Of a stretch of DNA of 64,000 nucleotides, positions 1-64,000 are shown in pieces. The notes below the pieces were generated by a model. It did no database searches, was not told where the DNA came from, and saw only the letters and a program-made list of their open reading frames with translations. A program made the translations under genes and the position numbers. This DNA comes from Rhodovibrio salinarum DSM 9154 (lineage in GTDB: Bacteria; Pseudomonadota; Alphaproteobacteria; Kiloniellales; Rhodovibrionaceae). The first letter of the stretch is position 1. Every line of letters starts with the position of its first letter. The stretch is from assembly GCF_000515255.1 (NCBI RefSeq), contig NZ_KI911559.1, forward strand, positions 3,049,660 to 3,113,659, given 5' to 3'.

Positions 1-117
1 CCCTTTTGACGTGAGGCTTCCCTGGCGTGAGCGTTCTTTGGTTGTGGCGCAGCGGTCCGTGGCCAGAGGCCGCACCCGCACACTGCGACGCTACAGAGCT
101 CGGGCGGGCTGCGTCGA

Positions 118-145
118 TTGACAAGGTCGTGACCGAGCTTACCTT
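118..145 (+). promoter_or_regulatory. Candidate sigma-70 promoter for the dehydrogenase-PTPS-GT-methyltransferase operon
   Basis: A perfect -35 hexamer TTGACA (118-123) is followed after 16 bases by TACCTT (140-145). The start codon of the first gene of the operon is 45 bases further on. Seen in sequence; promoter activity is inferred. Confidence 0.5.
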
Positions 146-190
146 CGCGCGGGCTTTTTCCGCCGTACCGACCGGAGCGCGACCACTCCC

Positions 191-1168
191 ATGACCCAGG
201 CGCAGGCCTTCTGGACCACCGCCAAAATGCAGGGCGAATTGCGCGGCGAGACGCTGCCGCCGCCGGGCGACGACGAGGTGCTGGTTCGCGCCCTCTACAG
301 CGGCATCAGTCGTGGCAGCGAGGCGCTGGTATTTGCCGGCCACGTCCCGGAGAGCGAACGCACGCGCATGCGCTGCCCCTTCCAGGCCGGCGATTTCCCA
401 TTTCCGGTCAAGTACGGCTACGCCAGTGTCGGACTGGTCGAGCAGGGCCCGGCGGCCCTGCAAGGCCAGGTGGTGTTCTGCCTCTATCCGCATCAGGACC
501 GCTACGTCGTCCCGGCCGATGCCGTGATCCCATTGCCCGACGACCTGAGCACCAAACGCGCAGTGCTGGGCGCGAACGCGGAGACGGCGCTGAACGCGCT
601 ATGGGACGGCGCCCCGCGCGTGGGCGACCGGATCGCGGTCGTCGGCGCCGGCGTCGTCGGCTGCCTGGTCGCGGCGCTCGCCGCGCGCATCCCAGGCACG
701 CAGGTACAATTGATCGACGTCGATCCGAAAAAGGAGACGACGGCGCGCGTGCTGGACGTGCCGTTCGCCACCCCGGACAACGCCACGGGCGGTTGCGACC
801 TGGTGGTCCACGCCACGGGCACGGGCGCGGGGCTCGGCACCGCGATCGCTCTCGCCGGGTTCGAGGCAACGCTGCTGGAGCTGTCCTGGTACGGGGCCGG
901 CGACGTGCCAGCCCCACTTGGCGGCGCATTCCATTCCCAGCGATTGACGCTACAGTCGTCCCAGGTAGGCGCGGTATCGTCCGCCCGCCGGGCGCGCTGG
1001 ACACACAAGCAGCGTCTGACGAAAGCACTTGAACTGCTCCGCGATCCCATGTTCGGCCATCTGGTCAGCGGGGAAAGCCGGTTCGACGAGCTGCCGCGAA
1101 CCATGCAAACCTTGGCAGGGGACCCACCGGCGGGCACGCTGTGCCACCGGATCGCCTACCCCGCGTGA
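191..1168 (+). CDS. MDR-family (zinc-type alcohol dehydrogenase-like) oxidoreductase
   Basis: This 325-residue protein belongs to the medium-chain dehydrogenase/reductase family. A GroES-like N-terminal half (about residues 15-130) carries the GISRGSEALVF segment. A Rossmann half follows, with the nucleotide-binding motif VVGAGVVGCL near residues 150-160. I cannot find the catalytic zinc cysteine or the four-cysteine structural zinc lobe of classical alcohol dehydrogenases, so it is probably a zinc-less member that reduces or oxidises a small intermediate with NAD(P)H. It is the first gene of a + strand operon: 48 bases later comes a PTPS-like gene, then a glycosyltransferase and a methyltransferase. 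Family assignment is firm. The substrate is unknown and is inferred only from context to be a pterin- or pyrimidine-like compound. Confidence 0.85.
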   Translation: MTQAQAFWTTAKMQGELRGETLPPPGDDEVLVRALYSGISRGSEALVFAGHVPESERTRMRCPFQAGDFPFPVKYGYASVGLVEQGPAALQGQVVFCLYPHQDRYVVPADAVIPLPDDLSTKRAVLGANAETALNALWDGAPRVGDRIAVVGAGVVGCLVAALAARIPGTQVQLIDVDPKKETTARVLDVPFATPDNATGGCDLVVHATGTGAGLGTAIALAGFEATLLELSWYGAGDVPAPLGGAFHSQRLTLQSSQVGAVSSARRARWTHKQRLTKALELLRDPMFGHLVSGESRFDELPRTMQTLAGDPPAGTLCHRIAYPA

Positions 1169-1216
1169 CGCCAGTCCCCGCCGCTCACGCCTGATAGACG
1201 GGACGAACGGAAAAGC

Positions 1217-1630
1217 ATGTTTTCAGTCACCGTGCGCGACCGCTTCATGATCGCCCACTCCTTCCGGGGCGAGACCTTTGGCCCTGCGCGCAACCTGCAT
1301 GGCGCCACCTACGTCGTGGATTGCGAGTTCCGCTGCCCGACCCTGGACCGTGACGGGCTCGCCGTCGACATCGCCGCGGCAAGCGACCTGCTGAACGAGG
1401 TCGTCGGCGGCCTGCACATGCGCAACCTCGACGAGGCCAGCGAGTTCGAAGGCCAGAACACGACGACCGAGTTCCTGGCCAAAACGATCTACGACCGTCT
1501 TGCCTCAAGGATCGAGCACGGTGCGCTCGGCCCCGAGCAAGGCGGCCTGGTCGCGCTGAAGGTCACGCTGGGGGAATCCGACATCGCCTGGGCCAGTTAC
1601 GAGGGTCCTCTCCCGGCCACGTTGGGCTAG
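1217..1630 (+). CDS. Divergent 6-pyruvoyl-tetrahydropterin synthase / QueD-like protein
   Basis: A 137-residue single-domain protein with the T-fold layout of PTPS/QueD enzymes, which convert 7,8-dihydroneopterin triphosphate. Recognisable blocks are FMIAHSF (first zinc histidine), NLHGATY (normally HGHxY), LHMRNLDE (normally LDHxxLN) and NTTTEFLA (normally NPTxExxA). Against the E. coli QueD pattern as I remember it, the second histidine of HGH is alanine, the upstream catalytic cysteine is absent, and the Asp-His pair is His-Met. Classical activity is therefore doubtful. The gene stops 19 bases before a glycosyltransferase gene, in the same operon. Either the chemistry has changed or the protein binds a pterin-like ligand without the usual lyase activity. 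Family call is firm; function is open. Confidence 0.85.
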   Translation: MFSVTVRDRFMIAHSFRGETFGPARNLHGATYVVDCEFRCPTLDRDGLAVDIAAASDLLNEVVGGLHMRNLDEASEFEGQNTTTEFLAKTIYDRLASRIEHGALGPEQGGLVALKVTLGESDIAWASYEGPLPATLG

Positions 1631-1649
1631 GCCGGAGGAAGCAGCGCCG

Positions 1650-2699
1650 ATGGCCGATCTCCACTTCGTCGTCCCAGGCAACCCGGACACCCATACCGGC
1701 GGCTTCATCTACGACCGCCGAATGGTGGAAGAGCTGCGCAAGCTGGGGCTGACGGTCGAATTGCACAGCCTGCCCGACGGTTGGCCCTATCCCGGCTTTC
1801 AGGCCGTCGACGCTGCCGAGCACCTATTGGCGCGTTTGCCCGACGGCGCGCGGGTGATCATCGACGGGCTGGCGCTCGGCGTGCTGCCGCGCCTTGCGGA
1901 GCGGGAAAGCGAACGTTTGCGGCTGATCGCGCTGGTGCACCACCCGCTGGCGGAAGAGACCGGCCTCGACGCCGGCGAGTCCAGGCGTCTGTTCGAAAGC
2001 GAGCACACGGCGCTCAGTCACGTCCACCACGTGATCGCGACCAGCGCGTTCACGGCGCAAGGGTTGGTCGACTACGACGTCACGCAGGAGCGCATGAGCG
2101 TGATCCCGCCGGGGGTGGAATCGCACGAACTGGCGGAGGGCAGCGGGCGTGCCGCGCCGGCGCTGCTGTGCGTCGCCTCCGTGACGCCGCGCAAGGGCCA
2201 TGACGTGTTGCTGAACGCGCTGTCGCTCCTGACCGCACGGCCCTGGACACTCGACCTCGTCGGCAGCGAGACGATGGACACCCGCCACGCCCAGCAGATG
2301 CGTCGGCTGGTAGCGGAGCTCGGCCTGACTTCGCGCGTCATCTTTCGCGGCGAGCTGTCGGGCCGCGCGCTGGATGCGGCCTATCATACCTGCGATCTGT
2401 TCGTGCTCGCGTCGCACTACGAGGGCTACGGCATGGTCCTGACCGAAGCGGTCGCGCGCGGCCTGCCGGTGGTCGCCACCGCCGGCGGCGCGGTGCCCGA
2501 CACCCTGCCGGAAGGCGCAGGCTTGCTTGCCCCACCGGGCGATATCGAAGGGCTGGCGGCCGCGCTGGACCGGGTGCTGGGCGCACCGGAGCTGTTCGCC
2601 CAGTTGGCCGAGGGCGCCCGGGAGGCCCGCGAGCGCCTGCCAAGCTGGGCCGACAGCGCACGTCAATTGGCGAGCGATCTGGAACAGGTCGGCCCCTGA
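1650..2699 (+). CDS. Glycosyltransferase family 4 protein
   Basis: A 349-residue GT-B fold glycosyltransferase. The N-terminal acceptor-binding half begins with a GGFIYDRRMVEELRKLG block near residues 13-30. The donor half holds ASVTPRKGHDVLLNAL and the GT4 nucleotide-sugar motif EGYGMVLTEAVARGLPVVAT (E-x7-E). Retaining transfer from a nucleotide sugar is the family mechanism; donor and acceptor are unknown. A strong Shine-Dalgarno GGAGGAA (1634-1640) lies nine bases before the ATG. The stop codon overlaps the ATG of the downstream methyltransferase by one base, implying coupled translation. Next to a PTPS-like gene, one possibility is a pterin glycosyltransferase, by analogy with cyanobacterial biopterin glucosylation; this is inference. 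Confidence 0.9.
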   Translation: MADLHFVVPGNPDTHTGGFIYDRRMVEELRKLGLTVELHSLPDGWPYPGFQAVDAAEHLLARLPDGARVIIDGLALGVLPRLAERESERLRLIALVHHPLAEETGLDAGESRRLFESEHTALSHVHHVIATSAFTAQGLVDYDVTQERMSVIPPGVESHELAEGSGRAAPALLCVASVTPRKGHDVLLNALSLLTARPWTLDLVGSETMDTRHAQQMRRLVAELGLTSRVIFRGELSGRALDAAYHTCDLFVLASHYEGYGMVLTEAVARGLPVVATAGGAVPDTLPEGAGLLAPPGDIEGLAAALDRVLGAPELFAQLAEGAREARERLPSWADSARQLASDLEQVGP

Positions 2700-3589
2700 T
2701 GGTGGGGGACGCGTTCGAGGCCAATTGGCTGGACCTGCGCGAGCCGGTCGATTCCGAATCCCGCGCCCGCCCGTTGGAACGGCTACTGACTCAACATCTG
2801 CGCGGGCGCGAGCGCCTGGAAATCACGGATCTGGGAGCGGGTACCGGCAGCAATCTGCGCCATCTGGCCCCGCGCCTGACAGACTCGCGCGGCGTCCAGC
2901 AGCATTGGACCCTGCTGGATGCCGATACCGCCTTGCTGAGCGACGTGCCCGCCCGCACCCGTAGCTGGGCGCAGGCGCGCGGCTATACCGTCGTCGATCA
3001 GAACGAGGGCCTTGAGATCACGGGCCGGGCGGAAGCGCCCTTCACCCTCGACATCGCCCCCCGGCAAGCGAACCTTCAGGCCGACCCCTTGCCGGTCGCA
3101 CGGGCCGATCTGGTCACCGCCTCTGCCCTGCTCGATCTGGTGTCTCGGGATTGGCTACAGGCATTCGCCCAGCGGCTGTGGGAGATCGGCGCGGCGGCGC
3201 TGATCGCGCTCAGCTACGACGGCCATATCGCCTGGCAGCCACAGGTCGCGGGCGACGAGGAGGTGATGCGCTTGGTCAATCAACACCAACGCGGCGAGAA
3301 GACCTTCGGCACCGCGCTGGGGCCCGACGGCGGTGCTGTCGCGGCGGCGGAACTGGAAGCCGCCGGCTTCGAGCTCGAGACCGCGCAAACCCCCTGGCGC
3401 CTGGGCCCAAGCGATCAGGCCCTGCAGCAGCACTTGCACGCCGGCTGGGCCGCCGCGGCAAGCGAGACGGCGCCCCACCGCGCCGAGGCGATCCGCGCCT
3501 GGCTGGAACGGCGGATCGACCTGCTGGAGAGCGGTCAGGGCCAGGTCACCGTTGGCCATCTGGACGTGCTGGCACTGCCACCGGGTTAA
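2699..3589 (+). CDS. Class I SAM-dependent methyltransferase-like protein
   Basis: A 296-residue protein whose SAM-binding motif I reads ITDLGAGTGSNLRHL near residues 40-55. An acidic strand-2 position follows (LLDADTALL), and a motif IV region ARADLVTASALLDLV lies near residue 135. It is likely a cytosolic methyltransferase acting on the product of the preceding enzymes, but no substrate-specific motif is visible. It is the last gene of the operon, joined to the glycosyltransferase by a one-base overlap, and is followed by a GC-rich stem-loop. Confidence 0.85.
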   Translation: MVGDAFEANWLDLREPVDSESRARPLERLLTQHLRGRERLEITDLGAGTGSNLRHLAPRLTDSRGVQQHWTLLDADTALLSDVPARTRSWAQARGYTVVDQNEGLEITGRAEAPFTLDIAPRQANLQADPLPVARADLVTASALLDLVSRDWLQAFAQRLWEIGAAALIALSYDGHIAWQPQVAGDEEVMRLVNQHQRGEKTFGTALGPDGGAVAAAELEAAGFELETAQTPWRLGPSDQALQQHLHAGWAAAASETAPHRAEAIRAWLERRIDLLESGQGQVTVGHLDVLALPPG

Positions 3590-3635
3590 TGCTCGGTGGC
3601 CTGTCGCGGCGGTGCTCCGCGGCACCAGCAGACAT

Positions 3636-3665
3636 TGCCCCTCTACCCGCCAGGGCAGAGGGGCA
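3636..3665. terminator. GC-rich stem-loop between convergent operons
   Basis: TGCCCCTCT (3636-3644) and AGAGGGGCA (3657-3665) form a perfect 9-bp stem with an inner CCC/GGG pairing. It sits between the convergent methyltransferase and aldo/keto reductase genes, where a bidirectional terminator is expected. There is no clear T tract. Confidence 0.5.
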
Positions 3666-3684
3666 CGGACTGTTTCCGTCTCTC

Positions 3685-4689
3685 TTAGGCAGCTTTCTCA
3701 TCGCGGGCCGGGGGTGCCATGAACTCCGGACCAACCGGATCGGTCACGGTGTCGGCCACGATGCGATCGATTTCGCTCAGGTCGTCCTGAGTGAGTGTGA
3801 TGTCGTCAACATCGGCCAGGGCATCCAGCTGATCCGGCCGGCGTGCGCCCCACAGCGCGACGCCCACACCCGGCTGCGCCAGCACCCAGGCGAGCGCCAG
3901 GTGGATCGCCCGCTTGCCGAACCGCTCCTGGGCGAAGGCGTCCAGCTTGTTGACCGCCTCGACATACTGCGGGAACCGCGCGGCCTGGAACTTCGGGTCC
4001 GCATTGCGCAGATCGTCGCCCTCGAACGTCTGATCCGCCGTCATCTTGCCGCTCAGCAGCCCACGGCACAAAGCGCCGTAGGTCAGGGTCGTCAGCCCCT
4101 GCTCGCGCACGTACGGCAAAACGTCATTCTCGATGCCGCGCTCGAACAGGTTGTAGGGCGGCTGCACGACGCTGAGCGGTGCCTCCTTGCGGAAGCGATC
4201 CAACTGCTCGGGCGAGAAGTTGGAGACGCCGATCGCGCGGATTTTGCCGGCCTGCAGCGCATCCTTGAGCGCGCCGGCGGTCTCTTCCACCGGCACGTTC
4301 GGATCGGGCCAATGCACCTGCTCGATGTCGATCACATCGGTCTGCAGGCGCTGCAAGCTGTCGTCGATCTCTTGGCGGATGCGCTCGGGCCGGGCATCGC
4401 GGTAGGGCTGCGTGCCCGACCAGTTCAGCCCGCACTTGGTCGCCAGCACCACCTGTTCGCGCCGACGGCGCTCCCGCAGCGCCTCGCCGACGAAACGCTC
4501 GCTGGTGCCCATGCCATAGACCGGTGCGGTATCGACCAGGCTGATGCCCCGGTCGACAGCACTTTGCACGGTACGCACCGACTGTCCCTCGTCGGTACCG
4601 CCCCACATCCAGCCGCCGATCGCCCAAGTGCCAAGACCGATGCGCGTCGGCTGCAAATCGGTGCCTGGAATACGCGTGGTTGCCACCAT
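3685..4689 (-). CDS. Aldo/keto reductase
   Basis: A 334-residue (beta/alpha)8 NADPH-dependent reductase. The N-terminus has RIGLGTWAIGGWMWGG. The catalytic Asp-Tyr pair is in SLVDTAPVYGMGTSERF and the lysine in ATKCGLNWSG. The active-site histidine is at QVHWPDPNVP, and the cofactor-binding C-terminus has IGVSNFSPEQLDRF followed by later segments. It reduces aldehydes or ketones; no specific substrate can be read. A strong Shine-Dalgarno (AGGAGG) lies upstream. It is 118 bases downstream of, and co-directional with, the RibD-like gene, so it may be the tail of that operon. It is convergent with the + strand operon. Confidence 0.93.
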   Translation of the reverse strand: MVATTRIPGTDLQPTRIGLGTWAIGGWMWGGTDEGQSVRTVQSAVDRGISLVDTAPVYGMGTSERFVGEALRERRRREQVVLATKCGLNWSGTQPYRDARPERIRQEIDDSLQRLQTDVIDIEQVHWPDPNVPVEETAGALKDALQAGKIRAIGVSNFSPEQLDRFRKEAPLSVVQPPYNLFERGIENDVLPYVREQGLTTLTYGALCRGLLSGKMTADQTFEGDDLRNADPKFQAARFPQYVEAVNKLDAFAQERFGKRAIHLALAWVLAQPGVGVALWGARRPDQLDALADVDDITLTQDDLSEIDRIVADTVTDPVGPEFMAPPARDEKAA

Positions 4690-4806
4690 GATCGGAGAGT
4701 CCTCCTTTGATCGCGGTTGCCTCTAGCGTCCAGGGGTACATGTGCGCTGCGCAACGGGGCTTCGCAACCGCAAGAAACCGGCACCGTCAGAACTACAGCC
4801 TGCGGC

Positions 4807-5595
4807 CTAGCCCCGCAGATCGCAGTCGAACAGGGTATCGGGGGACATCGCGAAGGTCCGCATGGGCGGCCGCCGGGCCTCCGACAGACGGGCGATTTCC
4901 GGCAAACTGACCGCAGCGCGGCCCGAGCCGATGATCAACGGCGCAACACAGATGTGCAGCCGGTCGAGAAGCTCCGCCGCCAGGAAGCGGGAGACGGTGA
5001 CGCCACCGCCCTCGATCAGAACGTGATGCAGGCCACGCGCATGCAGATCGGCCAGGAGCGCGGCCGGATCGTAGCCATCCGGGCCGGCATCGAGCGCCGC
5101 GACCTCGGCCGCGCCCATAGGGACGTCGACGTTGGCGCCGCGATAGACCAAGGTCGGCGCCTGCCGGTCCTGAAACAGACGGTGGTCGGCGGTCAGCTGG
5201 CCGCGGCTATCGATCACGATACGCATCGGGTTGTCCCCGGCGCAGGCCCGTACGGTCAGCTGCGGATCGTCGTGCAGCACCGTCCCCGCGCCGACGACCA
5301 CCGCGTCGACCAGCGCGCGCAAGCGGTGCAGATGGGTGCGATTCGCCTCGCCGGTGACGTAGTAGCTATCACCACCGGTGGTCGCGATCCGCCCGTCCAA
5401 GCTCTGCCCCAGCTGGCCGATCGTCAGCGGCCCGTCAGCCATTCGGTCGATCAGCGGCTGGTGCAGGGACACCAGCTCCTGCGCGGCGCTCGTGCGGCCG
5501 GGGGCGATCACCTGGTGCGGCCGCCCGGCGCGGGCGTTGGCGGCGGCATCCAGCAACGCGGGCCAGGCACGTTCCTGCGAACGACTGCTGGTCAC
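4807..5595 (-). CDS. RibD C-terminal-domain (pyrimidine reductase / DHFR-like) protein
   Basis: A 262-residue protein with the RibD_C reductase domain from about residue 55 onward: GQLGQSLDGRIATTGG, then GAGTVLHDDPQLTVR, then HVLIEGGGVTVSRFL. In riboflavin synthesis this domain reduces the ribosyl group of a diaminopyrimidine phosphate to ribityl with NADPH. The N-terminal deaminase domain of full RibD is missing, replaced by about 50 residues without a recognised motif. The start is a GTG that overlaps the stop of the creatininase-like gene by four bases. A reductase of this kind beside an ArfB-like amidohydrolase and a PTPS-like protein suggests a branch from GTP-derived pyrimidines. Confidence 0.9.
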   Translation of the reverse strand: MTSSRSQERAWPALLDAAANARAGRPHQVIAPGRTSAAQELVSLHQPLIDRMADGPLTIGQLGQSLDGRIATTGGDSYYVTGEANRTHLHRLRALVDAVVVGAGTVLHDDPQLTVRACAGDNPMRIVIDSRGQLTADHRLFQDRQAPTLVYRGANVDVPMGAAEVAALDAGPDGYDPAALLADLHARGLHHVLIEGGGVTVSRFLAAELLDRLHICVAPLIIGSGRAAVSLPEIARLSEARRPPMRTFAMSPDTLFDCDLRG

Positions 5596-6422
5596 GACCA
5601 GCTCCCGCCGGCACCGTCCAGCGGTCCATCGCGCAGGTTGGCGAGCGGGAAGCGCGCGACCTCCTCCACCAGTTCCGACAGGCAGCGGCCTACGTGCCGG
5701 ACCATCCGCTTGCCCTTCTCCGCCTGCGCCTGGGTGGCGTCGCCGACCACGCCGGCCGGGTTCATGTCCTGCGCGGTCCAGCCGAAGGCGATCGGGCCTT
5801 CGGGACCCAGATGGCGATAATCGGCGGCCATCTGCAGCGACAGCGGCTCGAAGTTGTCCAGCGCTTCGGTGCGCACCAGATCGGGGCGCAGGTACAGCAT
5901 CATCGACGTTTCGACCGCGCCGCCGTGAATGCCGTGGTCAAGCTCCTCGTCGTCGAACAGGTCATGCGGGACGCCGAAAGCGAAATAATTCGCCTTGACC
6001 GCCAGCATGCCGTGCGCACGGCGCAGGTCGAGCGCGACGATGTCGGCGATCTGCGGTTGACCGCCGTGGGTATTCAGGAAAATCAGCTTGCGCACGCCGG
6101 CCGCCGCGACACTTGCCCCCAGCTCGCGCCACACAGGGATCAGCGTCTCAGACGACAGCGCAAGCGTTCCCGGATAGGCCGAATGCTCGCCACTGTCTCC
6201 GACCGGCAGGGCGGGCAGCACCAAGAGAGAGGCGTCGTCGTCCAGCTGGCGGAGCGTCTCCGCCACGATCCCCTCGGCGATGCAGGCGTCGGTGTAGAGC
6301 GGCAAGTGCGGGCCGTGCTGTTCGATCGCACTGACCGGCAGCAGCGCGACAGTGCGCTCCGGGTCGACCTCGCCGAAGTCTTCGGTGGTCAGCTCGTGCC
6401 AATAGCCGCTGGGCAAGGTCAT
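5592..6422 (-). CDS. Creatininase-family amidohydrolase (ArfB/MftE-like)
   Basis: A 276-residue member of the creatininase family. Metal-binding motifs are visible: SAIEQHGPHLPLYTD near residues 30-45, FLNTHGGQPQIADI near residue 120, and GIHGGAVETSMML near residue 168. The family includes creatinine amidohydrolase, the ArfB deformylase of archaeal riboflavin/F420 synthesis, and MftE peptidase. The neighbouring RibD-type reductase favours an ArfB-like deformylase on a formamidopyrimidine, but this is inference from context. Both ends overlap the neighbouring genes by four bases, so translation is coupled to PPK2 upstream and the reductase downstream. Confidence 0.92.
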   Translation of the reverse strand: MTLPSGYWHELTTEDFGEVDPERTVALLPVSAIEQHGPHLPLYTDACIAEGIVAETLRQLDDDASLLVLPALPVGDSGEHSAYPGTLALSSETLIPVWRELGASVAAAGVRKLIFLNTHGGQPQIADIVALDLRRAHGMLAVKANYFAFGVPHDLFDDEELDHGIHGGAVETSMMLYLRPDLVRTEALDNFEPLSLQMAADYRHLGPEGPIAFGWTAQDMNPAGVVGDATQAQAEKGKRMVRHVGRCLSELVEEVARFPLANLRDGPLDGAGGSWS

Positions 6423-7297
6423 GCGGGTTTCGCGTCCGTCTGCACCTCCTCGGGCACGTGCAGGCCCAGGCGGCTTTCGGCCATTCCGGCAACTTCCGGG
6501 TCCAGGCGTGGTGGCGTCATCTCCAAGCCGTCGGACAGGCCCTCAAAGATCAGCTGCATCGCCCGCACCCGGGCGTATTTCTTGTCGTCGGCCGGAATGA
6601 CGTGCCAGGGCGCACGTGTCGTCGAGGTGCGCTGAAGCATTTCCTCGATGGCCGCCTCGTAAGGCGCGCGCAGTTCCCAGTTGCGCAGGTCTGCCACGCC
6701 CAGCTTCCAGCGCTTCACCGGATCGTCCAGCCGCTTCTGGAAGCGGTGCAGTTGCACGCGCGGCGAGACGTTCAGGAAGATCTTCACCAGCCTTACGCCG
6801 TCATTCAACAGCATCTCCTCGAACTGTCGAATTTCCTCGAAGCCGCGTCGCCAGTCGACTTCCGGCGTCAGGCCCTCGACCCGTTCAACCAGAACGCGCC
6901 CGTACCAGGACCGGTCGAACACCGCCATCGCGCCGGGATCGGGCAACAGCGGCCAGAAGCGCGCCAGCCAGTGCTTGTTCTGCCATTCAGCTGTCGGGGG
7001 ACCGATCGGGTGGAAGCGCGCCGCGCGCGGCTCCAGCACAGCAGCCATCCGGCGGATGATCCCGCCCTTGCCGGACGCGTCCCAGCCTTCCATCACCACC
7101 ACCCCACGCGAGCGATGGGCGAGCTGGGCCAGTTGCAAGCGGCGCAGATCGTGCTGGCTTTCGATCAGCGCCTGGGTATAGCCACGGGAATCGTCGCGCG
7201 CGTGCCGGGTCGGCAGGTCGGCGAAGCGCGTCTCCGGTCCCGGAACCTCCTGAACGAGGTCGTGCTCGCGCCGCGTGTCACCCGACCCGCCCGTCAT
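6419..7297 (-). CDS. ppk2: Polyphosphate kinase 2 family protein
   Basis: A 292-residue single-domain PPK2. The Walker A motif is VMEGWDASGKGGIIRRM near residues 68-84. The Walker B/lid region is AVFDRSWYGRVLVERVEG near residues 124-141. The C-terminal domain has DPVKRWKLGVADLRNWE and the nucleotide pocket PWHVIPADDKKYARVRA. PPK2 enzymes transfer phosphate between polyphosphate and nucleoside mono- or diphosphates. The gene overlaps the dksA-like gene upstream and the creatininase gene downstream by four bases each. A polyphosphate-driven nucleotide kinase inside a putative nucleotide-derived biosynthetic operon is unusual. A separate ppk1-ppx block lies at 48424-52212. Confidence 0.95.
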   Translation of the reverse strand: MTGGSGDTRREHDLVQEVPGPETRFADLPTRHARDDSRGYTQALIESQHDLRRLQLAQLAHRSRGVVVMEGWDASGKGGIIRRMAAVLEPRAARFHPIGPPTAEWQNKHWLARFWPLLPDPGAMAVFDRSWYGRVLVERVEGLTPEVDWRRGFEEIRQFEEMLLNDGVRLVKIFLNVSPRVQLHRFQKRLDDPVKRWKLGVADLRNWELRAPYEAAIEEMLQRTSTTRAPWHVIPADDKKYARVRAMQLIFEGLSDGLEMTPPRLDPEVAGMAESRLGLHVPEEVQTDAKPA

Positions 7298-7647
7298 CGT
7301 GCGGCGCTTTCGGCGCAGTCGATGCAGGTCGGCGTCGCCGGATCGACCTCAAGGCGCTTGCGGCCGATCTCCTCGCCGCACGTGACGCAGGCGCCGTACT
7401 CGCCTTCCTCCAGACGCTTGAAGGCAGCCTGGATTCGAGTCAGCTCCAGCTGTCGCCGACGCTCGGCGGCCTTGGACATCTCCTGCCCCTGGATTGCGTC
7501 AATTCGGCTCAGACGCCCTTGGGTCGTCTGGTCGAGTTCGACCGTCTTCCGGGCTTCGGTGCCGCTCTCAGACACCTTTTCCAGCTCCGCCTTGCGCTGT
7601 TCCAGCAACTTGCGGAAGTACGCCGTATCGATCTCCGGTTCGTCCAT
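7294..7647 (-). CDS. DksA/TraR-family C4 zinc-finger protein
   Basis: A 117-residue protein with an N-terminal coiled coil (about residues 8-70, rich in Glu, Lys, Arg and Leu) and a C-terminal zinc finger. The cysteine pairs are in ACVTCGEEIGRKRLE and TCIDCAE, the C4 pattern of the DksA/TraR/YbiI group. Members bind the RNA polymerase secondary channel and modulate initiation, although many short ones are uncharacterised. It heads the - strand chain with ppk2, the creatininase and the RibD-type reductase. It could tie expression to the stringent response, or may simply be co-transcribed. Confidence 0.92.
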   Translation of the reverse strand: MDEPEIDTAYFRKLLEQRKAELEKVSESGTEARKTVELDQTTQGRLSRIDAIQGQEMSKAAERRRQLELTRIQAAFKRLEEGEYGACVTCGEEIGRKRLEVDPATPTCIDCAESAAR

Positions 7648-7784
7648 AGGCTCGCAGGTCCACTCGCGCGTGTGCTAACTGCGCAAGTCTAGCCCATCTG
7701 CCGGCCAACACGACAAGATCGTATGGTTCTGGCCGGCCTCTTATAGAGCCACTCCAACAACCAAGTTCTCAGGGGACAGAACGA

Positions 7785-8558
7785 ATGTTCGACATGACGG
7801 GAAAGGCTGCGCTGGTGACCGGCGGAGCCAGCGGCATCGGCTGGGCCTGCGCGCAGGCGCTGGCCGCCGCGGGCGCCAAGGTCGCTGTGGTCGACCGCGA
7901 CAGCGATAACGGCAACAAGGCGGCCGACGCGCTGGCCGACGCCGGCGCCACCGCAACCTTCGTGGACGCGGAACTGAGCGACCCGGACCAGGCGCAGGGC
8001 GCCGTCGAAGCGGTCGAAAGCGCGTTCGGCCGACTGGACGCGGCCGTCAACGCCGCCGGCATCCTGGGTCCAACCGGCCCACTGCACGAGCTCGACCGCG
8101 ACGCCTACAGGGCCGCGATGGCAAACAACCTGGACAGCGTGGTCTGGTGCCTGCAGCACGAGATCCCAGCGATGCTGCGCACGATCGACGCCGGCGGCGA
8201 CGGCGGGGCGATCGTCAACATCTCCTCTTCCGCCGGACTCGTCGGCTTCCCGACCTGTCCGACCTATACCGCAAGCAAGCATGCGATTCTGGGACTGACC
8301 CGCACGGCCGCGATCGATTACGCCACTCAGGGTATACGCGTGAACGCGATCGCGCCCGGCGGCGTCGACACTCCGCTGATCCGCGCGACCACCTGCGCCA
8401 CCCCCGAAGGCCAGGCGATGATCGAGGGCATGCACCCGATGCAGCGCCTCGCCCAGCCCGGCGAAATGGCCGGCCTCGCCCTCTACCTCTGCTCCCCCGC
8501 CGCCAGCTTCGTCACCGGCGCCGTCTTCCCCGCCGACGGCGGCTTGACCGCGCGGTAG
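7785..8558 (+). CDS. Short-chain dehydrogenase/reductase
   Basis: A 257-residue classical SDR. The cofactor motif VTGGASGIGWACAQAL is near residues 11-26, the NAG motif is in AAVNAAGILGP, and the catalytic serine is in IVNISSSAGL. The Tyr-Lys pair is in YTASKHAILGLTRTAA, and the C-terminus TGAVFPADGGLT is typical. Acidic residues after the second strand (VVDRDS) suggest a preference for NAD. The Shine-Dalgarno AGGGGACAG is just upstream. It stands alone, divergent from the dksA-like gene. The substrate cannot be read from sequence. Confidence 0.93.
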   Translation: MFDMTGKAALVTGGASGIGWACAQALAAAGAKVAVVDRDSDNGNKAADALADAGATATFVDAELSDPDQAQGAVEAVESAFGRLDAAVNAAGILGPTGPLHELDRDAYRAAMANNLDSVVWCLQHEIPAMLRTIDAGGDGGAIVNISSSAGLVGFPTCPTYTASKHAILGLTRTAAIDYATQGIRVNAIAPGGVDTPLIRATTCATPEGQAMIEGMHPMQRLAQPGEMAGLALYLCSPAASFVTGAVFPADGGLTAR

Positions 8559-8582
8559 AGGGCGAATCGGTCGCCCAACTTA

Positions 8583-8612
8583 TCCCCTCTCCGCCCACGG
8601 GAGGAGAGGGGA
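8583..8612. terminator. GC-rich stem-loop after SDR gene
   Basis: TCCCCTCTCC (8583-8592) pairs perfectly with GGAGAGGGGA (8603-8612), with an inner CCC/GGG. There is no T run. Its sequence resembles the stem-loop at 3636-3665. Confidence 0.45.
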
Positions 8613-8730
8613 CGTAAGGCCCATCGTCGCTTCACTCAGCCACCCCACCGCGCCCCAAGCTTGCGCCCTACCCGCTCCCCGTCCCATATCAGGGCCAGCC
8701 CGAAAGACGAGACGACGACAGGAGAGCCCC

Positions 8731-10350
8731 TTGGCCGACGCAGCGCCGAACGTCCCCGTGGATGCCAGCAGCGCGCCGGATACGCCGGTCGGCCGCGCCG
8801 CGGCGAACCGGCGGACATTCGCCATCATTTCCCACCCGGACGCCGGCAAGACCACCCTGACCGAAAAGCTGCTGCTCCTGGGCGGCGCGATCCACATGGC
8901 CGGCCAGGTGAAGGCCCGCGGCGAGCGCCGACGCACCCGCTCCGACTGGATGCAGATCGAGCAGCAGCGCGGCATCTCGGTCACCACCTCGGTGATGACC
9001 TTCGAGTACGACGGCGTGACCTACAACCTGCTCGACACGCCAGGCCACGAGGACTTTTCGGAAGACACCTACCGCACGCTGACGGCCGTCGACAGCGCGA
9101 TCATGGTGATCGACGCCGCGCGCGGCATCGAGAGCCAGACCCGCAAGCTGTTCGAGGTCTGCCGGCTGCGCGACGTGCCGATCGTCACTTTCGTCAACAA
9201 GATCGACCGGGAGGGCCGCGACCCCTTCGAGATCCTGGACGAAATCCAGGAGACGCTCGCTCTCGACACCGCGCCGATGAGCTGGCCGGTGGGCATGGGC
9301 GGCATCCTTTCCGGCGTCTATGACCTCGCCGGCCGGCGCTTCCTGCCCTATGCCAAACAGGGCGAACATCCCGAGCCGATCCAGGCGGAACCGTCCGACC
9401 TCGGCCAGTACGTGGCCGACGAGCAAGCCGCGCAGCTTGCCGAGGAAGCGGAGCTGGCGCAGGAGGCCTGCCCGCCGTTCGACCTGCAGGCCTATCGCGA
9501 GGGGCACCTGACGCCGGTCTTCTTCGGCTCCGCGTTAAAGGAGTTCGGCGTCGAGGAACTGCTGGCCAACCTGGGCAAGATCGCCCCCTCCCCGCGCACC
9601 CAGCCGGCGGAGCCCAAGCCGGTCGAACCGGCGAGCGAGAAGGTCAGCGGCTTCGTCTTCAAGGTCCAGGCCAACATGGACCCCAACCACCGCGACCGGA
9701 TCGCCTACGTCCGCTTGGTTTCCGGCCACTTCAAGCGGGGCATGAAGCTGAAACAGGCACGCACCGGCAAGACCATGGCGGTGCACAACCCGATCATGTT
9801 CTTCGCCCAGGACCGCGACCTTGCCGAGGAAGCCTGGCCCGGCGACGTGATCGGCGTGCCCAACCACGGCACGCTGCGCGTGGGCGACACGCTGGTCGAA
9901 AGCGGCGACACCAAGTTCACCGGCATCCCCAACTTCGCGCCCGAGATCCTGCGCCGCGTGCGCCTGGACGACCCAATGCGCGCCAAGCACCTGAACCGCG
10001 CCTTGGAGGACTTGGCCGAGGAAGGCGTGACCCAGGTGTTCCGCCCGGTGATCGACAGTTCCTACATCGTCGGCGTGGTGGGGCAACTGCAGCTCGACGT
10101 GCTGGAGCAGCGCATCCAGAGCGAATACAACGTCAAGGCCCACTTCGAGCCGGCGCCGTTCGACACCGCCCGCTGGGTCAGTTGCGACGACGCCGACAAG
10201 CTGAAGCGCTTCCTGGACCGCAACCGCTCCGCGACCGCCCTGGACCGCGACGAAGCCCCGGTCTACATGGCCCGCAACTTCTGGGACCTCGGCCGTATCC
10301 AGGAGGACTGGCCGGACATCACCTTCTCGGCGACACGCGAGCGGACCTAA
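8731..10350 (+). CDS. prfC: Peptide chain release factor 3
   Basis: A 539-residue translational GTPase that recycles RF1/RF2 from the ribosome after termination. G1 is SHPDAGKTTLTEKLLLLGGA near residues 36-55, G3 is LDTPGHEDFSEDTYRTL near residue 100, and G4 is FVNKIDREGRDP near residue 155. The RF3-specific domains II and III follow. The usual family length (about 525-540) is reached. The start is a TTG at 8731 preceded by AGGAG at 8720-8724; no in-frame ATG lies nearby upstream of the conserved domain. It appears monocistronic. Confidence 0.97.
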   Translation: MADAAPNVPVDASSAPDTPVGRAAANRRTFAIISHPDAGKTTLTEKLLLLGGAIHMAGQVKARGERRRTRSDWMQIEQQRGISVTTSVMTFEYDGVTYNLLDTPGHEDFSEDTYRTLTAVDSAIMVIDAARGIESQTRKLFEVCRLRDVPIVTFVNKIDREGRDPFEILDEIQETLALDTAPMSWPVGMGGILSGVYDLAGRRFLPYAKQGEHPEPIQAEPSDLGQYVADEQAAQLAEEAELAQEACPPFDLQAYREGHLTPVFFGSALKEFGVEELLANLGKIAPSPRTQPAEPKPVEPASEKVSGFVFKVQANMDPNHRDRIAYVRLVSGHFKRGMKLKQARTGKTMAVHNPIMFFAQDRDLAEEAWPGDVIGVPNHGTLRVGDTLVESGDTKFTGIPNFAPEILRRVRLDDPMRAKHLNRALEDLAEEGVTQVFRPVIDSSYIVGVVGQLQLDVLEQRIQSEYNVKAHFEPAPFDTARWVSCDDADKLKRFLDRNRSATALDRDEAPVYMARNFWDLGRIQEDWPDITFSATRERT

Positions 10351-10401
10351 AGCGGGCAACGCGCTCGGGCGCGATACAACAAAAAAGCGATCTGGGCGCA
10401 C

Positions 10402-10429
10402 TTGGGACTTCTTTAACCCAGGTTATATT
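10402..10429 (+). promoter_or_regulatory. Candidate promoter for the small protein at 10471
   Basis: TTGGGA (10402-10407) and TATATT (10424-10429) are 16 bases apart in an AT-rich pocket of an otherwise GC-rich region. They lie 40 bases before the small gene. Seen in sequence; activity inferred. Confidence 0.4.
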
Positions 10430-10470
10430 CTATAGTGCCGGGGTCTGGTGGGAACAGCCAGGAGGGTCCT

Positions 10471-10680
10471 ATGCGGCCAAGCGCGCCCGAACAACGACAT
10501 CTGGCCACTTTGCGTGCAATCGCGCACCTGAAGCGGGGAACACACTGCGAGATCGATCCCCAACATGCCCGTGAATGCTGCGAGGCGGGCTGGGCCACCG
10601 TCGCGCCCGGGGACAACCAGTTCCACCTGACGGAAGCAGGCCGCGAACTGTTGGCCAAGGCCTCCGAACTAGAGAAGTGA
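10471..10680 (+). CDS. Small helix-turn-helix-like hypothetical protein
   Basis: A 69-residue cytosolic protein starting at an ATG with a strong Shine-Dalgarno (AGGAGGG, 10460-10466); an upstream in-frame ATG at 10435 has no such site. The segment FHLTEAGRELLAKASELE resembles the wing and last helix of winged-helix proteins, and the region before it (AIAHLKRGTHCEI) could be the recognition part. This is a weak structural resemblance, not a family hit I can name. It has its own candidate promoter upstream. Confidence 0.65.
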   Translation: MRPSAPEQRHLATLRAIAHLKRGTHCEIDPQHARECCEAGWATVAPGDNQFHLTEAGRELLAKASELEK

Positions 10681-10724
10681 ACGCGCCCGTCCCGGCCGCG
10701 CCACCCCGTATTAAGTAAAAAAGT

Positions 10725-10758
10725 GCCCCGCCGTCCTTATTGTGCGGACGCGCGGGGC
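10725..10758 (-). terminator. Rho-independent terminator, minus strand
   Basis: GCCCCGCCGTCC (10725-10736) pairs with GGACG plus CGCGGGGC (10746-10758), with one bulge. Read on the minus strand, the stem is followed by a T-rich run (complement of 10716-10722). It would end transcripts of the ArsR-metF-metH operon about 290 bases past the metH stop. Confidence 0.6.
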
Positions 10759-11047
10759 GCGTGAGGCTGGAGGCTGGGGTGCGAACCCGCTCGCACCCGA
10801 CCCGACGGGTTCTGGCGCGAACCCCTCGGGCTACGCCCGGACGCCGGGGGAGCGACAAGGCCGCCTCAAAGCCGGGCGCCGCACAAAACCCGGCCAAGAG
10901 CTGGAAAGCGGCGGCCTGCCGCCCGCAATGGCGAAACAGCGTCCGGGACGTTCGCCGTCGTCTGTCGCCAAACCCGCCCGTCTTCCCGTTGCCGACGTCG
11001 CCCGGGCGCCCCGTAGCCCGAAGGCCACGAAGCGCCCGGCTTTTACG
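10759..11047. other. Untranslated region downstream of metH
   Basis: No convincing gene. The stretch is very GC-rich and contains imperfect inverted repeats such as CCGGGCGC/GCGCCCGG around 11007-11040, directly after the metH stop. It is probably the metH 3' untranslated region. Confidence 0.5.
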
Positions 11048-14000
11048 TCAGATCGAGAAGTACTTGGCGTGCTTGTTCAGCAGCACGAGCGCGCTCGTGC
11101 TCTGCTCCGGGTGCAGCTGGTCCTCGTCGGACATCTCCACGCCGATCTTGTCCGCGCCTAGAAGTTCCAGGAGCGGCTCCTGGCTCTTCAGGTCCGGGCA
11201 CGCCGGGTAGCCGAAGGAGTAGCGGCTCCCCCGATAGTGCTGGTGCATCAGCTTATCGATGTCCTTGGCGTCCTCGCTGGCGAAGCCGCACTCCGCGCGG
11301 ATGCGCTTGTGCACGTACTCCGCCATCGCCTCGGCCATCTCGACGCCCAGGCCGTGCAGGTAGAGGTAGTCCTGGTAGCGGTCCTCGTCGAACCACTGCC
11401 GGGCGACCTCGGAGACCTTCTGGCCCATCGTGACCACCTGCAGACCAATCACGTCACGGTTCTCCGGACCCTCGGAGATGTCGCGGACATAGTCGGCGAT
11501 GCACTTGCGGTCCTTGCTGGGCTGCCGGGGCAACTTGAAGCGGTGCGCCTCGGTCTCGCCGTCGGGCTCGAACAGAACCAGGTCGTTGCCCTCGCCCGCG
11601 GCCTTCCAGTAGCCGTAGACCGCTTGCGGCAGCAGGATGTCCTGCTGTTCGCAGATGTCCATCATCCGCTTCATGATCGGCCGCAGCTCGGTCTTGGCCC
11701 ATTTCATGTATTCGTTGAGCTTACGGCCCTGCTTCCGGTAGCCCCACTGGAACTGGTAGAGCATCCGTTCGTTCAGGTAGGGCAATACGGTCCGTGCGGG
11801 CACGCGGGCGAGCACGGTCGGCCCCCAGAACGGCGGCTCCGGCGGCGCTTCCTCGCCGGCCAACTCGATCCGGCGCTGACGCAGTTCCTCCGGGTCCATC
11901 GTGGCGTAGGCATCGTTGGCCGCCTGGGCTTCGCGCTCGCGGCGCTTCTTGCCCTTGTTGCCTTTCTCGCCACCGGACTTGCCCTGCTGGCCCTGGCCAG
12001 AGCTCGAGCCCGCGGAGGCCCCGTCGGTCCCGGTTGCCTGCTCCGCCTCGGCTTGCTGGCCGATCGTGCCCTTCTTGACCTTGTCCATCAGGGTCAGGCC
12101 GTCGAAGGCATCGCGGGCATAAGCGACCGCACCGCTCTCGTAGGCCTGGGCGCAGTCTTCCTCGACGTACTGCCGGGTCAGGGCAGCGCCGCCCAGGATC
12201 ACCGGAACATTGAAGCCCTGGCGGGACATCTCCTCCAGGTTCTCGCGCATGATCACGGTCGATTTGACCAGCAGGCCGGACATCCCGACGGCGTCGGCAT
12301 CGTGCTCCTCGACCGCCTTCATGATGTCGTTGAGCGGCTGCTTAATGCCGAGGTTCACGACCTTGTAGCCGTTATTGGTCAGGATGATGTCCACCAGGTT
12401 CTTACCGATGTCGTGGACGTCGCCCTTCACCGTGGCGAGCACGATCGTGCCCTTCTCCGAGCCTTCCTGCTTTTCCATGTGCGGCTCGAGATGGGAGACC
12501 GCCTGCTTCATCGTCTCCGCGGCCTGCAGGACGAACGGCAGCTGCATCTTGCCCGCGCCGAACAGCTCACCGACCTCCTTCATGCCGTTAAGCAGGTGGT
12601 TGTTGATGATGTCCAGCGGCTCGTAGCTCTGCAGCGCCTCGTCGAGGTCCTCTTCCAGGCCGTTGCGGTCGCCGTCGACGATCCGCTGGGCCAGCCGCTC
12701 GTCAACATTCTCGGAGCGCGCCTTGCTCTCCTGCGCCTCGCCTTCGCGGCCCTTGAACAGCTCGATGAAAGCGTGCAGGGGATCGTGGTTCTCGGTGCGG
12801 CGGTTATAGATCAGGTCGAGCGCCGCGTTGGCTTCCTCCTCCGGGATCGAATGCAACGGCTTGATCTTGGAGATGTGCAGGATCGCACCGGTCAGACCGC
12901 GCTGCTCGGCCTCGTGCAGGAACACCGAGTTCAGCACGTGACGGGCGACCGGGTTCAGGCCGAAGGAGATATTCGACAGGCCCAGGATCACCTGCGCATT
13001 GGGAATCTCCGCCCGGATCCGCTCGATCGCGTCCAGCGTGTTGATGCCGTGGTCGCGGTCCTCGTCGTTACCGGTGCAGATCGTGAAGGTCAGGGGGTCG
13101 AAGATCAGATCGCTTTCCGGCAGGCCGTGATCGGCCGCGAAATCGCGCAGGCGCTTGGCGATCTCGATCTTCTTGTCGACCTCCTTGGCCATGCCGTCTT
13201 CGTCGATCGTCAGCGCGATCACGCTGGCGCCGTACTTCTTGGCCAGCTTCAACCGCTCGGAGGGCGGCTCCTCGCCATCCTCGAAGTTGATCGAGTTGAT
13301 CGCGCCCTTGCCGCCATAGAGCTTCATCCCCGCATCGAGGACCTTGAGCTCGGTGGAATCGAACACGATCGGCGGCGTGACCTGGCCGCGCAGCCGACTG
13401 ATCACCTCCGACATGTCCGAGACCTCGTCACGGCCGACGAAGGCGGTGCAGACGTCGAGCGCGTGACTGCCCTCGCGCTGCTGCTCCTTGCCGATGTCGA
13501 TGCAGGTGTCCCAGTCGTAGTTGTCCTGCGCCTCGCGGAAGCGCTTGGAGCCATTGGCGTTGCAGCGCTCGCCGATCGTCAGGACGGTGTTCTCCTGACG
13601 CAGCGGTACCTGCGTGTACAGGCTGGCCATCGCCGGCTCCCACTCGACCTGGCGGTCGGCCGGCTTGGGCCGGATGGCATCCTTGTCGCCCTGCTCCTGA
13701 GCGACCTCGCGCAGCATCTTGTCGAGCGCGCGCAGGTGCTCGCCGGTGGTGCCGCAGCAGCCGCCGATCACGTTGACCCCGTCCTCGGCGACGAAACGGC
13801 GCAGCCAGTCCGACAGCTCGCCCGCGGTCAGGGGATAGACGGTCTGGCCGTCCTTCAGTTCCGGCAGGCCGGCGTTCGGCTGGACCGAAATCTCCTTCGG
13901 CCAGTTCTCGCAGATCCACTGCAGGTGCTCGGCCATCTCCTGCGGCCCGGTGGCGCAGTTCATGCCCATCGTGTCGACATCGAGCGAGTCCAGGATCGTA

Positions 14001-14623
14001 CCAGCCGCGGCGATGTCGGTGCCGACCAGCATGGTGCCGGTGGTCTCGACCGTGACCTGCACCATGATCGGCACGTCGCGCTTGAGCTTGCGCATCGCAT
14101 TGCGGGCGCCGTTGACGGCAGCCTTGACCTGCAACGGGTCCTGGCAGGTCTCGATCAGGATCGCCGAAACACCACCGCCGATCAGCCCCTCGGCCTGATC
14201 GCCGAAGCCCTTCTCAAGGCTATCGTAGTCGATGTGATTCAGGGTGGGCAGCTTGGTACCAGGCCCGATCGAGCCGAGGACGAAGCGCTCACGCCCATCG
14301 CCATTGAATTCCTCAACGGTCGCCCAGGCCAGCTCAGCGGCCTTGCGGTTGATCTCCAGCGCTTGGTCCTGGAGATCGAACTCCGCCAGGGTGATCGAGG
14401 AGCCGCCGAATGAGTTGGTCTGAATGAGGTCCGAGCCCGATTCCAGGAAGCCGCGGTGAATCGTCTGCACCGCGTCCGGACGGCTCAGGTTGAGAATTTC
14501 CGTACAGTTCTCGGCCCCGCGGAAGTCGCGTTCCAGTTCGAGGTCGAGCGACTGCACCGCGGTCCCCATGCCGCCGTCGCACAGCAGCACACGGTTGCGG
14601 ATGGCTTCGAGGAAGTCGCTCAT
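11048..14623 (-). CDS. metH: Cobalamin-dependent methionine synthase
   Basis: A 1191-residue modular enzyme that moves a methyl group from methyltetrahydrofolate to homocysteine through cob(I)alamin. The homocysteine domain (about 1-320) has the zinc motif GGCCGTTGEHL. The folate domain (about 345-620) begins IGERCNANGSKRFREA. A helical cap follows. The B12 domain has GDVHDIGKNLVDIIL near residue 735, with the cobalt-ligand histidine. The activation domain ends with the SAM motif RYSFGYPACPDL. An unusual low-complexity linker (about residues 851-905, rich in Gly, Ser, Gln, then Lys/Arg) separates the B12 and activation domains. It is the last gene of the ArsR-metF-metH operon; its Shine-Dalgarno lies in the end of metF. 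Confidence 0.98.
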   Translation of the reverse strand: MSDFLEAIRNRVLLCDGGMGTAVQSLDLELERDFRGAENCTEILNLSRPDAVQTIHRGFLESGSDLIQTNSFGGSSITLAEFDLQDQALEINRKAAELAWATVEEFNGDGRERFVLGSIGPGTKLPTLNHIDYDSLEKGFGDQAEGLIGGGVSAILIETCQDPLQVKAAVNGARNAMRKLKRDVPIMVQVTVETTGTMLVGTDIAAAGTILDSLDVDTMGMNCATGPQEMAEHLQWICENWPKEISVQPNAGLPELKDGQTVYPLTAGELSDWLRRFVAEDGVNVIGGCCGTTGEHLRALDKMLREVAQEQGDKDAIRPKPADRQVEWEPAMASLYTQVPLRQENTVLTIGERCNANGSKRFREAQDNYDWDTCIDIGKEQQREGSHALDVCTAFVGRDEVSDMSEVISRLRGQVTPPIVFDSTELKVLDAGMKLYGGKGAINSINFEDGEEPPSERLKLAKKYGASVIALTIDEDGMAKEVDKKIEIAKRLRDFAADHGLPESDLIFDPLTFTICTGNDEDRDHGINTLDAIERIRAEIPNAQVILGLSNISFGLNPVARHVLNSVFLHEAEQRGLTGAILHISKIKPLHSIPEEEANAALDLIYNRRTENHDPLHAFIELFKGREGEAQESKARSENVDERLAQRIVDGDRNGLEEDLDEALQSYEPLDIINNHLLNGMKEVGELFGAGKMQLPFVLQAAETMKQAVSHLEPHMEKQEGSEKGTIVLATVKGDVHDIGKNLVDIILTNNGYKVVNLGIKQPLNDIMKAVEEHDADAVGMSGLLVKSTVIMRENLEEMSRQGFNVPVILGGAALTRQYVEEDCAQAYESGAVAYARDAFDGLTLMDKVKKGTIGQQAEAEQATGTDGASAGSSSGQGQQGKSGGEKGNKGKKRREREAQAANDAYATMDPEELRQRRIELAGEEAPPEPPFWGPTVLARVPARTVLPYLNERMLYQFQWGYRKQGRKLNEYMKWAKTELRPIMKRMMDICEQQDILLPQAVYGYWKAAGEGNDLVLFEPDGETEAHRFKLPRQPSKDRKCIADYVRDISEGPENRDVIGLQVVTMGQKVSEVARQWFDEDRYQDYLYLHGLGVEMAEAMAEYVHKRIRAECGFASEDAKDIDKLMHQHYRGSRYSFGYPACPDLKSQEPLLELLGADKIGVEMSDEDQLHPEQSTSALVLLNKHAKYFSI

Positions 14624-14626
14624 GGT

Positions 14627-15505
14627 TTATGCGGCCTCCTTAAGGCGCGGCTTGACGCCCAGCCGACGGCAGACGGCATAGGTCAGCTCGGGTCGGTTGA
14701 GCGTGTAGAAATGGAAGTGGTGGACGTCCTCGCTGACGAGGCGGTTGCACTGGTCGGCCGCAACGGAAGCGGCGACCAGCTGCCGGGTCTCGGGATCGTC
14801 GTCCAGCCCGGCGAAGGTGTCCTCCAGCCACTGCGGAATCTTCGCACCGCAGCCGTGCGAGAAGCGCTTCACCTTGCCGAAGTTGAAGATCGGCATGATG
14901 CCGGGGATCAACGGCACGTCGATCCCGGCCTTGGCGCAGCGGTCGCGGAAACGCAGGAAATCGGACGTCTCGAAGAAATACTGCGTGACGATCCTGTCCG
15001 CGCCGGCATCAACCTTGCGCTTCAGGTTCTCGGTATCGGCCTGCTCGGAGGGGCTGTTCGGGTGCACCTCCGGATAGGCGCCGACCGCGATGCTGAACGG
15101 CGCGACCTCCTTCAACGCCGCGACCAGTTCGGCGGCGTGCTGGAAGCCGCCCGGGTGGGGCTGCCACTCGGTCTCGCCCTTCGGCGGGTCGCCGCGCAAC
15201 GCAAGCACGTTGCGCACGCCCATCTCCCACCAGCGGTCCGCCTTCTCCAGAATCTCCTCCTTGCTCTGACCGACGCAGGTCAGGTGCGCGGTCGGAGTCT
15301 GGGTGGTCTTCTGCAGGATGTCGGCGACGATCCGCTCGGTCCGGTCCTGGGTCGATCCGCCGGCCCCATAGGTCACCGACAAGAAATCCGGCTCTAGCGG
15401 CGCCAGCTTTTCGACCGTATCCCACAGTCGGGCCTCGCCCTTGTCGTCAGCCGGCGGGAAAAACTCGAAACTGACCTTGATGTCGCCGTCTTGAAGCTTG
15501 CTCAT
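14627..15505 (-). CDS. metF: Methylenetetrahydrofolate reductase
   Basis: A 292-residue FAD enzyme reducing 5,10-methylene-THF to 5-methyl-THF, the methyl donor for MetH. The TIM-barrel motifs are FEFFPPADDKGEARLWDTV near residue 13, SVTYGAGGSTQDRT near residue 43, AHLTCVGQSKEEI, VLALRGDPPKGE near residue 104, and IVTQYFFETSDFLRF. Length matches the bacterial family. It starts four bases after the ArsR-methyltransferase stop and ends three bases before the metH start codon, so the three genes form one operon. Confidence 0.98.
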   Translation of the reverse strand: MSKLQDGDIKVSFEFFPPADDKGEARLWDTVEKLAPLEPDFLSVTYGAGGSTQDRTERIVADILQKTTQTPTAHLTCVGQSKEEILEKADRWWEMGVRNVLALRGDPPKGETEWQPHPGGFQHAAELVAALKEVAPFSIAVGAYPEVHPNSPSEQADTENLKRKVDAGADRIVTQYFFETSDFLRFRDRCAKAGIDVPLIPGIMPIFNFGKVKRFSHGCGAKIPQWLEDTFAGLDDDPETRQLVAASVAADQCNRLVSEDVHHFHFYTLNRPELTYAVCRRLGVKPRLKEAA

Positions 15506-15509
15506 GATC

Positions 15510-16502
15510 TCAGGCGCTCCCTGCTCGAGCCGTGATACGGCTGGTGTCTGAAGTCGTGTCGTTGGCGGCGTCGTTGGCCGGCCGGCGCCCGCTCCACAGG
15601 CACACGGTCAGCGAGCGTCCGGGCAGCCGGACCGGCTCGCCAGGCACCAACCCCACCGCGCGGAACCAACGTTCCAATTCGTCATCGGCGAAGCCGAGGC
15701 GGCGGTGCGCGTGCTGTTCGCGCAGGTACTCCTCATGGTGCGGGGCGAAGTCGACCACGATCAGCCGGCCGCCGGGGCGCAACGCACGCGCCGCTTCGGC
15801 AAGCGCGCCGACAGGATCGTCGGCATAGTGCAGCACCATGTGCACCGTAATAGTGTCGAACGACTCCCCGGGCGTGGGCAGGGCGTACATGTCGCCCTGC
15901 CGGATCTGGCAGTCGCGCAGGCCCGAACGTTCCAGGTTCGCCCGCGCCACCGCCAGCATCTCGCGCGAGCGATCGATGCCAACCGCGCGCTTGTAGCGGT
16001 CCGCGAAGACCTCGAGCATCCGCCCCGTTCCGGTTCCGATATCGAGCAATCGACCGACCTCGTCCTGCGGCACCAGACGCCGCAGCGCGGCCTCGACCTC
16101 GGTATCGTCGACGTAAAGTTTCCGCAGTTCGTCCCACTGCCGCGCGTTCTTACGGAAATAAGCGTCCGCGACCTCCGCCCGCTGACGCTTGACCGCCTCC
16201 AGGCGCTCCAGATCGCGGGCATGCGCCTCGTCGCCGTCGGGCAGCAGGTCGACCAGCAGGTTCGACAGCTTGGAAGCGGGGCCGTCCTGGGCGATCCGGT
16301 AGAAGGCCCACTGCCCTTCCCGGAACCGCTCCAGCAGCCGCGCCTCCACCATCAGCTTCAGGTGGCGCGACACCCGCGGCTGCGACTGCCCCAGGATCTG
16401 GGTCAGGTCGCTCACCGTCAGCTCGGCATGTGCGCACAGCCCCAGGATGCGCAGGCGCGTCGGCTCGGCCACGGCGCGCAAACCTTGCAGCAGATCGTCC
16501 AT
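15510..16502 (-). CDS. ArsR-family regulator fused to a methyltransferase domain (SahR-like)
   Basis: Read from the ATG at 16502, this is a 330-residue fusion. An ArsR winged helix (residues about 1-85) has LRAVAEPTRLRILGLCAHAE and QSQPRVSRHLKLMVEARLL. A complete class I SAM-binding fold follows, with LLDIGTGTGRMLEVFADRY, then the VGIDRS acidic strand and the DTITVHMVLHYADDP region. A GTG 54 bases upstream is possible but adds residues outside the domain and touches the operator. Context (first gene of an operon with metF and metH) matches SahR-type regulators, ArsR proteins reported to control SAM-cycle genes in response to S-adenosylhomocysteine. The ligand here is inferred. A palindromic operator and overlapping promoter lie just upstream, suggesting autoregulation. 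Confidence 0.9.
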   Translation of the reverse strand: MDDLLQGLRAVAEPTRLRILGLCAHAELTVSDLTQILGQSQPRVSRHLKLMVEARLLERFREGQWAFYRIAQDGPASKLSNLLVDLLPDGDEAHARDLERLEAVKRQRAEVADAYFRKNARQWDELRKLYVDDTEVEAALRRLVPQDEVGRLLDIGTGTGRMLEVFADRYKRAVGIDRSREMLAVARANLERSGLRDCQIRQGDMYALPTPGESFDTITVHMVLHYADDPVGALAEAARALRPGGRLIVVDFAPHHEEYLREQHAHRRLGFADDELERWFRAVGLVPGEPVRLPGRSLTVCLWSGRRPANDAANDTTSDTSRITARAGSA

Positions 16503-16565
16503 CGGCTCGGCTGCCCCTCTCTCGGTACGGGTTCCGGCGGCCCGCCCTGGGGCCACGCGCTAACT

Positions 16566-16593
16566 ACATAACGATATCCTTATGTCGTTATGT
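16566..16593. promoter_or_regulatory. Palindromic operator for the ArsR-metF-metH operon
   Basis: ACATAACGATATCCTTATGT (16566-16585) is a 20-base palindrome with only one mismatched pair. A further half-site TCGTTATGT (16585-16593) repeats the left arm in inverted form. It sits 64-91 bases upstream of the ArsR-like start codon and overlaps the candidate promoter, as expected for an ArsR-family repressor. Seen in sequence; the binding protein is inferred. Confidence 0.65.
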
Positions 16594-16615
16594 CGTATCA
16601 GACCGCTGGAGTCAA
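16587..16615 (-). promoter_or_regulatory. Candidate promoter of the ArsR-metF-metH operon
   Basis: On the minus strand TTGACT (16615-16610) is followed after 17 bases by CATAAC (16592-16587). The -10 element lies inside the operator half-site, so bound repressor would block polymerase. Confidence 0.5.
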
Positions 16616-16889
16616 CATCGAGACACACCAAGCGGCTTTCGACAGGACGGGAAACGCGCGCCAAACGGCGCTTTTCGGCCGACAATAACGGCGCAGCCGA
16701 GGGTCCATTAACAGGACTTACGCACGACCGAGCGGAAAGTTCCCGCACACCCAACGCGCTGGCTGCATGGACCGGTCACACCGCAACGATGCAGCCCACG
16801 CCCTGCGGACAGCGATAAAACCGGGTATCGGCTGGAGAGACCATCCCCAGGGACCAGGGAGGTGGCTGACAGACCGCTTAAAACGACGA
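16616..16889. other. Intergenic stretch without recognisable gene
   Basis: Between the ArsR-metF-metH promoter and the terminator at 16890. I see no supported coding frame, tRNA or known riboswitch pattern. Base composition is slightly lower in GC than the neighbouring genes up to about 16750. Confidence 0.4.
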
Positions 16890-16924
16890 AACCCCGGACC
16901 CGGGGCTACCGGGACCGGGGTTTT
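16890..16924. terminator. Bidirectional-type terminator after the 25-residue peptide gene
   Basis: AACCCCGGACCCGG (16890-16903) pairs with CCGGGACCGGGGTT (16909-16922), a 14-bp stem with one mismatch and a five-base loop. It is flanked by AAA on one side and TTTT on the other. It lies 37 bases downstream of the stop of the minus-strand peptide gene. Confidence 0.7.
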
Positions 16925-16960
16925 GCGCGAGCGGTCCGACGCTTAGCGATGGCTCTCATG

Positions 16961-17038
16961 CTAGACAGCCAAGGCGCCCAAGGTCAGGAGCGCGATCGCG
17001 GCGACGTAGGAAACGCCGATCATGTTGAACGGGGTCAT
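16961..17038 (-). CDS. 25-residue single-pass membrane peptide (novel small ORF)
   Basis: ATG at 17038 to TAG at 16961 encodes 25 residues, MTPFNMIGVSYVAAIALLTL followed by GALAV. After a seven-residue head the peptide is a single hydrophobic helix long enough to cross the inner membrane. A GGAG lies ten bases before the ATG and a strong terminator follows the stop, so it looks like a complete minimal transcription unit. It may be a small subunit of a membrane complex, as many peptides of this size are, but I do not recognise a family. The next minus-strand gene upstream starts 615 bases away, so it is probably transcribed alone. Confidence 0.55.
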   Translation of the reverse strand: MTPFNMIGVSYVAAIALLTLGALAV

Positions 17039-17200
17039 GGCGCGCGGGCTCCAAGCTATACGGTTGCGGTCAGCTTCTGTCCGCGTCGGGGATTTATCCC
17101 CCTACCGGACACGCGATATGTGCGCCGTTGGGGGCTGCACGACAACTGCAATCGCTGCCATCGAGCCCTGCCTCAATTGCATGGCTTTCAGTTAATCAGT

Positions 17201-17653
17201 TTAACGGTTTGCTGGCGATTTCTCCGATCCTTGCGCACCGCTCCCAGCATTCCGGGATAGCAGGCTTGCGACGAAGATCCGGCGATTATGGGCCGGCATC
17301 GTGCCATCGAGGCAAAGCCGCAGCAGCAGACAGGTCCGCGTGGCATCGCACGCCTGTCCGGGCGCCCGGCCGCCCAACTCACTCGCCAGGTCGCGGCCCA
17401 TCGCGTTGATCCGCCATACCTCCCGGCCAACCTCGTCGACGTCGGAATCGAGGTAGCCAGCCGCGTGCAGCCCCGCAATGGCGTCGTCGATCCAGGCCGA
17501 ATCGGCGTCGAAGCCAGGCGCCGCCAACCGCTGCATCCGGTCGCGCACCGCCGCTCCGCCGAGCGGCTGATCGTACACTGCCATCAGCACGGCGAGCGAC
17601 AGCAAGTCGTGAGCATCTAGCGGTCGCTGCGGCGAGGGACACGCGTCGGACAT
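17201..17653 (-). CDS. Hypothetical protein, possible winged-helix type
   Basis: A 150-residue cytosolic protein read from the ATG at 17653; 26 further in-frame codons upstream lack a ribosome site and look non-coding. The middle part, LLSLAVLMAVYDQPLGGAAV then AIAGLHAAGYLDSDVDEVGR and WRINAMGRDLASELG, has the helix-helix-wing rhythm of small winged-helix domains. The C-terminus is basic and low in structure. I do not recognise a named family. It lies alone between the peptide gene and DUF1289. Confidence 0.6.
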   Translation of the reverse strand: MSDACPSPQRPLDAHDLLSLAVLMAVYDQPLGGAAVRDRMQRLAAPGFDADSAWIDDAIAGLHAAGYLDSDVDEVGREVWRINAMGRDLASELGGRAPGQACDATRTCLLLRLCLDGTMPAHNRRIFVASLLSRNAGSGAQGSEKSPANR

Positions 17654-17764
17654 GACACGTCCACGATACGTGGCTCGGCAGGGTCCTGCCCATAGCAAAA
17701 TGCCACGCACCGGCGAACCGGCACATGGCATCGCCTGCCCTTTACGGCAGCTGATTGGCAGGCG

Positions 17765-18022
17765 TCAGGCGGGCTCGTTCTCCGGCAGCGGCTTCGCGCG
17801 AGCCTTGGCATGCTCGTGCCGGGCGATCAGCTTGCGGCCCTTCTTACTGTCCGGTTTGGCGTGCGTGTCCAGGATGCGCATCCACACTGCGTGCTTCTCC
17901 TGCGGGGTGAGCTTCTTCCAGCCCTTCTCCTCTGCCTTGGTCCGGCCGCAGGCCTTGCAAACTTTCTTCTTGTTGAACTCACAGACGTCGACACAGGGGT
18001 TCTTGGTCAGAAGACCGCTCAT
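17765..18022 (-). CDS. DUF1289 family protein
   Basis: An 85-residue protein with the DUF1289 signature: CVDVCEFNKKKVCKACGRT near residues 10-28, giving a four-cysteine cluster that probably binds zinc or iron-sulphur. KGWKKLTPQEKHAVWMRIL follows. The C-terminus is strongly basic (KKGRKLIARHEHAKARAK). Function of the family is unknown. It starts five bases after the small membrane protein gene upstream and is probably co-transcribed with it. Confidence 0.9.
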   Translation of the reverse strand: MSGLLTKNPCVDVCEFNKKKVCKACGRTKAEEKGWKKLTPQEKHAVWMRILDTHAKPDSKKGRKLIARHEHAKARAKPLPENEPA

Positions 18023-18026
18023 CGCC

Positions 18027-18236
18027 CTACCCCGCGACAGCCTGGAAAGCCGCCCCCGCGAGAACTACGAGCCCGAGCACGCCGATCATCGCGGTCGCCA
18101 CGCGAACCCCTTCCCGACGGTCCGCAAGCCGCGTGGTGAGCTCCCGGCGGGCACGGCGCGCAGACAAGCGACGAGCCGCCTGCCGATCACTCTCATCTGT
18201 CCGCTGTTCGTAGGTTCCGTCTAGCGTTGCGGCCAT
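18027..18236 (-). CDS. Small membrane-anchored hypothetical protein
   Basis: A 69-residue protein: a charged N-terminal part (residues 1-45, rich in Arg, Asp and Glu, probably helical) and one C-terminal membrane helix (VATAMIGVLGLVVLAGAAFQ). The ATG at 18236 is used here; another in-frame ATG at 18254 is equally possible. It is a tail-anchored-like layout with the charged head probably in the cytosol. No family recognised. It directly precedes the DUF1289 gene. Confidence 0.6.
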   Translation of the reverse strand: MAATLDGTYEQRTDESDRQAARRLSARRARRELTTRLADRREGVRVATAMIGVLGLVVLAGAAFQAVAG

Positions 18237-18514
18237 GGCTTTCTCACGTTCCATCCCGGAAAGCCCCCACCCGCGACCGGTCAACGGGCCGGGTACTCTC
18301 GCCATTCGTCCCGGGCCAGCTGTAGCGCCAGCCCACCCATGCAAACAGGCAAGGTCGTTGGACCTCGCATCCTGTAACTGCACATCATTCTCAACTGCAG
18401 AGTACGCCGCGCCTCGTGAGACTGTCAATCATCCCAACACGTCGCACGCAGGTAACCTGACAGGGCCGCCGCCCCTCGGTTAGGCTCCGGGCAAACACGG
18501 CGGGAGGAACGGTC
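18237..18514. other. Divergent intergenic region
   Basis: A 278-base spacer between the small membrane protein gene (minus) and an SDR gene (plus). It is lower in GC in the middle (about 18340-18440) than its neighbours and presumably holds both promoters. I see no gene or convincing consensus hexamer pair. Confidence 0.4.
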
Positions 18515-19282
18515 ATGACGCTCGACGATCTGCACGGCAAACGGGTGCTGATCACCGGGGCCAGCACCGGGATCGGCGCGGCGGTGGCGCGGGCGTTCGG
18601 CGCCCAGGGCGCCCACGTCGGCGTGCACTACAACGCAAGCGCCGACCCCGCGCGGGCGGTTGTCCACGACATCGAGGCAGCCGGTGGGCGCGCCCATCTC
18701 TTACAGGCCGATGCACGCGACCCCGAAGCGATGCGCGGAATCGTCGCCGACTTTGCCGAAGCCGCGGGCGGGCTGGATGTCCTGATCAATAACGCCGGCG
18801 GCACGTACGGCCGCACGCCGATCGAAGAGATCGACGACGCGCACTACGACAGCCTGGTCGACCTGAACCAGCGTTCGGTCTTCGTCGCCAGCCAGGCCGC
18901 CGTCCCTCACCTGCGCGCGGCCGGTGGCGGGACGATCATCAACACCGTGTCGATCGCCGCGCGCTCGGGGGGCAGCGGGGGCATCGCCGTCTACGCTGGG
19001 ACCAAGGGGTTCGTGGTGTCGTTCACCCGCGCGCTCGCCAAGGAACTGGCCGGCGACCGGATCCGCGTGAACGCGGTCAGCCCCGGCACGGTCGATACGC
19101 ACTTCCACGAGGTCGCCTCGACCCCGCAGCAGTTGGAAAACGCCAAGGGCAAAATTCCGATGGGCCGTCTGGGAGACCCGGAAGACCTGACGGGGAGTTT
19201 CCTGTATCTCGCGAGCGAGACGCTGTCCGGTTACGTCACCGGACAGGTGATCGAGGTCAACGGCGGCGCGCTGCTGCGCTGA
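18515..19282 (+). CDS. Short-chain dehydrogenase/reductase, FabG-like
   Basis: A 255-residue classical SDR. The cofactor loop ITGASTGIGAAVARAFG is near residues 12-28, NNAGGTYGRTPIEEI near residue 91, and the serine in INTVSIAARSGG. The Tyr/Lys pair is in VYAGTKGFVVSFTRALAKEL and the C-terminal block is GYVTGQVIEVNGG. The HYNAS segment after strand two suggests NADP use. GGCGGGAGGAACGGTC precedes the ATG. The small membrane gene at 19316 follows 33 bases later and may share the transcript. Substrate unknown. Confidence 0.93.
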   Translation: MTLDDLHGKRVLITGASTGIGAAVARAFGAQGAHVGVHYNASADPARAVVHDIEAAGGRAHLLQADARDPEAMRGIVADFAEAAGGLDVLINNAGGTYGRTPIEEIDDAHYDSLVDLNQRSVFVASQAAVPHLRAAGGGTIINTVSIAARSGGSGGIAVYAGTKGFVVSFTRALAKELAGDRIRVNAVSPGTVDTHFHEVASTPQQLENAKGKIPMGRLGDPEDLTGSFLYLASETLSGYVTGQVIEVNGGALLR

Positions 19283-19315
19283 ACGCGCGTTTGGAACAAT
19301 CGGAGATTTGCCGCG

Positions 19316-19555
19316 ATGCCCGTGGTCGAGTTCTACAGCGTGCTTTTGATCGCCCTGATGGGCTATCTGCTGCCCATCGGCGTGGCGGTCTTTTTCAAGC
19401 ACCGACGCATGCGCCCGATCGTGCTGGTCAATATTTTCGCCGGCTGGACCGTGATCGGCTGGTTCATGGCGCTCGCCATGGCCTTCGCCGACCAGCCCGC
19501 TGGCCATGCCCGCCCGCGTGCGCCCGAACACCCGGAAGATGGGACGTCAGAATAG
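19316..19555 (+). CDS. Superinfection-immunity-family membrane protein
   Basis: A 79-residue protein with two membrane helices: residues 5-27 (FYSVLLIALMGYLLPIGVAV) and about 38-58. The second contains NIFAGWTVIGWFMALAMAFA, the core signature of the T4 Imm-like superinfection immunity family (N-x5-GWT-x-IGW). A short polar linker with basic residues (KHRRMRP) joins the helices, and a charged C-terminal tail follows. Phage T4 Imm blocks DNA injection of secondary phage; chromosomal homologues are common and mostly untested. Located 33 bases after an SDR gene. Confidence 0.8.
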   Translation: MPVVEFYSVLLIALMGYLLPIGVAVFFKHRRMRPIVLVNIFAGWTVIGWFMALAMAFADQPAGHARPRAPEHPEDGTSE

Positions 19556-19572
19556 AGCGGTCGCGGCCGCGC

Positions 19573-21258
19573 TTAACCGATCATGCGACGTTGGGCGTCG
19601 TGTTTTCCCGGGTCCACGATCACCCGTTCGGCAGGCAGCACACAGGTCGCGGTTGTCCCCACGCCGGGCGCGGTATCAACCTCCAACGTTCCATCATGCA
19701 GCTCTGTGAGCATGCGGACAAGGGCCAGGCCAAGCCCGGTGCCCTGTTGTCGCCGGCTATAGACGTTGTCGAGCTGGGTGAACGGCTCGAACGCGCGGGA
19801 GAGTTGGTCGGGGGCCATACCGACGCCGGTATCGGCGACCGACAGACGCATCCGCCCCTGATCATCCAGACGTGCGGCGAGCGTGACCGTACCGCCCGGC
19901 TCCGTGAACTTCACGGAGTTTGACAGCAGATTGATCAGGATCTGCTTGATCCGCGTCCTGTCGACCATCACGGCCGGCAAATCCTCAGGCACATCCTCCC
20001 GAAGCTCCAAGAGCGCGCTCTGCGCCCGCTCGCCCAAAAGACGGGTACACGCCCTGGCCAGTTCGGCAAGGTTCACCGGCTCTTCGCTGAGGTCCGTGCG
20101 GCCTGCCTCGATCTTGGAGAGGTCAAGGACATCGTTGATCAATTCCAGCAGATGGTTTCCGCTGTCCCGAATGTCGTGCAAATACTCCAGACGCTGCTCT
20201 TCAGGGATATCCGGGCAACTGAACAGCAAGTCGGAGAAGCCGATCACGGCGTTAAGCGGTGTGCGCAGCTCGTGGCTCATCGCCGCCAGGAACTCGGACT
20301 TGGACTTGCTCGCGACCTCTGCCTCGTAGCGGGCGCGCTCCATCGCCTTCTGACGCGCCTCACGGTCGGTGATATCGCGCATGAAGGCATTGAAGGTCCG
20401 CCCGTGCGGCGTCCAGGTTTCTGTAATCGCCAGTTCGCAGAGGAACACACTGCCATCGCGCCGGCGCGCGGTGGTCCGTACCCGGCTGTTGAGGAACCAG
20501 GCATTACCCACGCGCAGTTGCCCCATCATCCGACGGTGCGCGTCGAGCTCGCCGCCGGGAACGATCAGCGCGGCCACCGACCGGCCCAGGGCCTCTTCCC
20601 GTGACCAATTGAAGGTTTGCTCGGCTGCGCGGTTCCAGTCGACGATGAGACCGTCGGGATCGAGCGAAAAGAAGGCGTCCAGCGCGGAATCCAGAACCCG
20701 ACGCGCATGTGCTTCCGTCGCTTCCGCGTCGGCGCGCGCGGTCACCGTCTCGGTCAGATCGGTACCCGTGCCACGATACCCGATGAACCGTCCCTTACGG
20801 CTGAAAACCGGCTTGCCGTTGATCTGAAAGACGTACCGCCGGCCGTCCTCGCTGAAATAGCTATAGCGGAAGCCAAAGAACGGCTGGCGCGCCTGGATTG
20901 TCTTCAGATGCTGGGTCCATTCGCTGGCCACGAAGCCATCTCGCGAGAACAGAAATTCACGATTCTGTCCCAAAAAGAGATCGCGCGACAAACCGGTGAC
21001 TTGCTCGAAACGCTCGGAAAAGTACACGAAGCGGTTTTCGGAATCGGTCTCCCAGACCCAATCGGCGGCAAGCTCGACGACATCGCTCAACCGCTGTTGG
21101 ACTTCGCGTGCTTCCGTTCGTTGACGTGTCAGCTTGGCAACGGTCGCGACCAGGAAGCTCACACCGAGAATCAGCACGCCCGCCGCCAAAATGACCGCCA
21201 CGACGATCACGCCGAAGAAATTTGTGGCCGTCACCCGAATTGTCCCGTCGAGATACAC
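19573..21258 (-). CDS. PAS-domain sensor histidine kinase
   Basis: A 561-residue kinase. One N-terminal membrane helix (about residues 14-40) is followed by PAS 1 (about 55-170, WVWETDSENRFVYFSERF) and PAS 2 (about 185-300). Next come a HisKA domain with AAMSHELRTPLNAVIGFSDL near residue 330 and an HATPase with VADTGVGMAPDQLSRAFEPF and GTGLGLALVRML. The start appears to be GTG. No response regulator lies beside it. It begins 86 bases after pcaB ends, on the same strand, so read-through from the pca operon is possible. Ligand unknown. Confidence 0.95.
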   Translation of the reverse strand: MYLDGTIRVTATNFFGVIVVAVILAAGVLILGVSFLVATVAKLTRQRTEAREVQQRLSDVVELAADWVWETDSENRFVYFSERFEQVTGLSRDLFLGQNREFLFSRDGFVASEWTQHLKTIQARQPFFGFRYSYFSEDGRRYVFQINGKPVFSRKGRFIGYRGTGTDLTETVTARADAEATEAHARRVLDSALDAFFSLDPDGLIVDWNRAAEQTFNWSREEALGRSVAALIVPGGELDAHRRMMGQLRVGNAWFLNSRVRTTARRRDGSVFLCELAITETWTPHGRTFNAFMRDITDREARQKAMERARYEAEVASKSKSEFLAAMSHELRTPLNAVIGFSDLLFSCPDIPEEQRLEYLHDIRDSGNHLLELINDVLDLSKIEAGRTDLSEEPVNLAELARACTRLLGERAQSALLELREDVPEDLPAVMVDRTRIKQILINLLSNSVKFTEPGGTVTLAARLDDQGRMRLSVADTGVGMAPDQLSRAFEPFTQLDNVYSRRQQGTGLGLALVRMLTELHDGTLEVDTAPGVGTTATCVLPAERVIVDPGKHDAQRRMIG

Positions 21259-21343
21259 CTATAACGTGTCTCAAGCTGCCAGCCACGATGTTAAGAAACG
21301 CTTTAGCTCTCGGCAAATCAAACGGAGGCATGCCGGCAACAAG

Positions 21344-22693
21344 TTAGCGCGCGATCCCGGAACGTTCGTCCGGGGCGAGTTGCGACAGCCCACGATCCAC
21401 CAGGGTCATGGCTGGCCCGATCAAACGGCTCGAACTGCACAAATCCTCCCAATCCACCGGCGCATGCGTGCGTGTGGCCAGCAGGTCGATCAAATGGCCC
21501 TCGCCCTGCCCCGCCATTCGGCACGCCTCGACCACATGTTGCTTGGCTTCCGCCTGCGGCAGGTGCTCGGCCAGCGCGAAGGTGGCCGCCTCCGCCAGCG
21601 GGAGGCCGCTGCCGCCGGTCACAGCGGCGGCCATCCGCTCCGTGTCGACCCTCAGCGCGTTCAGCAGCGCGCGGGCACGCCCCAGGCCGCCAGCCGCGCA
21701 CAGAGCAACTTGCGGCAGGTTGAGCCATTCCAGGGTCCAGGCCATGCCGTCACGCTCCAGTCCGTGCAGCTGCGCCTGGTGCGCCACCGCCAGGCTTCCC
21801 GCCGCGTGCCGGGCAAGCGTGACCAGCGTCTCCGCAGCAACCGGGTTCTGCTTGTTCGGCATGGTGGAGGAACCGCCCGCGCCGGCGAGTTGCAACTCGC
21901 CCACCTCCACCTGGCAGCCGTGGGCGACGTCCTGCCCCAGCTTGCCGAGCGCACCTGAAATCCGAGCGAAGCTGTCGGCCAGCGCCAACAGCCCGTCACG
22001 CTCGCCATGCCAAGCCGGAACCATCGCCCCAAGGCCCAATTCCCCCGCCAACGCGTCGGCCACCTCGGGTCCCCGGTCGCCCAGCGCCGACAGGTTGCCA
22101 GCCGCGCCACCGAACTGCACGCACAGGACCTCCGCGCGCAAGACCTTCAGCCGTGCCCGCTCGCGCGACAGCGGCCGCGCCCAGGCAAGCGTGCGTAAAC
22201 CGAAGCTGGTCGGTACCGCCGGCTGCGTGCGCGTGCGCGCCAGGCACAGCGTGTCGCGGTGCCCGGCGGCAAGGGTTGCCAGACACTGCACGACATCGCG
22301 CACACGCCGATCGACCAGATCGCACAGGTCCCTCAAGGCGAGTACGGTTGCGGTATCGATAACGTCCTGGCTCGTCGCCCCGAAGTGCACATAGCCAGCC
22401 GCTTCTTCATCCAACGCCGCGCGAAGCTGACGAACCAGTTCCGGCACCGGCACACCGTCGCTTGCGGTCGCGGCGCCGAGCGCCGCCCAATCGGGCTGCA
22501 GCGTCATGCTGGCATCGGCGATCCGGCGCGCGACGCCCGGCGGCAACAGGCCAAGGCGGCCCTGTGCGCAGGCGAGGCCACCTTCGACCCGCAGCATATC
22601 GGCGATCTGGCGTTCATCCGTGAACAGCGCCCGGACATCCGCGTCGCCAAGCAGATCGCCGGTCAGCGCGGAGGCGAACGGGGACAGGTTCAT
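21344..22693 (-). CDS. pcaB: 3-carboxy-cis,cis-muconate cycloisomerase
   Basis: A 449-residue fumarase/aspartase-superfamily enzyme that lactonises 3-carboxymuconate in protocatechuate breakdown. The superfamily signature GGSSTMPNKQNPVAAETLV lies near residue 270. YVHFGATSQDVIDTA near residue 100 and RTRTQPAVPTSFGLRTL near residue 153 are other active-site blocks. The ATG at 22693 is chosen over the GTG one codon earlier. It is the last gene of the pca operon, ten bases after the BKACE gene. Confidence 0.95.
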   Translation of the reverse strand: MNLSPFASALTGDLLGDADVRALFTDERQIADMLRVEGGLACAQGRLGLLPPGVARRIADASMTLQPDWAALGAATASDGVPVPELVRQLRAALDEEAAGYVHFGATSQDVIDTATVLALRDLCDLVDRRVRDVVQCLATLAAGHRDTLCLARTRTQPAVPTSFGLRTLAWARPLSRERARLKVLRAEVLCVQFGGAAGNLSALGDRGPEVADALAGELGLGAMVPAWHGERDGLLALADSFARISGALGKLGQDVAHGCQVEVGELQLAGAGGSSTMPNKQNPVAAETLVTLARHAAGSLAVAHQAQLHGLERDGMAWTLEWLNLPQVALCAAGGLGRARALLNALRVDTERMAAAVTGGSGLPLAEAATFALAEHLPQAEAKQHVVEACRMAGQGEGHLIDLLATRTHAPVDWEDLCSSSRLIGPAMTLVDRGLSQLAPDERSGIAR

Positions 22694-22705
22694 CACCGGC
22701 GTTCG

Positions 22706-23548
22706 TCAGGCAGCAGGCACAGTCTCGGGCAGCGACAGCAACCGCCGGGCCTCCCGACAACTGGCGGGGTGACGGCCGTAATCGCCGCACAATCTAGCCA
22801 CGCGTTCGACTAGTTCGGCGTTGCTGGCGGCCAGGCGATCCTTGTCGAAACGGATGTTGTCCTCCAGGCCGGTGCGGCAATTGCCGCCCAGCTCCAGCGC
22901 CCAGTGGTTGACGGTCAACTGATGCCGGCCGATCCCGGCGGCGGTCCAGGTCGCCTCCGGCATATGCTTCTTGAGCTGGGCAACCTCGAATTCGAGCACC
23001 TCGCGATCCGCCGGCATGGCGTTCTTAATGCCTAGTACAAACTGAACGTGCAGCGGTGTCGACAGTTCCCCCCGCTTCGCCATCTCGAAAGCCGTGTAGA
23101 GCATCGACAGGTCGAACACCTCGATCTCCGGCTTGATGTCATGGCGCTGCATCGCCGCTGCCAGCTCGGTCACCAGCTCCGGATGATTCTCGTAGATCAT
23201 GCTGGGGAAATTGCAGCTACCGGTGGACAGGGAGGCCATGTCGGGCGCCAAGTGCAGCATGCTGCCACGCTCCTCGGCGGCGCGGCCACGCCCACCGGTG
23301 GAGAACTGCACGATCATCCCTGGACAGTGCTTGCGCACGCCCTCCTGGTAGCGGGAAAACTTGTCCGGGTCGGAGGATGGGCTCTCGTCGTCGTTACGCA
23401 CGTGCACGTGGGCGATCGACGCGCCGGCTTCCCAAGCGGCCTGGGTGGATTCGATTTGTTCCTCGACCGTGATCGGCACCGCCGGCGTATGTTCCTTGCG
23501 CGGCACGGAACCGGTGATCGCAACGGTGATGATACAGGGATCGGTCAT
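22706..23548 (-). CDS. Beta-keto acid cleavage enzyme (BKACE, DUF849)
   Basis: A 280-residue TIM-barrel zinc enzyme. Key blocks are IITVAITGSVPRKEHTPAVP near residue 5, GASIAHVHVRNDDE (metal HxH) near residue 42, MIVQFSTGGRGR, and late VNHWALELGGNCRTGLEDNI near residue 230. BKACE enzymes exchange a beta-keto acid with acetyl-CoA, giving acetoacetate and a new acyl-CoA. Placed between pcaG and pcaB, the likely substrate is beta-ketoadipate, giving succinyl-CoA plus acetoacetate. This would replace the pcaIJ transferase and pcaF thiolase, neither of which is in this window. The family is firm; the substrate is inferred from context. Confidence 0.93.
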   Translation of the reverse strand: MTDPCIITVAITGSVPRKEHTPAVPITVEEQIESTQAAWEAGASIAHVHVRNDDESPSSDPDKFSRYQEGVRKHCPGMIVQFSTGGRGRAAEERGSMLHLAPDMASLSTGSCNFPSMIYENHPELVTELAAAMQRHDIKPEIEVFDLSMLYTAFEMAKRGELSTPLHVQFVLGIKNAMPADREVLEFEVAQLKKHMPEATWTAAGIGRHQLTVNHWALELGGNCRTGLEDNIRFDKDRLAASNAELVERVARLCGDYGRHPASCREARRLLSLPETVPAA

Positions 23549-23590
23549 GGGTCTGGCGTCTCGCTGAAGTGTCGCAATGCAGGGATCGGA

Positions 23591-24196
23591 TCAGAGGTCG
23601 AAGAACACCGTCTCGCCCGCACCCTGCAGCCGGATGTCCATCCGGTAGACCGGCCCATCGGCCGCGTCCTGCCGGTCGGCGATCAGGGTGTCGCGCCGCT
23701 CCGCCGGCACCTGCGCCAAGACGGGATCGGCGGCATTCGCGGCCGCCTCGTCGGCGAAGTAGACGCGGGTGTAGAGGTGGCTCAGCAGGCCCCGGGCGAA
23801 TACGACCAGACTGATGTGCGGCGCCGCATCCGCCGCCACGGCCCCCGGCTTGAGCGTGCGGAAGACGAAACGGCTCTCCGGATCGGTGCCCGTGCCGCAG
23901 CGCCCGTAGCCGCGGAAGCCAGGCCGGTTGCCCACGCCGTCGGCAGACGACGGCAGCCTGCCAGCGGCATCGGCCTGCCAGATTTCGATCAGGGCATCGT
24001 CGACCGGCGCTCCCTGGGTATCCAATACCCGTCCGATGAGCCAGATCCGCTCGCCGGCCACCTCTTCGCTTCCAAGCAGGTCCGGCCCGACCAGACCGGG
24101 CAGCGGATAGCCGTACTGCCGGGGTGTCAGGCCATAGGCAAAATAGGGTCCGACCGTCTGCGACGGCGTCTGCTTATGCTGGGCATCATCGGCCAT
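23591..24196 (-). CDS. pcaG: Protocatechuate 3,4-dioxygenase, alpha subunit
   Basis: A 201-residue intradiol dioxygenase subunit with TPSQTVGPYFAYGL near residue 10, GRVLDTQGAPVDDALIEIWQ, and HISLVVFARGLLSHLYTRVY. As usual for the alpha subunit, the iron ligands are not conserved; the partner beta subunit carries them. The ATG at 24196 has GAGGGG seven bases upstream; a longer reading from 24211 is possible. It overlaps pcaH by 11 bases, implying coupled synthesis of the two subunits. Confidence 0.96.
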   Translation of the reverse strand: MADDAQHKQTPSQTVGPYFAYGLTPRQYGYPLPGLVGPDLLGSEEVAGERIWLIGRVLDTQGAPVDDALIEIWQADAAGRLPSSADGVGNRPGFRGYGRCGTGTDPESRFVFRTLKPGAVAADAAPHISLVVFARGLLSHLYTRVYFADEAAANAADPVLAQVPAERRDTLIADRQDAADGPVYRMDIRLQGAGETVFFDL

Positions 24197-24908
24197 GGGC
24201 GTGCCCCTCATCCGGTGGCGTCTGGGCGCGGCCGCGCAGCACGATGTCGAAGCGGTAGCCGAGTGCCAGCCCCGGCTCGGTCAATGACCAGTCGAACTCG
24301 GCGATCAGCCGCGGCCGCGCGACCCGGGGCGTCCCCAGGAAGATCGGATCGGCGTCCAGCAACGGGTCGCCCGGGAAATACATCTGGGTCACCAGCCGGG
24401 TAACCAGCGCCGGCCCGATCACGGAGAAGTGGATATGGTTGGGACGCCAGGCGTTGTGGTGGTTACCCCACGGATAGGCGCCGGGCTTGATCGTCTGGAA
24501 ACGATAGCGCCCGTCAGCGTCCGTCAGCGCATACCCCGCACCGAGGAAGTTCGGGTCGAGCGGCGCCTCGTGCTGATCGCGGATGTGCACGTAGCGCCCG
24601 GCGGCGTTGGCCTGCCAAATCTCGATCAGGGTATGGGGCACGCCACGGCCGGCCTCGTCCAGCACCCGCCCGGCGACCACGATACGCTCGCCCAGCGGCT
24701 CGGCATTGACCCAGCCGTTGCGGGTCAGGTCGGCCTGCAGAGGGTCGATCATATTGGGGTCGAAACTGGGACCGGCCGCTTCCGGCAGATCGCCCGACAG
24801 ACTCACCAGCGGCTGGCGGGGGCCGCGCGCGCGGGTCGACTTGTAATCCGGCGCGATCAAAGGGGGATGGCTATCCCAATCGCGAGCATGAAAGTTACCG
24901 GCGGTCAC
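24186..24908 (-). CDS. pcaH: Protocatechuate 3,4-dioxygenase, beta subunit
   Basis: A 240-residue catalytic subunit that opens protocatechuate between its hydroxyls to 3-carboxy-cis,cis-muconate. The intradiol fold shows GRVLDEAGRGVPHTLIEIWQ near residue 80 and NAAGRYVHIRDQHEAPLDPN (tyrosine ligand region). Late, YPWGNHHNAWRPNHIHFSV (second tyrosine and two histidine iron ligands) lies near residues 145-163. Its start overlaps the pcaC stop by four bases. Confidence 0.97.
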   Translation of the reverse strand: MTAGNFHARDWDSHPPLIAPDYKSTRARGPRQPLVSLSGDLPEAAGPSFDPNMIDPLQADLTRNGWVNAEPLGERIVVAGRVLDEAGRGVPHTLIEIWQANAAGRYVHIRDQHEAPLDPNFLGAGYALTDADGRYRFQTIKPGAYPWGNHHNAWRPNHIHFSVIGPALVTRLVTQMYFPGDPLLDADPIFLGTPRVARPRLIAEFDWSLTEPGLALGYRFDIVLRGRAQTPPDEGHAHGR

Positions 24909-25300
24909 AAGGCTTCCTCCCCGTCCGCATCTATCTCCGCAAACACACGCTTGGCGACCTTGAAGGCCGTGTTGGCCGCCGGAACCCCAGCGTAGACCGC
25001 GACCTGCAACAGGGTTTCCTTGACCTCTTCCCGCGTGGCCCCGGTATTGGCCGTCGCACGCAGGTGCATCGCCAGCTCATCGTCGTGGCCGAGCGCGGCC
25101 AGCATCGCGATGGTCAGCAGGCTGCGCTGCGGCCGGCTCAACCCCTCGCGGGTCCAGACACTGCCCCAGGCGACCTCGGTGATGAACTGCTGAAAATCGG
25201 CGTCGACGTCTGTCGTGTTAGCCTGCGCGCGGTCGACGTGTGCATCGCCCAACACAGCCCGGCGCGTCTTCATGCCCGCGTCATGGCGCCCGTCAGTCAC
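24905..25300 (-). CDS. pcaC: 4-carboxymuconolactone decarboxylase
   Basis: A 131-residue AhpD-fold enzyme converting 4-carboxymuconolactone to beta-ketoadipate enol-lactone. Signature regions are FITEVAWGSVWTREGLSRPQ near residue 39, SLLTIAMLAALGHDDELAMH near residue 60, and the C-terminal EEVKETLLQVAVYAGVPAAN. Length fits the single-domain PcaC family. It overlaps pcaD by eight bases and pcaH by four. Confidence 0.95.
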   Translation of the reverse strand: MTDGRHDAGMKTRRAVLGDAHVDRAQANTTDVDADFQQFITEVAWGSVWTREGLSRPQRSLLTIAMLAALGHDDELAMHLRATANTGATREEVKETLLQVAVYAGVPAANTAFKVAKRVFAEIDADGEEAL

Positions 25301-26090
25301 CGGCCGTCTCCCGCACGAAGTCCGCGATCAAGCCGGCGACCTCGCCCGGCTTCTCGATGCAGGGCAAATGCCTGGTCTCCGCGATCTCCTGGTAGCGGGC
25401 ATGTGGCAGCAACTCCGCCAACTGCTGATTAAGCGCCGGCGGGGTGGAGGGGTCGTCGCTGCCGCACAGGACCAGAGCCGGCTGCGGGATCTCCGACAGC
25501 CTGGCCGTCAGATCGGTGTCGCGCAGCGCCGCACAGGTGCCGGCGTAGCCGTGCGGCGCAGGCGTCCGCGCAACCATGTTGCGCCAAGCCTGCGCCGCAC
25601 CGGGGTTGGCTTGGCGGTAAGCGTCCGACAGCCAGCCAAGCACGATGTTGTCCGCCAACTCGCCCAGGCCCTCGGCCATCACAGTGTCGATGCGCTGCTG
25701 CCACCCATCGGCCGTGCCGATCCGGAACCCCGTGTCCATCAGCACAAGTCCAGCGATCCGATCCGGCGCATCCAGGGCAGCCTGCAGCGCGATCATGCCG
25801 CCTACGGAAATGCCGCAGACGATCGCTGTCTCGATCCCCTGCGCATCCAGCAGACCGATTAGGTCACCAGCATGATCAGCCATGCGATAGGGCGGCGGCG
25901 GGGCGCTGGAAAGGCCGTGGCCGCGCTTATCGTAGCGCAGCACGTCGAACGCCGCCGGCAAGGCGGTGACCGTGTCGTCCCACAGCCGCAGATCGGTACC
26001 GAGCGAGTTCGCAAACACCAACGCCGGGCCGCCGGGCGTTCCATCGCGCCGGACGCTCAGGTAAATGCCATTCGTTTCCACGACCTTCAT
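25293..26090 (-). CDS. pcaD: 3-oxoadipate enol-lactonase
   Basis: A 265-residue alpha/beta hydrolase that opens the enol-lactone to beta-ketoadipate. The oxyanion region FANSLGTDLRLWDD lies near residue 26, the nucleophile elbow VCGISVGGMIALQAAL near residue 92, and the acid in LVLCGSDDPSTPPAL. The catalytic histidine is in IAETRHLPCIEKPGEVAGL. The ATG at 26090 is preferred, 17 codons inside the longest frame, because the conserved domain begins there. It is the first gene of the operon pcaD-C-H-G-BKACE-pcaB, divergent from dctP. Confidence 0.95.
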   Translation of the reverse strand: MKVVETNGIYLSVRRDGTPGGPALVFANSLGTDLRLWDDTVTALPAAFDVLRYDKRGHGLSSAPPPPYRMADHAGDLIGLLDAQGIETAIVCGISVGGMIALQAALDAPDRIAGLVLMDTGFRIGTADGWQQRIDTVMAEGLGELADNIVLGWLSDAYRQANPGAAQAWRNMVARTPAPHGYAGTCAALRDTDLTARLSEIPQPALVLCGSDDPSTPPALNQQLAELLPHARYQEIAETRHLPCIEKPGEVAGLIADFVRETAGD

Positions 26091-26333
26091 GGCACCAGCG
26101 CTCCCCCAATTTTTTATTCCGTCCGGCCCCACGCGTCTCATAGCGCGCTTGATTCAAGGCCACGGGCGCAAGCCTGCGCCGGGCGGGCATGTCTGTAAAG
26201 CCGCTGGCATCGGGGAATTCACAGGCAGCATCCGAGCGCATAAGCTGCGACGCGACAACAAGACGCTGCGACCAGCTATTCCCGGCGCCCGCAGGCCAGG
26301 AGGTCGCGAACAAACCTTACGGGGAGGCGGCCC

Positions 26334-27371
26334 ATGAAACGACTCATCAAACTCGCAGGCGGCGCCTGCGTCGGCGCGCTAATCGCCAGCAGCGCCCAGG
26401 CACAGGAAGTGACCCTTACGGTGCATCACTTCCTGTCGCCCAAGTCGGTAACCCACACCCAAATGATCGAGCCCTGGGCCAAGGAGGTCGAGGAGCGCTC
26501 CAACGGTCGGATCGAGGTGAAGATCTTTCCCTCGATGGCGCTGGGCGGCAAGCCGCCGGAACTCTACCGCCAAGCGCGCGACGGCACCGCGGACATCGTC
26601 TGGACGCTGATCGGCTACACCCCAGGCGTCTTCCCACGCACCGAGGTGTTCGAGCTGCCCAATGTGCATACCGGCGACGCGCGCGCCACCAACCTGGCGA
26701 TCCAGGACATCTTCGACCAGCTCGCCGACGACTTCCAGGAAGTCAAGCCACTGCTGGTCCACGTCCATGCCGGCAACGCCCTGCATCTGCGCGAAGCGGA
26801 AGTGACCGAGCCCGCGGATGTGCAGGGCCTGAAGCTACGCACGCCTTCGCGCACCGGCGCCTGGATGATCGAAGCCTGGGATGCGGAACCGGTTGGCATG
26901 CCCGTCCCCGCGCTGCCGCAGGCGCTGTCCAAGGGCACGGTCGACGGCGCGCTGGTGCCCTTCGAGATCGTCGCACCGCTCAAGCTACACCAGCTCACCG
27001 ACGTCTCGGTCGAGGGCGCGGACGGCAACCGCTTCGGAACCAGCGTGTTCCTATACGCCATGAACAAGGACCGCTACGAGAGCCTGCCCGCGGACCTGCA
27101 GCAGGTAATCGACGAGACCACCGGCCGGGCGTTCGCCGAAAAGATGGGCAAGCTGTGGAACCGCGTCGAACAAACCGGCAAGGACCTGCAGCGCGAGTCC
27201 GGTGGCAAGGTGATCGAACTCACGCCCGAGCAGACGCAGGCGTTCAACGAGATCACCCAGTCGGTGACCCAGCGCTGGATCGATCAGGCGAAGGACCGCG
27301 GTATCGAGGCGGAAGCCCTGGTCGAGGCCGCCAAAAACGCGATCGCGACACACGAAGACGGCGGCTCGTAA
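26334..27371 (+). CDS. dctP: TRAP transporter solute-binding protein (DctP family)
   Basis: A 345-residue periplasmic protein. Residues 1-23 are a signal peptide (KRLIKLAGGACVGALIASS, cleavage after AQA). The mature part has the DctP features TLTVHHFLSPKSVTHTQMIE, PSMALGGKPPELYRQARDG, and the arginine region VQGLKLRTPSRTGAW that clamps a carboxylate. GGGGAGG precedes the ATG. It is followed by the two membrane subunits and then pobA, and is divergent from the pca operon. The ligand is therefore probably an aromatic acid such as 4-hydroxybenzoate or protocatechuate (inference). Confidence 0.95.
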   Translation: MKRLIKLAGGACVGALIASSAQAQEVTLTVHHFLSPKSVTHTQMIEPWAKEVEERSNGRIEVKIFPSMALGGKPPELYRQARDGTADIVWTLIGYTPGVFPRTEVFELPNVHTGDARATNLAIQDIFDQLADDFQEVKPLLVHVHAGNALHLREAEVTEPADVQGLKLRTPSRTGAWMIEAWDAEPVGMPVPALPQALSKGTVDGALVPFEIVAPLKLHQLTDVSVEGADGNRFGTSVFLYAMNKDRYESLPADLQQVIDETTGRAFAEKMGKLWNRVEQTGKDLQRESGGKVIELTPEQTQAFNEITQSVTQRWIDQAKDRGIEAEALVEAAKNAIATHEDGGS

Positions 27372-27536
27372 GCTTCAAGGTTGGGGGTGGGGCGCATACA
27401 CACCTCACCTCCGACGCCGGTTCCGGCAGGATCAACAGATGCGCTAGCACGCCTGATGGCCTAGGCTGCGCGCCACCCGCTGCCGAGCGCAGACACGCCC
27501 CTCTCTTCACCCGCACAGCGGATTCATCGCACCAAA

Positions 27537-28037
27537 ATGCAGCAGGCTCTCCACCGCGCAGCCGCGGCCTGGGCGATCCTGGGCGGCGCATTGCTGTTCG
27601 CGATTGTGGGCGTGACGATGACGAACGTCGCCGCCTTCACGCTGGACCGCGTGACCGAGCTGTTCGGCCACGATGTCCAAGGCTTGCCCGGGTACGAGGA
27701 TTTCGTGCGGCTCGCCGTCAGCTCGGCCGCGTTGATGCTGTTTCCCTATTGTCAGGCCCGGCGCGGCCACGTCGCCGTAGACATCTTGGCGGAGACGGTA
27801 ATGCCGCGTGGCGTCCAGCGCGTCCTCGACACGCTCTGGCATCTGCTGATCGCGCTGCTCGCCGGCTTCCTGGCCTGGAAGATGACCCTTGGCATGCTGG
27901 AGACCTACGGCGACCACGCGCTGTCCCGTGTGCTCGGCTGGCCGGTCTGGCCGTTCTACCTGCCCGGCATCGCCTCACTCATGCTCTGGGCCGCGGTCGC
28001 CCTGGCCGACCTGCGCCCGGCCAAGCTGGAGGTCTAG
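27537..28037 (+). CDS. dctQ: TRAP transporter small permease (DctQ family)
   Basis: A 166-residue inner-membrane protein with four predicted helices (about residues 12-32, 55-72, 95-118 and 136-155). The DctQ-typical ARRGHVAVDILAE block follows helix two. It supports the large DctM subunit. It starts 165 bases after dctP and ends six bases before dctM. Confidence 0.93.
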   Translation: MQQALHRAAAAWAILGGALLFAIVGVTMTNVAAFTLDRVTELFGHDVQGLPGYEDFVRLAVSSAALMLFPYCQARRGHVAVDILAETVMPRGVQRVLDTLWHLLIALLAGFLAWKMTLGMLETYGDHALSRVLGWPVWPFYLPGIASLMLWAAVALADLRPAKLEV

Positions 28038-28043
28038 GTCGGC

Positions 28044-29432
28044 ATGGGCGCGCTCGAGACGATCGGCATCAGTGGGCTGGCGGTCCTGTTCGGCCTTCTG
28101 GCCCTACGCATGCCAGTCGGGCTCGCGATGGTGGCGGTTGGGATCGGTGGTAACTACGTCCTATCGCTCGCCGCACCCTATCTGCGCTTCGGCCCCTATC
28201 TGGACCAGTTCAAGACACTGCTCTGGGGAACGGTCGCGAACTACGATCTGTCGGTCGTGCCGCTGTTCGTGCTGATGGGCTACCTGGCCTCGGAAGCCAA
28301 CCTGAGTCGCGACCTGTTCCGCGGGGTCAACGCGCTGTTCGGACGGATGCGCGGGGGCGTCGCCATGGCGGCGGTGGGGGCGTGCGCCGGCTTCGGCGCG
28401 GTCTGCGGCTCTTCGCTCGCTACCGCTTCGACGATGGGCAGGGTAGCGCTGCCGGAACTGCGCCGGCTCGACTACCACCCGAGGCTCGCGACCGGGTCGC
28501 TCGCGGCGGGCGGGGTGCTGGGCATCCTGATCCCACCATCGGTGGCGTTGGTGATCTACGCCATCATCGTCGAGGCCTCGATCATCGACATGTTCCAGGC
28601 AGCCGTGATCCCGGGGGCGATCGCGGTGATCTTCTTCATGGCGGTGATCGCGCTCACCGTACGGCTCAAGCCATCGGTCGCCCCGGCAGCCGTGGCCATG
28701 GAACCGGCCGCACGTCGGCATGCCATACTGCGCCTGCTGCCGGTGCTGGCGATCTTTTCCGCGATCATCCTTGGGCTCGGCTTCGGGCTGTTCACGCCCA
28801 CGCCGGCCGCGGCGGTGGGGGTGTTTGCCGTGCTCGCGTACGGCTTGGTGTTGCAAATCTTTGGCGATGGCCTGACCGGCGCCGGAATCGTGCGCGCGCT
28901 CAAGGACTCCGCGGTGACGAGCGGGATGATCTATTTCATCCTGTTCGGCGCGGAAGTGCTCAAGGGCTTCTTCACCCGTGCCGGCCTGCCGGCCGCCCTC
29001 GCCGACTGGGCATCGGCCAGCGGAATGGACCCCTGGCTGGTGCTGATCACGGTACTGGCGCTCTTGATCCTGCTCGGCTGTTTCATGGACAGCCTGTCGA
29101 TGATCCTGGTCGTGATCCCTTTCCTGTGGCCTACGCTGGTGGCGATCAACGGCGGCGACTACGCGGTTGCGGCGACGGCGGCCTTCGGTATGGGGGCGGC
29201 GGACCTGAAGATCTGGTTCGGCATCCTGGCGCTGGTCGTGGTCGAATTGGGATTGATCACGCCGCCGGTGGGCATGAACGTGTTCATCATCAACGCCCTC
29301 GCCGACGACGTCCCGATGAAGGAGATTTTCCGTGGCATTCTGCCCTTCTTCGGCGTGGAGATCCTGCGGGTCGCGCTGCTGCTCGCTTTCCCGGCGCTGA
29401 CACTGGCGTTACCTCACCTCCTATCCGGCTAG
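28044..29432 (+). CDS. dctM: TRAP transporter large permease (DctM family)
   Basis: A 462-residue multi-helix permease, about 12 membrane segments, that drives solute uptake with the sodium or proton gradient. Family hallmarks are FGAVCGSSLATASTMGRVAL near residue 117, GVLGILIPPSVALVIYAII near residue 158, and the second half repeat GCFMDSLSMILVVIPFLWPT and ELGLITPPVGMNVFIINAL. Length is slightly above the usual 425-430, the extra lying in a loop around residues 215-235. It is cotranscribed with dctQ and probably pobA. Confidence 0.96.
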   Translation: MGALETIGISGLAVLFGLLALRMPVGLAMVAVGIGGNYVLSLAAPYLRFGPYLDQFKTLLWGTVANYDLSVVPLFVLMGYLASEANLSRDLFRGVNALFGRMRGGVAMAAVGACAGFGAVCGSSLATASTMGRVALPELRRLDYHPRLATGSLAAGGVLGILIPPSVALVIYAIIVEASIIDMFQAAVIPGAIAVIFFMAVIALTVRLKPSVAPAAVAMEPAARRHAILRLLPVLAIFSAIILGLGFGLFTPTPAAAVGVFAVLAYGLVLQIFGDGLTGAGIVRALKDSAVTSGMIYFILFGAEVLKGFFTRAGLPAALADWASASGMDPWLVLITVLALLILLGCFMDSLSMILVVIPFLWPTLVAINGGDYAVAATAAFGMGAADLKIWFGILALVVVELGLITPPVGMNVFIINALADDVPMKEIFRGILPFFGVEILRVALLLAFPALTLALPHLLSG

Positions 29433-29468
29433 CCGCTTGTCCCTGCCCCCAACCGGAGGCGTCCCATC

Positions 29469-30656
29469 ATGAAGCGTACCCAGGTTGCGATCATTGGTGC
29501 CGGCCCTGCCGGGCTGATGCTGTCCCAACTGTTGGCGGCGCGTGGCATCGACACCGTCGTCCTGGAACGACACAGCCGGGACTACGTCGAAAGCCGGATC
29601 CGCGCGGGCGTGCTGGAACATCAAAGCGCCGCGGCCTTGCGTGCGGCAGGCGTGGGGGCACGCATGGACGCCCAGGGCATGGCGCATTCCAGCATCGACC
29701 TCGCGTTCGCCGGCGCGCACCACCGGATCGACCTGGAAGGTCTGACCGGCAAGAAGATTATGGTCTACGGCCAACACGAGGTGGTGAAGGATCTGATCGC
29801 CCAACGCCTGGCCGATGGCGGCGATATCCGGTTCGAAGCCGAGGTGAACGCAATCGAAGGGTTGGACGGCGACCAACCAAAAGTCCGCTACACCCACAAT
29901 GGCCAGCCCCACGAACTCGTGTGCGACTTCATCGCTGGCTGCGATGGCTACCACGGCGTCAGCCGGACCAGCGTTCCAAGCAACGCCCTTAAAGTATACG
30001 AGCACCGATATCCCTATGCCTGGCTGGGTGTGCTCGCTGAAGCGGCCCCGACCAGCGATGAACTGGTCTACGCCCGCCACGAAACCGGCTTCGCCCTCTA
30101 CTCCATGCGCTCGCCGAGCGTGACACGGCTCTACTTCCAGTGCCGGCCGGATGAGGACCCAGAGGCCTGGTCGGATGCCGCGTTATGGGCGGAGTTGCAC
30201 CGTCGGCTGGAGACCGGCGACGGCTGGACGATCAATGAAGGCCCGATCCTGCAGAAGAACGTCGCGCCGATGCGTTCCTTCGTCGTCGAACCGATGCGCT
30301 ATCAACGCCTATTCCTGGCCGGCGACGCCGCCCACATCGTTCCCCCAACCGGCGCCAAGGGCATGAACCTCGCCCTCGCCGACGTGCAAGTGCTGGCCCC
30401 GGCACTTGTCCGCTGGTTCGAAGCCGGCGACCCGCGCGGCCTCGACAGCTATTCCGAAGTCTGTCTGAAGCGGGTCTGGCGGGTGCAGCGCTTCTCGGTC
30501 TGGATGACCCGCATGCTGCACGCCCAGCCGGATGCCGACGCCTTCGAGGAGCGTCTGCAGCAGGCCGAACTGGCCAGCGCAGCCGCCTGCGAGAGTGCCG
30601 CCCGGCACTTGGCGGAAAACTACGTCGGCCTGCCATTGGAGGCGCCGGCAACGTAA
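29469..30656 (+). CDS. pobA: 4-hydroxybenzoate 3-monooxygenase
   Basis: A 395-residue FAD enzyme that hydroxylates 4-hydroxybenzoate to protocatechuate with NAD(P)H and oxygen. The FAD motif IIGAGPAGLMLSQLLAARGI is near residue 8, the RIRAGVLEHQSA block near residue 44, and the DG motif FIAGCDGYHGVSR near residue 155. The second FAD motif LAGDAAHIVPPTGAKGMNLA is near residue 280. Length matches the family. It follows dctM by 36 bases with a GGAGGCG ribosome site, linking uptake to the first catabolic step feeding the divergent pca operon. No pobR- or pcaQ-type regulator is present in the window. Confidence 0.97.
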   Translation: MKRTQVAIIGAGPAGLMLSQLLAARGIDTVVLERHSRDYVESRIRAGVLEHQSAAALRAAGVGARMDAQGMAHSSIDLAFAGAHHRIDLEGLTGKKIMVYGQHEVVKDLIAQRLADGGDIRFEAEVNAIEGLDGDQPKVRYTHNGQPHELVCDFIAGCDGYHGVSRTSVPSNALKVYEHRYPYAWLGVLAEAAPTSDELVYARHETGFALYSMRSPSVTRLYFQCRPDEDPEAWSDAALWAELHRRLETGDGWTINEGPILQKNVAPMRSFVVEPMRYQRLFLAGDAAHIVPPTGAKGMNLALADVQVLAPALVRWFEAGDPRGLDSYSEVCLKRVWRVQRFSVWMTRMLHAQPDADAFEERLQQAELASAAACESAARHLAENYVGLPLEAPAT

Positions 30657-30707
30657 CTTGGCGGACGTGCCTACGCAGGAAAACACGCAGCGGTGTTACA
30701 GAACGCT

Positions 30708-32111
30708 CTAGCGTCGGCCGGCCGTAGCGGATTCCGGGGTGGAGCCTGCGGGTTCCGCAAGCTGTACTTGGTTCCGGCCCGCGTTCTTGGCGGCATAGAG
30801 CGCTGCGTCGGCGCGCTCCAGGATAGCATCGGCCATCTCGTCCGCGGTCTCGGCCGTGGCCAAGCCGATCGAAATGGTGACGCTGAGAGGCGAACCATCC
30901 GGTAGCTCAATCGAGCTATCGGCGACCTGTGCGCACAAACGCTCGGCCACCTGAAAAGCGGCGGCGCTATTGGTTTCCGGCATCACCGCCACGAACTCCT
31001 CGCCCCCCAGGCGGGCGACCAGGTCGATCGAGCGCAGGTTGTCGTTCGCAACCTCGGCGAGCTTGACCAGAACGTCATCACCCACGCCGTGGCCGTGGGT
31101 ATCGTTGACCACCTTGAAATTGTCGACGTCGAACAGCATCACCGAGACCGGCTTTTCGTTGTCGGCAATGCCCATCAGCTTGCGGTCCAGATGGGTCATC
31201 AAATAACGACGGTTGTACAGCCCGGTCAGGCTGTCGATAAACGCCATCGACATCGAGGCCTGAATCCGCTCGCGCAGACGGTCGTGGTAGCGTCGGCGGC
31301 GCACCTGCGTCCGCACGCGTGCGAGCAACTCGCCGCGGTCGAGCGGTTTCACGAGATAGTCGGTCACGCCGAGGTCGAGCCCCTTGGCCAGCCGCGGCAG
31401 GTCCATATCCTCCAAGAGCAGCAGTAGCGGCAGGTGGCGCGTCTCCTCCTGCGAGCGGAACTGGGAACAGAGCCTCAGACCATCTTCTCCACCCAGGTCG
31501 ATGCTGACGATCACCAGGTCGAACGTCTGGTCGCGCCCCAGTTCCAGGGCCTGCTCGCCGGTGTCGGTGCAGACGACCTCGTGCTCGGCCTCCGAGAGAT
31601 ATTCCTTCAAACGCTGGGTGGTGAAACGGCTCTTCTCCACCACCAGCACCTTGGCTGGCGCGTCCGCGACCTCGAACTCGCTCGCGATTGCCCCCAGGCG
31701 GCCAGAAGTCTCCTGGCGCACGCGCAACTCGTCCATCATCATCTTCAGACGAACCAGCGAGCGGACCCGGGCGAACAATGCGATATCGTTGACCGGCTTG
31801 GAGAGGAAGTCGTCAGCCCCGGATTCCAGCCCGCGCACCCTGTCCGCGACGTCCGACAGCGCGGTCACCATGACCACCGGGATATGCGACGTCTTGGGGT
31901 TGGCCTTCAATTCGCAACAGGTCTCGAACCCATCCAATCCCGGCATCATCACGTCCAGCAGAATGATGTCGGGATGGTTGGTCTCCGCAACCTCAAGCGC
32001 CTTGCGACCACTATCCGCCGTGACCACGTCGTAATATTCCGCAGAAAGCTTAGCTTCCAGCAGCTTGACGTTGGCGGGGATATCGTCGACGACGAGGATG
32101 CGTGCGGTCAT
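30708..32111 (-). CDS. pleD: PleD-type response regulator with GGDEF domain
   Basis: A 467-residue protein with two receiver domains and a C-terminal diguanylate cyclase. Receiver 1 (residues 1-120) has the phospho-acceptor in DIILLDVMMPGLDGFE. Receiver 2 (about 150-275) is degenerate, with DLVIVSIDLGGEDG. The GGDEF domain (about 295-450) shows LTGLYNRRYLMTHLDRK, LFDVDNFKVVNDTHGHGVG and the active-site GGEEF. RSID sits five residues before it, forming an inhibitory c-di-GMP I-site. It lies 40 bases after divK, as in Caulobacter, where PleD couples phosphorylation to c-di-GMP and polar development. Confidence 0.97.
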   Translation of the reverse strand: MTARILVVDDIPANVKLLEAKLSAEYYDVVTADSGRKALEVAETNHPDIILLDVMMPGLDGFETCCELKANPKTSHIPVVMVTALSDVADRVRGLESGADDFLSKPVNDIALFARVRSLVRLKMMMDELRVRQETSGRLGAIASEFEVADAPAKVLVVEKSRFTTQRLKEYLSEAEHEVVCTDTGEQALELGRDQTFDLVIVSIDLGGEDGLRLCSQFRSQEETRHLPLLLLLEDMDLPRLAKGLDLGVTDYLVKPLDRGELLARVRTQVRRRRYHDRLRERIQASMSMAFIDSLTGLYNRRYLMTHLDRKLMGIADNEKPVSVMLFDVDNFKVVNDTHGHGVGDDVLVKLAEVANDNLRSIDLVARLGGEEFVAVMPETNSAAAFQVAERLCAQVADSSIELPDGSPLSVTISIGLATAETADEMADAILERADAALYAAKNAGRNQVQLAEPAGSTPESATAGRR

Positions 32112-32151
32112 GCCTGCAGGTCCGTTCCGAGATCTGCCCTTTTAGCGAGGT

Positions 32152-32529
32152 TCAGTTAAGGAACCGCTGAACGGTCTGCAGAAAATTCGCCACCGAAATC
32201 GGCTTGGCGATGTAGGCCTCGCAGCCCCCTTCGCGAATCTTTTCCTCGTCCCCCTTCATGGCGAACGCGGTCACCGCGATCACCGGGATCGACTTGAGGT
32301 TATCGTCCTCTTTGATCCATTTCGTGACCTCCAGGCCAGACACCTCCGGCAGCTGGATATCCATCAAGATCAGGTCGGGCTTATGATCGCGGGCGATCTG
32401 GAGGGCCTCCATGCCGTCCTTGGTCTGCAGGATGCCGTAGCCGTGTGCTTCCAGCAGATCGTGGAACAGCTTCATGTTGAGCTCGTTGTCCTCGACAACA
32501 AGCACCGTTTTGGCGCCGCCCGAGTCCAT
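32152..32529 (-). CDS. divK: Single-domain response regulator DivK
   Basis: A 125-residue receiver-only protein from the ATG at 32529. It has [20 protein letters not shown] (acidic pocket), phospho-acceptor [20 protein letters not shown], the [15 protein letters not shown] switch, and the lysine in [16 protein letters not shown]. The sequence pattern and the adjacent pleD identify DivK, an essential cell-cycle regulator in alphaproteobacteria that acts on DivJ/PleC/DivL kinases. Longer in-frame readings upstream of 32529 lack domain similarity. Confidence 0.95.
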
Positions 32530-32692
32530 AGTACTTTCCGACTCCGCGTGGTGTGAGGCGGGGCTTTCTAGCATGCTCAAAAGCTCTCTGCGATTGTGGA
32601 CCCGGATCGTGCCGAGCCTGCACTTCCCCCTAACAGGCCCGCCCATGCTGCACGGCAACTTACCGGATTAATAGGCTAAGATCATAGCCTTA

Positions 32693-33649
32693 ATGAATCG
32701 TAACGACCACCCTGGTTCTGCCATGCGACTGGGTATCGACCTAGGCGGCACCAAGATTTCCGCACTCGCGCTCGACGCTGCGGGAATGGTGCGCGCCCGC
32801 CGCCGGATCAAGTCGCCGCGCGACAACTATGCCGCCACCCTGTCGACGGTCTGCGGGCTGGTGCAGGAGATCGAGGATACGCTGCTCACGCCCGACGCAC
32901 CACGCGCCCGCGTTGGGGTGGGTATCCCCGGCACGATCTCGCCGGCGACGGGGCTGATCAAGAACGCCAACTCCACCTGGCTGATCGGCCAGCCGCTCGA
33001 CCGCGACCTCGAGAGTGTGCTGGGCCGGCCGGTGCGATTGGCCAACGATGCCGACTGCCTCGCCCTTTCGGAGGCCTGCGACGGCGCGGCAACAGGCCGC
33101 AGCCCGGTGTTCGGCGTGATCCTGGGCACGGGGGTCGGCGGCGGCATCGTCGTGAACGGCCAGCTCGTAACCGGTCCGAACGCCATTACCGGGGAATGGG
33201 GCCACAACCCCCTGCCCTGGCCGAACGACCAGGAACGCCCAGGCCCCGCCTGCTATTGCGGGCGTCACGGATGCATCGAGACGTTCCTGTGCGGCCCTGC
33301 CCTCGCGCGCGACTATATTGAGAACGGAGGCGACGGGGAGCCCGACGCCGCCACGGTCGCCCAGCGGGCCCGCGCGGGCGAACCGGCCGCCATCGCCGCC
33401 CTGGCGCGTTACACCGATCGGCTGGCACGCGCCCTCGCCACCGTGATCAACCTAATCGACCCAGCGTACATCGTCCTCGGCGGCGGTCTGGGGAATATCC
33501 AAGCGCTGTACGAGGCACTGCCGAACCATCTCTCCCCGTATGTCTTCTCCGACCGGATAGATACGCGCATCGTCGCCCCGCAGCATGGTGACGACAGCGG
33601 CGTGCGAGGCGCCGCCTGGCTGTGGCCAGCCGACGAGGCCCGGTCATGA
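32693..33649 (+). CDS. ROK-family sugar kinase
   Basis: A 318-residue ATP-dependent kinase of the ROK family. The phosphate-1 motif MRLGIDLGGTKISALAL starts at residue 11, so 32723 is an alternative start; neither has a good ribosome site. Then come GVGIPGTISPATGLIKNAN, LANDADCLALSEA (catalytic Asp), GVILGTGVGGGIVVNGQ and the ROK zinc motif CYCGRHGCIE. Likely phosphorylates fructose, glucose or N-acetylglucosamine; the exact sugar is not readable. Its stop codon overlaps the start of dinB by four bases, a coupling without obvious functional logic. Confidence 0.92.
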   Translation: MNRNDHPGSAMRLGIDLGGTKISALALDAAGMVRARRRIKSPRDNYAATLSTVCGLVQEIEDTLLTPDAPRARVGVGIPGTISPATGLIKNANSTWLIGQPLDRDLESVLGRPVRLANDADCLALSEACDGAATGRSPVFGVILGTGVGGGIVVNGQLVTGPNAITGEWGHNPLPWPNDQERPGPACYCGRHGCIETFLCGPALARDYIENGGDGEPDAATVAQRARAGEPAAIAALARYTDRLARALATVINLIDPAYIVLGGGLGNIQALYEALPNHLSPYVFSDRIDTRIVAPQHGDDSGVRGAAWLWPADEARS

Positions 33650-34944
33650 CCGGCACCACTGAGGGCGGTCAGCCGACGGCGCTGTGCCGCGACTGCCTGA
33701 GCTTATTCGAGAGCAAACCCGTAACCGGGCGCTGTCCGCACTGTCAGTCGCCCCGCGTGGTCGCGCACCCGGAACTCTCCACCCTGTCGGTTGCGCACCT
33801 GGACTGCGATGCCTTCTACGCCAGCATCGAAAAGCGGGACAATCCGGCGTTGGCCGACCGCCCGGTGATCGTCGGCGGCGGCCGGCGCGGGGTGGTCGCC
33901 GCCTGCTGCTATGTCGCGCGCATCTATGGCGTGCGCTCGGCGATGCCGATGTTCAAGGCGCTCGATCGCTGTCCGGACGCCACCGTGATCAAACCCGACA
34001 TGGCGCGCTACCGAACCGCAGGTCAGCGCATCCGCGAGATGATGGAAGCGACCACGCCGCTCGTGGAGCCGATCTCGATCGACGAGGCCTTCCTCGATCT
34101 GAGCGGGACCGAGAAGCTGCACGGCGGTCCCCCGGCCCGCACGCTGGCCGCACTGGTGCTCCGGATCGAGCGGGAGGTCGGCGTCACCGCGTCGATCGGC
34201 CTCAGCTACAATAAGTTCCTGGCCAAGATCGCCTCGGACCTCGACAAGCCGCGCGGTTTCGCCGCCGTCGGCGAGGCGGAAGCGCTAGACTTCCTGGGCG
34301 ACAAGCCGGTCGGCACGATCTCCGGTGTGGGCGGTCAGTTGCAAAACGCGCTGGCGCGCGACGGCATCACCCTGATCCGTCATCTGCGCCGCTACGAGGA
34401 AACCGAACTGATGGCGCGGTTCGGCGCCATGGGCCGACGGCTCTACGCCTTCGCCTGGGGCCGCGACCCACGCCCGGTCGCTCCGAACGAACCAGCCAAA
34501 AGCATCTCCGGGGAAACGACCTTCGACGACGACGTGGACGATCCTGAGGAGCTGCTGCGCCGCCTGTGGCCGCAATGCGAACGGGTGGCGCGCCGGCTCA
34601 AGACTGCCGACCTCGCCGGTCAATCAATCACGCTCAAGCTCAAGACCCGGGATTTCAAGATCATCACCCGGTCGCATAAACTAAGCGATCCGACCAACAT
34701 GGCCGACCGCCTGTACCGCACCGCCGAACCGATGCTGCGCCGGGAATGCGACGGTCGTCAGTTCCGCCTGATCGGCATCGGCGCGGGCGACTTGACCGCC
34801 GGCGTGTTCGCCGACCCGCCCGATCTGCTCGACCCCAACCGGGACCGACAGAAGAAGGTCGAGTCCGCGATCGACGCCGTGCGCAAACGCCTGGGCGACG
34901 ACGCCATCACGAAAGGCCGTGGGTTCACAGGAAGCCGGCAGTAG
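33646..34944 (+). CDS. dinB: DNA polymerase IV with N-terminal zinc ribbon
   Basis: A 432-residue Y-family translesion polymerase. Catalytic motifs are VAHLDCDAFYASIEKRDNPA near residue 46 and PISIDEAFLDLSGTEKL near residue 143, followed by SIGLSYNKFLAKIASDLDKP. The helix-hairpin-helix and little-finger domains follow. Before the polymerase core lies a 45-residue extension with two cysteine pairs, CRDCLSLF and RCPHCQ, a probable zinc ribbon found in a subset of alphaproteobacterial DinB proteins. I see no clear C-terminal beta-clamp pentapeptide. The ATG overlaps the ROK kinase stop. Confidence 0.96.
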   Translation: MTGTTEGGQPTALCRDCLSLFESKPVTGRCPHCQSPRVVAHPELSTLSVAHLDCDAFYASIEKRDNPALADRPVIVGGGRRGVVAACCYVARIYGVRSAMPMFKALDRCPDATVIKPDMARYRTAGQRIREMMEATTPLVEPISIDEAFLDLSGTEKLHGGPPARTLAALVLRIEREVGVTASIGLSYNKFLAKIASDLDKPRGFAAVGEAEALDFLGDKPVGTISGVGGQLQNALARDGITLIRHLRRYEETELMARFGAMGRRLYAFAWGRDPRPVAPNEPAKSISGETTFDDDVDDPEELLRRLWPQCERVARRLKTADLAGQSITLKLKTRDFKIITRSHKLSDPTNMADRLYRTAEPMLRRECDGRQFRLIGIGAGDLTAGVFADPPDLLDPNRDRQKKVESAIDAVRKRLGDDAITKGRGFTGSRQ

Positions 34945-34956
34945 AGACCAACGACG

Positions 34957-35406
34957 ATGACGTTCAGACGACTTGGCAGCCAAGCTGACACGCCATTCGC
35001 CGCGGTGCGCCTCTGTGCTCAGGCGCTGGTTTACGGCACGCTGAAGCCAGGGGAACGCAACCATCGTTTGATCGCCGACGCACACCACCACGGACCCGCT
35101 CAGACTGCGCCGAACTTCCGGCTGCTGAACGCAGATATCCCGGCAGCCGACCACGGCGGCGCGGCGCGCATCGAAGGCGAATTGCTCACGATCACCAGCG
35201 AGCAACTGGCACGGATGGATCGGCTGGAAGGTCACCCGGACTGGTACCGCCGGGAATGCGTTCCGCTGGCCGACGGGACCTGGGCATGGCTCTACCTGCA
35301 CCCGATCTCGCCGAGCGCGCCCGCCTACCGCGTCATCGAGCGCGGCATCGCCCGCTGGACCGGCGGACAACGCGGCGCCCGCCGGCCGGCTGGCGGACGC
35401 GCGTAG
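34957..35406 (+). CDS. Gamma-glutamylcyclotransferase-like (AIG2/GGCT) protein
   Basis: A 149-residue protein with the GGCT fold. ALVYGTLKPGERNHRLI near residue 22 forms the substrate-binding loop, RIEGELLTITSEQLARMDRL holds the probable catalytic glutamate, and HPDWYRRECVPL follows. Members release 5-oxoproline from gamma-glutamyl compounds, but many small bacterial ones are uncharacterised. It follows dinB by 12 bases and may be in its transcript. The Arg/Gly-rich C-terminus has no predicted structure. Confidence 0.85.
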   Translation: MTFRRLGSQADTPFAAVRLCAQALVYGTLKPGERNHRLIADAHHHGPAQTAPNFRLLNADIPAADHGGAARIEGELLTITSEQLARMDRLEGHPDWYRRECVPLADGTWAWLYLHPISPSAPAYRVIERGIARWTGGQRGARRPAGGRA

Positions 35407-35429
35407 CGGTCCCCGGCCCACACCATCAG

Positions 35430-35477
35430 CTATCCACAGCGATCATCCCCGAACCCGGTGGACAGTCCTGTGGATGA
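35430..35477. promoter_or_regulatory. Pair of inverted DnaA-box-like 9-mers
   Basis: CTATCCACA (35430-35438) and TGTGGATGA (35469-35477, reverse complement TCATCCACA) each match the TTATCCACA DnaA box at eight of nine positions. They face each other 30 bases apart in a non-coding gap. Binding is unproven, and chance occurrence of two such sites is possible. Confidence 0.3.
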
Positions 35478-35511
35478 CAAGCTCCGACTCGCCGGCAACC
35501 GGACGTCTGTT

Positions 35512-35538
35512 TAGGCTGCCTAGAAGCTAGGCAGCCTA
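35512..35538. terminator. Perfect stem-loop between convergent genes
   Basis: TAGGCTGCCTA (35512-35522) and TAGGCAGCCTA (35528-35538) form an 11-bp perfect stem with a five-base loop. It lies between the convergent GGCT-like and eipB genes, consistent with a shared terminator. T tracts are short. Confidence 0.65.
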
Positions 35539-35563
35539 CCTTGCGGTGCGGACACACCCCGAG

Positions 35564-36424
35564 TTAATCGCAGGCTTCCGCCTCCAATGCCGACAACTCG
35601 CTGAGCTCGGCATTTACGACGAAGTCGCCGTAGTCGATCTCGATCGACCCCGCGATGCCGTTGGCGAACAGTCGGGTCAGCTGCTCGCTCTCCGGCGTGC
35701 TCTCCTTCTGGCTGCTGGGGAAATACGCCAGTTGCACCTGCCAGGAGCGCTGATCCCGAAGCAGCGGGTGATCGAGCGGCAGTGCCTGGTTCGCGGGGAT
35801 CTCCCGGGTTACGGCCGCGGACACCCCAAACAGTCCGTCGCCTTCGCCGGTGCCATCGAACACATGCCGCCAGAAGAAGGTCGCGCCTTCGCGCGCGCGC
35901 TCCAGAATCGCCTCGCTGTGCGCCTTGGGGAACATCGTATCCGAAGGCAGCCGGACGGTCGCCTCCTCCGGTTGTTCCAGAGTTGCCGTGCCGCCCTCTC
36001 CCAGGGTCAAGCGCGCGCTGCCCCGGCGATGCTCCGGCGCTGCGCCCGCACCGGTGCTGCGGCGCGTGAAGAAGCGGAAGTGCTCGCCATCGTCGCTTTC
36101 CCAAGCGGAATACTGCCAGGCGATCTGATGGCTCCCGCGCTCGGCGAACGACACGCGCATCTGTGCCTTGTAGTCGAGCGACCAGCCATCGCACACGTCG
36201 CGCCAGATGAACACGATCTGGCCCGAGATCGCGCTGGCCGCCTGCGAACTGCGCGCCTTCGCCAGGCTCAGGTCGTAGACCGCCTTGTGCGGCACCATCG
36301 CCGACACCGGGGATGCGCCCGCGCTAACGCCCAGCACGAGCACCAGGGCACCGGCCGCGGCTGTCGCTGCACGACGGCGCCACTGGGCCTTTGAAGAGGT
36401 TCGATTGATCGCGAAGTCGGTCAT
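35564..36424 (-). CDS. eipB: Cell envelope integrity protein EipB (DUF1849)
   Basis: A 286-residue periplasmic protein. A basic N-terminus (KAQWRRRAATAAAGALVLVL) and hydrophobic stretch end in SAMA-like cleavage near residue 43. The mature part begins with VPHKAVYDLSLAKARSSQ and continues SGQIVFIWRDVCDGWSLDYK, the DUF1849 hallmark. The CDGW cysteine and the C-terminal EACD cysteine probably form the conserved disulphide described for EipB of Brucella, a spiral beta protein needed for envelope integrity. It stands alone, convergent with the GGCT-like gene. Confidence 0.93.
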   Translation of the reverse strand: MTDFAINRTSSKAQWRRRAATAAAGALVLVLGVSAGASPVSAMVPHKAVYDLSLAKARSSQAASAISGQIVFIWRDVCDGWSLDYKAQMRVSFAERGSHQIAWQYSAWESDDGEHFRFFTRRSTGAGAAPEHRRGSARLTLGEGGTATLEQPEEATVRLPSDTMFPKAHSEAILERAREGATFFWRHVFDGTGEGDGLFGVSAAVTREIPANQALPLDHPLLRDQRSWQVQLAYFPSSQKESTPESEQLTRLFANGIAGSIEIDYGDFVVNAELSELSALEAEACD

Positions 36425-36609
36425 GGCACCTTACTATGAAGCAGTGAACGTTATCGCCTGGCGCGGCCAGACGCGCGGTGCGCGTCTTTCGCCACCCGTC
36501 CCGCGGACGCTAGAGTGTCGGGCCCACGCCTTAGCAGAGCGCGGACCGCGACACCGCCGCACCCCACGGCGCCCCTTTCGCCGCGCTTTCGCCAGCCCAG
36601 CATACACGA

Positions 36610-37590
36610 ATGGGAGCCATGACTGTGTCCGCCAAACCGCGCATCTTTGTGACCCGCCGCGTGCCCGAAGCCGTTACCGACCGCCTGCAGCGCGACTACG
36701 ACGCGAACATCAACACGGACGACAACGCGCTGACGGCCGACCAACTGGTCACCCAGGCCGACGGCATGGACGCGCTGATCGTCACCCCGCCGGACAAACT
36801 GGGCGCCGACGTGATCGAGCGGCTGCCCGACAGTGTGCGCGCGATCGCCTGCTTCTCGGTGGGCACCAACCACGTCGACCTGGAAGCGGCGAAGAAACGC
36901 GGCATCGCGGTCACCAACACGCCAGGCGTGCTGACAGACGCCACGGCGGAGATCGCCATGCTGCTGATCCTGGGCGCCTGCCGGCGCGCCTGGGAAGGGC
37001 AGAAGATGCTGCGCCGGCGCGACTGGGACGGCTGGAAGCCGACCCAGTTGATCGGCCTGGAACTGACGGGTCGGCGACTGGCGATCTTCGGCATGGGCCG
37101 GATCGGCCAGGCCACGGCCGCCCGCGCCCGGGCCTTCGGCATGGAAATCCACTACCACAACCGCTCCCGCCTGCCGGAAGAGCAGGAACAGGGCGCGACC
37201 TACCACGAGACGCCGGACCAGCTGCTGGAGGTCGCCGACGTGCTCTCCCTGCACTGCCCCGCCACGCCGGAGACGCAGGGTTTTCTGAATGCCCAGCGGA
37301 TCGAGGCGCTGCCCGCACCGACCGTCGTCATCAATACCTCGCGCGGCGACGTGGTCGACGACGCCGCGCTGATCGACGCACTGAAGCGCCAGCGCGTGGC
37401 CGCGGCCGGGCTGGATGTCTTCGCCGGCGAGCCGAACCTGCACGACGGTTACTACGAGTTGGAGAACGCCTACCTGCTGCCCCACCTGGGCTCCGCGACG
37501 GTGGAAACCCGCAACGCCATGGGGTTCATGTGTCTGGATAACCTGGACGCCCTGTTCACCGGCCGCGACGCACCGAACCGCGTCGCCTAA
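36610..37590 (+). CDS. D-2-hydroxyacid dehydrogenase (glyoxylate/hydroxypyruvate reductase type)
   Basis: A 326-residue NAD(P)-dependent enzyme. Substrate domain motifs are RIFVTRRVPEAVTDRLQRDY and IACFSVGTNHVDLEAAKKRG. The cofactor loop is LAIFGMGRIGQATAARARAF near residue 158. The catalytic set is INTSRGDVVDDAALIDAL (Arg), AAGLDVFAGEPNLHDGY (Glu) and LLPHLGSATVETRNAM (His). It probably reduces glyoxylate or hydroxypyruvate. The start is uncertain: ATG at 36610 and 36619 or GTG at 36625; GGGAG at 36612-36616 fits the GTG best. Monocistronic, followed by a 15-bp hairpin. Confidence 0.95.
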   Translation: MGAMTVSAKPRIFVTRRVPEAVTDRLQRDYDANINTDDNALTADQLVTQADGMDALIVTPPDKLGADVIERLPDSVRAIACFSVGTNHVDLEAAKKRGIAVTNTPGVLTDATAEIAMLLILGACRRAWEGQKMLRRRDWDGWKPTQLIGLELTGRRLAIFGMGRIGQATAARARAFGMEIHYHNRSRLPEEQEQGATYHETPDQLLEVADVLSLHCPATPETQGFLNAQRIEALPAPTVVINTSRGDVVDDAALIDALKRQRVAAAGLDVFAGEPNLHDGYYELENAYLLPHLGSATVETRNAMGFMCLDNLDALFTGRDAPNRVA

Positions 37591-37638
37591 CAGGGTCCGA
37601 CCGCCCCTGCAGAGTCGGCAACTCCGTTCCAGCCTGTG

Positions 37639-37673
37639 CGGCATACCCCGGCAGAAATTGCCGGGGTATGCCG
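37639..37673. terminator. Perfect 15-bp stem-loop after hydroxyacid dehydrogenase gene
   Basis: CGGCATACCCCGGCA (37639-37653) and TGCCGGGGTATGCCG (37659-37673) are perfectly complementary with a five-base loop. It lies 49 bases after a stop codon and 30 bases before a sigma-54 promoter. It is probably a terminator insulating the downstream gene, although no T tract follows. Confidence 0.6.
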
Positions 37674-37701
37674 CCTATTAACCGTGTGGGGCCATTCATG
37701 C

Positions 37702-37718
37702 TTGGCACGCTACTTGCT
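37702..37718 (+). promoter_or_regulatory. Sigma-54 (RpoN) promoter of the diguanylate cyclase gene
   Basis: TTGGCACGCTACTTGCT (37702-37718) matches the core RpoN consensus YTGGCACG-N4-TTGCW at every position, with the invariant GG and GC correctly spaced. Transcription would start near 37730, about 50 bases before the ATG at 37782. A bacterial enhancer-binding protein would be needed; none is encoded nearby. Confidence 0.75.
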
Positions 37719-37781
37719 TAAATTTTGTTGTGCGAAGTCACCGGGAGGGGCCGGGGGCAACACAAACGGGGGACATCGGCT

Positions 37782-38489
37782 ATGGCGCCACAAAACGTCG
37801 CGGCTGCGACCGCGACGATCCACGCGTTCCGGCAACCGGATGCCGACGCGACGACGCGCGTTTCACCGTTGGGAGAAACACTCGAACAGCTGTATCGCCT
37901 GAGCCGTAAAGCGGGCCTGTACAACCAAGGCGACTGGGAAAGCACGCTCACCCGCCTTGCCGAGGCAGCACAACAGATGGAAACGCGGCTGGCGGAACAC
38001 GCCGCCCGGCTCGACCATCTGGAGAGTTTATCGGTCACCGACGAGCTTACCGGGCTGAACAACCGCCGGGGCTTCCGCCGCGAGCTGACCAAGGCCCTTG
38101 CGCGTGCCGACCGCGGCGGGGAGACCGGCATCCTGATGCTGGTCGATCTGGATCACTTCAAGCCGATCAACGACACCTACGGCCACGGGGCCGGTGACGC
38201 CGTGCTGGTCGCAATCGGCCGGGTACTGAATACTGCGGTGCGCCATAACGACGCCACCGGTCGCATCGGCGGCGACGAGTTCGCCGTGCTGCTGTCCAAC
38301 GCCGATCCGGTCGCGGTGCAGCCGCGGGTCCTGCGCCTGCGGAACGCCCTGTCGCAACTGGTCGTCCAGCACAACGGCGTCCGGATTCCCATGCGCGCGA
38401 CCCTCGGGCAGGCGGACTACGGCCCCGGCACGGATGCCGACGCGCTGCTGCATGCCGCCGACGTCGACCTGTACCGCCACAAACGCTGA
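37782..38489 (+). CDS. Diguanylate cyclase (GGDEF domain)
   Basis: A 235-residue soluble protein. The first 75 residues include a helical segment (EQLYRLSRKAGLYNQGDWE, then a coiled-coil-like AAQQMETRLAEHAARLDHLE). The GGDEF domain (about 80-235) has VTDELTGLNNRRGFRREL, LVDLDHFKPINDTYGHGAGD and the active GGDEF, with RHND five residues before it as a c-di-GMP inhibitory site. No sensory domain or membrane segment is seen. The ATG at 37782 follows GGGGGAC. Expression is probably RpoN-dependent given the promoter at 37702-37718. Confidence 0.95.
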   Translation: MAPQNVAAATATIHAFRQPDADATTRVSPLGETLEQLYRLSRKAGLYNQGDWESTLTRLAEAAQQMETRLAEHAARLDHLESLSVTDELTGLNNRRGFRRELTKALARADRGGETGILMLVDLDHFKPINDTYGHGAGDAVLVAIGRVLNTAVRHNDATGRIGGDEFAVLLSNADPVAVQPRVLRLRNALSQLVVQHNGVRIPMRATLGQADYGPGTDADALLHAADVDLYRHKR

Positions 38490-38559
38490 TCCTTGGACGC
38501 CCAACGCCCTTAAGTCCCGAGGATGACATCGCCCCGGGGCGTCCCTTACCCTCTCTCGC

Positions 38560-39045
38560 ATGAAGTTCCCGCGCGTCATCCGTCTCGACGGCTCCGATCC
38601 ACGCGTCTACGCCCGCGCCGCCGAGCCGGGCGAACCGGCCGTCACCGGCACCTTCGCGTTCGCCGACACGGAGCCCGAGAGCTTGGCACACGCAGACCGC
38701 CTGGCCTTCGCCGGGGGCTGGCTGGGGACCGAAAGCTTCGGCCGCGCGACTCTGGTCGAGGTCGCCAAGATCACCGAGGCCACCTTCTTCCAGATCGTCG
38801 AACAGCTCGCCCGCCATTTCGTCGACCACTATGGCGCCCCCTCCCTGACCGAGGCGCTGCCGGTCGCCCGCGAGGAGTGCGACTACGCCGCTGGCCTGTG
38901 CGACCACCCGATGCACACCCTGCTGGCGATCGAGCGCGCGCCCAGCGACGAGGGCGTGCGCGAACGCATCAAGGTGATCCAGCCGAGCCGCGCCGACGAG
39001 CACACCAAGATCTGGGAGATCGGCGCGGACGATGGAGCGTCCTAA
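38560..39045 (+). CDS. DUF6505-like hypothetical protein
   Basis: A 161-residue cytosolic protein beginning KFPRVIRLDGSDPRVYARAA. A middle section EVAKITEATFFQIVEQLARH and a C-terminal EECDYAAGLCDHPMHTLLAIE follow. I associate this pattern with DUF6505, a family of unknown function in alphaproteobacteria, but from memory only. No membrane segment or signal peptide. It follows the GGDEF gene by 70 bases and precedes the tmRNA gene by about 50. Confidence 0.75.
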   Translation: MKFPRVIRLDGSDPRVYARAAEPGEPAVTGTFAFADTEPESLAHADRLAFAGGWLGTESFGRATLVEVAKITEATFFQIVEQLARHFVDHYGAPSLTEALPVAREECDYAAGLCDHPMHTLLAIERAPSDEGVRERIKVIQPSRADEHTKIWEIGADDGAS

Positions 39046-39066
39046 GCGCAGAAGACCATCGCGACC

Positions 39067-39096
39067 TTGAATTTACGGGCGCGATGACGCATGTAT
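39067..39096 (+). promoter_or_regulatory. Candidate tmRNA promoter
   Basis: TTGAAT (39067-39072) and ATGTAT (39091-39096) are 18 bases apart, placing a start near 39100, immediately before the first stem of the acceptor piece. Only moderate consensus match. Confidence 0.35.
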
Positions 39097-39098
39097 GG

Positions 39099-39443
39099 AA
39101 GTGCCCGGTCGCTCCGGGTGATGGTGCTGAACACCTCACTAACTACTCGTACTGGACCCGGGGGCAGTACCCGGCGGCTCCACCAGACACGCCGGCGCCG
39201 AGCCTTCAAGGGCGCGCCGGCCTCCCTGGGGCCGAAACAGGCTCGACAGGCGGGAAAAGGTGCGGTTTGTACCCGGCATGGTACCGCCGTTATCGGGCCA
39301 TTAGAGAGTTGCGAACGATAACGCTGCTCCGGAGATGGCCGTCGCTGCGTAAGCAGCGAAGGTGAACTCCACCTTTAATCCCAACGGCGTTAGCTGCCGT
39401 TGGTGGGGTTCCGGCGGGGCCCCTCGCAACAGAATGCCCCGCC
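39099..39443 (+). ncRNA. ssrA: Transfer-messenger RNA, circularly permuted two-piece type
   Basis: The gene is permuted as in Caulobacter. The acceptor piece comes first and ends in GGCGGCTCCACCA (CCA end at 39185). It is preceded by a T-arm-like stem CCGGG/CCCGG with a seven-base loop. After a spacer (39186-39227), presumably removed, the coding piece begins GGGGCCGAAACAGGCTCGAC at 39228. GGGGCCG pairs with CGGCTCC of the acceptor piece in seven pairs, one of them G-U. The tag frame (39311-39352) reads ANDNAAPEMAVAA then TAA; the stop lies in the loop of the helix CGCTGC/GCAGCG. A hairpin CCAACGGC/GCCGTTGG (39381-39403) follows. The outer ends are estimates; 39413-39443 may be the terminator stem. 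Confidence 0.92.
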
Positions 39444-39606
39444 ACTCTCTTTCCCGATATTCGCTGTAGGTTTTGGCGGGATCGTAAGCGGCAACCGCCC
39501 CGACGGATTGGCGCGCGGCGGCTCGGCACCACGTACGCACGCCCAATCGCGGCGCGACCCCCTCTCCTTCACGCAGGACGAGGGGCGTTACATCTCGTCT
39601 TGGTTC
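39444..39606. other. Gap between tmRNA and aguA
   Basis: No gene or recognisable regulatory element seen. It separates the convergent tmRNA and agmatine deiminase genes. Confidence 0.4.
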
Positions 39607-40650
39607 TTAATCCAACACACCCGTTGGCTGCTGCTGGGTGATGCAGTGCAGCCCGCCGCCCCCGTGAACCAGATCGGTGGCGACAATCGGGACCGCCTCG
39701 CGCTTAGGGAAGGCCTTGGCGATCGTCTCCAGCGCGGCATCGTCGCGCCCGTCCTCGAACTGCGGGACCAGCACGCCGCCGTTCACCAGGTAGAAGTTCA
39801 GATACGACAGCGCGAGCCGCTGCCCCTGATCGCCCTTGCGCGCCTTTGGCTGCTGGATCTCGATCACTTCCAGCCGACGGCCCTTGGCATCGCGCGCCTT
39901 CTTCAAGCGGTCGATATTATCCTGCAAGGCGGCGTAGTTGGAATCTCTGGAGTCCCGGGTGGACAGGGCCAGCACCACCCCCGGCGCCACGAAGCAGGCG
40001 AGATTATCGACATGGCCGCCGGTGTCGTCGTCCGTCAGCCCGTCGCCCAGCCAAATCACATGTTCGCAGGCGAGCGTCGCGCACAGTTCGCGTTCGGCGT
40101 CCGCGCGGCTCATGTCGGGATTGCGGGCCGGGTCGAACACCACCGATTCGGTGGTCAGCAACGTCCCCTCGCCGTCCGTGTGGATCGCCCCACCTTCGAG
40201 CACCATGCGGGATTCGTAACGCTCCACGTCCAGGTGCTCGCACAGCCGACGGCCCAACTCGGCATCGCGGTCGTACGGCGTGTAGCGTTCGCCCCAGCCG
40301 TTGAAGACCCAATCGACGCCGGCAATGTTACCGGCGCCGTCGGCCAGGAAGGTCGGCCCCGCGTCACGCATCCAGGAATCGTCGTGGTCCATCGGCAGGC
40401 AGCCCACACCGCTGCCGCAGTAGAGCGAGACATCCGCCACGCTCGACGGCTCGGCAATCACGGTGACCGGCTCGAACTGCTGAATCGCGCGGGCGACCTT
40501 GGCATAGGTCTCGCGCGCAGCTTCCATGCGCTTGCCCCAGAGAGTCTCGCGCACGGGCCACGCCATCCAGGTACGCGCATGCGGCGCCCACTCGGGCGGC
40601 ATCCGGAAGCCTTCGTCACGCGGGGTGTGAGGAACCAAGGCGCCCTCCAC
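39607..40650 (-). CDS. aguA: Agmatine deiminase
   Basis: A 347-residue guanidino-modifying enzyme that hydrolyses agmatine to N-carbamoylputrescine, an intermediate of putrescine synthesis. It has PPEWAPHARTWMAWPVRETLW, PMDHDDSWMRDAGPTFLADG near residue 86, LEGGAIHTDGEGTLLTTES near residue 150, and WLGDGLTDDDTGGHVDNLA (catalytic His/Asp). The nucleophilic cysteine is in HGGGGLHCITQQQP near residue 335. The first codon used is GTG at 40650. It follows aspS on the same strand with a 68-base gap. The partner carbamoylputrescine amidase is not in the window. Confidence 0.96.
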   Translation of the reverse strand: MEGALVPHTPRDEGFRMPPEWAPHARTWMAWPVRETLWGKRMEAARETYAKVARAIQQFEPVTVIAEPSSVADVSLYCGSGVGCLPMDHDDSWMRDAGPTFLADGAGNIAGVDWVFNGWGERYTPYDRDAELGRRLCEHLDVERYESRMVLEGGAIHTDGEGTLLTTESVVFDPARNPDMSRADAERELCATLACEHVIWLGDGLTDDDTGGHVDNLACFVAPGVVLALSTRDSRDSNYAALQDNIDRLKKARDAKGRRLEVIEIQQPKARKGDQGQRLALSYLNFYLVNGGVLVPQFEDGRDDAALETIAKAFPKREAVPIVATDLVHGGGGLHCITQQQPTGVLD

Positions 40651-40718
40651 TGTGCCGGTCGGTCGGGCAGACTACCCTCGTCCGCCTACTGGGAGCAATT
40701 GCGGACGCGGCGCGACCT

Positions 40719-42584
40719 TCAGCCGCTGGTAGCGGTTGTGTCCTGCCCGGACGCCGCGGCACCGGGTTGCTCGCCGCCCTGGCCACCGCTTTGGGTCGGC
40801 TGCGCCTTCTTCTTCGGCAAGCTGAGCTTGAGGTGCAGTTCCTTGAGGCGGTCTTCCGGCACGTCGGCCGGCGCCCCCATCATCAGATCCTCCGCCCGCT
40901 GGGTCATCGGGAACGGGATCACCTCGCGGATGTTCGGCTCGTCGGCCAACAGCATGATCATCCGGTCGATGCCAGGCGCGCAGCCGCCGTGCGGCGGGGC
41001 GCCGTACTTGAGCGCGTTGATCAGGCCGGAGAAGCGCCGGTCGACCTCCTCCGGGGCGTAGCCGACGATCCCGAAGGCCTTGTACATCACCTCCGGCAGG
41101 TGATTCCGGATCGCCCCCGAGGACAGCTCGATACCGTTGCAGACGATGTCGTACTGCGAGGCCTTGATGGTGAGCGGGTCCTGGGTCTCCAGCGCCTCCA
41201 TGCCGCCTTGGGGCATCGAGAAGGGGTTGTGGGAGAAGGCGAGTTCGCCCGTCTCCTCGTCCAGCTCGTACATCGGGAAGTCGACCACCCAGCAGAAGCG
41301 GTAGCAGTCGGGCGCGATCAGCTCCAGCTCGTTCGCCACCTCGGTGCGCACCGTCCCGGCGAACGTCGCGGCCTCGCTTGGCTTGTCGCAGACGAAGAAG
41401 ACGCCGTCGCCGGCTTTGAGACCGGCCGCGTCCGTGATCTGCTGCAAGCGGGTGTCTTCCAGGTTCTTGGCGATCGGCCCCTTCGCGGTGCCATCCTCGG
41501 CGAAGATGATGTAGCCGAGACCGGCCTTGCCCTGCTTCTGCGCCCAGTTGTTGAACTTGTCGAAGAAGCTGCGCGGCCGACTGCCGGCGCCGGGCGCCGG
41601 GACCGCGCGCACGACCGAGCCCTTGTCGACCGCCTTGGCGAAGATGCCGAAGCCGGAGCCACGGAACGCCTCGGAGACATCGGCAATCTCGATCGGATTG
41701 CGCAGGTCCGGCTTGTCGGAGCCGTACTTCAGCATCGCCTCGTCATAAGGAATCCGCCGGAATGGCGGCGCGTCGACCGCACGGCCGCCGCCGAACTCCT
41801 GGAACACGCCGGCCAACACCGGCTCGATCGCGTTGAATACGTCGTCCTGCGTGACGAAGCTCATCTCGAAGTCGAGCTGATAGAACTCGCCCGGCGAGCG
41901 GTCGGCACGGCTGGCTTCGTCGCGGAAGCAGGGCGCGATCTGAAAGTACTTGTCGAAGCCGGCCACCATCAGCAGCTGCTTGAACATCTGCGGGGCCTGC
42001 GGCAGGGCGTAGAACTTGCCCGGATGCAGGCGGCTCGGCACCAGATAGTCGCGCGCACCCTCGGGGCTGGACGCGGTCAGGATCGGGGTCTGGTGCTCAC
42101 GGAAGCCCTGCTCGACCATCCGCTGGCGCAGCGAGAAGATCACGTCCGAGCGCAGTTGAAGGTTGGCGTGCATGCGCTCGCGCCGCAGATCGAGGTAGCG
42201 GTGGCGCAGGCGCACCTCCTCGCCCGCGTCCTCGTCGCTGTTGACCTGCAGGGGCACCTGGTTGGCGGCGGAGAGCACGTCGAACTGCTCGACCCGAACC
42301 TCGATCTCGCCGGTCGGCAGCTTCTTGTTCACCGTCTCCGGATCGCGGCGCACGCATTGACCGGTGACGCAGACCACGCTTTCCACGCGGATCCGCTCGA
42401 CCTCACTGAAGATCGGGCTGGAAACGTCGATCACCGCCTGCGTCAGGCCTTCGTCGTCGCGCAGGTCCAGGAACAACAGCTGTCCATGGTCGCGCTTGCG
42501 ATGGACCCAGCCGGACAAACGGACCTGCTCGCCGACGTGATCGGCGCGCAACGCGCCGCAGGTGTGCGTGCGGTAGGGATGCAT
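40719..42584 (-). CDS. aspS: Aspartyl-tRNA synthetase
   Basis: A 621-residue class II synthetase charging tRNA-Asp. The N-terminal OB fold (residues 1-110) has [20 protein letters not shown]. Class II motif 1/2 regions show [40 protein letters not shown] near residue 220, and the bacterial GAD insertion (about 290-420). Motif 3 is [20 protein letters not shown] near residue 540. The ATG at 42584 is chosen because the OB fold begins there. The last 30 residues are a Gln/Gly/Ala-rich tail after a KKKAQPT segment, longer than in E. coli. Confidence 0.98.
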
Positions 42585-42755
42585 GACGGTCGCTCTATCT
42601 TCGGATGATTGGGGTTTCACGCGCGTCTGCCGCGCGCAAAGCGCGGGCAAAAGACCGTGCACCCGTCCTCCTGTCAAGAGACCCGGGCCAGCCATCGCGA
42701 AACATCTGCGATCGGCGGTTTCCCAGCGCCGCGCCAGCGCGTATATACGAGAGCA

Positions 42756-43928
42756 ATGAGCCTGATCACCGACAGCCAAACCCTCGCCGACTTCTGCGCA
42801 CGCCTGCACAGCGCCCCCTACATCACGGTCGACACCGAGTTCCTGCGCGACACCACCTACTGGCCCAAGCTGTGCCTAGTTCAGCTTGGCGGGCCGGTGG
42901 ACCCGGACGCGGCAGCGGATCCGGTGGCCGCGATCGACGCGCTGGCAGACGGGCTGAATCTGCAGCCGCTGTTCGACCTGCTGCGCGACCGCAATGTCCT
43001 GAAGGTGTTCCACTCCGGACGGCAGGACATGGAAATCTTCTACAATCTGATGGACGGCGACCTGCCCCAGCCGATCTTCGACACCCAGGTCGCGGCGATG
43101 GTCTGCGGCTTCGGTGAGCAGGTCGGCTACGACACGCTGGCGAAGAAGCTGGTCGGGGCACACATCGACAAGTCCTCGCGCTTCGCCGACTGGTCGAAGC
43201 GGCCGCTGACCGACAAGCAGCTACACTATGCGCTCTCCGACGTCACCCATTTGCGCCAGATCTACGAGGCGCTGAAAGCGCAGCTGGAACGCACCGGCCG
43301 GGCCGGGTGGTTGGACGAAGAGATGGCGATTCTGACCGACCCCAACACCTACTGCACCGACCCCGAAACGGCCTGGCAAAGGCTCAAGACCCGCAGCAGC
43401 GATCGCAAGTACCTCGCCGTTCTGCGCGCGGTCGCCGCTTGGCGGGAGCGCGAGGCGCAGCGGCGCAACGTCCCACGTAACCGTGTGATCCGGGACGAGC
43501 AGATCCAGGACATTGCCGCCCACGCTCCCCGCGACCAAGCCAGCTTGGCCCGCACCCGCGGCCTTGGCGCCGATTTCGCGCGCGGGCGTTTGGGCGAAGG
43601 CATTCTGGGGGCGGTCGAGAGCGCGCTCGGCCAGCCCAAGGAAGCCTGGCCCAAGCCGCCCCAGAAACCCGAGATTCCACCTGGCCTAGGCCCGCTGATC
43701 GAACTGCTGAAGGTCCTGCTCAAGACCAAGTGCGAGCAACACGGAGTGGCCCAGAAGCTGGTCGCCACCTCCCAGGACCTCGAACAGATCGCTGCCGACG
43801 ATGCGGCGGACGTCACGGCGCTACGCGGCTGGCGCCGGGAGGTTTTCGGCGAAGACGCCCTGCGGCTGAAACATGGCCGACTCGCGCTCGCGGCTAAGGG
43901 CCGCGGGGTCATGTTGATCGAGATTTAG
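42756..43928 (+). CDS. rnd: Ribonuclease D
   Basis: A 390-residue 3'-5' exoribonuclease involved in tRNA 3' maturation. The DEDD exonuclease motifs are [17 protein letters not shown] near residue 18, [18 protein letters not shown] near residue 85, and [20 protein letters not shown] near residue 160. An HRDC domain (about 215-290) has [21 protein letters not shown] second helical region follows. The ATG at 42756 is used; the in-frame upstream stretch shows no conserved residues. It is divergent from aspS. Confidence 0.96.
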
Positions 43929-44116
43929 ATGCTCGCAACGCACGAGCACACGCTGAGGGCGTATTTGAAATACTCACACCAACCGTGGCTGCAACCGCAA
44001 GCGGACCTCACGGGCTGATTCCGAACTCGTTCCAGTCGGATTTGCTAAATAAACACCTGTTTGACTGATCGCTTCCGTTAAGCGACTCCTAAGACTTGAA
44101 TGCAATTGTCGCGGCC

Positions 44117-45940
44117 ATGGCCCCGACTCCGCCTCGCCGCGGCACCCCACCTGCCTCGACTTCCCGCTCGATCCTTCTGGCATCGAGCGTGATCGCCTGC
44201 GCGCTCATCGCAGCGACGGCTTGGATCGGCTGGCGGGACTACACCAACTTGCGCGCGCAGGCCGGTACCGGGCTTGTCCAGCATACGCGCATGCTGGTCT
44301 CCCACACCGAGCGCGCCCTAGACGCCACGGACCTCACACTCAAAACCCTGATCAACCGGTTCAAAACCGTGCCGTGGGACGAGGTGGTCAACACCACCGC
44401 GACCCACCAAGCCCTGAGCCAGGCAGAGGCGCGCCTGCCGCATGTTGGCGCGGTCTGGCTGGTCGACCAGAACGGCTATCTGCGCGGCCTAGATGCAAGC
44501 CGGGTCACACCGGACCTGGACCTATTCGACCGGCAGTACTGGCGCGCCCACGCGATCGACCGTCATGACGGTCCCTACTTCAGCGAGCCGCTGCGCGACC
44601 GGCTTGGCCAGCGCTCGATGAGCGTGATGAGTCTGCCCATCTACGTCCGGCAACATAGCTTCCGAGGGGTCATCGCCGCCTCGTTGACGCCGACCTACTA
44701 CCTGCCCGTGCTTTCCTCGAACCACGGATGCCAGGGCTGCGAGAATGCCCTGGTGCGCGCAGATGGGCGCCCGATCGTGGCCACTCAAAAGAGAACCGAA
44801 ACGCTGGCACAGCTGCGCGAGGCGATACGTCAGGAAATCTCCGACGGAACTGGGGATCGCGAACTCTTCGAGTTCACCACAGAAACGGGCACAACCCTTG
44901 TCACCATCCAGCCTTCCCAGCGTTTTTCCATCGCCGTCGTCGGGATGCTGCGCGAGCAGTCGATCCTGCAGCAATGGTTTCATCGGGAGACGCCGATCTT
45001 CGGATTGGCCGGCGCAGCGTTGCTGCTGCTTACGTTTGGGGCGTGGAAACTCTCGCGAAGCGCCGCCACCCAAGAACAGCACGCGCGTGAGCTAGGTCGC
45101 ACCGCCCGCGAACTGGCGGGCGCAAAGGCAGAAGCCGAACGCCAGCAGGAGGCCGAAAGCCACGCACGGCAGGAAGCAGCCGAAGCAAACCGGGCAAAAT
45201 CCGATTTTCTCGCGGTGATGAGCCACGAGCTGCGCACCCCGCTCAACGCGATCCTTGGCTTTTCTGAAATCATCGCGGACCGCTCGTTCGGCCCGCACGC
45301 GACCGATCGCTACAGCGCCTACGCCAAGGATATACAGATCAGTGGTCAACACCTCCTATCGTTGATCAACGACATTCTGGATCTGTCGAAAATCGAAGCC
45401 GGACGCTACCAGATCACTCCTGAAGCAGTCGCCCTCGATAAATCGGTCGCGGACTGCCTCAAACTGGTCCAACAACGGCACACCGGCAACGATGTTCATT
45501 TCGATATCGAGGTCGGCAACATCGAAATCTGGGCCGATCCTCGCGCACTCAAGCAAATACTGTTGAACCTGATCGGCAACGCGGCAAAGTTCACGCAACA
45601 GGGCCAGATCGTCGTCAGAGCCTGGGATTTGGGAGATTCCGTGCAAATCCACGTGGCCGACACGGGCCCTGGGATGACGGCAGAGCAAATCACACTGGCC
45701 CTGCAACCTTTCAGACAAGTGGATCGATCGTTAGCGCGCCGGCACGACGGAACCGGGCTTGGCCTGACCATCGTGGACCGTCTTGTACGCTTGCATGGCG
45801 GATCAATAGAGATCGACAGCGCACCGCAGCAGGGAACGCGCATTACGCTTTCGTTCCCCCGGAGACCCCCATCACCACAGACGACTCGGGAGCATCAAAC
45901 AGCCCAAACGACACATGTAGAACCTGCCCTGGAAAGCTAA
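44117..45940 (+). CDS. Membrane sensor histidine kinase with periplasmic Cache-like domain
   Basis: A 607-residue kinase. The first membrane helix (about residues 17-40) and the second (about 285-305) enclose a 240-residue periplasmic region with the dCache-like blocks GAVWLVDQNGYLRGLDASR and DRQYWRAHAIDRHDGPYFSE. It contains a CxxC pair in NHGCQGCENALV. A coiled-coil linker of Glu/Ala/Arg leads to HisKA (AVMSHELRTPLNAILGFSEI near residue 372) and HATPase (VADTGPGMTAEQ, GTGLGLTIVDRL). A TTG at 44096 would add seven residues; neither start has a good ribosome site. No response regulator nearby. Confidence 0.93.
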   Translation: MAPTPPRRGTPPASTSRSILLASSVIACALIAATAWIGWRDYTNLRAQAGTGLVQHTRMLVSHTERALDATDLTLKTLINRFKTVPWDEVVNTTATHQALSQAEARLPHVGAVWLVDQNGYLRGLDASRVTPDLDLFDRQYWRAHAIDRHDGPYFSEPLRDRLGQRSMSVMSLPIYVRQHSFRGVIAASLTPTYYLPVLSSNHGCQGCENALVRADGRPIVATQKRTETLAQLREAIRQEISDGTGDRELFEFTTETGTTLVTIQPSQRFSIAVVGMLREQSILQQWFHRETPIFGLAGAALLLLTFGAWKLSRSAATQEQHARELGRTARELAGAKAEAERQQEAESHARQEAAEANRAKSDFLAVMSHELRTPLNAILGFSEIIADRSFGPHATDRYSAYAKDIQISGQHLLSLINDILDLSKIEAGRYQITPEAVALDKSVADCLKLVQQRHTGNDVHFDIEVGNIEIWADPRALKQILLNLIGNAAKFTQQGQIVVRAWDLGDSVQIHVADTGPGMTAEQITLALQPFRQVDRSLARRHDGTGLGLTIVDRLVRLHGGSIEIDSAPQQGTRITLSFPRRPPSPQTTREHQTAQTTHVEPALES

Positions 45941-46304
45941 GCCTATGGGCCAAAAAGATGCAGCCCGAGTTCGCCAGCTTGTCCAGCATCGCCGACGTGG
46001 CGGCTGTCCTTGAACATCTCGGCTCTGAAGCGACAGGCTCGACGCAGATAGTTTCGCGTTGCAATAATAGAACAGCCCAGCCTTGGCGAACATAGCCGTG
46101 GGGGGACGATCACCTCATCGCGCCGCTCGCCCGGTCAAAGCGCCGCCAATACATCCCTCCCAAAAATGCCTAGCGGATCGCCGGCTCCAGTTCGCCATGT
46201 TGTTCCCATCCCTCCCAGACCTATGTGATTGGCGCATCCGTTTCAGCCGCAGGCTGGCGGGCCCGATCAATGGCTCGGACCCGGACGCGATCAGCACGGA
46301 GCGC

Positions 46305-47969
46305 ATGCGTGCCTGCAACCAGCAGGCCGGGGTGCGTATCTTGTTCCTGCTCTTGGTCTGCACGCTTGTCGGCTACCTGACCGAACGCACGGCGTACGAC
46401 CATTCGCAACAGACGCTGCGGGAAGCGACACAGGATGCCGTCACCGAACTGCGCGTGGAGATTGAGCGCACCCTGAGCAACCAGAGCGGCCGCCTGCGTG
46501 CCCTCGCAGCCTATGTCCGAAGCAAACCCGACGTTAATCAAACCGAGTTCGCTGAGTTCGCCGCCGATCTCGCCACCGAAAGCCAGACCTTCACCCGCAA
46601 CATCGCCTTGGCCAAGGGTCTGGTCGTGACACACGTCTACCCGATCGAACCGAACAAACGGGCGATTGGATTGGACCTGCGTCAGCACGCCCAACAGTGG
46701 CCGGGGGTGGCGCAGACAGTGCAGACGAACAAAGTCACGCTGGCAGGACCGCTGGATCTGGTCCAAGGCGGTCAGGGCATTATCGCGCGGATACCGATCC
46801 GGCTGCCGGATAGCCCATTCCAGGAAAATCGCCTTTGGGGACTCGCCTCGATCGTACTCGATGTCGAGGCGTTCCTGGCACACCTCGATCTCGCGAAATA
46901 TCAGGACCAGTTGGCGCTAACCCTCAGCACCGCTGGATCCTCGGACCAAGGCCGCACGACGTTTTTCCGCACCGGCCCCGTGGTCGACGAGCCCGCCGTG
47001 GTGACCACCGCGCAACTGGCCAATGCCACCTGGATTCTGCGGGCCGCCCCACGGTCAGGCTGGCCGACCCTGTCCAAGTATTTCGCCGAAATCGTGATCG
47101 CGACGGCCTTGTTCTTCTTGGTGGGGCTGGCGTTGATCTGCGCCACGTTGAGATACGAGGTGGCGCTCATCCGCCTCGCCCGGGAAAACGAACAGGCACG
47201 CCAGGCCGCCGAGACGGCGAGTCAGTCGAAAAGCGTTTTCCTGGCCAACATGAGCCATGAGCTGCGCACACCGCTCAATGCCGTGCTCGGCTACACCGAG
47301 ATCATGCAGAAAAACATGTTCGGCCCGTTGGGAGACGAACGCTACACACGCTACGTCGATGATATCCACAGGAGCGGGCTCTATCTGCTCGATCTCCTGA
47401 CCGACGTCCTCGACCTCTCGCGGATCGAAGCGGGTGGCCGCCCCTTGGAAACCGCCTGCGTGCCGCTGTCCCAGGTGCTGGAGGATGTCCTGACCATCTC
47501 CAGACATGCGCATTCGGCGATCACCTTCGACCCTGCGGACGATCTCTTCGTGGCTGCCGATGTCCGCGCGCTGAAGCAGGTTCTGATCAACGTCACCGGG
47601 AACGCCATCAAACACGGCAACGGCGCCGCGATCCGCATCACGGCCACCCACATCGACACGCATAAAGCAGCGATTCGGGTTGAGGACGATGGCCCCGGCA
47701 TCCCGGCCGAGGCCCTGCCCCACGTGATGGAACCTTTCTTCACAGGGGCTGAAAATCAATGGACAGCCAAGAACCGGCGCCACGGAACCGGCATCGGCCT
47801 GGCGCTGTCTCAGCGCCTGGTAGCTGCGATGGAAGGTCGACTCTCGATCACCAGCCAGCAAGGCAAGGGGACCACCGTCACGATCGAACTGCCGACCTGC
47901 GACGGTCCGGATTGCACCAATACCGAGGTTGATCCTTGGCCATCGAACAATGCGGCCGTTGCGATCTAG
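46305..47969 (+). CDS. CHASE-type membrane sensor histidine kinase
   Basis: From the ATG at 46305 this is a 554-residue kinase; GGAG lies just before it. Longer readings from 46197 or 46083 exist but add sequence without a domain. Membrane helix 1 (ILFLLLVCTLVGYL) starts at residue 11 and helix 2 (IVIATALFFLVGLALICATL) near residue 265. The periplasmic part has CHASE-domain features: FTRNIALAKGLVVTHVYPIE, then KRAIGLDLRQH. HisKA is ANMSHELRTPLNAVLGYTEI and HATPase VEDDGPGIPAEAL with GTGIGLALSQRL. It has no adjacent response regulator and follows another orphan kinase gene in the same direction. Confidence 0.92.
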   Translation: MRACNQQAGVRILFLLLVCTLVGYLTERTAYDHSQQTLREATQDAVTELRVEIERTLSNQSGRLRALAAYVRSKPDVNQTEFAEFAADLATESQTFTRNIALAKGLVVTHVYPIEPNKRAIGLDLRQHAQQWPGVAQTVQTNKVTLAGPLDLVQGGQGIIARIPIRLPDSPFQENRLWGLASIVLDVEAFLAHLDLAKYQDQLALTLSTAGSSDQGRTTFFRTGPVVDEPAVVTTAQLANATWILRAAPRSGWPTLSKYFAEIVIATALFFLVGLALICATLRYEVALIRLARENEQARQAAETASQSKSVFLANMSHELRTPLNAVLGYTEIMQKNMFGPLGDERYTRYVDDIHRSGLYLLDLLTDVLDLSRIEAGGRPLETACVPLSQVLEDVLTISRHAHSAITFDPADDLFVAADVRALKQVLINVTGNAIKHGNGAAIRITATHIDTHKAAIRVEDDGPGIPAEALPHVMEPFFTGAENQWTAKNRRHGTGIGLALSQRLVAAMEGRLSITSQQGKGTTVTIELPTCDGPDCTNTEVDPWPSNNAAVAI

Positions 47970-48000
47970 GACGCCTGCAGGCGCCGCACGTCCTCAAACC

Positions 48001-48231
48001 TTATGCTGCCAGGCGCGGGTCTTCACCGTTCTTCTGATGGACCTGCGCTGCGAATTTGTTGTGCAGCATCCGCAAGGCACTCGCGAGGGACGTGAACTCC
48101 CGGCCATCTGCCGATACCGCGATCGCGCTCGTTGCGATAAAATAAGCTGACTCCGCATCCGCGACGACGACCCCCAGAATATGGCCGGACACCTCCACAA
48201 CGCACCGGTCTAGACCTGCTTGAACATACAT
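48001..48231 (-). CDS. Small hypothetical protein
   Basis: A 76-residue protein beginning MYVQAGLDRCVVEVSGHILG and continuing with AYFIATSAIAVSADGREFTS. The start is marked by a strong GGGAGG ribosome site four to six bases away. The alternation of hydrophobic and polar residues suggests beta strands followed by a helix (LASALRMLHNKFAAQVHQK). I do not recognise a family. It is convergent with the CHASE kinase gene, whose stop is 32 bases away. Confidence 0.65.
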   Translation of the reverse strand: MYVQAGLDRCVVEVSGHILGVVVADAESAYFIATSAIAVSADGREFTSLASALRMLHNKFAAQVHQKNGEDPRLAA

Positions 48232-48423
48232 CGCTGGACCTCCCTTGGATCGCTGCGGAGGACCGTAACGACGCGGTATGACGTTCAGGTGTCGACGCCA
48301 CGACAGAACGTTTGCAACCGAAGAGCCAGCCACCCTCGCCTGGGGACGATCAAGCTGCACAAGGCGGACGAACGTCTTGAGAGGCACATATATCAGCGCC
48401 TCCCCAAAAGGCACATTTGTCCT

Positions 48424-49944
48424 CTAGAAAACGTCCCCGCGCTTCGCCCCGACCGCTTTCACGAGCGCTTTCAGGCGTTTCTCCACCACCTCGCCTGGCG
48501 CCGCACTCGTGTCGTCGGGCAGCCGGACGTTCAGGGTCTCGCCATGCCATTCCAGGCGGGCATTGGCGAGCAGGCCGCGGGTGCCGGCCGAGACGGTGAT
48601 GCCCAGACGCAGGGCGTTGCCGACGATCTCCGCGCGTTCGATCTGGCGCGCATCCATCAGTTGGCGCGGCGTCTGGGCGGCGTTCTCGTGCGGCTTGCCG
48701 CCATAGCGGATGAAGGCGGTGTAGGCGAGAAACGCCCGCTCGGCGTGGTTCAGGGCAAGCAGCGGCAGACGCAGGATGCGATAGAGTGCCTGCACCGCAC
48801 GGTAATCCGGGTGCTCCCGCCAGGCGATGTCGGCCAGATGCCCCGCCGCCCGGCGCAGTCGGCGCTCGTCGTCCGTCTCGTCCGTGAACAGTGGCTCCGT
48901 CCAGGCGAACATCTCGGCGCCCAGATCGCCGAAGCGCCCCTCCGCCTGTGCCAGATCGCTCGCCGCCGCGATCAGCGGGTCGCGCGTCTGCTGCTCGGCC
49001 TCCAGTAGATCGAATAGATGCCCCTCCCGCAGCCCGAAGGCGGAAAAGGTTACCCCCTCCGGACGCAAGCGGCGCAGTACCCGGCCCATCAGCAACGCGG
49101 CGTACGGCAAGGTCTCCAGCCGGCGCTTCGACACCCCGCGGATGCGCGAGAGCGAGCGCGGCCCCAGACGCGAGACGACGCGTGCCATGTCCTGGGCGGT
49201 TCGCCGCTGCAGGGTATAGCCATGGATCACGTGCAGCGGATACTGCGTCTGCTCCATATGGATGCGCGCGAGCGCGCGCCACGCCCCGCCGACCGGGAAG
49301 AAATCGGCGCCGCCCGCTTCGCTGAGCCAGGACACGTTGTCCAACTGACGGTCGATCTCCGCCACAGCGGCCTCGCGTGAGCCGCCGGAAACCTCTGCCA
49401 GGCGCAACGGCCCCAACGGCAGGCTCACCGCATCGCCCAGTTGCCCCCGGTCAAGGCGCACCAACTCCAGGCTGCCACCGCCCAGGTCACCCATCAGGCC
49501 GGTGGCCTCTGGCATCGAGGAGACGACGCCAAGCGCCGCCAACCGCGCTTCCGACAGCCCCGACAGCACGGTCACCTTGCAGCCCGTGCGCCGTTCGACA
49601 TCGGCGACGAACTGCGGGCCGTTATCCGCATCACGCGTCGCGGCGGTCGCGATCAGATCCAGTCGAACGACCTCCATTGCCCGGGCGATTCGGGCAAAGC
49701 GGTCCAGGTTGGTCAGCGCAAGCTTGACGCCTTCGTCATTCAGCCGCCCGGTCTGATCCATGCCGCGGCCCAGCCCACACAACACCCGCTCGTTGAATAC
49801 CGGGGTGGGCGCACGGTCCAGTTTGTCGAAGACGACCAGACGGATCGAGTTGGAGCCGACGTCGACGACTCCCACACGCCCATCGCCAAGCGCGTCCTGG
49901 GGTGTGGGCGACGCGGGCTGGGACGGGCTGGTGGCCGATGGCAT
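48424..49944 (-). CDS. ppx: Exopolyphosphatase (Ppx/GppA family)
   Basis: A 506-residue ASKHA-fold phosphatase that shortens polyphosphate or removes the 5' phosphate of pppGpp. The phosphate-1 motif VGVVDVGSNSIRLVVFDKL is near residue 24, a catalytic Glu region is VTVLSGLSEARLAALGV near residue 125, and the phosphate-2 loop is GLMGDLGGGSLELVRL near residue 148. A C-terminal HD-like helical domain (about 320-500) follows. It starts 48 bases after ppk1 on the same strand, so polymer synthesis and breakdown enzymes are co-transcribed. Confidence 0.95.
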   Translation of the reverse strand: MPSATSPSQPASPTPQDALGDGRVGVVDVGSNSIRLVVFDKLDRAPTPVFNERVLCGLGRGMDQTGRLNDEGVKLALTNLDRFARIARAMEVVRLDLIATAATRDADNGPQFVADVERRTGCKVTVLSGLSEARLAALGVVSSMPEATGLMGDLGGGSLELVRLDRGQLGDAVSLPLGPLRLAEVSGGSREAAVAEIDRQLDNVSWLSEAGGADFFPVGGAWRALARIHMEQTQYPLHVIHGYTLQRRTAQDMARVVSRLGPRSLSRIRGVSKRRLETLPYAALLMGRVLRRLRPEGVTFSAFGLREGHLFDLLEAEQQTRDPLIAAASDLAQAEGRFGDLGAEMFAWTEPLFTDETDDERRLRRAAGHLADIAWREHPDYRAVQALYRILRLPLLALNHAERAFLAYTAFIRYGGKPHENAAQTPRQLMDARQIERAEIVGNALRLGITVSAGTRGLLANARLEWHGETLNVRLPDDTSAAPGEVVEKRLKALVKAVGAKRGDVF

Positions 49945-49992
49945 CGAGGGGCAAGCCGCCTGTGAACGATCCCGCGGGGTCCGGGCCTAAGC

Positions 49993-52212
49993 CTAAGCGC
50001 GGCCCAGATGAAGGCGCGGCGCCTTCTTGGCCTTGCGCAGGGCGCTGCCGCGGCCGGACAGGCTGGGATTGGTCATGAAGTAGGTGTGCGCGCTGAACGC
50101 GTCCTCATCGGTGGTGACCCGTGTCCAACTGCCGTCCGGGTCCATCTCCCAGGACTGCGCGGCGTCCTTCAGATTGGCAATCATGATCTGATCGAGCACC
50201 TGCTGATGCACGGTTGCGTTTTCGATCGGTACCAGCGTTTCCACCCGGCGGTCCAGGTTGCGTGGCATCCAGTCGGCGGAGGAAATATACACCTTCGCCT
50301 CCGAGGAGGGCAGCCCCGCACCGTTACCGAAGCAGGCGATCCGGCTGTGCTCCAGGAACCGGCCGACGATCGACTTGACCTCGATGTTCTCGCTCATACC
50401 CGGCACGCCGGGGCGCAGGCAACAGATACCACGCACCACCAGCTCGATCTCCACGCCCGCCTGACTGGCTTCATACAGCTTGTCGATGATTCCGGTGTCG
50501 ACCAGGGAATTCATCTTGGCCCAGATCTGCCCTGGCCGACCGGCCTGCACATGGGCGATCTCGTTGTCGATCTCCTTGACCATCTTTTCCCGCAGATCGA
50601 GCGGGGCAACCGCGATCTTTTCCATCGGCGTCGGCTTGGCATAGCCGGTCATGTAGTTGAACAGCCGCGCGGCATCGAGGCAAAGCGCCGGATCGGTCGT
50701 GAAGAACGACAGGTCGGTATAGATCTTCGCCGTAATCGGGTGATAGTTGCCGGTGCCATAGTGGCAGTAGGAGCGCAGGCCGCGCCCCTCGCGCCGCACA
50801 ACCAGCGACACCTTGGCGTGGGTCTTCAGGGTGATGAAACCGTAGACCACCTGAACGCCCGCGCGCTCCAGATTGCGCGCCCAGCGGATGTTGCGCTCCT
50901 CGTCGAAACGGGCCTTCAGCTCCACCAGCGCCGTGACCGACTTGCCGTTCTCCGCCGCCTCAATCAGGGCGGCGATGATCGGACTGTCCTCGCTGGTGCG
51001 GTAGAGCGTCTGCTTGATCGCGACCACCGCCGGATCGTTGGCGGCCTGGTGCAGGAACTGCACCACGACATCGAACGATTCGTAGGGGTGGTGGACGACG
51101 ATGTCCTTCTGCCGGATCGCCGCAAAGCAGTCGCCGCCGTAATCGCGGATACGTTCGGGAAAGCGTGGATTGAACGGCTTGAACACCAGATCGCGGCGGT
51201 CCCCGACGATCAGCTGCTTGACGTCGGACAGACCGATCAGGCCGTCCAGCTCGAACACGTCCTCCTGCAGTACGTTCAACTCGCGCACGATGAAGGTGCG
51301 CAGATCCTCCGGCATCTCGGAGTTGATCGACAGCCGAATCGCAGAGCCGCGCCGCCGACGCTTGAGCGCGCTCTCGAACACGCGCACCAAGTCCTCGGCT
51401 TCTTCCTCGATCTCGATATCGCTGTCGCGGAGCACCCGGAAGTAGCCCATCGAGATCACTTCCAGACCCGGGAACAGCTCGTCGAGATACAGCTCGATCG
51501 CCTGCTCGATCCGCAGGAAGCGAATCTCACTGCTCCCCTCCTCTACGGGCACGCGAATGAAGCGCTCCAGCTGCGGGGGCATCATCATCAACGCATCGAT
51601 GTTTTCGTCGTCCTCCTTTCGGCGCAACTGGAGGACCATGGCGAAGCCCGCATTGGGGACGAACGGGAAGGGGTGTGCCGGATCGACCGCGATCGGCGTC
51701 AACACCGGGAAGATCTGCTCCTTGAAGTAGCGTTCGATCCAGACGCTCTCATCCGCCGTCAGCTCGCTGGAATCGACCACGCTGACGTTCGCCTCGCGGA
51801 GCAGGCGGCGCAACTCGACCCAACTGGCCTGCTGCCGGCGCACCAGATCGCCCGCACGCTTGTTGATCGCCTGCAACTGCTGGGCCGGGGTCAAGCCATC
51901 GGGACTGGGGGTCGTGATCCCCGCGCGCACCTGCCCCTTCAGGCCAGCCACGCGGACCATGTAGAATTCGTCCAAGTTGGACGCGGAGATCGACAGGAAA
52001 CGCAGCCGCTCGAGCAACGGATGGTTCTGGTTGAACGCCTCCTCCAGGACGCGCTCGTTGAAGTCCAGCCAGGAGAGCTCGCGGTTGATGTAGCGGCCCT
52101 CGGCATCCGCCTCGCTGGCCGCCATATCGGCACGCCCATCGGCCGCGCCTTCCAGATCCAGGCGTTCCTCGTCGTCGAGCTTCGGGGCCGCAGGGTGCTG
52201 GCTTTCGGTCAA
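49993..52212 (-). CDS. ppk1: Polyphosphate kinase 1
   Basis: A 739-residue enzyme polymerising the gamma phosphate of ATP into polyphosphate. It has all four domains. The N-terminal domain starts [20 protein letters not shown] near residue 40. The catalytic phospholipase-D-like halves contain [20 protein letters not shown] (autophosphorylated histidine) near residue 460 and [20 protein letters not shown]. The C-terminal part has [20 protein letters not shown]. The first 35 residues are an acidic extension. Genes for ppx (downstream) and the SixA-like phosphatase (divergent) flank it. Confidence 0.98.
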
Positions 52213-52415
52213 AGTCGCCTCGTGGTTCTTCGCGATTCCAGGGAGTCAAACTACGGCATTCACCTACCAAAGCAAAATGAACCGCCGATGACAGCGCATC
52301 TATGTCCCCTTGTGTGTCGGCGCGTACCCACGCAGGCCATGTGGGGGGCAAAACCGGTTGCTTCGACCCTCGTACCCGCCGTCACACCACCGAACCGGAG
52401 GCCCCACTTACCGCT

Positions 52416-52934
52416 ATGAAAACGCTCTATCTGCTGCGCCATGCCAAATCCAGCTGGGACGATCCCAGCCTTGCCGACCACGACCGTCCGCTCGCCCCGC
52501 GCGGGCGCAAGGCGGCCCCGCGTATGGCCGTCTGGCTACGCACCCAGGCCATCCGGCCCGACCTTGTGATCTGTTCCAGCGCCGCGCGGGCGCGGGAAAC
52601 CTGGGAGCTGGTCGCCGACGAACTACAGCCGGCCCCGGAAGTCGACGTCCGCCGGGCGGTCTATGACGCCGGACCGGAACAACTGATCGCCGTCGTCCGC
52701 GGCGCGCCGGCACAGATCGATACCTTGATGCTGGTCGGCCACAATCCCGCGATGGAAGAGGCTGCGGCTCTGCTGGCCGGCGACGGCGACCTGCAGGCGC
52801 TGGCGACGCTGCAGAGCAAATACCCGACCGCCGCGATCGCCGAGCTGACCTTCAATGTCGACACCTGGGACAAGGTCGGCCGCGACACGGGCTATCTCAG
52901 TCGCTTCGTCCGACCGAAGGATTTGGCGGGTTAA
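52416..52934 (+). CDS. SixA-like histidine phosphatase
   Basis: A 172-residue histidine phosphatase superfamily protein. The phospho-histidine motif is LYLLRHAKSSWDDPSLADHD near residue 4, the second arginine is in PDLVICSSAARARETWELV, and the late histidine in TLMLVGHNPAMEEAAALLAG. The short single-domain form resembles E. coli SixA, which dephosphorylates histidine phosphotransfer domains. The ATG at 52416 begins exactly at the fold. It lies divergent from ppk1 and convergent with the CYTH-CHAD gene. Confidence 0.93.
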   Translation: MKTLYLLRHAKSSWDDPSLADHDRPLAPRGRKAAPRMAVWLRTQAIRPDLVICSSAARARETWELVADELQPAPEVDVRRAVYDAGPEQLIAVVRGAPAQIDTLMLVGHNPAMEEAAALLAGDGDLQALATLQSKYPTAAIAELTFNVDTWDKVGRDTGYLSRFVRPKDLAG

Positions 52935-52971
52935 TCTCCGCTTCAGGCCCCGGCCGTGCGGCAGCTGCAGC

Positions 52972-54585
52972 TTACCCCTTCTTCCAGAACGCCTTCTGCG
53001 CGGCGAACTGGTCCCAAGTCGCGTGGAAGGCCTGCAACTCACGGTCCATCAAGGCGGCCTGCCAGCCCAGCACGATGCCGGTTGCGTTGGCGGCCAGCGC
53101 CTCGCCGCCCTGCCCATGCGTCTGGGTATGATCGCTCAACCGGCGGTCCAAATCGTCCAACAAGCGCTGCCCGGTTGCCGCGTCGTTGACCGCGCCCAGG
53201 CGATCCTGGATTGCTTCCAGCCCCTTCAAGTAGCGCTTGGTCGGCTTTTTCGGGAACAGTCCGGCGAAGAACTCCGCAGCGTAGCGCAGCTTCTTGCACT
53301 GGATGCGCAAGCGGTGCAGCTCGCCCTCGCTCAACGTGTCGTGACGCCTGCCCAGCTTGGTCACCTTCTTGGCGCGCTTGGCGAGCGTGGCACGGGCGAA
53401 CGGCTCGACGGGCGAGTCCCCTTGGTCGCTTTGCCCCGGCACGGCAGATGCCCGCCAGCCCCCCTCCGCCAGCCACAGCTCCAAGCGCAGCAGCAACTCT
53501 GCGGTACGGGGGTCGATTACGGCCGTGCGCGCCTGCTCATACGCGGTGCGCTGCAGGGAGTGAACTTCCCGCTGCAAAATCTCCAAACTGTCTTCGGAGG
53601 GAAGCCGGTTGCGCAGCGGTGCCAGCGTCTCCTTCAAAAACACGTCCCACTCGCGCGCCGGCCCCAACTGCTGCTGTAGCCAGCGCAGTTCGGTGCGCAG
53701 GAACGTATACGGCTCCTCCGCGAACACACTCTTGTAAACCGTCACCAGCGCGCGCAGCCGACGCAGGCCGACGCGCATCTGATGGACGCCCTCGGGATCG
53801 CTGCCGTCCAGCACGGCCGCCTCGTTGGCCCGCACCTGATCGATGCAGCTGCGCGCCTGCTGAGTGAACGCTTCGGCGACCGTCATCCCGGGGGCAAGCA
53901 GCGGCTTGCCGGCCTTGTAGGGCTTGGGCGGCTCGGCAGCGTAGAGTTGATAGCCGCGCGCGGCCTTGCTGCGGTTCTCCAGGCGAAAGCTGACGTCGCG
54001 GGACAGCATCAGCGCCAGTTCGTACAAGCGCGACGGCCGACCGGCCTGCAGTTCCAGCTCCGCTTCGCAGATTTCCTCGCGATCGTCAGCGACGCTGATG
54101 TCCCCTTGATCGAGAGCGAGCTCAACCGTGCTGTCCGCCATTTCCAGCGGCACCGTCCGGCGGTCGAAGGTGGTGGTGAACACCGGCTCCAACTCATCGA
54201 CCAGCGCCTCTTCGCGGAACAGCTCCTGCAGCTCGCCATCGTCGATCAGCGTCAGGTCGGGCTGGTCGCTGCCCAACTCCGCCTCGAACTCGCGCAGGTG
54301 CTGCAGCCCGTTGCCGTTGACCTGGGAAGGCGATGGGCCGGTGGAACCAGCGGTCGCGAACGTCAGCGGCGCCTTCAATGTCTGGGTCAGGCGATTGCCA
54401 TCCCGGCGCACGCGCAACGCAATGCCGTGGCGCCGCAGCGTGAGCGACGGGGTATCGTAATAGGTCGCACTCAGCCGCTTGGTCGTACCCGGCCCGGTCG
54501 CAAGGGCGCGCACCATCGCACTTGCGGGCAAGCGGGACAGATCGTGCGGGGCAAGGGCGAGCTTCAGCTCGACTTCCTCGGCCAT
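52972..54585 (-). CDS. CYTH-CHAD domain protein (inorganic triphosphatase type)
   Basis: A 537-residue two-domain protein. The CYTH domain (residues 1-210) starts with the ExExK signature EEVELKLALAPHDLSRLPAS and has ATYYDTPSLTLRRHGIALRV. These tunnel enzymes hydrolyse tripolyphosphate. The CHAD domain (about 235-530) is helical with conserved histidines and arginines: GVHQMRVGLRRLRALVTVYK, LRIQCKKLRYAAEFFAGLFP. CHAD domains bind polyphosphate. Located with ppk1 and ppx, it fits a polyphosphate role. Similar in layout to E. coli YgiF. Confidence 0.95.
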   Translation of the reverse strand: MAEEVELKLALAPHDLSRLPASAMVRALATGPGTTKRLSATYYDTPSLTLRRHGIALRVRRDGNRLTQTLKAPLTFATAGSTGPSPSQVNGNGLQHLREFEAELGSDQPDLTLIDDGELQELFREEALVDELEPVFTTTFDRRTVPLEMADSTVELALDQGDISVADDREEICEAELELQAGRPSRLYELALMLSRDVSFRLENRSKAARGYQLYAAEPPKPYKAGKPLLAPGMTVAEAFTQQARSCIDQVRANEAAVLDGSDPEGVHQMRVGLRRLRALVTVYKSVFAEEPYTFLRTELRWLQQQLGPAREWDVFLKETLAPLRNRLPSEDSLEILQREVHSLQRTAYEQARTAVIDPRTAELLLRLELWLAEGGWRASAVPGQSDQGDSPVEPFARATLAKRAKKVTKLGRRHDTLSEGELHRLRIQCKKLRYAAEFFAGLFPKKPTKRYLKGLEAIQDRLGAVNDAATGQRLLDDLDRRLSDHTQTHGQGGEALAANATGIVLGWQAALMDRELQAFHATWDQFAAQKAFWKKG

Positions 54586-54718
54586 GGACAGAGGGCGCCT
54601 TCGACCGTTGCAAAACAGTTACATGGAAATAAGATGTTCGGCGCCAGATATCCTGTCAATCGCGCGAAACTGCGGTGTTCCGCAGGAAACGTTCGCCATC
54701 CGCGTGCACCGCGCCGGG

Positions 54719-55498
54719 CTACAGCGTGCCCGGATAGGCCCCGCCGTCGAGCAACACGTTCTGGCCGGTCATGAAGCCGTTCGTCGCCGCGCACAGGAAC
54801 GCGCAGGCGTCGCCGAACTCCTTCGGATCGCCGAACCGGCCCGCTGGATTGCCCGATTCGCGCTCTTGGCGAACCTCCGCGACCGACTTGCCCTGCTTGT
54901 CCGCCGCGGCTTTCAGCGTGCCTTCCAGACGCGCGGTCTCGAACGGGCCCGGCAGCAGGTTGTTGATGGTCACGTTGTGCTTGACCGTCTCGCGGCTCAG
55001 CCCGGCGATGAAGCCGGTCAGACCGGCGCGCGCACCGTTCGACAAGCCCAGGATCGGGATCGGCGCCTTCACCGCTCCGCTGGTGATGTTCACGATCCGC
55101 CCGAAACCACGGCCGATCATGCCGTCCACGGTGGCTTTGATCAGTTCGATCGGCGCCAGCATGTTGGCGTCCAGCGCGGCGATCCAGTCGTCGCGGTGCC
55201 AGTCGCGGAAGTCGCCCGGCGGCGGCCCGCCGGCGTTGTTGACCAGGATGTCCGGCTCGGGGCAGGCTGCCAGCGCGGCCGCACGCCCGTCCGGTGTGGT
55301 GATGTCGGCGGCGACCGGGGTCACGGTGCTGCCGGTCGCCTGAGCGATCTCCTGCGCCGCCTGCTCGATGTCCGCCTGCGTACGCGCCACGATCGTCACC
55401 GACACGCCTTCGCGCGCCAGCGCGTGCGCACAGGCATAGCCCAGCCCCCGACTGGCCGCGCAGACCAGCGCTGTCTTACCCGCGATCCCCAGATCCAT
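54719..55498 (-). CDS. Short-chain dehydrogenase/reductase
   Basis: A 259-residue SDR. The cofactor motif ALVCAASRGLGYACAHALAR is near residue 9, LVNNAGGPPPGDFRDW near residue 85, and GRIVNITSGAVKAPIP holds the catalytic serine. The usual YxxxK is replaced: the aligned region reads LGLSNGARAGLTGFIAGLSR, with Asn-Gly-Ala-Arg in place of Tyr-x-x-x-Lys. That places it in the divergent 3-oxoacyl-ACP-reductase-like SDR group (SxxxSNxxR pattern), whose activity is poorly defined. GGGGAGAG precedes the ATG at 55498. It overlaps the end of hdaA by 23 bases. Confidence 0.9.
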   Translation of the reverse strand: MDLGIAGKTALVCAASRGLGYACAHALAREGVSVTIVARTQADIEQAAQEIAQATGSTVTPVAADITTPDGRAAALAACPEPDILVNNAGGPPPGDFRDWHRDDWIAALDANMLAPIELIKATVDGMIGRGFGRIVNITSGAVKAPIPILGLSNGARAGLTGFIAGLSRETVKHNVTINNLLPGPFETARLEGTLKAAADKQGKSVAEVRQERESGNPAGRFGDPKEFGDACAFLCAATNGFMTGQNVLLDGGAYPGTL

Positions 55499-56234
55499 CG
55501 TCGCTCTCCCCTGCGCCATTGTCGTTTTCGTCCGCGAACCTGCCACCGATGTCGGCGTTCAGCACCTGGCGGGCCAACGGCACCGTAATCTCCTTGCGTT
55601 CAGCCAGCGAGGCGGCGTCGAGCGCATCCACGATCCGCTCAGCCTCCGCGAACGACCGTTCCATGCGCAGCAGCAGGAAACGCACCACTTCCGGGGCGAC
55701 GCGCAGCTGACGATCGGCGAACAGTTTAATCAGGACCGCCTGGATCAGCTGATCGTCAGGCGCCCCAAGCTCCGCACAGGTTGCCGCTTGCAGACGCGAG
55801 CGCAGATCGGGCAGCGCCAATTCCCAGCGCGCCGGGGCGCTGCGCGCGGTCAGCAGCAAATGGCCGCCGCGCTCGCGCACGACATTGTAGAGGTGCAGCA
55901 GCCGGCGCTCCACGACGGCCCGATCACGCGCCTCCGCGATCACGCGGTCGGCGTCGTCCAGCAGCAACTCGGTGCCATCGCCCAGAAGATCCGGCGGATC
56001 GGCCGCCAGCAGGCGCGTGGCATCCGCCTCGGCGGCGGCACTGGTATGACGCCAGACCTGAGCCAGGTGGGTCTTGCCGCTGCCCGCGGGTCCGTGCAGC
56101 ACCAACGCGGGCTGCGGCCAACTGGGCCACAGGTCGATCCAGGCCACGGCGGTCTGGTTCGCCTCCGCGACCAGGAAATCCTCGCGCCCCAGGGCCGGGC
56201 GGTGCGGCAGGTCGAGCGGCAGTTGGGCCGGCAT
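55476..56234 (-). CDS. hdaA: DnaA regulatory inactivator HdaA
   Basis: A 252-residue AAA+ protein related to DnaA domain III. It starts MPAQLPLDLPHRPALGREDF, where QLPLDL is the beta-clamp-binding motif typical of Hda. Walker A is LVLHGPAGSGKTHLAQVW near residue 50 and Walker B GTELLLDDADRVIAEA near residue 85. Sensor residues follow in LPDLRSRLQAATCAEL. With the clamp, Hda stimulates ATP hydrolysis by DnaA and prevents over-initiation. The ATG at 56234 is selected because the clamp motif sits right there. It starts two bases after the AI-2E permease gene. Confidence 0.95.
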   Translation of the reverse strand: MPAQLPLDLPHRPALGREDFLVAEANQTAVAWIDLWPSWPQPALVLHGPAGSGKTHLAQVWRHTSAAAEADATRLLAADPPDLLGDGTELLLDDADRVIAEARDRAVVERRLLHLYNVVRERGGHLLLTARSAPARWELALPDLRSRLQAATCAELGAPDDQLIQAVLIKLFADRQLRVAPEVVRFLLLRMERSFAEAERIVDALDAASLAERKEITVPLARQVLNADIGGRFADENDNGAGESDDGSGDRG

Positions 56235-56236
56235 GC

Positions 56237-57355
56237 TCACGTGGTCTCCTTCCCGGCGACTGTCGCGCGCAGGCGGGCTGCGGTCGCGGGATCCCCCGGA
56301 TCGTCGCCGACGCCCAGGACCGTCGCCCGGTAGCGATTGACGAAGAAGCGTACGGCGACCCCGATCACCGCCGCTGCCGGCACCGCCAACAGCACGCCGA
56401 CGAAACCGAGCAGCGTGCCGCCGGCCAGCAGGGCGAAAATGATCCAAACGGGGTGCAGGTTGACCCGATCGCCGACCAGAATCGGCTGCAGGAAATTGCC
56501 CTCGACAAACTGTCCGATGAAGAAGATCGCCGCCACCACGAACACCATGATGTAGCCGTCAAACTGCAACAGCGCCATGCCGACGCTGGCGATGAAGCCA
56601 AGCGTGGCGCCGACGAACGGCACGAACGACACCAACCCGGCCAACAACCCGATCACCAGGCCGAAGTCCAGACCCGCGATCGTCAGCGCCGTGGCGTAAA
56701 ACGCGCCCAGCGTCAGGCAGACCGTTCCAACCCCGCGGACGAAGCCGGACAGCGTTTCGTCAACCTTCTGCACCTGCAAGCGGATCACGTCGGCGTACGC
56801 GGGCGGCAGCATCCGATCAGCCGCTGACACCAGCGCATCCCAGTCGCGCAACAGATAGAACGCAACGATCGGCGTAATCAGCAACAGCGACAGCACGTTA
56901 AACAAAGCCACGCCGCCCGAGAGCACGTTACGGAGCAGCCCGGCGGCCCAACTGGAGAGCTGGCCTTGCAGCCCTTCAACGTAGCTGCGCACCCGTTCCA
57001 GAATCGCGGGGTCAACCTCGGTGCGCAGCATATCCGACAGCTCGACCAAGCGCGTCCGCAGCAGGTCGATCCAGCCCGGCACCTGCTTGCCCAGGGAAGC
57101 CAGTTCCCCGACGATCATCGGCACCAGCAGCGCCAGCACGAGCGCGACTGCGATCACGAAAAACGCAGTCACAAGCGAGGTCGCCAGCGTGCGCGACAGC
57201 CCGAGCCGCTCCAGCCTGTCGCATAGCGGATCCAGGAAATAGGCGACCGCCATGCCGATCAGGAAAGGCGCCAGGACATTACTCAGCAGCCAGAAGGCGA
57301 ACAGGATCGCGCCGAGGCCGGCGAGCCAGTAGATCAGTTGCCGCTGCGGCGTCAT
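56237..57355 (-). CDS. AI-2E family (PerM-like) membrane protein
   Basis: A 372-residue membrane protein with about eight helices: LIYWLAGLGAILFAFWLLSN (residue 7), NVLAPFLIGMAVAYFLDPLC, FFVIAVALVLALLVPMIVGE, and later FGLVIGLLAGLVSFVPFVGA and the C-terminal GTLLGFVGVLLAVPAAAVIG. A cytosolic-periplasmic amphipathic region lies at about 95-150. Family members are exporters or channels of varied substrate. Genes DUF2066, AI-2E permease and hdaA in series form a gene order I recognise from other alphaproteobacteria. Confidence 0.93.
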   Translation of the reverse strand: MTPQRQLIYWLAGLGAILFAFWLLSNVLAPFLIGMAVAYFLDPLCDRLERLGLSRTLATSLVTAFFVIAVALVLALLVPMIVGELASLGKQVPGWIDLLRTRLVELSDMLRTEVDPAILERVRSYVEGLQGQLSSWAAGLLRNVLSGGVALFNVLSLLLITPIVAFYLLRDWDALVSAADRMLPPAYADVIRLQVQKVDETLSGFVRGVGTVCLTLGAFYATALTIAGLDFGLVIGLLAGLVSFVPFVGATLGFIASVGMALLQFDGYIMVFVVAAIFFIGQFVEGNFLQPILVGDRVNLHPVWIIFALLAGGTLLGFVGVLLAVPAAAVIGVAVRFFVNRYRATVLGVGDDPGDPATAARLRATVAGKETT

Positions 57356-57410
57356 CCGTCCACGGCCCCTCGACCGTCACGCACGCGGGCTGTGGCGCGG
57401 ACGCACGGGG

Positions 57411-58784
57411 TCATTGCACCGCCGGCTGCTCCGCCGGTGCGTCGGTCGCCTGGCCGGTACGACCGTTGGCGGACGGCGCACGGGCGTCCGGCTGGCGTGC
57501 ATTCGGCGCACGGGTGGCCGGTTTCTGGCCAGTCCGGTCGGCGGCGGCTGTCCGCATTTCTGCTGCGCGCAGCACCCAATCGTTCGGGTCCTGCGCCTGC
57601 CCCATCCGATCGGGACCAAGACTGCCGTCGCTGGTCAGAGTGCCGGTGCCTTCGGCGCGCGCCCCTTGCTCGGCGTTTTGCCCAGCATTTTGGGTGTCGA
57701 CCTCGGTCGTGCTGCCATCGGCGTTGGCACGCGACAGCACCAGATCGTTCTGCTTGAGCGCGAGGGCGAGCTGCGCGCGTTCGCCATAATAGGTCATCTT
57801 GAGCCGTGCGGCCGTGCGGGTCAGCGCGGTCACCGCATACCCCTCGACCCGCGCCACGGCATCCAGGCGCGCACGCACGCTGACCCAGCGGTCGAGACCA
57901 TCCAACGGCACCTCGACCTGCAATTGATTGCGCTGGTCGAAGTCCAGCAGGTTGGCGCGCTTCCAGGTTTCCTCCACATCGCGGGCGACACGATTGGCCG
58001 CGCGCGACAGCATCGCCGCCAGCGGCTCGTCGCGCTGCTGCTGGATGTTGTCGACCAGGGTGCGCTCCATCTCCGAGGTGCCGATGCGCGCGGTAATGAT
58101 CTGCATACTGCCAGTGAACGCGTCCGGATCGCCGGCAAGACGCGCCTGAGTCACCAGCACATCCTCGGCGCCATAGCGCTCGGCGATCTGGTCAAGCGCC
58201 TCGCGGTCCTTGTCGAGCGCGTCCCCGGCACTGACCGTGCGGATGTCGCCCAGATCGCCCAGCGGAACGGTCAGCGGCACCAGACCAACCTGTTCCGCCC
58301 GGTTGGCCCAGGCTTCCCGCCAGGGATTGTCCCACAGGACCGCATCCTGCCCCTCGCCCCAGACCGGCAAGACCACCACCGGCTTGCTGCGGGTCTCGGC
58401 GAAGGGAATGTCGTTGGTCTTCAGGAACTGCCGGATGCTCTGCGGATGGAAGCGGAAGGTGACCTCCGCAAGATAACGCACATCGGACGTGCGCTCGTTG
58501 AACACCTCGAAGTCACGCAGGTAGTTGGCGATTCGATCGGCGCTAAGATCAGGCACCCGCTTCAGTTCGGACCGCAGCACGAGGCGCTCGATCATGCGGT
58601 CGAACGCTTTCACGTGCGCCCGATCCAGCCCTTGGGCCCGTGCGACCGTGGCGCTTTGAGCGGTCGCATCCACGTCGACGTTCTTGACCGTGTAGAGAGG
58701 TTCCTGCGCGGCCAACGTGCCTGGCAGCACGACCAGCGCGGCCATCAGCGGCAACAGGCGTTTCAAGGCTCCAACCAGCGGCAT
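57411..58784 (-). CDS. DUF2066 domain-containing exported protein
   Basis: A 457-residue protein with a signal peptide ([20 protein letters not shown], cleavage near residue 26). The DUF2066 region (about 30-330) has [40 protein letters not shown], and [20 protein letters not shown], then [20 protein letters not shown]. The last 110 residues are low-complexity, rich in Ala, Gln, Thr and Asn, probably disordered. Function unknown; periplasmic location expected. It is the first gene of a DUF2066-permease-hdaA operon, divergent from purM. Confidence 0.9.
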
Positions 58785-58822
58785 TGCAAAGCGTCCTGGA
58801 ACAAGTATGGTCGCGCCGGAAT

Positions 58823-58875
58823 CGCCCCGGACCCTTGAGGTCCGGGGCGCCAGCGCCCGGGTGGTTCGCCACCCG
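58823..58875 (+). promoter_or_regulatory. Two tandem perfect hairpins in the purM leader
   Basis: Hairpin 1: CGCCCCGGACC (58823-58833) with GGTCCGGGGCG (58839-58849), 11 bp, five-base loop. Hairpin 2: CGGGTGG (58858-58864) with CCACCCG (58869-58875), 7 bp, TTCG tetraloop. Both lie in the divergent gap between the DUF2066 gene and purM, where no upstream gene needs terminating. They may form a structured 5' leader or attenuator of purM. No known riboswitch consensus recognised. Confidence 0.45.
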
Positions 58876-58956
58876 ACGGCATGGCGACAGCGTTACCGCT
58901 TTCGCGGCCGCACTCAAGTCCGGCACACACATACGACACGACCGGGGGGCAACGCC

Positions 58957-60048
58957 ATAACCGGGTCCCAAGACGATACGTCCGCCAAGGCGCGCACCTA
59001 CAAGGACGCCGGCGTCGACATCGACGCCGGCAACACGCTGGTCGAGCGGATCAAACCGCTCGCCAAGGCGACGGCGCGCGCCGGCGCCGCCGGCGGTCTG
59101 GGCGGCTTCGGCGCCCTGTTCGACCTCAAGGAAGCCGGCTTCACCGATCCGATCCTGGTTGCCGCGACCGACGGCGTGGGCACCAAGCTGAAGCTTGCGA
59201 TCGACAGCGGCCGGCACGACACGGTCGGCATCGACCTGGTGGCGATGTGCGCCAACGACCTGGTGGTCCAGGGCGCGGAACCGCTTCTGTTCCTGGATTA
59301 CTACGCCACCGGCAAGCTGGAGGTCGACGGCGCGCGCGACGTCGTCGCCGGCATCGCGGAAGGCTGCCGTCAGGCCGGCTGCGCGCTGGTCGGCGGCGAG
59401 ACGGCGGAGATGCCGGGCCTGTACCGGACCGGCGACTACGATCTCGCCGGCTTCTGCGTGGGCGCGGCCGAACGCGGGCAGATGATCGACGGGTCGACAG
59501 TGGAAGCGGGAGACGCGGTGATCGGCCTGCCGTCGAGTGGCCTGCATTCCAACGGCTACTCGCTGGTTCGCCAAGTGGTCGCCGACCTCGGCCTCAGCCT
59601 GGACGGCACGAGCCCGTTCGACGACAGCAGCACTCTGGCCGACGCGCTGCTTACCCCGACCCGGATTTACGTCCCCGCATGCCTGTCGGCCGTGCGCGCA
59701 GGTCTGGTTCGTGCCCTGGCGCACATCACCGGCGGCGGTTTGCCGGAGAACCTGCCGCGGGTGCTGCCCGACGGGCTGGGCGCGCGCCTCGACGCCAACG
59801 CCTGGGAACTGCCCGGCGTGTTCCGGTGGCTGACTCAAGCGGGCGGGGTCGCGCCGGAAGAGCTGGCGCGTACCTTTAACTGCGGCATCGGCATGGTCGT
59901 GGTGGTTCCGCAAGATCAGGCCGACCTCGCCCTGGCGCACCTGCGTGAACAGGGTGAGCAAGCGGTTCAGATCGGCGAGATCGTGACCCAACAGCCCAGC
60001 AGCCCCCGGATCGAGATCGCGAATCGGGAGACCGCATGGCAGGCGTAA
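58957..60048 (+). CDS. purM: Phosphoribosylformylglycinamidine cyclo-ligase (AIR synthetase)
   Basis: PurM closes the imidazole ring in purine synthesis using ATP. The conserved protein starts at about [20 protein letters not shown], then [57 protein letters not shown], and the late [18 protein letters not shown]. Length fits the family (about 350). The start is problematic. No ATG, GTG or TTG lies at the usual distance before the domain. An ATA at 58957 sits eight bases after GGGGGG and 14 residues before YKDAG. Canonical but distant in-frame starts are ATG 58807 and GTG 58861, which would translate through two strong hairpins. purN follows with a 13-base overlap. Confidence 0.95.
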
Positions 60049-60734
60049 GCGACCAGACCGGCGCGCCGGGCCGGCGTATGCGGATCGGCGTCCTGATCTC
60101 CGGGCGCGGCAGCAACCTGCAGGCACTGATCGAAGCCGCGGCGAAACCGGATTATCCGGCGGAGATCGCGCTTGTGATCGCCAACCAGCCCGAAGCCGCC
60201 GGACTTCAGCGCGCGGAAGCGATCGGCATTCCCACCCAGGTGATCGACCACCGCCTGTTCCCCAGCCGCGTCGGCTTCGAGGCGGCAGTGACCGATGCGC
60301 TCTGCACCGCCGGCTGCGAACTGGTCTGCCTAGCCGGTTTCATGCGCGTGCTGACGGGCGATTTCGTCGCGCGCTGGACGGACCGCCTGATCAACATCCA
60401 TCCGTCCCTGCTGCCCGCCTTCCCCGGCCTGCACACGCACGCGGAGGCGCTCGCCACCGGCGTGCGGATCACCGGCGCCACCGTCCATTTCGTGCGCGAG
60501 CAGGTCGATCAGGGCCCGATCATCGGCCAGGCCGCGGTCCCGGTGCACGATGACGACACCGCCGACACCCTGGCCGCGCGCGTGCTCGAAGCGGAGCACG
60601 CGCTCTACCCGCACTGCGTGCGCCTGGTCGCGGACGGTCGGGCGACGGTCAGCGGCCATCGGGTGCGGATCGCGGAAGCCGACACCCGACAGAGCGCGCT
60701 GCTCAATCCCCCGCTCGCAGACGGAAGATCATGA
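60036..60734 (+). CDS. purN: Phosphoribosylglycinamide formyltransferase
   Basis: A 232-residue enzyme formylating glycinamide ribonucleotide with 10-formyl-THF. It has [20 protein letters not shown] near residue 17, [37 protein letters not shown] (catalytic His-Pro-Ser and downstream His), and [20 protein letters not shown] with the essential Asp. The first 14 residues are an extension; an internal ATG at 60078 is possible, but 60036 is coupled to the purM end. Confidence 0.97.
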
Positions 60735-60818
60735 CGCGGATGCTTGCAGCCGGCCCGTCAGGCGGGTAAGACAGGTCCCGAGCCAAGCGGCACTTTTCAG
60801 ACGAAGGACGGCGACGGC

Positions 60819-60959
60819 ATGGTCATGGCCGGTAACAACGACGACAACTTCGACCTGGAATCGCACAAGAAGGCCTTTCAGGGGTTCACCAAACTGCTGA
60901 CCTACGCAAGCGCCGCGGTTGCGGTCGTGTTGGCCCTGATGGCGCTATTCCTGCTGTAA
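60819..60959 (+). CDS. Aa3-type cytochrome c oxidase subunit IV family peptide
   Basis: A 46-residue protein reading MAGNNDDNFDLESHKKAFQG after a two-residue start, then FTKLLTYASAAVAVVLALMA and a short hydrophobic end. A charged head with an HxxxF-type motif plus one C-terminal membrane helix matches the bacterial CoxIV peptide family of aa3 oxidases. AAGGACG lies upstream of the ATG at 60819. No oxidase genes are nearby, so it stands alone between purN and ndk. A strong terminator follows. Confidence 0.8.
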   Translation: MVMAGNNDDNFDLESHKKAFQGFTKLLTYASAAVAVVLALMALFLL

Positions 60960-61001
60960 GCGGATCCCCGGCTGGGGTTTAGGCGCTGAAAGCACCCACA
61001 A

Positions 61002-61038
61002 AAAACGGGCGCGGGGATCGGCTCCCCGCGCCCGTTTT
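61002..61038. terminator. Bidirectional rho-independent terminator
   Basis: AAAACGGGCGCGGGGA (61002-61017) pairs perfectly over 16 bases with TCCCCGCGCCCGTTTT (61023-61038). The A tract on one side and T tract on the other serve both the CoxIV-like gene (+) and ndk (-). Confidence 0.92.
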
Positions 61039-61065
61039 CGTATCCAGGCGTGAAGAACGCCGGCG

Positions 61066-61488
61066 TTAGCCGACGACCTCGATATCCGAGAAGAAGAACT
61101 TGATCTCGCCCGCGGCCGTCTCCGGGCTGTCGGAGCCGTGCACGCTGTTCGCTTCGATGTCGCGGGCGAAGTCGGCGCGGATCGTGCCCGGCGCGGCCTC
61201 TTCGGGGTTGGTCGCGCCCATCACCTCACGGTTCTTGGCGATCGCGTTGTCGCCCTCCAGGACCTGCACGACGACCGGGCCGCTGGTCATGAAGTTGACC
61301 AGGTCCTGGTAGAACTTGCGATCCTTATGGACGATGTAGAACGCCTTCGCCTGCTCCTCCGTGAGCTTCAGGCGCTTCTGCGCGACGATGCGCAGGCCGG
61401 CATCTTCCAAACGCTGGTTGACCTTGCCGGTGATGTTACGCTCGGTGGCGTCCGGCTTGATGATCGACAGGGTCCGTTCCACGGCCAT
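61066..61488 (-). CDS. ndk: Nucleoside diphosphate kinase
   Basis: A 140-residue enzyme balancing nucleoside triphosphate pools. It starts [20 protein letters not shown], contains [20 protein letters not shown], and has the phospho-histidine in [20 protein letters not shown] near residue 117. Full family length. Monocistronic, ending at the shared terminator. Confidence 0.98.
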
Positions 61489-61694
61489 GGCGGTCTCTCG
61501 CTCCCTCGGTGATGACTGCTATATGGGTATCGCTTGGTCCCCGCGCACGGGCGATCGGCCGCGCGGGACGTGCAATTCGGGCGGCCTTATAGACTCGCCA
61601 CCGCTGCTCGGCAACCGGCGAACCCGAGTGCCCGGTTTCGTGCCTCCTGTCACCTTCCGGTGCCGGCCCCGGGCGTGCTAGAACCCGCCGCGCC

Positions 61695-63620
61695 ATGCTC
61701 AGTGTCCGTGACCTCTCCTACCGCATCGAAGGCCGCCCTCTATTCGAGGGCGCCAACGTCACCGTCAACGGCGGCGAAAACGTCGGCCTGGTCGGCCGCA
61801 ACGGCAGCGGCAAGTCCACGCTGCTCAAGCTGATCGCCGGCGAACTGCAGCCGGACGGCGGCACCATCCAGGTGCCGACCAACAGCCAGGTCGGCTACAT
61901 CCGCCAGGAAGCCCCGGCCGGCGATAAAACGCTGCTGGAAACCGTGCTGGCCGCGGACACCGAGCGCGCGCAGCTGCTGACCGAGGCGGAGACGGCCGAG
62001 GATCCCGAGCGGATCGCCGAGATCCATATGCGCCTGTCCGATATCGACGCCCACTCCGCTGAAGCGCGCGCGGCGCGCATCCTCTCCGGGCTGGGCTTTT
62101 CCGACGCCGCGCAGCAGCGTGCCTGCAAGGAGTTTTCCGGCGGCTGGCGGATGCGCGTGGCATTGGCCGCGCTCCTGTTCTCCGAGCCCGACGTCCTGCT
62201 GCTGGACGAGCCGACCAACCACCTCGATCTCGAAGCCACGATGTGGCTGGAAGGCTATCTGCGCGACTGGTCGGGTACGATGCTGCTGGTCAGTCACGAC
62301 CGTCGGATCCTCAACAAGTGCGTCGACAAGATCGCGCATCTGCAGGGCGGTACGGTGACGACCTACCAGGGCGGCTACGACCGCTTCGAGGAAACCCGCC
62401 GCGAGCAGCTCCGCCGCCAGCAGCACATGCACGAGGAGCGCGAGAAGGAGCGTGCGCGCATCCAGCGCTTCGTCGACCGGTTCCGCGCCAAGGCCGGGCG
62501 CGCCAGCCAGGCGCAGTCGCGCGTCAAGATGCTGGAACGCATGCAGCCGATCGGCGAGGTGCAGGAGGACAAGGCCGTCCGCTTCGACTTCCCGCAGCCG
62601 GACGAACTGCCGCCACCCCTGATCGCGCTCGACCACGTCGACGTCGGCTACGATCCGGCCAACCCGATCCTGCGCGCGCTCAACCACCGGATCGACCAGG
62701 ACGACCGGATCGCGCTGCTGGGCGCGAACGGCAACGGCAAGACCACCTTCGCCCGCCTGCTGGCCGGTCGGCTGCAGCCGCTCAAGGGCAAGCTGACCAC
62801 GCCCGGCAAGCTGCGGATCGGCTATTTCTCCCAGGACCAGGCGGACGAGCTGGACCTGGCACAAACGCCGGTCGCGCACATGGCGGAGGTCATGCCGAAC
62901 GCCAACAAGACCAATGTGCGCGCGCACCTGGGCCGGTTCGGCTTCACCCAGGAGAAGGCGGACGTCGCCGTCGGCAATCTCTCCGGCGGCGAGAAGGCGC
63001 GTCTCCTGTTCGCGCTGATGACCCGGCACGCCCCGCACCTCCTGATCCTGGACGAGCCGACCAACCACCTGGACATCGAGGCGCGCCAGGCGCTAATCGA
63101 AGCGCTCAACGAGTTCGCCGGCGCGGTCGTGCTGATCACCCACGACCCCCACCTGATCGAACTTGTGGTCGACCGGCTGTGGATCGTCGCCGACGGCGCG
63201 GCGAAGCAGTTCGACGGCGACCTGGAGGCTTACCGCCAGCAGTTGCTGGAGCAGCGCCGGGCCGAACGCGCGGCCGCCAAACGGCAGCAGGACCTCCAGA
63301 AGGAGAAGAGCGACCAGGCGAACGGCAAGCCGGCCAAGGACGACGGCCTGTCGAAAAAGGAACGCCGCAAGCAGGCCGCCGAGGCGCGCGAGCAAACCAA
63401 GCAGCTGCGCAACGAAGCCCGCAAGCTCGAGCGCGACATCGAGAAGCTGACCGAGAAACAGCAGGAGATCGAGGCGAAGCTGGCCGATCCGAAAATCTAC
63501 AACGGCCCGACCGCCGACCTGCAGGACCTCCAGGTCGCCCACGGCAAGGTGAAGGACCAGATCGCCCAGGCCGAGGAGCGCTGGCTGGAACTGCAGGAGC
63601 AGCTAGAAGAGGCCGGCTAG
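61695..63620 (+). CDS. ABC-F family ATPase (YheS/Uup-like)
   Basis: A 641-residue soluble protein with two ABC domains in tandem. Domain 1 has Walker A VGLVGRNGSGKSTLLKLIAG near residue 35, signature FSGGWRMRVALAALLF, and Walker B DVLLLDEPTNHLDLEA. The P-site linker (about 230-310) is rich in Arg, Glu and Gln. Domain 2 has Walker A GANGNGKTTFARLLAG, signature NLSGGEKARLLFALM and Walker B HLLILDEPTNHLDIEA. The C-terminal 110 residues are a Lys/Glu/Gln-rich coiled coil. ABC-F proteins act on the ribosome in the E site. The FSGGW form suggests the YheS branch. Confidence 0.96.
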   Translation: MLSVRDLSYRIEGRPLFEGANVTVNGGENVGLVGRNGSGKSTLLKLIAGELQPDGGTIQVPTNSQVGYIRQEAPAGDKTLLETVLAADTERAQLLTEAETAEDPERIAEIHMRLSDIDAHSAEARAARILSGLGFSDAAQQRACKEFSGGWRMRVALAALLFSEPDVLLLDEPTNHLDLEATMWLEGYLRDWSGTMLLVSHDRRILNKCVDKIAHLQGGTVTTYQGGYDRFEETRREQLRRQQHMHEEREKERARIQRFVDRFRAKAGRASQAQSRVKMLERMQPIGEVQEDKAVRFDFPQPDELPPPLIALDHVDVGYDPANPILRALNHRIDQDDRIALLGANGNGKTTFARLLAGRLQPLKGKLTTPGKLRIGYFSQDQADELDLAQTPVAHMAEVMPNANKTNVRAHLGRFGFTQEKADVAVGNLSGGEKARLLFALMTRHAPHLLILDEPTNHLDIEARQALIEALNEFAGAVVLITHDPHLIELVVDRLWIVADGAAKQFDGDLEAYRQQLLEQRRAERAAAKRQQDLQKEKSDQANGKPAKDDGLSKKERRKQAAEAREQTKQLRNEARKLERDIEKLTEKQQEIEAKLADPKIYNGPTADLQDLQVAHGKVKDQIAQAEERWLELQEQLEEAG

Positions 63621-63629
63621 ACGTCTGGA

Positions 63630-63995
63630 TCAGTCGAGGCGCTCGGGCTTCGCCACGGTCCGGTCGCTGGTCACATTGCCGGTGTTCACCGTGCTGCCGG
63701 GTTCCAGCAACAGAACCTCGCAGATCCCGTCCGGTGCCTCCGGCAGATGCTCCACACCGTGCGGGACAACGATGAAGTCGCCAGGGTGCAGTTCCACCGT
63801 CCGGTCGCGGTAGTGCATCAGCAAGCGCCCCGACCACACCAGGAAAAGCTCATCCTCCCGGTCGTGGTGATGCCACTCGAACGCGCCTTCCAGCTTGGCC
63901 AGCTTGACCTGGAACTCGTTGATATCGCCGGCGACCTTCGGGCTCCAGGTATCGGAGAAACCGGCAAACGCTTGTCCGAGGCTGATCTTATCCAT
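63630..63995 (-). CDS. Cupin domain protein
   Basis: A 121-residue single cupin barrel. Motif 1 is FEWHHHDREDELFLVWSGRL near residue 39, with three possible metal histidines and a glutamate. Motif 2 is HPGDFIVVPHGVEHLPEAPD near residue 71. Metal binding is likely; the activity could be enzymatic or sensory and cannot be read. It is convergent with the ABC-F gene, nine bases apart, and its promoter lies outside the window. Confidence 0.93.
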   Translation of the reverse strand: MDKISLGQAFAGFSDTWSPKVAGDINEFQVKLAKLEGAFEWHHHDREDELFLVWSGRLLMHYRDRTVELHPGDFIVVPHGVEHLPEAPDGICEVLLLEPGSTVNTGNVTSDRTVAKPERLD

Positions 63996-64000
63996 GGCTC

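Follow-up and report, generated by a model that had tools for sequence, protein, structure and literature searches.

A conserved gene set in Rhodovibrio salinarum that may represent a widespread orphan pathway with a riboflavin-like start

Introduction

PTPS-IV is a subfamily of COG0720 whose signature, FGPAQ, was named in the AGeNNT study of 2017 together with the neighbouring families PF00925 and PF01872 (RibD_C) (PMC5445326). PF00925 was labelled FolE2 in that paper, while the Pfam family itself is GTP cyclohydrolase II (GCHII). In the riboflavin field, BrbF, a formamidase of the creatininase family, has been described to deformylate the formylamino intermediate of riboflavin synthesis, and riboflavin production in Sinorhizobium and Brucella requires BrbF (PMC9478397).

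The locus of Rhodovibrio salinarum DSM 9154 analysed here holds a PTPS-IV protein, a RibD_C reductase and a creatininase-family protein within a single group of genes. In this paper, we compare the locus with its relatives in other genomes and propose a function for its conserved part.

Results

Gene layout and protein families

The stretch of DNA that was analysed (hereafter the window) comprises 64,000 nucleotides and is located at 3.05 Mb of a 4.18-Mb chromosome. Nine open reading frames at positions 191-7647 form two converging sets, four on the plus strand and five on the minus strand (Table 1). A first-pass annotation of the sequence had described these nine frames and their converging arrangement, and all of them are present. 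Its family assignments also hold by Pfam; those of the MDR protein and the methyltransferase (MT), for which the profiles are weak, are backed by AF2 models and structural matches. The junctions between RibD_C, creatininase, PPK2 and DksA each show a 4-bp overlap, which is what an operon would be expected to have.

Table 1. Genes of the locus in the window
Gene product	Position	Strand	Place in the gene set	Evidence
Zinc-less MDR dehydrogenase, BchC-like	191..1168	+	Core	Weak profile matches, AF2 fold
PTPS-IV protein (T-fold), orthologue of SCO6650 / PDB 3D7J	1217..1630	+	Core	PTPS 84.9 bits (Pfam)
GT4 glycosyltransferase	1650..2699	+	Core	Glycos_transf_1 108.6 bits (Pfam)
SAM-dependent methyltransferase, own subfamily	2699..3589	+	Core	Sub-threshold Pfam matches, DLxxGxG, AF2 model
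Aldo/keto reductase (AKR)	3685..4689	-	Outside conserved set	AKR 253.5 bits (Pfam)
Dedicated RibD_C reductase without deaminase domain	4807..5595	-	Core	RibD_C 140.1 bits (Pfam)
Creatininase-family amidohydrolase, candidate formamidase	5592..6422	-	Accessory, lineage-dependent	233.3 bits (Pfam)
PPK2	6419..7297	-	Co-directional, outside conserved set	234.0 bits (Pfam)
DksA/TraR-like protein	7294..7647	-	Kept only within the same family	zf-dskA 39.0 bits (Pfam)

The profile support of the MDR protein consists of weak BchC and threonine-dehydrogenase matches. Its AF2 model (pLDDT 92) shows the MDR fold and matches MDR dehydrogenases. By eye, the zinc-ligand positions carry neither Cys nor GHE and read SGISRG(T/S)E and KYGY; with Ser and GY at the ligand positions, the protein does not appear to be a zinc-dependent MDR alcohol dehydrogenase. 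In the methyltransferase, the DLxxGxG motif is conserved, and the AF2 model (pLDDT 95.8) matches SAM methyltransferases. Fold searches with the models of these two proteins returned generic family matches only. The nearest solved relatives of the GT4 protein include MshA-type D-inositol-3-phosphate glycosyltransferase, PimB and PimA. Since these act on inositol phosphate or phosphatidylinositol, a ribityl-phosphate acceptor would fit, if weakly.

The RibD_C protein of the window is a reductase only and differs from the housekeeping RibD, as a separate complete RibD is encoded in the rib operon of the host. The conserved SLDGRIA and EGG motifs are those of a pyrimidine reductase (RibD_C/ArfC). 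In the creatininase-family protein, the metal-ligand motifs EQHGPHLP..TD, N.HGG and ETS are intact.

The genes to the left of base 1 include YceI, a photolyase-related gene and an SDR gene. YceI is the immediate left-hand neighbour of the window; it is divergent from the MDR gene and, as judged by eye, seems to carry a signal peptide. No known riboswitch was found in the window. The photolyase-related neighbour was considered as a consumer of the product and was rejected, since only same-family genomes have this gene set beside the core and none of the best 80 of at least 587 loci contains it (see below).

Conservation of the gene set

The MDR protein was used to search 190 alphaproteobacterial genomes. 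An orthologue was found in 23 of them including the host itself; every one gave a single match (E of at most 1e-46), and there was no background of weak matches. MDR, PTPS, GT4 and MT recur in this order in 20 of the 22 other loci, the two exceptions being a contig cut or a gene standing alone. A RibD_C gene lies near the core in 17 of the 22, with several placements and orientations among these loci.

When named genomes were scanned with the PTPS alignment, at least 587 relatives were obtained, of which the best 80 loci were analysed, with neighbours counted within about 10 kb. These loci span Alpha-, Beta- and Gammaproteobacteria, Actinobacteria and Gemmatimonadota, with Variovorax, Halomonas, Salinicola, Marinobacter, Thioalkalivibrio, Streptomyces, Actinoplanes, Actinomadura, Nocardiopsis and others among the hosts. 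In the best 80 of the at least 587 loci, the MDR gene was found in 80, PTPS in 80, GT4 in 79, MT in 62, RibD_C in 53, GCHII in 41 and creatininase in 38. RibD_C is missing from most of the Streptomyces-type loci and from the genomes G096 and G175. In a genome of only 1.6 Mb (G161), creatininase, MDR, PTPS, GT4, MT, RibD_C and GCHII are contiguous, and a second GCHII is located elsewhere. Of 393 Streptomyces species, 204 have PTPS-IV, with very few exceptions as a single copy.

The remaining three genes behave differently. AKR was found in 4 of the best 80 loci and is absent from the same-family genome L253. PPK2 is absent near the core in the other loci, including that of L253. DksA lies near the core in L253 and was not found in the other loci examined. 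These three are conserved neighbours neither in the named loci nor, for AKR and PPK2, in L253, and were rejected as pathway members. The first-pass annotation had placed the locus in a single pathway and had named co-occurrence of the neighbours in other genomes as the check. This check was passed by the core across phyla; the idea stands for MDR, PTPS-like protein, GT4, MT, RibD_C and, in part, creatininase, and was lost for AKR, PPK2 and DksA. Our results thus support the view that six of the nine genes form one conserved unit, to which creatininase belongs in part.

The PTPS-IV protein

The PTPS-like protein is an orthologue of Streptomyces SCO6650 (PDB 3D7J; E 4e-45). Among 102 orthologues, 93 read FGPAQ and 8 read FGPAR, the latter being the form in the window, and HGA stands in place of HGH in 101 matched of the 102. 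By its FGPAQ-type signature, the protein is assigned to the PTPS-IV subfamily of COG0720. Compared with rat PTPS (1b66), other residues stand at the positions of the catalytic Cys, of the Asp-His pair and of one zinc His, so that the PTPS/QueD hallmarks (catalytic Cys in CxxxHGH, Asp-His pair, three zinc His) are not preserved. The C-terminal Glu (E120), T84 and E85 are invariant in 18 sequences. We take these to be the substrate-anchoring Glu and the TxxE-type motif of the PTPS fold, and with them the hallmarks of pterin-type binding are present in the sequence. Queuosine or biopterin chemistry was rejected for PTPS-IV on the strength of the replaced catalytic residues. SCO6650 reportedly has no PTPS activity.

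GTP cyclohydrolase II and the creatininase

A GTP cyclohydrolase had been predicted to lie to the left of base 1. Directly left of base 1, other genes were found. The prediction was right in kind, as seen from the GCHII genes counted above, and wrong in place: the only zinc-motif GCHII found in the host lies at 395 kb, about 2.65 Mb from the locus. This enzyme has the canonical residues including Tyr105 (E. coli numbering). Besides the full RibD, the host rib operon encodes a RibBX with a GCHII domain in which the zinc cysteines are missing. Since strong GCHII matches were also obtained in cluster-free genomes, the GCHII at 395 kb may be a housekeeping enzyme that feeds both routes. It may also simply serve riboflavin.

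Among the GCHIIs of actinobacterial clusters, those with Met, His or Gln at the Tyr105 position have a creatininase neighbour in 19 of 19 cases and those with Tyr105 in 0 of 8. Streptomyces SCO6655, which has Met at this position, is reported to stop at the formylamino product and to release it. The loss of Tyr105, the hallmark of formylamino release, is seen neither in the proteobacterial cluster GCHIIs nor in the host GCHII. Since Tyr105 is retained in these cluster GCHIIs although a creatininase is present, the role of deformylation is less clear in proteobacteria. Wherever a proteobacterial cluster-linked GCHII reads HSAC in place of HSEC, a creatininase orthologue is present in the locus or the genome. 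The creatininases of Actinobacteria and of proteobacteria form separate lineages, and the tree has no clear basal branching inside the proteobacteria. The separation of the lineages suggests that the creatininase step may have been recruited twice.

Lipid-type partners

Two further partners, N0 and N1, were found by de-novo clustering of the neighbours and named by Pfam. N0 is a CDP-alcohol phosphatidyltransferase (profile count 70 of the best 80 of at least 587 loci) with an invariant CDP-OH motif, DxxDGxxAR...GxxxDxxxD, in 15 sequences; N1 is a flippase-like LPG_synthase_TM protein (56 of the same 80 loci). YceI lies near the core in 22 of the 80. In one Streptomyces genome, whose PTPS is 99% identical to SCO6650, the arrangement is N0, then MDR-PTPS-GT4-MT-N1, then creatininase, then a GCHII that has Met in place of Tyr105. 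N0 was detected in 11 of 23 cluster genomes and in 0 of 9 others (p 0.013, shared ancestry ignored). In other alphaproteobacteria, it adjoins YceI, RibD_C or GCHII even when far from the core. In most lineages, the presence of N0 and of the flippase-like membrane protein N1, often together with periplasmic YceI, suggests that a polyol-phosphate product is attached to a lipid and carried across the membrane. Lipid coupling, however, cannot be essential to all versions of the pathway, since neither N0 nor N1 was found in the host genome at E 1e-10.

Discussion

On balance, we favour the reading that a widespread orphan pathway, which starts like riboflavin synthesis and then enters a new branch, is represented locally by the six genes. 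The output would probably be a sugar-decorated, methylated pteridine-like molecule made from GTP, in most lineages perhaps linked to lipid. In the proposed scheme, the opening of GTP by GCHII (in the host, that at 395 kb) would yield a formylamino- or diamino-pyrimidine ribonucleotide. Where the GCHII product retains its formyl group, the creatininase-family enzyme would take it off. The stand-alone RibD_C would then turn the ribosyl into a ribityl chain. As no deaminase domain is present, this reduction would precede any deamination, and the 2-amino group would stay. PTPS-IV, which has lost the zinc site and the catalytic triad and kept the substrate-anchoring Glu, is proposed to bind the 2-amino-4-oxo ring; together with the zinc-less MDR protein, it might build or reshape a pteridine-type product. 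GT4 and MT would finally add a sugar and methylate it. The data show the families, their conservation together and the lost residues; from these, the order and chemistry of the steps, the coupling to lipid and the kind of product are inferred.

It is worth considering other readings of the same genes. RibD_C and creatininase might be auxiliary riboflavin enzymes (a RibD paralogue and a BrbF-type formamidase), with MDR-PTPS-GT4-MT as a separate pathway. The need for BrbF in Sinorhizobium and Brucella (PMC9478397) would agree with this, as would the creatininase homologues that stand alone in several genomes. The host, however, has its full rib operon with a complete RibD elsewhere, and riboflavin does not need PTPS, GT4 or MT. 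Moreover, a dedicated RibD_C tracks the cluster, being present in 18 of 20 cluster-bearing and 0 of 7 cluster-free genomes (Fisher p 4e-5, shared ancestry ignored), and adjoins it in several orientations. We therefore regard this division of the locus as unlikely. It is less probable still that a conventional pterin of the biopterin or 6-carboxypterin type is made by PTPS/QueD chemistry and then glycosylated, as in the cyanobacterial pterin glycosides. PTPS, reductase and glycosyltransferase, the combination of genes expected for pterin glycosides, are indeed found here, but some 100 orthologues have other residues in place of the catalytic Cys, Asp and His and of a zinc ligand, and the conserved cyclohydrolase neighbour is GCHII.

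Catabolic enzymes are known from both the creatininase and the MDR family, and the locus could thus be a catabolic or salvage route for the breakdown or detoxification of GTP-derived or flavin-like pyrimidines. Partners such as GT4, MT, the CDP-alcohol phosphatidyltransferase and the flippase-like protein are, however, typical of synthesis and export, which makes this very improbable. A role in the synthesis of a coenzyme F420 precursor is hardly credible in general: a review ascribes an archaeal F420 role to PTPS-IV, citing unpublished work (PMC5041015), but CofH (TIGR03551) is over the cut-off in only 3 of the 22 cluster-bearing genomes searched, and its absence from the host rules out this reading there. 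We give next to no weight to hitch-hiking of unrelated genes in a common neighbourhood. AKR, PPK2 and DksA are such neighbours, but the core is kept over several phyla with rearranged orientations and is contiguous in the 1.6-Mb genome; for the core, its retention across phyla rules out hitch-hiking.

Returning to the pathway with a riboflavin-like start, we can extend it, speculatively and with considerable doubt, to a membrane-anchored pteridine or pyrimidine glycolipid in several phyla. N0 would join the ribityl phosphate of a GTP-derived ring to a phosphatidyl group; glycosylation by GT4, methylation and transfer to the outer face would follow, and a new class of lipids with redox or light activity would result. 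If the lipid genes act in the pathway, this would be a new class of lipid head group. The favoured pathway itself would be a new branch of GTP-derived cofactors that arises from flavin-type chemistry; its marker gene occurs in many proteobacteria and in roughly half of the Streptomyces species sampled. PTPS-IV, with a solved structure and no known function, would gain a role, and its annotation as a queuosine or biopterin synthase would be corrected.

Comparison with known systems

The locus had been called undescribed at first, and this has to be narrowed. The PTPS-IV subfamily and its GCHII (PF00925) and RibD_C neighbours are already in print (PMC5445326), as is the structure of an orthologue (3D7J); the whole cluster, including the full set with the lipid genes, was not found in the literature searched. 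The SCO6650-SCO6655 type cluster of Streptomyces shares with the window the PTPS orthologue, MDR-PTPS-GT4-MT and creatininase. The window differs from it in having RibD_C and a creatininase of a different lineage, and in lacking N0, N1 and a linked GCHII. The proximity of N0 to a GT4 that resembles MshA and PimA recalls the phosphatidylinositol mannoside and mycothiol-type pathways (PIP synthase, PimA, MshA). The likeness is one of working principle and not of membership; the head group would be GTP-derived instead of inositol, and the lipid genes are undetected in the host. BrbF (PMC9478397) resembles the creatininase, a candidate formamidase, by family and by the proposed reaction, but BrbF serves riboflavin. 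With the riboflavin pathway in its fungal and archaeal order (GCHII or ArfA, ArfB, ArfC), the cluster shares the first steps, namely GCHII, a putative formamidase-type creatininase and a deaminase-less reductase. The host has a separate rib operon for riboflavin, and the cluster, which has no deaminase, lumazine synthase or riboflavin synthase, carries PTPS-IV, MDR, GT4 and MT instead.

GTP cyclohydrolase II and composition of the clusters

Since the GTP cyclohydrolase II (GCHII) half of the RibBX fusion lacks the zinc cysteines, the GCHII copy at 395 kb is probably, judging from these motifs, the sole active one in the host genome. In many of the proteobacterial GCHIIs linked to the cluster, the zinc motif HSEC is changed to HSAC, and a creatininase orthologue was present in all genomes or loci with an HSAC-type cluster GCHII. 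In the actinobacterial clusters, RibD_C and creatininase were mostly mutually exclusive when loci of the Actinoplanes type (such as L078) were compared with those of the Streptomyces type (such as L118), and occurred together only in loci L117 and L119.

Surroundings of the core

The block from DUF1365 to the photolyase-related gene adjoins the core and is conserved in the same family (locus L253); among the loci compared, it was not kept outside this family. The tmRNA gene in the window is an ordinary one. In locus L044 (G035:C41), the MDR orthologue is interrupted by an internal TGA, and PTPS, GT4 and methyltransferase genes are all absent near it; this locus is possibly a cluster in decay.

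Location of the features
Feature	Location	Strand	Remark
RibBX fusion	Host genome (G000:C1) 2.634 Mb; L053 8118-9359	-	
HSAC-type cluster GCHII (examples)	L068 (Salinicola) 14529-15668; L051 13911-15068		
Neighbour block	L003 8639-14246, left of window base 1		DUF1365, cyclopropane-fatty-acid synthase-like, DUF3833, NTF2-like, SDR, photolyase-related gene
Membrane protein, 520-790 aa	L097 15406-17199; L063 5278-7614; ten further loci		
tmRNA gene	Window 39063-39443		Permuted, alphaproteobacterial kind

A membrane protein was found close to the core in 12 of the 80 loci, which are the best 80 among at least 587 PTPS relatives in named genomes. A Pfam search with a representative gave zero matches; as judged by eye, the protein resembles LTA-synthase-type sulfatases.
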